Assembly: GCA_947168935.1 (NCBI GenBank)
Contig: CAMVNV010000022.1
Span: forward strand, 1 to 35,550
Direction of reading: 5' to 3'
Source: an uncultured Butyrivibrio sp.
GTDB lineage: Bacteria; Bacillota; Clostridia; Lachnospirales; Lachnospiraceae
DNA length: 35,550 nucleotides
Position numbers and translations under genes: made by a program. A model generated the notes under the pieces. The model was not told the DNA's origin. It saw only the letters and a list, made by a program, of their open reading frames with translations, and ran no database searches. Numbering within the stretch: the stretch's first letter is position 1; every line of letters begins with the position of its first letter. Of the stretch, positions 1 to 35,550 are shown piece by piece.

Positions 1-2
1 AT

Positions 3-809
3 GAAGAGATGAGGACCAAAGAGATCCTTGAACAAAGACTTCTAAACGACCTTAAATATGCCATTGAGAACAAAGAGTTCCTTGTATACTTCCAGCCAAA
101 ATATAACGTGCAGGTGGATCCTCCTGTGATAGGCAGTGCTGAAGCTCTTGTAAGGTGGAAGCACCACGAGCTTGGAATGATACCTCCGGGCGATTTTATT
201 TCTCTTTTTGAAAAGAGCAGTCAGATTGGTATTCTGGATCGTTATGTATGGGCTGAAACTGCAAGATATATAGCGCAGTGGAAAGAAAAATACGGTAAGG
301 TGATCCCTATATCTGTTAACTTAAGTCGCATTGATATATTCGATCCTGACCTTGAAAAGACAATTGAAGGAATAGTCGAAGAAACCGGAATCGGGCGTGA
401 AGATCTCCATCTGGAAGTCACTGAATCAGCCTATACTGAGGGCGAAGAGCAGATACTTGAAGTTATAAGGCGCTTTAGAAGTAAAGGCTATCATATCGAG
501 ATGGATGATTTCGGAACAGGTTATTCATCTCTTAATATGCTGTCTCGTATGTCTATTGATGTTCTTAAGCTTGACAGGAGCTTCATCAAGGATATCAAGG
601 GAGAAGATGATGACAGCAAGGATGTACAAATGGTAGAGCTTATCCTCGATATCGCAAGAAGCCTTAAGCTCGTAGTTGTAGCAGAAGGTGTTGAGACCAA
701 AGAGCAGATGGAATTCCTGAAAAAGAGAGGCTGCGATCTGATCCAGGGCTTCTATTTCTCAAAACCGCTTCCAGCTGATGAATTTGAGGAGAAGGCGTTT
801 AAAGATTGA
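3..809 (+). CDS. EAL-domain c-di-GMP phosphodiesterase, C-terminal part (gene continues left of window)
   Basis: Frame open to the left edge (gaa gag atg...). EAL signature (GSAEALVRWKHHELGMIPPGDFI), LEVTES, DDFGTGYSS, KLDRSFI, VVAEGVET, LIQGFYFSKPLP all present. Confidence 0.93.
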   Translation, partial: EEMRTKEILEQRLLNDLKYAIENKEFLVYFQPKYNVQVDPPVIGSAEALVRWKHHELGMIPPGDFISLFEKSSQIGILDRYVWAETARYIAQWKEKYGKVIPISVNLSRIDIFDPDLEKTIEGIVEETGIGREDLHLEVTESAYTEGEEQILEVIRRFRSKGYHIEMDDFGTGYSSLNMLSRMSIDVLKLDRSFIKDIKGEDDDSKDVQMVELILDIARSLKLVVVAEGVETKEQMEFLKKRGCDLIQGFYFSKPLPADEFEEKAFKD

Positions 810-900
810 TATGTAAAGAATATAACTATGTTACTGCGAAGGTATAGCTGCAAGTTTTACAGCTGACTGCATAAGTATATGTTTTCGCAACTTTGAATCA

Positions 901-925
901 GAAATCCGCATTTACTGCGGATTTC
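901..925. other. Perfect 10-bp hairpin (gaaatccgca/tgcggatttc)
   Basis: Inverted repeat with 5-nt loop; no T-tract follows. Confidence 0.6.
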
Positions 926-1032
926 GTAAGAAAGTGAATCGGTAGGTAAATAGGCTAGGCACCGAAGGTGTTCTCAATTGGCCTATTTACATGACTTTTG
1001 GAACGAAGTGACAAAAAGTCATATTAATCAGT

Positions 1033-1062
1033 AACCACCGGCGTTTGCTGGTGGTTATTTTT
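1033..1062 (+). terminator. Rho-independent terminator
   Basis: aaccaccggc-gttt-gctggtggtt followed by attttt. Confidence 0.75.
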
Positions 1063-1146
1063 GGGAAACAACAGTCATTATATACTCTAAACAGCTGGGA
1101 AGTTTGGACTCTTTAATGTATACTGATTATAGATGCGGAGGTTTCT

Positions 1147-1605
1147 ATGGTTGTTTCAACACTTTGTTATTTGGAAAAAGATGATAAGTATTTAATGCTC
1201 CTTAGAAATAAAAAAGAGCATGATGTTAATGAAGGTAAATGGATCGGAGTCGGCGGCAAATGTGAAAAGGGAGAAAGTCCTGAAGAATGCATTATCCGCG
1301 AAACTTTTGAAGAGACCGGTATAAAGCTTGAAAATCTTAAAATGCGAGGAGTTCTGACGTTTTCATCAGAAGGATGGGAAGATGAGTATATCTTCGTTTT
1401 CACATCTGATAAGTTTTCAGGAAGCATTACTGATTGTAACGAAGGAGAGCTTCGCTGGATCGATAAAGATAAGATCATGGATCTTAATCTTTGGGACGGC
1501 GACAGGATCTTTCTTAAGATCATGCTGGAAAGCGACGAGTTCTTTTCTATAAAGTTGTCCTATAAGGGCGATGAGATCGTGGATCAGCAGTTATATACAT
1601 ACTAA
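1147..1605 (+). CDS. NUDIX hydrolase (MutT/8-oxo-dGTP diphosphatase-like)
   Basis: Nudix box GGKCEKGESPEECIIRETFEETGI; RBS gcggagg upstream. Confidence 0.92.
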   Translation: MVVSTLCYLEKDDKYLMLLRNKKEHDVNEGKWIGVGGKCEKGESPEECIIRETFEETGIKLENLKMRGVLTFSSEGWEDEYIFVFTSDKFSGSITDCNEGELRWIDKDKIMDLNLWDGDRIFLKIMLESDEFFSIKLSYKGDEIVDQQLYTY

Positions 1606-1636
1606 TAGAATTAATATGTGCTAATGAGTAAGGGGG

Positions 1637-2437
1637 ATGGGAATGGATATTAGATTCTTAGGCCAGTGCGGCTTTCTTTTAACAGATGATGATATGAGTA
1701 TAGTGATAGACCCGGTTTTTTCGGATCTTCACGAGAATGGGCAGTCCATCATGAACTATCCACCTGTCATGAAGCCCTCTGATATTGCACCTGACTTTTG
1801 CTTCTGCACTCATGATCATATAGATCACCTTGATATAGAGACGGTCAGCGGCTTTGCTGCGTCCAATGACAAGACCAGGTTCGTGATTCCTTCCGGATGT
1901 AAGAAGATATTGCTTAGCCGTGAAATTCCGGAAGACAGGATCATAACCTTTGATGATGGTGAGAGCAAGATCCTGACCCAGAGCGGCAAGGTTTATAAAG
2001 TCAAAGACAATTCAAAAAGTATTAATGAAAATAGTATAGAAGTAACTGCTATCTCTACAGCGCATCCTGTCCACAAGCTTGATGCAGACGGACTTGACAG
2101 GAATCTTTTATATTCGATCCTTTGGAATGGGCACAGATACGTGCATCTGGGAGACACCTATCGCACGGACAGACTTGTAAAGAGCCTTAAAAAGCTCGGG
2201 CATATCGACGTTCTCTTTTCCCCGATCAATGGAAGAGATGATGAGAGAGAAGCACGAGGCATTATCGGTAACCTTTCGGGAAAAGAAACTGCGCTTCTTG
2301 CAAGTGAGCTAAAGGTAGGACTTGTATATCCAATGCACTTTGACATGGTCAAAGGCAATACCGCAGACCCATCAGAATTTGTGGAAGAGATGGAGAGAAT
2401 CGGCGGTAAGACTGAATTTATTATTCCTGAAAAATAA
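1637..2437 (+). CDS. Metallo-beta-lactamase-fold hydrolase, UlaG-like
   Basis: IRFLGQCGFLL...IDPVFSD...THDHIDHLD metal motif, HLGDTYR, YPMHFDM; RBS aaggggg. Confidence 0.85.
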   Translation: MGMDIRFLGQCGFLLTDDDMSIVIDPVFSDLHENGQSIMNYPPVMKPSDIAPDFCFCTHDHIDHLDIETVSGFAASNDKTRFVIPSGCKKILLSREIPEDRIITFDDGESKILTQSGKVYKVKDNSKSINENSIEVTAISTAHPVHKLDADGLDRNLLYSILWNGHRYVHLGDTYRTDRLVKSLKKLGHIDVLFSPINGRDDEREARGIIGNLSGKETALLASELKVGLVYPMHFDMVKGNTADPSEFVEEMERIGGKTEFIIPEK

Positions 2438-2530
2438 TATTCATTTTAGGATGAAGGGTATTATTATCATAGTTAAAGTGATAAAATTAGGTTGTATTTA
2501 AGAATTTTTATTGTGAAGGGAGACACTGTT

Positions 2531-3106
2531 ATGTTCAATGCTAAGACTGATAAGAAAACTGCTATATTTTTTGCTGATGGATGTGAAGAAGTAGAAGCGC
2601 TTACAACTTATGATATTCTGTACAGAGCAGGAATTCCCTGCACTAAGGTTTCCATAAATGCAGATGAATATGTTAAGTCCTCACATGATGTAATCATCAA
2701 ATGTGATACTACTATTGATAAATTCAATTTTGATGAGTGCGACATGATCATCCTTCCGGGTGGAATGCCGGGAACACCTAACCTCAGAGCATGTGATGCT
2801 CTTTGCAAAGAGATCATCACATTTGCAGGTTTTGGCAAGCCAATAGCTGCTATCTGCGCAGCACCATCTATTCTAGCTGAGCTCGGAATCCTGAGAGGAG
2901 TAAAAGCCTGCTGTAATCCTTCCAAAGAAGCAGAGGTTGAATCTGAAGGAGCTTTATTATCAAGAGAACAGGTTGTGGTATCCGACAATATCATTACAAG
3001 CCGTGCTATGGGAACAGCAATTCCATTTGGCCTTGCGATCGTTAAGTTCTTCCTTGGCGATGGTGCTGCATCATATATCAAGTCTAATATTTTATATTCA
3101 GGCTGA
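2531..3106 (+). CDS. DJ-1/PfpI (ThiJ) family protein
   Basis: FFADGCEEVEALTTYDILYRAG, LPGGMPG, nucleophile elbow AAICAAPS. ATG at 2531 with RBS gaagggag preferred over the track's TTG at 2492. Confidence 0.9.
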   Translation: MFNAKTDKKTAIFFADGCEEVEALTTYDILYRAGIPCTKVSINADEYVKSSHDVIIKCDTTIDKFNFDECDMIILPGGMPGTPNLRACDALCKEIITFAGFGKPIAAICAAPSILAELGILRGVKACCNPSKEAEVESEGALLSREQVVVSDNIITSRAMGTAIPFGLAIVKFFLGDGAASYIKSNILYSG

Positions 3107-3160
3107 TATTGGAATATCCAGATGAAATTTAAGAATTTGATAGCTTAAGCTATAAATAAG

Positions 3161-3192
3161 CAGGTGGTAGAAGAGATTTTGCCACCTGTTTT
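3161..3192 (+). terminator. Terminator of the DJ-1 gene
   Basis: caggtgg...ccacctg followed by tttt. Confidence 0.6.
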
Positions 3193-3203
3193 CAATTGGA
3201 TAT

Positions 3204-3246
3204 AAAATGAGAACGAAATGCTGATACAGCACTACGTTCTCATTTT
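3204..3246 (-). terminator. Bidirectional-looking terminator after flagellin
   Basis: aaaatgagaacg...cgttctcatttt, 12-bp perfect arms with inner stem tgctg-ata-cagca; lies just 3' of the minus-strand flagellin. Confidence 0.75.
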
Positions 3247-3265
3247 TGATATATGCGTTTTTGGT

Positions 3266-5239
3266 TTACTGTAACAGTGACAATACGCCCTGTTTAGACT
3301 GGTTAGCCTGTGCCAGCATTGATTCGCCGGACTGCTTTAGGATGTTTGTAAGTGAATAGTTGACCATTTCCTTGGCCATATTTGTATCTCTAATCTGAGA
3401 CTCTGAATCCTGTGTGTTGATCCTGATATTGTTATCGTTAAGAACTGCGTGTTCCATTCTGTTCTGATAAGCACCAAAGAGTGAACGCTGTTCATTAACA
3501 ACCTTAAATGCTCCCTTTAATGTATCAATTGCAGCCTGGGCAGAAGCTGAATCTGTTATTTCGAGGTTTCTGATTCCGAGAACGCCGTTATTGAGCTTTT
3601 CGTATACGATCGGAATGTCGTTGTCTGCTTCTGAACCGCTCTGAATGATCATGCCTATCTGACCGCCGTAGACAGGAACATCAACGGTGTGATGATTTTC
3701 AGAAGGTGTATACCAATTGAACGTATCATGCCCACTATGACTTAAATCGATTCTAGTATTGGTGTTAAGGGCGGCATTAACTTTAGCTAAAATTGATTCG
3801 TCATCATCTGTGATATCAACAGGAATATCTATAGTTAGTGTTCCTACTTTTTGTGTTGAATTTCCATCTGCTGCAGTAAAAGCTGTATCAGCAGTAAGGT
3901 CGAAACTTATGTATATATTTCCGCTATTGTTTGTGTCGCCGCCTTTTTTTTCTGATAAGACTCCAGTGTCGCCTTTTAGTGCTTCCATTACACCAGCAAG
4001 ATTTCCGCCGCTAGTTGCACTATGAGGTACTTTATAGGTGGATCCATTTTTGCCGTTGTAATATTGCCACCATACGCCGCGATTTTCACTCCGATCATCA
4101 TTTGAAGTCCATGAAACACCGCTTGATTTAGCTGTGACAGTGCCAATACCTTCCATAGTAAATTTTAAAATCCATGGATCAGTGCTTGTTGCAGCAGTAG
4201 TAACACTGGTAGTGCCATTTCCAGATATTTGTGTCAGATTGGATCCGGTTGAAGGTGATGGCTCTATAAAACTATCATTGGAAGTAGATGCAAAATCATA
4301 AGCATTTTCCGTTCCGGCATGTGATGATTTATCTTTGGCATATATTTCTATTGTGGCTGAGGCACTAACTCCACTAGTATCTGATGGTGCTTTAAATGTT
4401 GCTGTTGCATAGTTTGTATAATTCGTAGAAAGTGATGCATTATTAAGAGAAGCAATATAATCGTCAAGGGTTGCAACAGTTGTTTCGACATTCATATATA
4501 TCTTTTTGTTAAGGAAGGCTTGAAGTGTTGCAAGTTCATCTCCGCTATAAGATGACAGATGATCTGCAATATTGAAATCATAACTACTGGCTTCCAGATC
4601 ATCCCAGCTTATGTAATCAGAAGAATATGTTGTTCCATTAAAACCTGTCCAGCTGACTTTAACGCCGTTGGTGCTATCAGCTGATGCTGTAAAGGTTCCC
4701 GGTATAGGTAAATAACCTAAGTTGTCTGCAGTTACATAGACTTTTTCTGATGAGGAATCTGTTACACCAAGTGCCTGTACCTTATCATATCCCACAAGAA
4801 TTGGATCTTCGATCTCAATATTCCAGATATTCCTATTATTAAAAGATGTTGTGTTGAATATTCTGTCAGATTCTTTCTTTATAGCCTGAATCTCTTCGTT
4901 AATATAAGAACGGTCAGTATCGGAAAGAGTGTCATTTGAAGCTTTGACACACAGTTCATTCATTCTTTGGAGGATATCGTGGGTTTCATTGAGAGCACCG
5001 TCTGCGACCTGAACGAAGCTAATTCCGTCCTGGATATTATCTTCAGCCTGGCGAAGACCTCTGATCTGACGACGCATTTTCTCTGAAATGGCAAGGCCTG
5101 CAGCATCGTCTGCAGCGCGGTTAACCTTATATCCTGATGAAAGCTTTTCAGCTGATTTGAAATTGCGATCTGCTACTAATCCGTAGGTTCTCTGTGAATT
5201 CATAGCAGACAGATTGTGTTGAATGACAAAGCCGCCCAT
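3266..5239 (-). CDS. fliC: Flagellin with large central hypervariable insert (657 aa)
   Basis: N-term QHNLSAMNSQRTYG...KSAEKLSSGYKVNRAADDAAGLAISEKMRRQIRGL and C-term NMAKEMVNYSLTNILKQSGESMLAQANQSKQGVLSLLQ are canonical D0/D1; RBS aggg upstream on the minus strand. Confidence 0.97.
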   Translation of the reverse strand: MGGFVIQHNLSAMNSQRTYGLVADRNFKSAEKLSSGYKVNRAADDAAGLAISEKMRRQIRGLRQAEDNIQDGISFVQVADGALNETHDILQRMNELCVKASNDTLSDTDRSYINEEIQAIKKESDRIFNTTSFNNRNIWNIEIEDPILVGYDKVQALGVTDSSSEKVYVTADNLGYLPIPGTFTASADSTNGVKVSWTGFNGTTYSSDYISWDDLEASSYDFNIADHLSSYSGDELATLQAFLNKKIYMNVETTVATLDDYIASLNNASLSTNYTNYATATFKAPSDTSGVSASATIEIYAKDKSSHAGTENAYDFASTSNDSFIEPSPSTGSNLTQISGNGTTSVTTAATSTDPWILKFTMEGIGTVTAKSSGVSWTSNDDRSENRGVWWQYYNGKNGSTYKVPHSATSGGNLAGVMEALKGDTGVLSEKKGGDTNNSGNIYISFDLTADTAFTAADGNSTQKVGTLTIDIPVDITDDDESILAKVNAALNTNTRIDLSHSGHDTFNWYTPSENHHTVDVPVYGGQIGMIIQSGSEADNDIPIVYEKLNNGVLGIRNLEITDSASAQAAIDTLKGAFKVVNEQRSLFGAYQNRMEHAVLNDNNIRINTQDSESQIRDTNMAKEMVNYSLTNILKQSGESMLAQANQSKQGVLSLLQ

Positions 5240-5316
5240 AATGTATTCCCTGTATAACTAAAAAAACTAACGTCCTTGTCATGTTGATAGAGAAAGTATC
5301 CTTACTTTCACCTTAT

Positions 5317-5344
5317 ATATCGGTGGAATAGCAGTGTTTACTTA
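5317..5344 (-). promoter_or_regulatory. Possible sigma-28-type promoter for flagellin
   Basis: Minus strand reads taag-N16-ACCGATAT (or taaa-N12); -10-like element good, -35 spacing imperfect. Confidence 0.45.
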
Positions 5345-5381
5345 AGATTGAAGAAGTATCTTTTTTTCTCAAAACAGGATT

Positions 5382-5407
5382 TAGATTCGTGGATAATAAG
5401 CCGATAT
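5382..5407 (+). promoter_or_regulatory. Sigma-28 (SigD/FliA)-type promoter for the EAL-HDOD gene
   Basis: TAGA-N14-GCCGATAT, close to the consensus TAAA-N15-GCCGATAA/T; about 110 nt upstream of the ATG. Confidence 0.55.
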
Positions 5408-5518
5408 ACAATTGCGGAGAGATTATTTCCAGTTACAATTTAATACCTTTCTACATGTAATAAAAGTTCGTAAAACAGCTTTAACTCTAGGCTCAGAGGG
5501 CCTGAAGGAGACTATTAT

Positions 5519-6745
5519 ATGTTAGCTACTTTAATGCCATTGTTCAGCGACAATATGGAAGTTAATGCATACACTATCTTTGCGCAAAAATCAGATAGTT
5601 ATATGGATGCAGTGACGCAGTCTACAAGCGCTTTTGATGGTGCGGGCGTTATTACGGGGCTTGAAATAGTAAATAAAATAGGCCTTGAGACACTTTCCCA
5701 GGATCACATGGTATTTATAGAGATCAACAATATATCTATTTTTTCAGATATAGCAGGCCAGTGCTTTGCGGCACATGACAGGGTAGTGCTCCTTATAGAT
5801 CCGTCTATCAAGCCGGAGGATATGTATGTAAACAGGATGAACGAGATCAAGGAAGCGGGCTTTAAGTTTGCCATGAGAAAACTTAAACCAGCTGATTTTG
5901 AGAATTACCGTCCTGTTTTGGATAAATGCAGTTATATTTTCCTTGATCACAAAAATATAGATATTGATATGGCTTACAAGTACTTTTCACATATGTACAA
6001 GGATATAAAGCTGTGCGCTGTCAATGTTGATACTAGAGAAGAATATGAAGAGCTTTCGGGAAAAGCGGGTTATGACCTTTATGAAGGTCTGTTCTTCAGA
6101 ACGCCTATAACCAAGAGCCAGAGAGAGCTCGTGCCCTTCAAGGTTACATATCTTCAGCTTCTTAATTTGGTAAATGAGACTGATTTTGAGATCACAGATG
6201 CTGCCAATGTAATCGGACAGGATGCAGCCCTTGTTGTAAGACTTCTCGAGATGGTTAATCATATGACCTCCAACAGAGGCGTATCTTCAGTTCGCCATGC
6301 TGCAGCACTTCTTGGACAGAAAGAACTTAAAAAGTGGATCACGACGGCCATTACCAAGGAACTGTGCTCAGACAGACCAAGTGAGATCATGAGAATGTCC
6401 ATGATTAGGGCAAGATTTGCTGAGAATCTGTCCAAGTATTTTGAACTTGAGCCCTTCAGTTCAGAGATTTTCCTGATGGGTCTTTTCTCAGTGCTTGATC
6501 AGATCCTTGAAAAGCCTATGAAAGAATGTCTGGAGATGGTCAAGATCTCTACAGATATAAGACAGGCGCTTCTCGACCACAAAGGCCGTATTTATCCTGT
6601 TCTTGAATTCATCCTATTCTATGAAGATGCGCAGTGGGCTGATGTATCAAGGATCATGCTCCTTAACAAGATGCGCAAGAATCAGGCATATGATGCTTAT
6701 CTTGAAGCTCTGGACTGGCACAGGAAGATCATTACTATCAAGTAA
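5519..6745 (+). CDS. EAL (degenerate)-HDOD signalling protein, YuxH-like
   Basis: N-terminal remnant of EAL fold (YLYEGLFFRTPIT-type end, no EAL or DDFGTG motif) followed by HDOD helical region (LLNLVNETDFEITDAANVIGQDAALVVRLLEMVNHM...RHAAALLGQKELKKWI). RBS gaaggag. Confidence 0.85.
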   Translation: MLATLMPLFSDNMEVNAYTIFAQKSDSYMDAVTQSTSAFDGAGVITGLEIVNKIGLETLSQDHMVFIEINNISIFSDIAGQCFAAHDRVVLLIDPSIKPEDMYVNRMNEIKEAGFKFAMRKLKPADFENYRPVLDKCSYIFLDHKNIDIDMAYKYFSHMYKDIKLCAVNVDTREEYEELSGKAGYDLYEGLFFRTPITKSQRELVPFKVTYLQLLNLVNETDFEITDAANVIGQDAALVVRLLEMVNHMTSNRGVSSVRHAAALLGQKELKKWITTAITKELCSDRPSEIMRMSMIRARFAENLSKYFELEPFSSEIFLMGLFSVLDQILEKPMKECLEMVKISTDIRQALLDHKGRIYPVLEFILFYEDAQWADVSRIMLLNKMRKNQAYDAYLEALDWHRKIITIK

Positions 6746-6840
6746 CTCCACCAATCTGGTCAAAGAGTGAACACCAGGTAATCAAAAGGTGAAAAGAAAT
6801 ATTATGCTATTTAACTATTTTTATTCTTTAATCGACGTTA

Positions 6841-6873
6841 AAAGATACCGATATTATTATCGGTATCTTTTTT
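6841..6873 (+). terminator. Rho-independent terminator
   Basis: aaagataccgat-attatt-atcggtatcttt then ttta. Confidence 0.8.
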
Positions 6874-6958
6874 ATTGTGATCTTTTTTGCATGAATCAAG
6901 TTTTGTAATTCACTGCTATGACGGCGTTTTTATTTGGTTATAGGTCGAGGAGGCATAG

Positions 6959-8044
6959 ATGTTTGATGTATCTGTAATTGTTCCCATGTATAATGCGAAA
7001 AAATATATTGTTGATTGTATAAACGGACTCCTTAACCAGAGCCTTGAAAATATTGAGGTCATCATAGTAAATGACTGCTCAACTGATGACAGCATGGAGC
7101 TTTGCAAGAAGCATTTTGCTGATAATAAAAGAGTTCAGTTATTAGATCAACCCAGGAATATGGGACCCGGAGCAGCCAGGAATGCAGGTATCAGGGCAGC
7201 AAGAGGAGAGTACATTGCCTTTGCCGACAGCGACGATGCAGTAAGGCCTGATGCATACAAAGCCATGTACGATGCAGCAAAAGAAGCTGATGCTGACGTT
7301 ATACATGTGACAGGAGCTTTGATTCAGACAGTTGACGATGCTCCTGACAATTTAGGCCTCCTTACAGATGATGAGCTTTACAGAGTCACTCTCGATGAGG
7401 GGGACAGGATAGATAAACTCACCATTCTTTCTGATGATGTTGAAGTAAGGCTAAAAGAGTGGCTAATGCACCACATTCACTGGAGCCTATGGAACAATCT
7501 CTACAGGCGCTCCTTTATTGTGGATAATAATCTTTTGTTTGGCGATACCAAGATGGCTGAGGATCAGATCTTTTGTCTGGGATGTCTTTTAAAAGCCGGA
7601 AAATATGCAAAGCTTCCAGGCGAGTGGTATCTGTACCGCATTGGAGGAGCTTCGCTTACAAGAGGACAGAAGCAGGTTAAGACGCTTATAAATGCTCTTA
7701 CAACGCAGATGAAGATAACAAAGCTTATCGATGATACTGTAAAAGGCGTTCCATATCTTGAAAGTAATAAGGGCAAAACAGATGAGATCAAGACCTACGT
7801 TCTGAATCTTTTGGAGACTTCATACATACTGCCGGCCTGTGAGAAGATCGGTGCAAAAGAGCTTTATGAATGCCAGGAACTAAAGGAACTGTTCGAAGAC
7901 AGATTTGGCAATCTTGCAGATTTTGCACTGTTTGAGTTTTTACATTCCCATGACAACGTAAAAGACGTAGTTGACGTCAATGAGCTGCTTAATACTCCGT
8001 CATTTTGGAAGAGTAGAAAAGAAGCTGAGGAAAAAGGAGCGTAG
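6959..8044 (+). CDS. Family 2 glycosyltransferase (GT-A)
   Basis: VSVIVPMYNAKKYIVDCINGLLNQSLENIEVIIVNDCSTDDS...GPGAARNAGIRAARGEYIAFADSDD; RBS gaggagg. Confidence 0.93.
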   Translation: MFDVSVIVPMYNAKKYIVDCINGLLNQSLENIEVIIVNDCSTDDSMELCKKHFADNKRVQLLDQPRNMGPGAARNAGIRAARGEYIAFADSDDAVRPDAYKAMYDAAKEADADVIHVTGALIQTVDDAPDNLGLLTDDELYRVTLDEGDRIDKLTILSDDVEVRLKEWLMHHIHWSLWNNLYRRSFIVDNNLLFGDTKMAEDQIFCLGCLLKAGKYAKLPGEWYLYRIGGASLTRGQKQVKTLINALTTQMKITKLIDDTVKGVPYLESNKGKTDEIKTYVLNLLETSYILPACEKIGAKELYECQELKELFEDRFGNLADFALFEFLHSHDNVKDVVDVNELLNTPSFWKSRKEAEEKGA

Positions 8045-8047
8045 TAA

Positions 8048-10618
8048 ATGGGCAAAAAAGAATATCTTGTATCAGTCATAACTCCCTTCCATAACACAAA
8101 GATGGAGTTCTTTAAAAGAGGATATGATTCCTTAAAGAGACAGACACTTGGCTTTAAGAACATCGAGTGGGTGGTTGTCGTCCATAATTCTGAAGAGTCA
8201 TATGCAAGTGCGGTTCAAAAGCTTACAAAAGATGATGACAATGTCAGAATATATATCTTAAACAATGACAAGAGAACTCCATCCAGTCCCAGAAACTATG
8301 CGCTTACAAAGGCTCAGGGCAAATATATAGCATTCCTTGATTCAGATGACTTTTTTACCGATGACGGGCTAGGGGAAGTTGTTGAAGGAATGGAAAAAAC
8401 AGGAGCTGATATCGCAAGCTTCAGAGCAGAGACACTTCCTGAGGATGAGACTGTCATTCAGGCTATTGATACAAGAGCAAGGTTTGATCAGACACTTCAC
8501 ATGCTTGAGTTCAAAAAGGGCGATGAAAAGCTCAATGACCTTATCTACGCCGGCGGCCTTACTATCTGGAGTAAGCTCATAAGAAGGGATTTTCTGGATA
8601 AATACAAGATCAGCTTTTCACTGGACATGAAATATGGTGAAGATGTCTGTTTTAGCATGGAATGCCTTGGTAAAGCCAAAAAGATCATAATACTTCCACA
8701 GACAATTGTATATGTGTACTTCATGAACCACGGCTCTCTTGCACAGGATATGAACCACACACCCGAGAGTCTTATGAAGCTTGCCAGTGACTTTGCGCAT
8801 ATTTTTGATGTGACAGTAAAAGGTGGGTATAAGCTTGAAATGCTCGCGTGGCCGGTTCTTGGCTATCTTGCTGAGATGATGGCGATAACGCCGGGGCTTG
8901 ACGATGAGTTCAGTACCAAAATATACAATATGATGCACAGATATTTTGACATCTTAGGTCCTCTTGAACCTGATGCCAAGTTTTTTAATGCCCAGATGGC
9001 AGAGCATTTCATGAAAAGAGCCCGCATGATAATCCTTGGAGAAGAAGATAATGACGAAATGGCGGCTAGTTCACTATTTCCAATTCTTCTTGCAAATGCA
9101 GATACTGAATACGGTCAAAGGTACGGCTTTGGCAGCATAAAAAGTATAGAGGACTACCAGAAGAAGGTGCCGCTATCTGACTATAGTACATATAGGCCTC
9201 TTATAAAGCTTATGACCCGTATAGGAGAAAGTAACCTTATCTGCAAGGATAAAGTTGTTGCCTATTCAAGGAAAATGTGCCCTGATGGCGGTGAATTCCT
9301 CGTGCCTTTGACTGCACCATTTGTATCTGTATATCAGAACAGGCTCACGGAAGAACTTAAAGGGGCAAGGTATTCAACCTTCCTTGCAATGGAAAGCGCA
9401 GGTGAAGTAGGGATTACAAGGTTTAATGATGGTGCAATGCTTCATTCAATTGCTGACACAGTTCTTTCTGGTATCAGGAAGACCGATATCTATAATTCGC
9501 ATACAAGAAGTACTGAGAATAAGTATGGAACAATCACTTCGCCCGAGAGCGTATTATTCAAAAACCCTGGAGAGGATATGAGATATGCAAAGCTTGTATT
9601 TGCTCTTGCAGATCCGGATGTATCACAGATTATCGTCCCATTTACAGTAAATATCCTTGATATGGTAAGGTTCCTTCAGTGTATGTGGGAACCTATTGTA
9701 GAAGATATTGCCGGTGGCAGGATTTCTGAAGTATCCGGCCTTTCTGATGACAGAAGACAAGAACTATCAAAGCTTTTAAAAGCTTCAAAGAGACGTGCAA
9801 AAGAACTTAAAACGATCTTTGAACAGGGCTTTGATAATGTATTTCCTAAAATCTGGAAAAAACTTGATCGTATTGTGGCAGCAGGATCTGGCGAAAATGC
9901 AGTTTATTCAAGGCAGGTCATGAAGTATATAGGCAGTGTGCCTCTTGATTATGGCTATCTTGGAATTGCAGAGGGCATTATAGGAAAGGTATCAGCTAAA
10001 GGAGAGAATACCTATATTGTAATGGAAAAAGACTCATTTCTTGAGTTTTTGCCGGAGAATTCGGAAAAAGACAATACACTTACAGCATCAGAACTTGAGA
10101 TATCCAAACACTACGAAGTCATCATTTCGAATATGGCAGGACTTTACCGCTACAGAAGCGGAATCATAGTTGAAGCTACAAAGATACAGGATGGTCAGAC
10201 TTATGTGCGATACTGTTATGACAGAAAGGATGTCATAGCAGTTAATGGTGTTACCTTAAATACACTCTCCCTAAGGCAGGCTGGTAAGAAGATAGATGAA
10301 GAAGCCGGCATGATAACTTACGATTATTGTCTTTTTACAAATGATAAAAAGAACTGCTTTGAGCTGTTTTTAAAGCCTGAAAAAGATGGTAAATACAGCG
10401 CAAAACGTGTTCAGGAGATTGCAGAAAAAGAGCTTTCAAAAAAGATACCATCTTACGGCAAGGCAAGGAAAGAAGGCAGGATTAATAAGATAGGGATCCA
10501 TTTCCTTCCTTCTTCTGAAGCTGACATTTTGAAAGGAAAAGCTCCCAAGCCGATCAGGATAATACATGCATCTTCAGATTCAAATCTTCTTAAAACCTTC
10601 AAAACATTGGAAATATAG
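8048..10618 (+). CDS. Fusion protein: N-terminal GT2 glycosyltransferase plus C-terminal GH3-family (acyl-acid-amido synthetase-like) domain
   Basis: GT2 half: VSVITPFHNTKMEFFKRGYDSLKRQTLG...PSSPRNYALTKAQGKYIAFLDSDDFF. GH3 half (from about nt 9080): LLANADTEYGQRYGFGSIKSIEDYQKKVPLSDYSTYRPLI, LGIAEGIIGKV...FLEFLPEN, YEVIISNMAGLYRYRSG. Single uninterrupted ORF. Confidence 0.85.
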   Translation: MGKKEYLVSVITPFHNTKMEFFKRGYDSLKRQTLGFKNIEWVVVVHNSEESYASAVQKLTKDDDNVRIYILNNDKRTPSSPRNYALTKAQGKYIAFLDSDDFFTDDGLGEVVEGMEKTGADIASFRAETLPEDETVIQAIDTRARFDQTLHMLEFKKGDEKLNDLIYAGGLTIWSKLIRRDFLDKYKISFSLDMKYGEDVCFSMECLGKAKKIIILPQTIVYVYFMNHGSLAQDMNHTPESLMKLASDFAHIFDVTVKGGYKLEMLAWPVLGYLAEMMAITPGLDDEFSTKIYNMMHRYFDILGPLEPDAKFFNAQMAEHFMKRARMIILGEEDNDEMAASSLFPILLANADTEYGQRYGFGSIKSIEDYQKKVPLSDYSTYRPLIKLMTRIGESNLICKDKVVAYSRKMCPDGGEFLVPLTAPFVSVYQNRLTEELKGARYSTFLAMESAGEVGITRFNDGAMLHSIADTVLSGIRKTDIYNSHTRSTENKYGTITSPESVLFKNPGEDMRYAKLVFALADPDVSQIIVPFTVNILDMVRFLQCMWEPIVEDIAGGRISEVSGLSDDRRQELSKLLKASKRRAKELKTIFEQGFDNVFPKIWKKLDRIVAAGSGENAVYSRQVMKYIGSVPLDYGYLGIAEGIIGKVSAKGENTYIVMEKDSFLEFLPENSEKDNTLTASELEISKHYEVIISNMAGLYRYRSGIIVEATKIQDGQTYVRYCYDRKDVIAVNGVTLNTLSLRQAGKKIDEEAGMITYDYCLFTNDKKNCFELFLKPEKDGKYSAKRVQEIAEKELSKKIPSYGKARKEGRINKIGIHFLPSSEADILKGKAPKPIRIIHASSDSNLLKTFKTLEI

Positions 10619-10630
10619 GAGGTATTATAA

Positions 10631-11926
10631 GTGAACTTATCAAGGATAATATCAGGGCAGATGTACTTCTATTTCGACGTGGCATATTGCGGAATGAGGC
10701 AGGAACTGACATTTGATGAGGATATTGATGGCAGGATATTAAAAGAAGCACTTCTAAAAACCCAGAAGGTGCATCCATATATAAAATGGACGATCGAGGA
10801 AAAGAACGGAGAATTTTTCTATAAAGATACAGATACGGATGTAACCCTGATTGAAGGTGATAAAGACATAGTACTTGGTACAGATGAATTTGATGGACAC
10901 CTTATCGGCTTTGTGTATTATGGCAACAAGCTTCGTATGGTTTTATATCATGGTCTTTCTGATGGTGTCTCGTCAAAGAGAATCATGGAGACACTTTTGT
11001 ATCACTATTATTCTATCAAGGACGGATGTGAGTACAAGTCGGATAACATCCTGGTAAAAGAAGCTTTCGAAGGTTGCGAGTATTATGCCGAACCCTATGA
11101 AAAAGATATTCCGCCTTTTACCAAAAATGATGGGCCTTTAGATGATCCTTCTGAAGATGAGATATTCCGTTTTTCGCAGCATGAGGCGGTTGATACGACA
11201 AGCTATGTCCAGTGCATAAGGATAACTGACAAGGCGTTCATGAGCTTTGTCAAAGAAAATGAGACATCACCGGCAGCAGCTTTTGCAGTTCTCATAAGCC
11301 AGACCATCCAGAAGATGTATCCGGGCAACAAGAAACAGATCAAGATCAATGTACCAGTCAACCTTAGAAACGTTCTTGGCGTTACATATACTTTTAGAAA
11401 TACAACGGGAGATGTGGCAATCTATTATGATCCCGATAAGCTAATGCAGCTTGATATCAAGGATCAGTGCAAATCCATGCGCCAAAGGCTCAAGGAAAAG
11501 ATGGCTCCTGATAACCTTCTGTCAGTTGCAAAGTCGCAAGTCGATTTCCTTAATATGACAGCAGGATTAAATGGGTACGATGCAAGGTATGATATGTACA
11601 GCAGCATACCGCTTCCTCCTTCAGACTCGATCTTTATCAGTTATATTGGAAAACTAAATGCTGATTCTTATGAAAAGCACATAACAGATGTTTCTATCGT
11701 TAGTGGAGCCAGGGACGGAATAGTATTTAATATCTACGACTGTGGCGGGGATTTTTTTCTGACATGTATGAAAAAGGGATCATTAAAGGACTTTAGCGAT
11801 GCCTTTTGTAAGCACCTTAAAACATATGGGCTTGAAGCAAATACAATGCCTGAAAAAAAGATAAAGCTAAACTATGTTGCGCTTAGAGAAAGGCTATCAC
11901 TTAAGGGGAAAAGGTTATACGACTGA
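10631..11926 (+). CDS. Condensation-domain/alcohol acetyltransferase-like acyltransferase (CAT-fold superfamily)
   Basis: HxxxDG motif (YHGLSDGVS, nt 10949-10966) and INVPVNLRNVLG...FRNTTGD typical of C/PapA/AATase-like enzymes. Confidence 0.75.
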   Translation: MNLSRIISGQMYFYFDVAYCGMRQELTFDEDIDGRILKEALLKTQKVHPYIKWTIEEKNGEFFYKDTDTDVTLIEGDKDIVLGTDEFDGHLIGFVYYGNKLRMVLYHGLSDGVSSKRIMETLLYHYYSIKDGCEYKSDNILVKEAFEGCEYYAEPYEKDIPPFTKNDGPLDDPSEDEIFRFSQHEAVDTTSYVQCIRITDKAFMSFVKENETSPAAAFAVLISQTIQKMYPGNKKQIKINVPVNLRNVLGVTYTFRNTTGDVAIYYDPDKLMQLDIKDQCKSMRQRLKEKMAPDNLLSVAKSQVDFLNMTAGLNGYDARYDMYSSIPLPPSDSIFISYIGKLNADSYEKHITDVSIVSGARDGIVFNIYDCGGDFFLTCMKKGSLKDFSDAFCKHLKTYGLEANTMPEKKIKLNYVALRERLSLKGKRLYD

Positions 11927-11966
11927 TATGTTTTTTATACAGAAAATATAAGCGGAGGATACTACC

Positions 11967-13265
11967 ATGAGTACAGATATCGGAACAAATAATAAGATGT
12001 TCCTGCTTTTATCCAGTGCGGGCAAGGCAGCAGTGATCGAGTACCGCTATCGCCTTACTGAAGCTATATCCTATGATGCACTCATTGAGGCTACAAAGGA
12101 TGCTGTTTCATCATTTCCATATTTTGGTCTAAAGCCAGTCGTTGATAAAGATGGAAGGCTTATTATGGAAAATAACGGCGGTCCTATGCCTGTTTTTAAA
12201 AAGGATGAAAAGCAAAGAAATTTAGGGTCAGATGATACCTATAGATATCTGTTCCGTGTTCTCTATGACGATGATGAGATCGATATTGAAGCGTCACATG
12301 GCATTGGCGATGGAAGAGGTATCATGGCCTTTTCACAGACGCTTATATACTATTACCTTGTTCATACAGGAAAGAGCATAGACACAGAAGGAATGCTCTA
12401 TACCAAGGCTGACTTGTCAGATAAGACGATATCAGATCACCTTCTTGACCGAATTTTGGAGATAACACCGGTAGATATTGTCGAAGAGACGGCCGTTTCA
12501 AAGATCTTCTGTCCTACAGAAAAAAAGGTTATGAGCGGAACACCATATACCAAGCGCCTTGTACTTAGCTGGGATTTTAAAAAGCTGATGGATAAGATAA
12601 AACCTCTTGGCGCATCCCCGCTTACTTTTTTTCATGATCTTATTTCAAGCACTATGTACGAGTACTACGACGTAAAAGATGCGACTGTTGTTGCAGATGT
12701 TCCTGTAGATGTAAGAGAAAAGCTTGGAAGCCGCGCACAGTCTAATTTTACCATTAACATAAGCATACCCATCGAAAGGGAAATGACTGCTAAAGCGCAG
12801 GAGGAACGCTACAAAGAGCTTAAGGAAAAGCTGAATGAGAAAACGAAGATAGAGTATCTTGCCTATACAATGCAGGGCACAGGGCAGTTTCTTTCGATGA
12901 TAGATCAGATCTCGCTAAGGGATGAAGCGATGCTTAAGATGATGGAGAGCAAAGCTTCTGATTCTCAGGAACCTATGAGAAGCTATCTTTTGTCCAATAT
13001 TGGCCTTATGAAGCTTCCTAAGGACATGATGCAGTATATTAAAGACTTCGATATATATTTTACCAATCTTGAAGCTTCTCCTGTATTTACGATGCTGACC
13101 TTTGGAGGAAGAGGGATGGTCATAGTCGGACAGAACTTTGAAGAAACTGGACTTATTGATGCTGTCTATAAAAAGCTCAAAGATATGGATGTTGATGCAG
13201 ATCTCAAAGACTATGGACGTTTTACGATGGATGATGCAAATGTTAAGGGATTCGAATGTTTATAA
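11967..13265 (+). CDS. Second condensation-domain/alcohol acetyltransferase-like protein
   Basis: HxxxDG motif (SHGIGDGRG, nt 12297-12314), DVPVDVREKLGSRAQSNFTINISIPI; RBS gcggagga. Confidence 0.72.
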   Translation: MSTDIGTNNKMFLLLSSAGKAAVIEYRYRLTEAISYDALIEATKDAVSSFPYFGLKPVVDKDGRLIMENNGGPMPVFKKDEKQRNLGSDDTYRYLFRVLYDDDEIDIEASHGIGDGRGIMAFSQTLIYYYLVHTGKSIDTEGMLYTKADLSDKTISDHLLDRILEITPVDIVEETAVSKIFCPTEKKVMSGTPYTKRLVLSWDFKKLMDKIKPLGASPLTFFHDLISSTMYEYYDVKDATVVADVPVDVREKLGSRAQSNFTINISIPIEREMTAKAQEERYKELKEKLNEKTKIEYLAYTMQGTGQFLSMIDQISLRDEAMLKMMESKASDSQEPMRSYLLSNIGLMKLPKDMMQYIKDFDIYFTNLEASPVFTMLTFGGRGMVIVGQNFEETGLIDAVYKKLKDMDVDADLKDYGRFTMDDANVKGFECL

Positions 13266-13277
13266 GAGGCAGAGCAG

Positions 13278-14357
13278 ATGATGAAGAGAGAAAACGGTCT
13301 TGATCTTTTGCGCATATTTGCAGCGTATCTTGTTGTCACATTGCACGTTTGTACATTTATAAGACAATATGTTGCTGATATTGGAGAGCTGAATTTTAGT
13401 TATCACTATTTTATGTTTATAAGGCAGATGACAACGAGTGCAGTAATTGTTTTTATCATGCTCTCCGGAGCTTTTGTTCTTAAGGCATCTTCCACAAAGG
13501 ATTTTGCCTCATTCTATAAAAAGACCTGGAAAAAGCTCTGCATTCCGACCGTCATCCTTTCGTTTTTCTACTGGTTTTTTAATGCCTTTGTTTATTGGAA
13601 AACAGGGATATATGGAATGGTATTTGGAATAGAAGACCTGACGTATCCGCAGGCTCTGATGTTCCAGGGAATAAGCTTTTTAAAAGGTACACCTTCTGAG
13701 CATATGTGGTATATGTATACTCTCATAGGATTATATCTCATGGCGCCTTTCGTTGCGCTTGGTAAAGAGAAACTAGGAGAATCCCGCTTTAAAAAAATAG
13801 CGATTATAGTCTGTCTTTGGGGCATAATCGATGCACTTGTAAATCCATCATCCCTCTTCTGGGGAATTGGATATTGTGCACAGCTTCTGGGTGTTTTCAT
13901 GATGGGATATGTCGCTCATGAATGGGCACTTTTAAGAAAAGGGAAAAATGGGCTTGGATGTGCTCTCATTGTTCTTGCAACAGCCATAACGGCTGTAGAA
14001 TATTTTATTTTTCTGTCGATCAGGGATAATGGTACATTATCTGCCTATGTGACACCAATGGTCCCGTATAACCTGATACTTGTCATAGCAACCCTGTTTT
14101 ATGTTGCCGGTTTTACTATCATTGATATTAAAAAGGATTTTGGATATCTTTCTCTTTTGACTTTCTGGGTATATCTTCTCCATCCTGCAATAATGATGGT
14201 TTTATTTCTCATTGAGGAAGCAGTTTTCAAGGTTCCATTTCTGGAAATTGGAAGGGAAAGTTCGCTCCTTATAGGTACAGGAAAATCTATTCTGGTATAT
14301 GTTCTTTCTTTTGTCTGTGGACATGTGATCGAGAAATGTTCTTCCCGTAAAAAATAA
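13278..14357 (+). CDS. Acyltransferase family 3 (OafA/WecH-like) integral membrane O-acyltransferase
   Basis: RENGLDLLRIFAAYLVVTLHVCTF start, multiple TM helices, VFIMLSGAFVLK, HMWYMYTLIGLYLMAP. Confidence 0.88.
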   Translation: MMKRENGLDLLRIFAAYLVVTLHVCTFIRQYVADIGELNFSYHYFMFIRQMTTSAVIVFIMLSGAFVLKASSTKDFASFYKKTWKKLCIPTVILSFFYWFFNAFVYWKTGIYGMVFGIEDLTYPQALMFQGISFLKGTPSEHMWYMYTLIGLYLMAPFVALGKEKLGESRFKKIAIIVCLWGIIDALVNPSSLFWGIGYCAQLLGVFMMGYVAHEWALLRKGKNGLGCALIVLATAITAVEYFIFLSIRDNGTLSAYVTPMVPYNLILVIATLFYVAGFTIIDIKKDFGYLSLLTFWVYLLHPAIMMVLFLIEEAVFKVPFLEIGRESSLLIGTGKSILVYVLSFVCGHVIEKCSSRKK

Positions 14358-14372
14358 AGAGGAAAAAATTGC

Positions 14373-16133
14373 ATGAAGAAAATAGCTGGGCTTCTTTCAT
14401 TCAAAGAGTATATGTATATGCTTATCTGTGTCTTTTTGATCGTGGGACAGGTGTTTTTTGAAATAAAGATTCCTAACGTGATGGGAGAACTTACTGATCT
14501 GATCTATTCTGGAAACGTTGATGTCTTTAAGCAGATAAGCTATGGAATCACTATGTTTACATATGCAGCAGCTTCGCTTGTGTTTTCATTCCTCGTAGCT
14601 TTTCTGGTGGCAAAGGTAGGAGCGGCACTTGACTCTAAGGTGCGTAAAGCTACTTTTACGAAGATCATGGATTTTTCTTTAAAGGAAGTTGGAGACTTTG
14701 GTACATCAAGTCTTATTGCCAGATGTACTGCTGATATATATCAAATTCAGACTTTTTTTGTAAATGGTTTTCAGCTGCTTATTAAATCACCTGTAATGAT
14801 CATATGGGTTACTGTGCAGATATCAAGCGTCAATGTCTATTACAGGAGCGCCACTATCACAGCAGTTGCCATACTTGTCGCAGTTTTGTCAGCTGTAGCA
14901 ATACTGGTTCTTCCGATAGTTAATAAGGCACAGTATGCCAAAGATGAGCTTATTCGTATAGACAGAGAGCATCTTGATGGCATACGCGTTGTCCATGCAT
15001 ATAACGGCTATGAGAAGCAAAAAGAAAGATTTGAAGAAGCTAATGAAAGGATAACGAGTCTTCTTCTTCGCTATGATAAGTCTTCAGCACTGTTTGCCCC
15101 TTTTTCCAATATGGTCATGTATTCTCTGACAGTGATCATATACATCATAGGTGCACATATCGTTGCAGACTCTGATGAGAGCTTAAGAGCAGGCGTTAGC
15201 AATGAAATGATCGTTTTTGTGTCCATGTTGTCCATGCTTATTAGCAGTTGCATATATCTGATCCTTGTTATGGTTCTATTGCCGAGTGCATGCGTTTCAT
15301 TTAAGCGTATCGCGCAGGTCCTGAATAAAAAGATTGAGATCATTGATCCAGAGAAAGCGGCTGCAAAAGATCCTGGTATTCACGGAAGTTTGGAATTTAG
15401 AAATGTCAGCTTTATGTATCCCGGGAGCCGCGAATATGCCATTAAGGATATATCTTTCAAGATGGAAAAGGGCGAGACAGTTGCTATTGTAGGAGGAACA
15501 GGCAGTGGCAAAACGACACTCATAAATCTTATACCAAGATTGTACGAGGTGGCAGAAGGCCAGATATTGGTTGACGGCGTTGATATTAAAAAGATGAAAC
15601 TTAAGGAACTTAGAAATATCCTTGGATATGTTCCTCAAAAGAGTTTCCTTTTTGCAGGAACGATTGTATCAAACATCAGCTTTGGTGATAACGGTAAGCT
15701 CAAACAAACTTTAGAGGAAATAGTAAAAGCAGCCAGGCTTGGAAAAGCAGATGAGTTTATAAGGACAAAGCAAGGCGGGTATGATGCGGTTGTAGAAGAG
15801 GGAGGTTCTAATTTCTCCGGAGGTCAGAAACAAAGGCTTACAATCTCAAGAGCAATATGCAGAGATCCTGAGATATTTATATTTGATGATTCCTTCTCGG
15901 CTCTTGATTATAAGACAGATAAGACAGTAAGAGAGGGACTTAGGCAAACTCTTAGCGGTACTTCGATCCTGATGGTCGCACAGAGAATATCGACTATTAA
16001 AAGTGCAGACAAGATCTTAGTCCTTGATAACGGCAAAATGGTCGGAATGGGAACTCATGATGAGCTTATGACAAGCTGTGATGTATATCGTGAGATTGTC
16101 CTTTCGCAGACGGATACGGAGGCGACCGGATGA
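14373..16133 (+). CDS. ABC exporter half-transporter (ABC membrane plus ATPase), degenerate-site subunit
   Basis: Six-TM domain, Walker A GGTGSGKTT, signature FSGGQKQRLTISRA, Walker B FIFDDSFSALD. Confidence 0.95.
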   Translation: MKKIAGLLSFKEYMYMLICVFLIVGQVFFEIKIPNVMGELTDLIYSGNVDVFKQISYGITMFTYAAASLVFSFLVAFLVAKVGAALDSKVRKATFTKIMDFSLKEVGDFGTSSLIARCTADIYQIQTFFVNGFQLLIKSPVMIIWVTVQISSVNVYYRSATITAVAILVAVLSAVAILVLPIVNKAQYAKDELIRIDREHLDGIRVVHAYNGYEKQKERFEEANERITSLLLRYDKSSALFAPFSNMVMYSLTVIIYIIGAHIVADSDESLRAGVSNEMIVFVSMLSMLISSCIYLILVMVLLPSACVSFKRIAQVLNKKIEIIDPEKAAAKDPGIHGSLEFRNVSFMYPGSREYAIKDISFKMEKGETVAIVGGTGSGKTTLINLIPRLYEVAEGQILVDGVDIKKMKLKELRNILGYVPQKSFLFAGTIVSNISFGDNGKLKQTLEEIVKAARLGKADEFIRTKQGGYDAVVEEGGSNFSGGQKQRLTISRAICRDPEIFIFDDSFSALDYKTDKTVREGLRQTLSGTSILMVAQRISTIKSADKILVLDNGKMVGMGTHDELMTSCDVYREIVLSQTDTEATG

Positions 16134-17866
16134 AGAATAACTTATTTTCCAAGATCGCAGTATTCGCAAAAAAATATAAAGTTTATTTCATTGCAGGCAT
16201 AGTACTTGGGCTCGTGGGTTCTCTGTTAAATGTATTGATCCCAAACATGGTCAAAAATATCGCTGCACTTATTTCAGAGAGTCTTTATACAAATGCGATG
16301 GATTTTCATTCCATAAGAGTTGTTGCCATAAAGACAGCTATCGTCATTATCATAAGCTTTATCACAAGCTATTTTGGCGCATGGTGTCTTACCGTTGGCG
16401 GACAGAATATGGTTAAAGACATTAGAAGTGCCCTGAGTGATAAAACAGACCACATCAGGATGAACTATTTTGACACAACAGCACTTGGAGATACGGTGAG
16501 CAGGATGACAGATGACTGCGATGCATTTTCGGCAGCTATATCATCCAATCTTGGTAAGGCTATATTTTCAATTATTATCGTTTTGGGATGTCTATTAGTG
16601 ACGTTTGTCATAAATCCGCTTTTGGCATTTTGCTCCATTGTAAGCATTTTACTAGGACTTTTTATAAATGCTACCTTTGCAGGTATGGGGTCAGATTCGA
16701 TCAAAGAGCAGAGAAGACTTCTTGGGAACATGAACGGGATGATAAATGAGTCGATATCAGGCCATATGCTCATCAAGACCTTCAATGGAGAGGAAGAAGT
16801 CCTTGAGCAGTTTGACAAAAAGAATCAGGATCTTAGCAGTGCGCTTTTTAAGTCGCAGTTTTTTATCAGCGTGCTTACTCCTTTCATGGATTTTGTCAGT
16901 AACTTTACCTATGTTGTGGTCTGCCTTGTGAGCGGGATCATGATCATTCATGGAAAGATGCAGATAGAGACGCTGGTTGCATTTATCCTCTATATCAAGA
17001 TGGTTACATCTAACCTTACGCAGATAATACAGGCACTTGGAAGTATCCAGCCTGGAATCGCATGCGCAGAGAGGATAATGGAGTACCTTGAACTTGAAGA
17101 AGAGACAGATGAAGGGCGAGAAGATGTTTCCAGGGCTTTGGGCGATGTTGAATTTAAGAATGTACGCTTTGGCTATGCCGAGGGCCAGATTGTATTAAAG
17201 GACTTTAGTGCTCACATAAAACCTGGAATGAAGGTTGCGATCGTAGGGCCAACAGGTGCAGGTAAGTCTACACTTATCAACCTTCTGATGCGCTTTTATG
17301 AGCTTAATTCAGGATCGATCATTGTGGATGGCGTATCTATAAAGGATATTCCAAGATCAAGGCTTCATGATCTTTTTGCAATGGTACTTCAGGAGACCTG
17401 GACCTTCAAGGGCAGTATCAGAGAAAACATAGTCTATTCAACAAAAGATGTGGATGATGAGAAGCTAAATAGCGCAATTGAAAGAGCAGGAATAAAGTTC
17501 CTTGTCGATGCAATGCCGCAAGGCGTGGATACAGTTCTTTCTGAAACAGCGAACGTATCTTCAGGGCAAAAACAGCTCATCACTATAGCCAGGGCGATGC
17601 TTAAGAATGCACCGATAATGATCCTCGATGAAGCAACATCATCAGTCGATACAAGAACCGAAAAGCTCATCCAGAAGGCAATCGATGATATGACCAAAGG
17701 GCATACGAGTTTTGTTATCGCGCACAGACTATCTACTATCAAAAATGCAGATGTCATCTTTGTCCTTAAGGATGGTGATATAGTTGAGACCGGCAATCAC
17801 GAACAGCTTCTTAAAGCCGGCGGATTTTATAGTGAACTATACAAGGCGGGGCTTGATGCTTCGTAA
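16130..17866 (+). CDS. ABC exporter half-transporter, partner subunit
   Basis: ATGA overlap with the previous gene; Walker A GPTGAGKST, signature VSSGQKQLITIARA, Walker B MILDEATSSVD. Confidence 0.95.
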   Translation: MKNNLFSKIAVFAKKYKVYFIAGIVLGLVGSLLNVLIPNMVKNIAALISESLYTNAMDFHSIRVVAIKTAIVIIISFITSYFGAWCLTVGGQNMVKDIRSALSDKTDHIRMNYFDTTALGDTVSRMTDDCDAFSAAISSNLGKAIFSIIIVLGCLLVTFVINPLLAFCSIVSILLGLFINATFAGMGSDSIKEQRRLLGNMNGMINESISGHMLIKTFNGEEEVLEQFDKKNQDLSSALFKSQFFISVLTPFMDFVSNFTYVVVCLVSGIMIIHGKMQIETLVAFILYIKMVTSNLTQIIQALGSIQPGIACAERIMEYLELEEETDEGREDVSRALGDVEFKNVRFGYAEGQIVLKDFSAHIKPGMKVAIVGPTGAGKSTLINLLMRFYELNSGSIIVDGVSIKDIPRSRLHDLFAMVLQETWTFKGSIRENIVYSTKDVDDEKLNSAIERAGIKFLVDAMPQGVDTVLSETANVSSGQKQLITIARAMLKNAPIMILDEATSSVDTRTEKLIQKAIDDMTKGHTSFVIAHRLSTIKNADVIFVLKDGDIVETGNHEQLLKAGGFYSELYKAGLDAS

Positions 17867-17909
17867 ATGATTTATCGAAAGGTGTTTTCCAAGCTAAGGA
17901 GGATGAGAT

Positions 17910-18995
17910 ATGCCAGGTATTTCTGTGATCATGCCAATGTACAAAGCCAAAAAGACTGCTATGTACAGCATTGACGCTCTTTTGAACCAGACCTTTAAGG
18001 ATATAGAGGTACTGGTTGTAGACGACTGTTCTCCGGATGATTCTTATGATGTTGTAAAAGAACATTATAAGGATGAACCAAGAGTCGTACTTATAAGACA
18101 GGAAGTGAATCAGGGGCCAGCTCAGGCGAGAAATAGGGCTTTCGAAGAGGCCAGAGGTGAATATGTCACCTTCCTTGACAGCGATGATGGAATTGTCAAA
18201 GAGGGACTTGAGAAGATGTACGAAGCTGCTAAGAAGTTTGATGCAGATGTAGTACATACTACAGGATGTTTTTTTCCAGTACATAAACCTGATGTTATGG
18301 ATATCATGTCTGTTCCAAAGGACAATTACCTTCCGCAGGACAAGGATAAGGACATCCCGGGAGAGGCAACTCTTCTTACGCAGGATTTCGGAGTAAGGCT
18401 TTCAAAATGGCTTGAGGGTACCTACAACGGCAATGTGTGGGGCAAGATGATAAAAAAGAGCTTTATTATGGATAACAATATCCGGTTTGCATCTATCAAG
18501 ATGTCGGAGGATATCCTTTTTTCCTTTGAATGTCTTATGCGCGCAGCAAAGTATGTGATACTTCCATACAAGTGCATAATCTACAGGATGATAGGAGAGA
18601 GCCTTTCAAGAGGCAAAAAAGATGTTGCATATATGCTAAAACTTCTTGAAGCAACCTTTAGCGGCGATGACAAGTTTTCGGAAAAGATGAATGCGATCCC
18701 ATATTTTAAGGATAATCCGTCTGACAAAGACAAGGTGCTTAAGTATGTGGATGACGTCATGGACATGATGTATCTTGTTCCGGCGTTCCAGTCTGTCGGA
18801 GAAGATGAGCTAAGGGCGGATGAACGTGTTCATGAACTATTTGTAAAGCATTTTGGAAGTCATGCCCAGTTTGCAGAAAGATATTTCTATATGAAGAACG
18901 CGTTTGAGCCGCCTGCACCATCTTATCTGATCGACGATATCACGTACGAGGGATTAAATGCGCAGCTTGAAATATACAAGCAGAGCATTACATGA
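17910..18995 (+). CDS. Family 2 glycosyltransferase, paralog of 6959-8044
   Basis: ISVIMPMYKAKKTAMYSIDALLNQTFKDIEVLVVDDCSPDDS...ARGEYVTFLDSDD; same length (361 aa) and colinear motifs with the first GT2. Confidence 0.93.
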   Translation: MPGISVIMPMYKAKKTAMYSIDALLNQTFKDIEVLVVDDCSPDDSYDVVKEHYKDEPRVVLIRQEVNQGPAQARNRAFEEARGEYVTFLDSDDGIVKEGLEKMYEAAKKFDADVVHTTGCFFPVHKPDVMDIMSVPKDNYLPQDKDKDIPGEATLLTQDFGVRLSKWLEGTYNGNVWGKMIKKSFIMDNNIRFASIKMSEDILFSFECLMRAAKYVILPYKCIIYRMIGESLSRGKKDVAYMLKLLEATFSGDDKFSEKMNAIPYFKDNPSDKDKVLKYVDDVMDMMYLVPAFQSVGEDELRADERVHELFVKHFGSHAQFAERYFYMKNAFEPPAPSYLIDDITYEGLNAQLEIYKQSIT

Positions 18996-19060
18996 CTTCT
19001 TGAAGGGTGCATACTAGCAGAGTGTTAGGTCAAAGCCATGAGTTTTTGAGGAGAACATAC

Positions 19061-20941
19061 ATGGAGATAATCAAAAAAATAAGTGGCAATGAAATGATCT
19101 TTGCGCTTGAGGGACGTCTTGACACGACGACCTCGCCGCTTCTTCGCGAGCAGATAGCGCAGATCCCACCAGAAGTTGAAAAGGTCGAGTTTGACTTTAG
19201 AGACCTTGGTTATATATCTTCTGCCGGGCTACGTGAGATACTTGTATGCAGAAAAAAATTCAGTGGAGACAGGATGAAGGTCATCAATGTGTCGCAGGAG
19301 GTCTACGAGATCTTTAAGACAACTGGTTTTGATCAGATCATCCCCCTTGAAACCGTCACGGATGATATTTCAACATATATGAACCTGTCTTTTAAGGCTT
19401 TTTTGGCCAAAAAAGCTGAGAAAACTCCGGATGCTGTAGCGCTTGTGGATGATAGAGGCGCATTTACCTGGAAGGATGTGGATATATATTCACAGATTAT
19501 TGCGGAAGGGCTTTCTTTAAAAGGAATAAAAAAAGGAACCCATGTGGCTTTGTGCGGCGTAAATTCAGTAAACTGGGTTCTGACCTTTTTTGCCATTCAA
19601 AAGCTTGGAGCTATGGCACAGCTACTTAATTTCAACATGAGTGCTGCTGATGTTGCCAGAGTTGCAACTATTGGGGATATAACTCATTTTTGCTATGGCG
19701 CTATGCCTGAGATGAAGGAGCAGGATGCGTTTATTGACGAACTGAAAAGATCAGGATGTCCTTTGTGCGAGTTCATCTCTATCAGAAATGACAGACAGGA
19801 TATCAGAGAAAGAAGAGATGAATATGAGGCAATCAAATACAAATTTCAGGACTTTGTCGAGGCTGATTCACCCTGCGTAATGATATTTACTTCAGGTTCT
19901 ACAGGTAAGCCCAAAGGAGTTCTTCTGTCTGCCTATAATATCCTTAATGCAGCTAATACTAACTATAAGGATCAGACACTTAATAGTACGGACAGGACCT
20001 GTCTTATACTTCCTTTGTTTCATATATTTGGTCTTGTAGCAGGTCTTTTTGCCAATGCTATTGCAGGGTCGACTTTGTATTTTCCAAGTAATATAAGGAC
20101 GAATACAATTCTCGAACTTATCAGTAAGGAAAAGTGTACTATTTTCCATTCGGTTCCAACTATGCTCATAGCGCTTATCAATAATAAGGACTTTACTAAA
20201 GATAAACTATCATCAGTACGTTGCACCATTATTTCAGGGGCAGCAGCTACGCAATCTCAGATCCTTATGTTCAAAGACAATCTTCCAAACGATCACTTTA
20301 TGTCATCTTACGGCCTAAGTGAGATGGCACCTGTTTCTATATCAACTTACGGAGACAGCGACGAGCATCTTCTCACAACTGTGGGTAAACCTGTTAACAA
20401 TATCTCTATTCAGATACGAAATCTTGAAAACGGAGAAGAGTGCCAGGCGGGAACATCTGGAGAAATCCTTGTACAGGGCTTTAACCTGATGACAGGCTAT
20501 TATAAGACGGATATAGAAAGCCAGTCCATAGATGACATGGGATGGCTTCATACAGGCGATCTGGGTTTTATGGATGAAGAGGGCTACCTTCACCTTTCCG
20601 GAAGACTTAAAGAGCTTATCATAAGGGGCGGTGAGAATATCATGCCTGGGGAGATCGAAGCTGCAATCTCTTCACTTGACGTTATAAATAATGTCAAGGT
20701 CATCGGTGTTCCAAGCGAGTTCTTCGGAGAAGAGGTTTGCGCCTGTATTAAGCTAAAAGATGGAGAAGTATTTGATGAGGAAGCAGTAAAGAAAGAGCTT
20801 TCTGCAAAGCTTGCCAAATACAAAATACCAAGTTATTTCCTGGTATATAATGAATTTCCGCTGCTTGGCACAGGCAAGATAGATGCTGTGAGTCTTAAAA
20901 AGGATGCACTTGAGAAGATCATAAGTACATGCAAAAGGTAA
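19061..20941 (+). CDS. STAS domain fused to class I AMP-dependent acyl ligase (acyl-CoA synthetase-like)
   Basis: STAS: FALEGRLDTTTSPLLREQI...VEFDFRDLGYISSAGLREILVC. Ligase: FTSGSTGKPKGVLLS, SSYGLSEMAPVS, GWLHTGDLGFMDEEGYLHLSGRLKELIIRGGENIMP, GTGKID. ATG 19061 with RBS gaggag preferred over the track's 19007. Confidence 0.92.
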   Translation: MEIIKKISGNEMIFALEGRLDTTTSPLLREQIAQIPPEVEKVEFDFRDLGYISSAGLREILVCRKKFSGDRMKVINVSQEVYEIFKTTGFDQIIPLETVTDDISTYMNLSFKAFLAKKAEKTPDAVALVDDRGAFTWKDVDIYSQIIAEGLSLKGIKKGTHVALCGVNSVNWVLTFFAIQKLGAMAQLLNFNMSAADVARVATIGDITHFCYGAMPEMKEQDAFIDELKRSGCPLCEFISIRNDRQDIRERRDEYEAIKYKFQDFVEADSPCVMIFTSGSTGKPKGVLLSAYNILNAANTNYKDQTLNSTDRTCLILPLFHIFGLVAGLFANAIAGSTLYFPSNIRTNTILELISKEKCTIFHSVPTMLIALINNKDFTKDKLSSVRCTIISGAAATQSQILMFKDNLPNDHFMSSYGLSEMAPVSISTYGDSDEHLLTTVGKPVNNISIQIRNLENGEECQAGTSGEILVQGFNLMTGYYKTDIESQSIDDMGWLHTGDLGFMDEEGYLHLSGRLKELIIRGGENIMPGEIEAAISSLDVINNVKVIGVPSEFFGEEVCACIKLKDGEVFDEEAVKKELSAKLAKYKIPSYFLVYNEFPLLGTGKIDAVSLKKDALEKIISTCKR

Positions 20942-21146
20942 TGGAAAAGCGGAGGTCTTGTTTTGGTATACCATGTATGCTAGGCTTGTAACTAGATATA
21001 TAAAAATGAATTCTTGAACGTATATTACAGAAACGCGCATTTTATGCGTATTTAGTAATTCGATAACTTGGATGGTAATGATAATTATCTGAGATTAGTA
21101 TTATAAAACGTCTATATCATTTGAAACTGGTACGAGAGGTGGAAAC

Positions 21147-22058
21147 ATGGCTGATACAAATGTTAGCAGTAGTAAGAAGTTTTCAGGAATCGTGATCTGT
21201 ATTGCATTTGCAATTATGTTTATTGTTATTGATCTTATGATCAGCCCATACGCTAGCACTACTGACGAAGCTTTTGGATACATTATAAAAAGTGTCTTAA
21301 GACTCATATTCTTTATGGTCAGCCTTTTTACTTTCATGAGCTTCTATCACAAAGAGGCCATCTCAGATGTGATTCACTTAAAAGGTTTTGGCAAGGGACT
21401 TCTTGCCGGAATCGCAATGTTCCTTTATATACCATTTATAATAATCACTTACTACATTTTAGGTGCTCCCACATTTAAGGAAGTATCTGTATCAATTATA
21501 ATTACGTATCTTATCCTTGAGCAGATAGCAGTGGCTTTGTGGGAAGAAATTGTTTTCAGATGCTTTGTTTGCGAAGGTTACTATTTAGAGGAAAATAAAA
21601 CAGCTGGTAAACGTATTATGTACGCTCTTATTGCCGGAGTTATCTTCGGAATTGCACATGCTGCTACGGCTGGCTCAGTTGAAAATGCTATTATAAGGTT
21701 CATTCTTACAGGAGTTTGGGGCTTTGCATTTGCAGCTGTTTATCTGTATTCCCATAACATCCTTGCAGCCATGTTCCTGCATTTCATAACAGATGTGGTT
21801 GTCAACTCCACCAACCTGGTAAAAGAGTGGGCGCCAAGTAATCTGATGACGATCCTGGATCAGTATGTATATTTCGTTGTTACAGGCATTATCTTTATAG
21901 TTGCTCTTGTTTTCCTTATAAAAGGTGAAAAAGATGCTTCTGAAACAGCGGAGACTGAGCCGGAAGTAGAGAATAGTGAGGAGAGCGAAGAAGACAAAGA
22001 AGCCGAAGAAGAGAAAGAAGAAAAAGAAGTAGAAAAAGAAGAGAAAGACAAGGAATAA
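21147..22058 (+). CDS. CPBP-family (CAAX-protease/bacteriocin-processing-like) intramembrane protease with acidic/lysine-rich C-terminal tail
   Basis: EEIVFR (motif 1), FGIAHA (motif 2), AAMFLHFITDVVVN (motif 3/4); multiple TM; tail ETAETEPEVENSEESEEDKEAEEEKEEKEVEKEEKDKE. Confidence 0.88.
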   Translation: MADTNVSSSKKFSGIVICIAFAIMFIVIDLMISPYASTTDEAFGYIIKSVLRLIFFMVSLFTFMSFYHKEAISDVIHLKGFGKGLLAGIAMFLYIPFIIITYYILGAPTFKEVSVSIIITYLILEQIAVALWEEIVFRCFVCEGYYLEENKTAGKRIMYALIAGVIFGIAHAATAGSVENAIIRFILTGVWGFAFAAVYLYSHNILAAMFLHFITDVVVNSTNLVKEWAPSNLMTILDQYVYFVVTGIIFIVALVFLIKGEKDASETAETEPEVENSEESEEDKEAEEEKEEKEVEKEEKDKE

Positions 22059-22077
22059 AATATTTTTACCAGTCAGG

Positions 22078-22108
22078 GGGTACATTATGATATGTACCCT
22101 CTTTATTT
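22078..22108 (+). terminator. Terminator after the CPBP gene
   Basis: gggtacat-tatgat-atgtaccc then tctttattt. Confidence 0.65.
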
Positions 22109-22234
22109 GGCAAAATCAGTAAGGATGGGAAATATCATTTAGCACCTCCATTTTTTATTAAATCTTAATAATTAAGTCGATTGACTTTGGAAAGAGAAAG
22201 GCCTAACATATTATAAAAAGTGGTACGCAATTAA

Positions 22235-22253
22235 ATATTGCAAAATGCAATAT
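22235..22253. promoter_or_regulatory. 19-bp palindrome upstream of the radical SAM gene
   Basis: atattgca-aaa-tgcaatat perfect 8-bp arms. Confidence 0.45.
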
Positions 22254-22268
22254 ATGAAACAGTTTGTA

Positions 22269-22291
22269 TTCTTGAACATAAAGTTCAAGAA
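22269..22291. promoter_or_regulatory. Second palindrome upstream of the radical SAM gene
   Basis: ttcttgaac-ataaa-gttcaagaa perfect 9-bp arms. Confidence 0.45.
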
Positions 22292-22334
22292 AGCATAACT
22301 TGCTCAGATCGCCACATGATTTAAGGAGTGTTCA

Positions 22335-23423
22335 ATGGCTAAGGAATTCAATATTCAGGAATACATGACCAGGGGTGTGGAGAGAGTTGTGTCTGATGCA
22401 GTCAGAGCTACACTTAAAAACCCTAAGGAAAGTGTATACATGGCAAAGTTTGCCCTTGCAAGCAAGGCTGCTTCCAAGAAAAGGGCCAAGCTTGAGGCAG
22501 AAGGCGAACATGTGCCACCATTTCTTATCAGCAGCATCACAAGTAGCTGCAATCTTCACTGCGCAGGATGCTATTCAAGATGCAACAGCGCAACAGAGGA
22601 TACTGAGCCTGTTGCACAGCTGACAGACGAAGACTGGATGAATGTATTTAATGAGGCTGAGGACCTTGGCGTTAGCTTTATCCTTCTTGCAGGCGGAGAG
22701 CCCCTTCTTAGAAGAGGCGTTATAGAAGCTGCCGGCAAGAAGCCATCTATACTGTTCCCTATTTTTACAAATGGAACCTATATGACTGAGCGCTATTTCG
22801 ATGAGTTCGATAAGAGCAGAAACCTTATCCCCATCATGAGCATTGAAGGTGGAAGGGAAGCAACGGATCAAAGGCGCGGTGAAGGCATTTATGAGAAGCT
22901 TGTTTCAAATATGGACGAGCTTAAGAAAAGAGGTATCATTTTTGGAGCATCAGTAACTGTCACAACCCAGAACATAAAGGAAGTTTCATCTGAGAGCTTC
23001 ATAAATATGCTTTCTGAAAAAGGTTGTAAGGCCGTTATCTTTGTTGAGTTTGTTCCTGTTTCAGAAGGATCCGAGGATCTTGCACCTGGAGATGAGGACA
23101 GAGAATACCTTAAGTCAGAGATCATGAGACTTAGAGAGGCCCATCAGGAGATGGTATTTGTTTCATTCCCTGGTGATGAGAAGAGTTCAGGCGGATGTAT
23201 CGCCGCTGGAAGAGGCTTTTTCCATATCAATTCCCATGGAGGAGCTGAGCCATGCCCATTCTCACCATATTCGGACATCAACGTTAAGGATACATCCTTA
23301 AGAGATGCCCTTAAGTCAAAACTTTTCCTTGATCTTCAGAACAGCGGCACCCTTTTGGATGATCATAAGGGCGGATGCGTTCTTTATGAGAAGAGAAAAG
23401 AGGTTGAGGGATTTCTTGCGTAA
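22335..23423 (+). CDS. Radical SAM protein of uncertain specificity
   Basis: CNLHCAGC (CxxxCxxC) cluster motif, LLAGGEPLLR, C-terminal cysteines GGCIAAGRG, EPCPFSPYSD, GGCVLYEKR; RBS aaggag. Confidence 0.9.
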   Translation: MAKEFNIQEYMTRGVERVVSDAVRATLKNPKESVYMAKFALASKAASKKRAKLEAEGEHVPPFLISSITSSCNLHCAGCYSRCNSATEDTEPVAQLTDEDWMNVFNEAEDLGVSFILLAGGEPLLRRGVIEAAGKKPSILFPIFTNGTYMTERYFDEFDKSRNLIPIMSIEGGREATDQRRGEGIYEKLVSNMDELKKRGIIFGASVTVTTQNIKEVSSESFINMLSEKGCKAVIFVEFVPVSEGSEDLAPGDEDREYLKSEIMRLREAHQEMVFVSFPGDEKSSGGCIAAGRGFFHINSHGGAEPCPFSPYSDINVKDTSLRDALKSKLFLDLQNSGTLLDDHKGGCVLYEKRKEVEGFLA

Positions 23424-23464
23424 TATATCTTGAGCTGAAACTAAACCAGAATATATTTTTAATG

Positions 23465-23497
23465 AGAGCGTTATGTGACATACATGGCGCTCTTTTT
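23465..23497 (+). terminator. Terminator after the radical SAM gene
   Basis: agagcg(tt)atgt-gacat-acat(gg)cgctct then ttttg. Confidence 0.65.
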
Positions 23498-23579
23498 GTC
23501 GCATCAAACGTACATTTCGTCAGAATACAAGGCGCTTGATACTCTTTACAGATACAATAAAAGTAAATATAACGTGTGA

Positions 23580-24026
23580 ATGAAGGTGATTCTTGTAATG
23601 AAAAAAGTGACTAAAATAATACTGCTTGGGATTCTGATAATTCTTTCTGCATTTTTTCTTTCTTTTGGAAACACGCAGTATTCTATCAAAAAGTATGATC
23701 AGCTGTTAAAGATATACCAGCCAATATATGATGTGATAAAAACAGAGGATGGATATTCAACCGCTGAGGTAAAAGGCAAAAAGGTTATATTTTACGATGA
23801 GAACCATAAAGAGATTAAATCGCTTACTCTTGAAAAGGAATTTAGCGGAAAGCTTTTATTTATTGAAAAGCGTAGTGACAGCGTGATTTTTTGGAATTCA
23901 GGTTGGCTTGATGATACAAGTGGCATTATGTTTCTGGAAGGTGACTGGACAGACGCTACCTGGAACGGGCTTGTGAGAATTACAAGGCTTTTGGGAAATG
24001 CTTATGAGGTGCATACATTTAGGTGA
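23580..24026 (+). CDS. Hypothetical protein with single N-terminal TM/signal anchor
   Basis: Hydrophobic IILLGILIILSAFFLSFG then a soluble domain. ATG at 23598 (MKKVTK) is an alternative start. Confidence 0.6.
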   Translation: MKVILVMKKVTKIILLGILIILSAFFLSFGNTQYSIKKYDQLLKIYQPIYDVIKTEDGYSTAEVKGKKVIFYDENHKEIKSLTLEKEFSGKLLFIEKRSDSVIFWNSGWLDDTSGIMFLEGDWTDATWNGLVRITRLLGNAYEVHTFR

Positions 24027-24041
24027 GGAGGCACGCTTTGT

Positions 24042-24713
24042 ATGGAGTATCAGTATCCGGTGCATAATAAAGTAAAATTTAGTAGCGAAGATCTTATCAG
24101 GGCAGGCGTCAATCCTTCATTGGTAAAGTTTAGATCTATAATTACCTGGTTTGCATATATTCTTTGTACAATAGTCATTTCCTTCATGATCTTTTTTCCT
24201 ATTGGAGTTGCAGCATATTATAAGGAGTATGGCTTTCTTGCTTTCTATGCAATACTTTGGACTGTTCTTGCTGGGACTGTTGGAATATTATTTTTTAACC
24301 AAGAAAGTAATTCCACATTGACACTGGGAGAAAATCAGGCACATATCGAAGAGAATTCCATGTTAGGAAAATTTTTTTACAAAAGAACTATCAGTTATGA
24401 TAATGTTTGCAAGGTTTATCATACAGAATATTGTCCATTTGGACTTACTCCAATGGCAAAGAATCGAAAGAACCCTAAATACGATAAGGAATTATGGCAT
24501 TTCTATAATGGTAGCTACATTGTAGCAGAAGATAACAAGAATGGTATGTTTGGTGCAGTGTATCGCGAGGAAATCTGGGATTTTTTGAAAGATCATTGTA
24601 AGAACGCAGAGTTCTATACCAAAGAGGAACTTGAAGCTGAAACCAAGAAAAAACGCGAGATGGATCAGAAGCATGACGAATACAGTAAAATGTATGACGG
24701 ATATATTAATTGA
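24042..24713 (+). CDS. Hypothetical two-TM membrane protein
   Basis: Two hydrophobic stretches (FAYILCTIVISFMIFFPIGVAAY; FLAFYAILWTVLAGTVGILFF); RBS gtgaggagg. Confidence 0.65.
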   Translation: MEYQYPVHNKVKFSSEDLIRAGVNPSLVKFRSIITWFAYILCTIVISFMIFFPIGVAAYYKEYGFLAFYAILWTVLAGTVGILFFNQESNSTLTLGENQAHIEENSMLGKFFYKRTISYDNVCKVYHTEYCPFGLTPMAKNRKNPKYDKELWHFYNGSYIVAEDNKNGMFGAVYREEIWDFLKDHCKNAEFYTKEELEAETKKKREMDQKHDEYSKMYDGYIN

Positions 24714-24783
24714 ATCAAAATAATGATAATATTTCTCAATAATGGAATTGGTATAAACAAGCCGAACTAATTGTGCTATTATC

Positions 24784-24805
24784 TTTGTTAGCGTTAACTA
24801 ACAAA
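24784..24805. promoter_or_regulatory. Palindromic operator-like site A
   Basis: tttgttag-cgttaa-ctaacaaa; shares core GTTAGCGWTAACTAAC with the site at 28518-28547. Confidence 0.55.
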
Positions 24806-25046
24806 AGCCGATATGCGATTGGTGCGGCTATTTTCATGTGAAAAAGGCAAAACTGCAATAAACGCAAAATAGACTGCTTTAATTTGCTTCATTGTATATA
24901 CACTATTTATGTATAAAAAGTTACAATTGATACAGGTACTAGTATAGGTGAAGAAACGGATACGAATACTAGTTAAGATACGGATATTTACATATACTGG
25001 TCCAGACACAGGTTAAGGTGGTTAATGATTTGAAAAGGGAGTAATT

Positions 25047-25754
25047 ATGGGAAAAGAATGTTTAGAAATAAGTAACCTTAAAAAGAGTTTTGGCACGGGT
25101 GAAGCCAGACAGGATGTCCTTCGCGGCATGAATTTCACCGTTCAAAAAGGAGAGTTCTGCGTACTCCTTGGTCCTTCCGGTTCCGGAAAATCCACGCTTC
25201 TTAATATCATAGGCGGTATCGACACTCCGGATGAAGGCTATGTAAGTATAAATGGCGATAAGCTCGAAGAGATGAGCGAAAAAGAGCTTACTTTGTACAG
25301 ACGCAGACACCTTGGATACGTATTCCAGATGTACAACCTCATTCCAAACCTCAATGTCAAAGAAAATATCGAAGTTGGAGCATATCTATCCGACAATCCC
25401 CTGGACGTAGAAGAAGTACTCACTACTCTTGGCCTCCAGGATCATAAATACAAATACCCTAATCAGTTATCCGGAGGACAACAGCAGAGAGTATCAATAG
25501 GCAGAGCTGTAGTCAAGAATCCGGATATTCTTATGTGCGACGAACCCACAGGAGCACTTGATTATAAGACGTCAAAAGAGATACTGGCCCTTATAGAAGA
25601 CTGCAACAAGAAGTACGGAAGCACAGTTATCATGGTAACTCATAATGAAGCGATCAAAAACATGGCAGACCACGTTATAAAGTTAAGAGACGGCGTAGTG
25701 CGCCATAACGATGTTAATGAAAGCAAAATCCCCGCTATAGATTTAGAGTGGTAA
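25047..25754 (+). CDS. ABC transporter ATP-binding protein (MacB/LolD-like)
   Basis: Walker A GPSGSGKST, LSGGQQQRVSIGRAV, CDEPTGALDYKTS; RBS gggag. Confidence 0.95.
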   Translation: MGKECLEISNLKKSFGTGEARQDVLRGMNFTVQKGEFCVLLGPSGSGKSTLLNIIGGIDTPDEGYVSINGDKLEEMSEKELTLYRRRHLGYVFQMYNLIPNLNVKENIEVGAYLSDNPLDVEEVLTTLGLQDHKYKYPNQLSGGQQQRVSIGRAVVKNPDILMCDEPTGALDYKTSKEILALIEDCNKKYGSTVIMVTHNEAIKNMADHVIKLRDGVVRHNDVNESKIPAIDLEW

Positions 25755-25770
25755 AGAACAAAGGAGCCCT

Positions 25771-28458
25771 ATGAGAAATCCATTGATAAAACGAATCCCC
25801 AGGGAGTTAAGATCCGACTGGCATAAATATATAGTAATAATCCTCTTCATGGTCATAATGATAGGTGTCATCTCCGGTATGTATGTAGGTCACGACAGTA
25901 TGCTTGCCGCAGTATACGGAGGAAGGGAGGAACTGAACATTGAAGATGGAAGTTTTGAACTATCTAAAAAAGCATCTGATGAACTCTTAGATGGCATAGC
26001 CTCAGGCGAAAAGGCTGATGTCAGAGCCTACTACATAGACAAGGGCAACAAGGAAGCTGATGAAGAAGTTGCAAAGGCTATCGAAGAAGAATTAAATAAG
26101 CAGGTTACAGAAGGAATAGAAGAAGCTGTTCGTGCCCAGTGCGCTGCATACGGCATAACAGATGAAACGCTTATTCAGCAGCAGATAGATAAAGCTATGA
26201 CAGATTCTTTTGACAGCGCCCTTCTTGAAGCAAAAGAGTCAGACGAATACCAAAAAGCCGTGGAAGATGCCTACACCGAAGCCCACGATGAAGTAATCAA
26301 AAAGGTTGATGAGAAGTGGGACGACATAGCAGACAGATATAATCTTAATGATGAAGTTGCGCCTGTCCCGGTAACAATTTACGAACATTTTTATAGGGAA
26401 GAGTCAGAAGATAACAATAACGACGGCACAGAAGATGCCGTAGTCAGGATCTATAAAAGTGATTCTGAGATAGATAAGGCTTCTTTTAATGAAGGAAGAG
26501 CTCCTGAAAAGGATAACGAAATAGCCATAGACAGAATGCACGCTGATAACGTAGGCGTTAAGCTTGGCGATACAATTACTGTAGGCGGCAAGGAGTTTGA
26601 AATTGTAGGACTTATATCTTATGTCAACTACTTAACCCTCCACAGCTCCAACACAGATCAGATGTTCGATGCCTTTGGCTTTGACGTAGCCATGGTAACT
26701 CCTGATGCTTTTGATAATCTCACAGCAAGGGTTCACTATAGCTATGCCTATAAGTATATAAACGTTCCAGAAAACAAAGTAGAGAAGGCAGATTACTCAG
26801 ATAGTTTCTTAAAGTCCCTGATAACCCAGACGCTGGTTCATGACAGCGAGATAGAAGACTACCTTCCCGAGTATCTGCGCCAGGCAAGCAACTTTGCTGT
26901 ATCTGACATAGAAGGAGACTCTGCCGCTACCAGCATTTTGTGCTACATCCTGATCGGCGTTATCGCATTCATTTTTGCTATTATAATCAGTAACACAATC
27001 GACAAGGAAGCATCCGTTATAGGAACCCTCAGAGCATCCGGTTACAGCAGGTCAGAACTTGTCTTTCATTACATGTCCATGCCGGTTATAGTGACAATCC
27101 TTGGCGCTGTTATAGGCAATGTCCTTGGCTACACGGCATTCAAGAATCTTGCGGTATATCTTTACTTCAACAGCTACAGCCTTCCTACCTGCCACGCAGT
27201 ATGGAGTAGTACCGCCCTTGTTAAGACAACGATCATTCCGCTACTACTTATGTTTTTCATCAATTTATTTGTAATAGTAAAAAAGCTCCAGCTAAGCCCT
27301 TTAAGGTTCCTAAGGCACGACCTTGCCAAAACAAAAAGGACCAAAGCAAGGAGACTTCCAGCCTGGTCATTTCTTAGAAGGTTCAGGCTCCGCATACTTT
27401 TCCAGAACATGCCAAACTATGTTGTCCTGATATTCGGCGTAGTATTCATTCAGCTGATGCTCTGCTTTGCCTTCGGCCTCCCTGATTCACTGAATCACTA
27501 CGCCAAGGAAGCGCCGAACATGATATTTGCCGATTATCAGTACATGCTCATGGACTACATGGACGAAGATGGCAACATTATCGAAACTTCAGAAGAGACT
27601 GCAGAGAAGTTCAGTCTTGAAGACCTTCTGTATCCCAAGGCTAAGAGCAGCATTCGTGAAGGTATGGGAAGCGGCGGCGATGAAAGTGTCTCAGTTTACG
27701 GAATAGTCGCAGACAGTTCCTATATCACTTTGGAAAAAGATACTAAGGACGGAGTATACATATCAAGCGCATTTTCTAAGAAGTTTGGAATTAAGGAAGG
27801 CGACGAAGTAACTCTTAACGCAGAGTATGAAAACAAGAGCTATACTTTTAATGTAATTGGTATAGTCCAATACGACGGCGGGATAGCAGCCTTTATGAAC
27901 ATAGGAGACTTTAACTCTACATTTGGCCATAAAGATAAAGAGTTCTCAGGATATTTTTCCAGAAATGAGATAACAGATATTGATGAGCAGGACATTGGAG
28001 CAGTAATAACAGCAGAAGATATCACGAAAGTAACCAACCAGCTCATGCACTCTATGGGTAAGTTCATGGACGTATTCAAATATGCGCTTATCGTGCTGTC
28101 TGCATCACTTATATATCTACTTGCAAAGATCATTATAGAGAAAAACGAAAGCTCGATCTCCATGGCCAAGATCCTCGGATTTAGAAACGGCGAGATAGGA
28201 GGTCTCTACATCCTTCCTACAGCTATTGTGGTTGTGATCTTTTCGCTTATAAGCTTCGTGATCGGCTATATGCTCATGATATGGATATTCCATGCATTCA
28301 TGCTTCAGATGGATGGTTACTTTGCCTTCTATATGACTAAGGCGTCAATGATATTATCAATTGTATATCTTCTCATCGGATATGCGGCTGTATCTCTTGT
28401 TGATTTTAGAAGGATCAAACGAATACCGCTTGATGTGGCACTTAAGAACATAGAGTAA
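25771..28458 (+). CDS. FtsX/MacB-like ABC permease with long extracytoplasmic domain
   Basis: N-terminal TM, charged extracytoplasmic region, FtsX-like TM block (IIGVIAFIFAIIISNTIDKEASVIGTLRASGYSRSEL) and a second TM block at the C-terminus (AKILGFRNGEIGGLY). Confidence 0.9.
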   Translation: MRNPLIKRIPRELRSDWHKYIVIILFMVIMIGVISGMYVGHDSMLAAVYGGREELNIEDGSFELSKKASDELLDGIASGEKADVRAYYIDKGNKEADEEVAKAIEEELNKQVTEGIEEAVRAQCAAYGITDETLIQQQIDKAMTDSFDSALLEAKESDEYQKAVEDAYTEAHDEVIKKVDEKWDDIADRYNLNDEVAPVPVTIYEHFYREESEDNNNDGTEDAVVRIYKSDSEIDKASFNEGRAPEKDNEIAIDRMHADNVGVKLGDTITVGGKEFEIVGLISYVNYLTLHSSNTDQMFDAFGFDVAMVTPDAFDNLTARVHYSYAYKYINVPENKVEKADYSDSFLKSLITQTLVHDSEIEDYLPEYLRQASNFAVSDIEGDSAATSILCYILIGVIAFIFAIIISNTIDKEASVIGTLRASGYSRSELVFHYMSMPVIVTILGAVIGNVLGYTAFKNLAVYLYFNSYSLPTCHAVWSSTALVKTTIIPLLLMFFINLFVIVKKLQLSPLRFLRHDLAKTKRTKARRLPAWSFLRRFRLRILFQNMPNYVVLIFGVVFIQLMLCFAFGLPDSLNHYAKEAPNMIFADYQYMLMDYMDEDGNIIETSEETAEKFSLEDLLYPKAKSSIREGMGSGGDESVSVYGIVADSSYITLEKDTKDGVYISSAFSKKFGIKEGDEVTLNAEYENKSYTFNVIGIVQYDGGIAAFMNIGDFNSTFGHKDKEFSGYFSRNEITDIDEQDIGAVITAEDITKVTNQLMHSMGKFMDVFKYALIVLSASLIYLLAKIIIEKNESSISMAKILGFRNGEIGGLYILPTAIVVVIFSLISFVIGYMLMIWIFHAFMLQMDGYFAFYMTKASMILSIVYLLIGYAAVSLVDFRRIKRIPLDVALKNIE

Positions 28459-28517
28459 GACCGCTATATCCAAAAAGAAAATTGTTATTAGGCCGTCATC
28501 TGACGGCTTAATATATG

Positions 28518-28547
28518 GCATTGAGTTAGCGATAACTAACTCAATGC
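28518..28547. promoter_or_regulatory. Palindromic operator-like site B
   Basis: gcattgagttag-cgataa-ctaactcaatgc, 12-bp perfect arms; same core as site A. Confidence 0.6.
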
Positions 28548-28576
28548 ATCAAACAATACATAAGGAGGAGTCCCAA

Positions 28577-28711
28577 ATGTTTAAAAAAGTCGCTCCCTAT
28601 ATAGGGGAGTACAAAAAGTACACTGTTCTTGCGGCTATCATGATGATCATTGAGTACGTCAACGGAATGGAGGTTGTCCAAAATTGGTGGAAGGAGAAAT
28701 ATATGATATGA
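28577..28711 (+). pseudogene. Truncated ABC half-transporter N-terminus (44 codons) translationally coupled to the next gene
   Basis: RBS taaggaggag, ATG, MFKKVAPYIGEYKKYTVLAAIMMIIEYVNGMEVVQNWWKEKYMI*; the start resembles the N-terminus of ABC-exporter TM domains; the stop overlaps the ATG at 28708 (ATGA). Confidence 0.55.
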
Positions 28712-30522
28712 AAAAACAAAGTGTCCCCAAAAAGAAAAGCGTAATAAAACAGCTCCTTGATTACGCTGGTAATCACAAGTATTTTACTATCAGTTCATGG
28801 ATTCTGGCCGCAATAAGTGCGCTTGTAGCTTTAGTCCCCTTTTATTACATCTGGCGCATCATAAAGGAAGTTGTGGAAGTAAGGGCGGATTTTTCCAAGG
28901 CGACTCATATCGTTAGCTTTGGCTGGAGCGCAGTAGGAATGAGTCTTCTTGCAATGCTTTTATATATCGCAGCTCTCATGTGCTCTCACGTAGCGGCTTT
29001 CAGAGTTCAGGTGAATATGAGAAAAGCCATGATGGAGCATGTCATGAAGCTTCCCATGGGTTATATCGAATCAGAGGGAAGCGGTAAGATCAGAAAGATT
29101 GTAGCTGATTCAAGCGCAGCCACAGAGACCTTCCTTGCCCACAGTCTTCCTGACAAGGCAGTAAGCTATGCAACCCCTGTTGGCCTTATCGCAATGCTCC
29201 TTATCTTTGACTGGAAGATAGGTTTGATCTGTCTAATCCCAGCGGTCCTTGCCTTCCTTATGATGGGCGGAATGATGGGAGAGAAGATGCAAAATGATAT
29301 GAAGGAGTACCAAAACGCCCTTGATGAGATGTCAGCTGAAGCAGTTGAATATGTCAGGGGTATTCCTGTAGTAAAGACCTTTGGCCAGTCCGTCTTTTCC
29401 TTTAAGAGATTTAAGGATGCCATTGATAAATACGAAGAGTGGACCATCACCTATACAATTGGTATGAGGATTCCGATGATAGGTTTTACTACAGCGGCAA
29501 ATGCAGTGTTTGCAGCTCTTGTTGCCTGTAGCTTCTTTTTTACCAGAAACGGCATCACTGATACCTTTCTTTACAACATTCTTTTTTACATAATCATCAC
29601 ACCGATCCTGACGGTTACCCTTATGAAGGTGGCTTATGCGGGCGAGAGCCAGATGATCGTTAAGGATGCCCTAAACAGAATGTATTCACTTCTTGATGTG
29701 GAGCCTTTAAAAGAAACATCTAACCCGCAGCTTCCAGGGGACAGCAGCATTAAGATCGATAACATTACATTTGCCTATGATGAGAAAAAAGCTAACGCCA
29801 TCGATGGTATAAGTCTTGATATTAAGCCTGGAGAGCACATTGCCTTTGTAGGTCCGTCCGGCGGAGGCAAGACGACCCTTGCTTCCCTGATCGCCAGATT
29901 CTGGGATGTGAAGCAGGGCAGCATTAAGATTGGCGGTGTGGATGTTAGAGACATTTCATCTGCTGATCTTATGAAAAATGTATCATACGTATTCCAGGAC
30001 AGTAAGCTTCTTAAGATGTCCATTCTTGATAATATCAAAATGGGAAAACCTGATGCTTCTGAAGCTGAAGTTATCAAGGCTCTTAAAGATGCCATGTGCT
30101 GGGATATCATTGAAAAGCTTCCCGATGGTTTGGGCACTATGATTGGAAGTAAGGGAACTTATGTATCTGGCGGAGAAGCCCAGCGTATCTCTATCGCAAG
30201 AGCTTTCCTTAAGAATGCTCCCATCCTTATCCTTGACGAAGCCACTGCCTTTGCAGATCCCGACAATGAGATCATGGTTCAGAAGGCCTTTGCAAATCTG
30301 TCAAAAGATAAAACAGTTATCATGATAGCGCACCGCCTTTCTACAGTTGTGGATGCTGATAAGATCTGCGTTCTTTCTGAGGGCCACATCGTTGAAAGTG
30401 GAAGGCATGACGCTCTTCTTGCAAAAGGCGGCATATATGCTCACATGTGGAATGAGTATAAGAAATCGGTTAACTGGAAAGTTGGAGTGACTTCTCAAAG
30501 CGAAGCACGCACTTATGCATGA
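28708..30522 (+). CDS. ABC transporter half-molecule, IrtAB/YbtPQ-like (exporter-fold, possible siderophore/metal-related)
   Basis: Walker A GPSGGGKTT, YVSGGEAQRISIARA, LDEATAFADPDNE; TM-region motif ATETFLAHSLPD. ATG 28708 (MKKQSV) preferred over the track's 28684. Confidence 0.88.
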   Translation: MKKQSVPKKKSVIKQLLDYAGNHKYFTISSWILAAISALVALVPFYYIWRIIKEVVEVRADFSKATHIVSFGWSAVGMSLLAMLLYIAALMCSHVAAFRVQVNMRKAMMEHVMKLPMGYIESEGSGKIRKIVADSSAATETFLAHSLPDKAVSYATPVGLIAMLLIFDWKIGLICLIPAVLAFLMMGGMMGEKMQNDMKEYQNALDEMSAEAVEYVRGIPVVKTFGQSVFSFKRFKDAIDKYEEWTITYTIGMRIPMIGFTTAANAVFAALVACSFFFTRNGITDTFLYNILFYIIITPILTVTLMKVAYAGESQMIVKDALNRMYSLLDVEPLKETSNPQLPGDSSIKIDNITFAYDEKKANAIDGISLDIKPGEHIAFVGPSGGGKTTLASLIARFWDVKQGSIKIGGVDVRDISSADLMKNVSYVFQDSKLLKMSILDNIKMGKPDASEAEVIKALKDAMCWDIIEKLPDGLGTMIGSKGTYVSGGEAQRISIARAFLKNAPILILDEATAFADPDNEIMVQKAFANLSKDKTVIMIAHRLSTVVDADKICVLSEGHIVESGRHDALLAKGGIYAHMWNEYKKSVNWKVGVTSQSEARTYA

Positions 30523-30544
30523 TGAGAGAGTGAGGTAAAAATAC

Positions 30545-32332
30545 ATGATAGAAAAACTGCAACATAAATACGCGCTCTCCAAGCAGGGAGCAAAAGATAT
30601 GGTAAAGGCTTTCGTAGCCTGCACCTTAGCTAATCTGGCACAGATGATGCCTGTGGGAATCCTTTTCATGATGACGGGAGACCTCTTAAATGGCGAACTT
30701 CCCAAAAAACATGTGATCATTTTCATTTTGGGCTCTATAGTATGTCTTATACTAATAGCATTAACAGAATACTTTCAGTATAATGCAACCTTCTTTTCAA
30801 CTTATGTTGAAAGCGGTGTAAGAAGACGTTCTCTTGCAGAGAAACTTAGAAAGATCCCTCTTTCCTTTTTTGGCAAAAAAGATCTCGCTGACCTTACCAA
30901 TACTATTATGGCAGACTGCGCCATGATCGAAACAGCATCATCACACTGGCTTCCCGAACTTGTTGGAGCTTTTATATCAACAACTCTTGTGGTCATCAGC
31001 CTTTTCTTTTTTGACGCAAGAATGGCTATAGCTGCGGTATGGGTGCTTCCAGTTGCATTTATAATCGTGTTTACTTCAAGAAACGTGATGCACAAAGTTA
31101 ACAGAAGGGGCAGCAGATACAAGGTGGCATGCCTTGACGGAATCCAGGAAGCGCTGGAAACAGTAAGAGACTTAAAAGCTTATAACGCTCAGGATACCTA
31201 TATGGTTGGCCTTAATAAGAAGATCAAGGCCGTTGAGTCTCATAACATTTTCTCAGAGTTTTTAAACGCGGCTTTTGTTTGTAGTGCCCAGATGATCCTG
31301 AAGTTTGGTATAGGTACAGTCGCTGTTGTTGGTTCATCACTTTTATTAAAAAACGAGATTAGTATCATTACATTCTTTATGTACCTGCTGGTGGTTTCAA
31401 GAATGTATGAGCCTTTGCAGATAGCACTTCAGAACTTCTCAGCTCTTATTGCCACAGATACTCAGTGCGAGAGAATGGATGAGATCTTGTCGCACTATGA
31501 GCAGACTGGAAGCGATGAGCTTACCAATAAGAACTATGACATTGAATTTAAGAATGTACGCTTTTCTTATGATGACGGAGAGACAGTACTTAAGGATGTA
31601 AGCTTTGTGGCAAAGCAGGGCGAAGTTACAGCTCTCATCGGTCCATCCGGTGGTGGAAAGACTACGGTTTCAAGACTTGCTGCAAGGTTCTGGGATATTG
31701 ATAAGGGACTTATTACAGTTGGCGGCATGGATATTTCAAAGATTGATCCTGAAAGACTCCTTTCAATGTATTCAATAGTATTCCAGGATGTGACACTCTT
31801 TAATAACACAGTTCTTGAGAATATCAGGATTGGAAGAAAAGAAGCCAGCGATGAAGAAGTAATGGCAGCAGCAAAGCTTGCTCACTGCGATGAATTCATA
31901 GATAAGCTTCCTGAAGGCTATAACACACTTATAGGCGAGAACGGCTCTGAACTTTCAGGAGGTGAGCGTCAGAGAATCTCAATTGCAAGAGCCTTCCTTA
32001 AGGATGCGCCTATTATCCTCATGGATGAAGCGACTGCATCTCTTGACGTAGATAACGAGTCACTTATTCAGGAAGCCATCAGTGACCTCATCAAGAATAA
32101 GACAGTTCTTATCATCGCCCACCGTATGCGTACCGTAGACGGTGCTGATAAGATCGTAGTTCTTAAAAATGGTAAAGTGGCTGAGTCAGATACCCCTGCA
32201 AGGCTCAGAGAAACTGACGGAATTTATAGCCATATGCTGGCAGTTCAGATGCAGACGGAGAACTGGAAGCTGGCATGGAAAAATATTCTTGATGGGAGTT
32301 ATGTGGGAAGTAGTCAGGTGAATTTAATATAA
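30545..32332 (+). CDS. ABC transporter half-molecule, partner of the preceding gene
   Basis: Walker A GPSGGGKTT, LSGGERQRISIARA, MDEATASLDVDNE; SHWLPELVGAF matches the position of AHSLPD in the partner. Confidence 0.9.
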   Translation: MIEKLQHKYALSKQGAKDMVKAFVACTLANLAQMMPVGILFMMTGDLLNGELPKKHVIIFILGSIVCLILIALTEYFQYNATFFSTYVESGVRRRSLAEKLRKIPLSFFGKKDLADLTNTIMADCAMIETASSHWLPELVGAFISTTLVVISLFFFDARMAIAAVWVLPVAFIIVFTSRNVMHKVNRRGSRYKVACLDGIQEALETVRDLKAYNAQDTYMVGLNKKIKAVESHNIFSEFLNAAFVCSAQMILKFGIGTVAVVGSSLLLKNEISIITFFMYLLVVSRMYEPLQIALQNFSALIATDTQCERMDEILSHYEQTGSDELTNKNYDIEFKNVRFSYDDGETVLKDVSFVAKQGEVTALIGPSGGGKTTVSRLAARFWDIDKGLITVGGMDISKIDPERLLSMYSIVFQDVTLFNNTVLENIRIGRKEASDEEVMAAAKLAHCDEFIDKLPEGYNTLIGENGSELSGGERQRISIARAFLKDAPIILMDEATASLDVDNESLIQEAISDLIKNKTVLIIAHRMRTVDGADKIVVLKNGKVAESDTPARLRETDGIYSHMLAVQMQTENWKLAWKNILDGSYVGSSQVNLI

Positions 32333-32338
32333 GCATTG

Positions 32339-32384
32339 AAGAGCCGGTTGCAGAAATAAATCTGTAATACGGCTCTTTTTTTGC
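32339..32384 (+). terminator. Terminator after the ABC pair
   Basis: agagccg...cggctct followed by ttttttg; inner stem tgcaga/tctgta. Confidence 0.75.
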
Positions 32385-32422
32385 TATAGTATTAGTAAGA
32401 TTCTTATAGATGAGGTAAAGAC

Positions 32423-32896
32423 ATGTCTGAGATAGATAGGTTAAAAGAAATCGTTGAAAAGCTTAGAAGTGAAGATGGATGTGCTTGGGATAAGGTTCAG
32501 ACCCATAGCAGTCTTAAGCCCTGCTGCGTAGAAGAGGCAGCAGAAGTTGTCGGCGGCATCAACATTCTTGAGAAAACCGGAGATCCAACTAATCTTAAGG
32601 AGGAGCTTGGAGACCTTCTTTTGCAGGTAATGTTCCAATCTGTAATTGCAGAGGAAGAGGGGCTTTTTACATTTGATGATGTTGCTCAGACTATTTCAGA
32701 TAAGATGATAAGAAGGCACCCGCATGTGTTTGGAGATATGAAGTTTGCGTCAGAAGAAGAACTCCATAAAGCCTGGGCTGATATCAAGAAAAAAGAAAAG
32801 GAAGGCCGGGAGTGGGAAGCAGACTATCTTGAAGAAGCTATGAATGAGTCGGCAAGACTTATTGATAAAGCTAAGGAAAGAAAGGGCTTTAAGTAA
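32423..32896 (+). CDS. mazG: MazG-type nucleoside triphosphate pyrophosphohydrolase
   Basis: CAWDKVQTHSSLKPCCVEEAAEVV...LKEELGDLLLQVMFQSVIAEEEG...RRHPHVFGD. Confidence 0.93.
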   Translation: MSEIDRLKEIVEKLRSEDGCAWDKVQTHSSLKPCCVEEAAEVVGGINILEKTGDPTNLKEELGDLLLQVMFQSVIAEEEGLFTFDDVAQTISDKMIRRHPHVFGDMKFASEEELHKAWADIKKKEKEGREWEADYLEEAMNESARLIDKAKERKGFK

Positions 32897-33005
32897 CTTT
32901 ATGATATGACATTAGTCTAAATGACGTGACATAAGATTTGAGAGATTTATATAAGATAAGAAAGATGAAGAAGATAATCGTTAGATCAAAAGAAAGTTGA
33001 ATATT

Positions 33006-33695
33006 ATGAATATACTAAAAAAATTAACTGGCCACATATGGTATATGCCATATGAATCAGAAAGAGACAGACCAAATCTGTGCTATGTTAAAGGGGATAG
33101 TTTTAGTATCGCGATAGATGCAGGACACTCGCAGGCCCATACTAAGGATTTTTATGCTCTTTTGGAGCAAGAAGGCCTGCCCCTTCCAAGTCTTACAGTG
33201 ATCACCCACTGGCACTGGGATCATACGTTTGGTATGCACGCTGTTAATGGTCTGTGCATTGCTAATGAAAAGACAAGAGATTACCTTGCCAAGTGGAAAG
33301 AGAAGATTGAAACAAATGGTCCCGATGAGTTCCTATCACTCCATGAAAGTATCAGGAGAGAATATTCAGGAAATAAGCCTGTAATCGTAACACTTCCTGA
33401 CATAGTATTTTCAGGCAGTATGGAACTTGATCTTGGTGGTATCCACGTCAAAATAATGCAGGCCCAGTCACCACACACAGACGATGCGACACTTGTTTAT
33501 GTCTATGAGGAGAAGGTTCTTTTCATAGGGGATGCTAATAGTGGTGAATTCCCAACATGGATCAAAAGTAGGGACCTTAGCATGAAGCTTGTAGATACGA
33601 TCAAAGAGATTGATCCTAAGATTTGCCTAGAGGGCCATTGGGAGCCTGTTGAGACTTCTGATACCTTAGCTGATCTTATGACTTTTGATAATTGA
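33006..33695 (+). CDS. Metallo-beta-lactamase-fold hydrolase
   Basis: THWHWDHTFG metal motif, QSPHTDDATLVYV, FIGDAN, LEGHWEP. Confidence 0.88.
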   Translation: MNILKKLTGHIWYMPYESERDRPNLCYVKGDSFSIAIDAGHSQAHTKDFYALLEQEGLPLPSLTVITHWHWDHTFGMHAVNGLCIANEKTRDYLAKWKEKIETNGPDEFLSLHESIRREYSGNKPVIVTLPDIVFSGSMELDLGGIHVKIMQAQSPHTDDATLVYVYEEKVLFIGDANSGEFPTWIKSRDLSMKLVDTIKEIDPKICLEGHWEPVETSDTLADLMTFDN

Positions 33696-33713
33696 CATTA
33701 GGAGGTTAGATAC

Positions 33714-34121
33714 ATGGAATATATACACAACGTTCAGTACTATGAAACCGACAAGATGGGCATAACCCATCACTCAAACTATATCAGATGGATGGAAGAA
33801 GCAAGGATAGACTTTCTGTCTCAGATAGGATGGGACTATGCAAAGCTTGAAGAGATGGGGATCATATCACCGGTTTTGAGCGTGACTTGTGACTACAAGC
33901 AGAGCACGACATTCCCGGACAGCGTTCATATAAGCGTCTCGGTAAAAGAGTTTAAAGGCGTTAAGCTCCACCTTGCCTACGAAATGAAGAATCAGGACGG
34001 AGGGACTGTATGCAAGGGTACATCTTCACATGCATTTTTAAATCGTGAAGGAAGACCTATCCGAATGAAGGATGAACAGCCTGAGCTCTTTGAGGCACTT
34101 AGCAGTTTGGTATCTGCATAA
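33714..34121 (+). CDS. Acyl-CoA thioesterase, 4HBT (YbgC-like) family
   Basis: VQYYETDKMGITHHSNYIRWMEEARIDFLSQIG; hotdog-fold signature. Confidence 0.9.
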   Translation: MEYIHNVQYYETDKMGITHHSNYIRWMEEARIDFLSQIGWDYAKLEEMGIISPVLSVTCDYKQSTTFPDSVHISVSVKEFKGVKLHLAYEMKNQDGGTVCKGTSSHAFLNREGRPIRMKDEQPELFEALSSLVSA

Positions 34122-34142
34122 CACTATATGGGAGGAAAAGCA

Positions 34143-34721
34143 ATGCTTTATGACTTGGTAAAAGAAAACAGAAGTTACAGAGGCTATAAGGAAGGTTACA
34201 CTATATCTGAAGAAGATCTCAAAGACCTTATAAATATGGCAAGAATCACTGCATCAGGAGCAAATCTTCAGCCGCTGAAATATAGAATCGTTACTGATAG
34301 TAGTGAAGTAGATGCGCTTAATTCCTTAACCAGATGGGCCAAGATGCTGACAAATATTACTTTGCCCCATGAAGGAAAATATCCAAATGCCTACATCGTA
34401 GTCTGCGTAGACAAGGATATCTGCAAGAACGAAGAAACTGCAAAGATGGATATTGGTATTGCTGCTCAGACCATACTACTTGGCGCTGTTGAAAAAGGCC
34501 TTGGAGGATGTATGCTTGGCAATTTTGACAAGGAAGAACTGAATAAGGCTTTGTCACTTACCGAAACAATGTCACCACAGCTTATCATAGCTATTGGAAA
34601 GCCTGATGAAAAAGTAGTTCTTGTAGATACCAGTGACGACGGCAGTACCAAGTATTACAGAGATGAAAATGATATACATTATGTTCCCAAAAGAAAGCTG
34701 GAAGATATCCTGATCAGATAA
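34143..34721 (+). CDS. Nitroreductase-family protein
   Basis: LVKENRSYRGYKEGYTISEEDLKDLINMARITASGANLQPLKYRIV; GIAAQTILLGAVEKGLGGCMLG. RBS ggaggaaaag before ATG 34143. Confidence 0.88.
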   Translation: MLYDLVKENRSYRGYKEGYTISEEDLKDLINMARITASGANLQPLKYRIVTDSSEVDALNSLTRWAKMLTNITLPHEGKYPNAYIVVCVDKDICKNEETAKMDIGIAAQTILLGAVEKGLGGCMLGNFDKEELNKALSLTETMSPQLIIAIGKPDEKVVLVDTSDDGSTKYYRDENDIHYVPKRKLEDILIR

Positions 34722-34857
34722 AGAGTGCAAAAGAGCATTATCCATACTTAAAGTGCGCCTATTATACCGAGGCAAATGAATACAAAACAGAATGGGAAAA
34801 TTGGTAATAAAACACAGATAATGTATTATAACTCAAAGCGGGAGCTTGGAGGATTAA

Positions 34858-35421
34858 ATGAAAGCTAGAGAATACCTTGATATTTTGCATGTTGCTGAGA
34901 GATTAAAGGATACACCTCGTCATTGTACGACTACTAATCGTAGAACTGAGAGCGTTGCTGAACACAGCTGGCGTATCAGTCTTATGGCATTTTTGTTAAG
35001 ACACGAATTCCCGGACCTTGATATAGACAAGGTGGTAGATATGTGCCTTATTCATGATCTTGGAGAGTGCTTTACTGGTGATATTCCGACATTTGTAAAG
35101 ACCGATAATGATAGAGATATTGAGGATAATCTCTTAAACCAATGGGTTCAATCTCTTCCAATTGAGGTATCAAAGGATTTTGCAGCATTGTACGAGGAGA
35201 TGGAAGCTCAGGAAACTAAGGAAGCCAAGCTGTACAAGGCTTTAGATAAATTAGAAGCGCTTATTCAGCACAATGAATCCCCTATAGATACCTGGTCTGA
35301 GAATGAGTATGAGCTTAACAAAACATACGCATTCGATACAGTTGCTTTTTCTGATTGGCTCACAGAACTACGAAAAGCTATACTTGATGATACATTAAGT
35401 AAGATTAATGAAGATAAATAA
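34858..35421 (+). CDS. HD-domain phosphohydrolase, YfbR/HDDC2-like 5'-deoxynucleotidase
   Basis: RTESVAEHSWRISLMAFLLRHEFPDLDIDKVVDMCLIHDLGECFTGDIPTF; RBS ttggagg. Confidence 0.88.
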   Translation: MKAREYLDILHVAERLKDTPRHCTTTNRRTESVAEHSWRISLMAFLLRHEFPDLDIDKVVDMCLIHDLGECFTGDIPTFVKTDNDRDIEDNLLNQWVQSLPIEVSKDFAALYEEMEAQETKEAKLYKALDKLEALIQHNESPIDTWSENEYELNKTYAFDTVAFSDWLTELRKAILDDTLSKINEDK

Positions 35422-35486
35422 AGAGATTTTTGGAAATAGATATGTTAAAAGTTCGTAAGGCTGAAAAAGCAGAATTTGATAACATT

Positions 35487-35530
35487 GGCGGCGCACACTC
35501 GTGACTTTAGTCATGAGTTAGCCGCCTTTT
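35487..35530 (+). terminator. Long-stem terminator
   Basis: ggcggc...actcgtgac-ttta-gtcatgagt...gccgcc followed by tttt. Confidence 0.7.
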
Positions 35531-35550
35531 CTTGACTCTGCTAATTACGT

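Follow-up and report, generated by a model that had tools for sequence, protein, structure and literature searches.

A mobile Butyrivibrio operon with two stand-alone HxxxDG proteins, a candidate route to an exported acylated sugar compound

Several described systems resemble parts of the operon analyzed here, which lies in a 35,550-nucleotide stretch of Butyrivibrio DNA (the window, i.e., the whole stretch) and encodes two neighbouring HxxxDG proteins, C1 and C2. In mycobacteria, PapA5 and the trehalose-acylating PapA proteins are stand-alone proteins with the HxxxDG fold, and PapA pathways include an acyl-activating FadD-type ligase and a lipid exporter. PapA5 itself is also able to take acyl groups from carriers. 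PapA5 is the second structural hit of both C1 and C2, and weak PapA_C matches are found among their relatives. However, C1 and C2 themselves have no significant sequence match, and the operon has neither a polyketide synthase nor a Mas-type carrier. For the AATase family (PF07247), the link is a profile match, over nearly the full length, to a group in which one member exceeds the AATase cut-off; C1 and C2 themselves give no direct PF07247 match, and the acceptor is presumably a sugar and not a volatile alcohol. Condensation domains of NRPS (PF00668) share the fold and HxxxDG with C1 and C2, but the two proteins have no Pfam match, align to these domains over the first half only, and belong to an operon without a carrier or an NRPS module.

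Two further systems are alike in their accessory parts. The OlsH protein, a GH3-like lyso-ornithine lipid synthetase, has a GH3-like domain as fused in the window (PMC12493201); however, its nucleotide-binding motifs are recognisable, while in the window protein motif I and the motif III Asp are gone. The fungal mannosylerythritol-lipid (MEL) cluster of Ustilago and relatives (Emt1, Mac1, Mac2, Mat1, Mmf1) comprises a glycosyltransferase, two acyltransferases, an acetyltransferase and an exporter, which is the same parts list as in our operon (PMC11117751), and the structural hits of C2 include a MEL acyltransferase. Unlike the window operon, the MEL cluster is fungal, has an MFS exporter and contains neither a GH3 fusion nor a STAS-ligase, and the likeness is taken as an analogy of parts rather than as pathway homology. 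Our analysis suggests that the most likely role of the operon is the synthesis and export of an acylated sugar compound, with no carrier protein dedicated to it.

Gene content of the operon

The nine genes are ordered GT2a, GT2-GH3, C1, C2, Acyl_transf_3, two MsbA-like ABC halves, GT2b and STAS-ligase. Compared with the copy in another Butyrivibrio genome (G201), all nine are under purifying selection (dN/dS 0.05-0.15). The features are as follows.

6809..6958, + strand: leader, the left end of the cassette; from 6809 on, the nucleotide sequence matches both cassette copies
6840-6875: terminator-like hairpin and poly-T in the leader, directly before GT2a; conserved in G200 and G201
6959..8044, + strand: GT2a, GT2 glycosyltransferase (PF00535, 4.7e-37)
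8048..10618, + strand: GT2 and GH3-like fusion with degenerate nucleotide-binding motifs (PF00535, PF03321)
10631..11926, + strand: C1, acyltransferase-fold HxxxDG protein of 431 aa with a GTG start (AF2, Foldseek, tree)
10949..10966, + strand: HGLSDG motif of C1 (H107, D111)
11967..13265, + strand: C2, acyltransferase-fold HxxxDG protein of 432 aa, beta clade (AF2, Foldseek)
12297..12314, + strand: HGIGDG motif of C2 (H111, D115)
13278..14357, + strand: membrane acyltransferase, Acyl_transf_3 (PF01757, 2e-28)
14373..16133, + strand: ABC exporter half 1, MsbA-like (PF00664/PF00005; TIGR02203 at 9e-98, below cut-off)
16130..17866, + strand: ABC exporter half 2, MsbA-like (PF00664/PF00005; TIGR02203 at 1e-116, below cut-off)
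17910..18995, + strand: GT2b, GT2 glycosyltransferase (PF00535, 1.3e-33)
19007..20941, + strand: STAS domain and acyl-activating ligase fusion (PF01740, PF00501, PF13193)

The leader hairpin is a possible attenuator. Only 1 of 200 shuffles folds equally well (z -3.7); Rfam gave no match in the window. For both ABC exporter halves the best-matching models are MsbA. The true start of the STAS-ligase is likely the ATG at 19061, since the ortholog starts at the equivalent position.

In the GH3 part of the fusion protein, motif I is lost and motif III reads GLYRYRSGI in place of GLYRYRLGD, so that its Asp is gone, and the same is seen in the orthologs. With the nucleotide-binding motifs I, II and III defined as in PMC12493201, the window GH3 part does not carry the motif set of a GH3 acyl-acid amido synthetase, and among the aligned GT2-GH3 fusions only that of G135 (L114) keeps both motif I and the motif III Asp. 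An active amide ligase is thus unlikely. Because the motifs are lost while the fusion gene still shows constraint (dN/dS 0.09 for the whole gene), the GH3 part may serve in binding instead of adenylation.

The ligase part is an intact member of the ANL superfamily, with PF00501, PF13193 and the core motifs TSGSTGKPKG, YGLSE, HTGDLG and GTGKID present in the translation. Its nearest PDB chains are CoA ligases, and one acyl-ACP synthetase is also among the matches. STAS domains recur in five related loci (L100, L101, L190, L191 and L229), where they are fused to a ligase, fused to an APH-like kinase or stand alone, and SpoIIE-type phosphatase genes lie close by in L100 and L101. In the window protein, the ISSAGL stretch of the STAS domain sits at what we take to be the position of the phosphorylated Ser of SpoIIAA-type proteins. 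This STAS pattern resembles control of an acyl ligase by partner switching. A search of one literature library found nothing on STAS-fused ligases or on the nine-gene set.

Motifs, fold and family of C1 and C2

Both ORFs, their HxxxDG motifs and the second segment were found in the sequence as reported by the first-pass annotation; the segment is NVPVNLR at 11348-11368 in C1 and DVPVDVR at 12696-12716 in C2. Among the window ORFs of at least 80 aa, only C1 and C2 contain HxxxDG, at homologous positions. By itself the motif is mild evidence, because it occurs in 3.8% (C1) and 2.1% (C2) of shuffled sequences. Homology makes the motif case firm: three positions (the H, the D and a Tyr) do not vary among 32 aligned relatives, the PVNLR segment has a nearly invariant Arg, and dN/dS against an ortholog (0.11 for C1, 0.09 for C2) indicates purifying selection on both genes. 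Loss of HxxxDG in orthologs, which would have spoken against the first-pass annotation, was looked for, and C1, C2 and their orthologs all retain the complete motif. The residue before it is Tyr in C1 (YHGLSDG) and Ser in C2 (SHGIGDG), i.e., the leading His of the NRPS-type HHxxxDG is absent in both.

The earlier description of the enzymes as tandem holds in that they are neighbours, but the word is misleading, as tandem duplication is ruled out by an identity of only 20% and by a tree that puts them on opposite sides of a branch with 100/98 support. C2 belongs to a clade (beta) of cassette proteins that are often near ABC genes and nearly all have HxxxDG. Its sister clade (alpha) usually adjoins GT2-GH3 and keeps the H and D, with the glycine gone in every member. 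C1 falls outside both and clusters with other stand-alone proteins of the family; the trees thus reject it as the window's counterpart of the alpha clade. The separate clades of C1 and C2 are compatible with two different acylations.

Sequence searches with C1 and C2 against Pfam, NCBIfam and the PDB sequences yielded nothing noteworthy, and profile searches against the PDB were likewise without significant hits. AlphaFold2 models built on the 32-sequence alignment reached pLDDT 82.6 and pTM 0.86 for C1, and 92.7 and 0.92 for C2. With Foldseek against the PDB, 248 (C1) and 257 (C2) matches were obtained at E <=0.001. The top matches were TRI101 (2e-15) and PapA5 (4e-15) for C1, and AzeD (4e-16) and PapA5 (6e-16) for C2, with the MEL acyltransferase at rank 9. 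The models thus place both proteins in the two-lobed condensation/BAHD/PapA5 fold of the CAT-like superfamily. As judged from the models, structure settles the fold and not the acyl donor, because AzeD and the C, E and Cy domains of NRPS score similarly to PapA5.

Profile comparison indicates that C1 and C2 are much nearer to the AATase/PapA5 side than to NRPS condensation domains, as the first-pass annotation had suggested. The AATase-like group is matched near full length by the C2 clade (E 2e-40) and by the C1 profile (E 3e-25), while NRPS-type C domains are matched over the first half only (2e-6 and 2e-9, respectively). This group was chosen by its similarity to C1 and C2, and the independent part of the argument is its Pfam match: its member L215 passes the Pfam AATase cut-off (28.9 vs 22 bits) and is linked to C1 and C2, themselves without a PF07247 match, through the profile comparison. 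Among the 32 relatives, weak family matches were to PapA_C in six, AATase in two and Condensation in one (0.095). The six PapA_C matches (best 2e-5) do not reach the PF16911 cut-off, and C1 and C2 are unmatched. Neither protein matches PF00668 even at E 10; for comparison, a stand-alone C protein encoded in the same genome reaches 1.5e-31. The Pfam and profile tests both speak against membership of the NRPS condensation domains.

Lateral transfer and spread of the cassette

The operon and its leader form a cassette that spans about 6809-20941 in the window. The entire operon is also found in G200 and G201, two genomes placed in the window's genus by the contigs they share with L217 and L241, with 84-90% protein identity and different neighbours (loci compared: L159-L162, L268 and L269). 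Between G200 and G201 the cassette is 99.8% identical over 12.5 kb, whereas outside it identity falls to 79.8% for the HDOD gene and 70.9% for the flagellin region; therefore, the cassette moved laterally and recently. The HDOD and CPBP genes, which flank the operon in the window, are adjacent in G200 and G201 with no gene between them. The donor probably belonged near the lineage of the window, because window positions 33589-34358 (thioesterase/nitroreductase) share 97% identity with the DNA that lies immediately upstream of the G200 cassette. Pieces of this same DNA lie on both sides of the cassette in G201. A scan of ten neighbours revealed neither a transposase nor an integrase.

A search with the GT2-GH3 fusion returned 78 loci, spread over Bacillota, Bacteroidota, Synergistota and Actinomycetota. 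Of the 78 record titles, 50 mention a ruminant-gut source or MAG series, a raw keyword count that is uncorrected for the make-up of the collection. In fifteen loci, GT2-GH3 occurs together with a C-family protein and one or more full ABC genes. Type-B carboxylesterases (COesterase) recur within the related cassettes L109, L111 and L129, where they perhaps provide a deacylase step.

We also considered a link to the diabolic-acid galactolipids of Butyrivibrio. This was dropped, as close C1 orthologs occur in just 3 of the 79 genomes of the genus and the literature search gave nothing usable.

Acyl donor, carrier proteins and alternative readings

What the data establish directly is which genes are present, the fold and family side of C1 and C2, purifying selection, the lack of a carrier at the locus and the cassette's lateral movement. 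From these parts we infer an acyl donor, an acceptor, an order of steps and a product. The GT2 enzymes of the operon would make a small sugar-containing scaffold, onto which C1 and C2 would each put one acyl group; acyl-CoA would come from central metabolism, the operon's STAS-ligase or both. The membrane acyltransferase would add a further acyl, perhaps acetyl, group, and the MsbA-like ABC transporter, as a heterodimer, would export the product. A dedicated carrier protein would not be needed. A link between glycosylation and the acyltransferases is suggested because a relative of GT2a is fused to a C-family acyltransferase (L177/L217). We lean towards this reading of C1 and C2, as soluble, carrier-free acyl-CoA O-acyltransferases acting on a GT2-made sugar scaffold with MsbA-like export, with moderate confidence.

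The claim of the first-pass annotation that the operon has no PCP/ACP ORF and no gap large enough for one agrees with our scan. A small home-made profile found no PP-binding domain among all window ORFs of at least 40 aa, and no intergenic gap of the nine-gene operon exceeds 43 bases. Its two close copies, in G200 and G201, likewise lack a carrier. Of the 15 related cassettes, 13 have no carrier in the fetched stretch and two have PP-binding domains (L229, and weakly L253), which are NRPS-type carrier domains in A-PCP or NRPS proteins; these loci stop at contig edges or at flanks of 10 kb and were scanned with the small profile, so absence is not proof. Genome-wide, a PF00550 search returned four PP-binding genes, all on contigs other than that of the window:

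C75: PP-binding gene beside plsX and the RNase III gene
C105: PP-binding gene in a fatty-acid cluster
G000:C32 (L181): ACP outside fatty-acid loci, adjoining an AMP ligase and a stand-alone Condensation-family protein
G000:C39 (L182): ACP outside fatty-acid loci, adjoining an AMP ligase, GNATs and a B12 radical SAM gene

The search for an orphan ACP thus gave two ACPs outside fatty-acid loci, but both have local partner ligases of their own. This bears on the main rival, in which C1, C2 or both use acyl-ACP in trans, from the fatty-acid ACP or from one of these two. We consider it unlikely, even though the two ACPs are present, related cassettes contain PCP domains in two cases, C-like folds often bind carriers and an acyl-ACP synthetase is among the ligase relatives. 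The pairing of the extra ACPs with their own ligases argues against it, as does the position of the C1/C2 sequence family on the AATase/PapA side. A dedicated distant carrier is unlikely because it is missing from most cassettes and from the unit transferred in two species; the general fatty-acid ACP is a possible donor carrier in trans. A non-acylating role of C1, C2 or both in a peptide-like pathway (amide formation, dehydration, epimerisation or a structural role) is very unlikely. It would fit AzeD, named a dehydratase, as the top structural match of C2, the good Foldseek scores of epimerisation and heterocyclisation domains, and the NRPS modules in several related loci (L253, L236 and L247). 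However, there is no NRPS module in the window operon, and C1, C2 and their orthologs retain the complete motif. The loss of the motif glycine in all members of the sister clade next to GT2-GH3 could also be read in favour of such a role, but in CoA-dependent acyltransferases the glycine is optional and only H and D are absolute (PMC5484351).

The product could also be a cell-surface polymer or a lipid-anchor decoration instead of a secreted small glycolipid, which is compatible with C1 and C2 as acyltransferases. The three GT2 domains, a membrane acyltransferase of the polysaccharide-decorating type and an MsbA-type exporter that could flip a lipid-linked sugar point in this direction; on the other hand, the operon has no polymerase, Wzx-type flippase or undecaprenyl-sugar transferase, and we regard a surface product as rather doubtful.

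Returning to carrier-free acylation by C1 and C2, a more far-reaching reading, which we hold to be less likely than not, is a new, laterally spreading class of gene clusters in ruminant-gut bacteria of at least four phyla for a new family of exported acylated glycoconjugates, with carrier-free acyltransferases, a fusion of a glycosyltransferase with a degenerate GH3 domain and a STAS partner-switched ligase. If the acylated-sugar reading is right, rumen bacteria would share, by lateral transfer, a compact acylated-sugar route that resembles yeast biosurfactant clusters and whose enzymes are named by no family library. The operon would then allow tests of how enzymes with the condensation fold function when no carrier is dedicated to them, and could point the way to compounds that are exported in the rumen.
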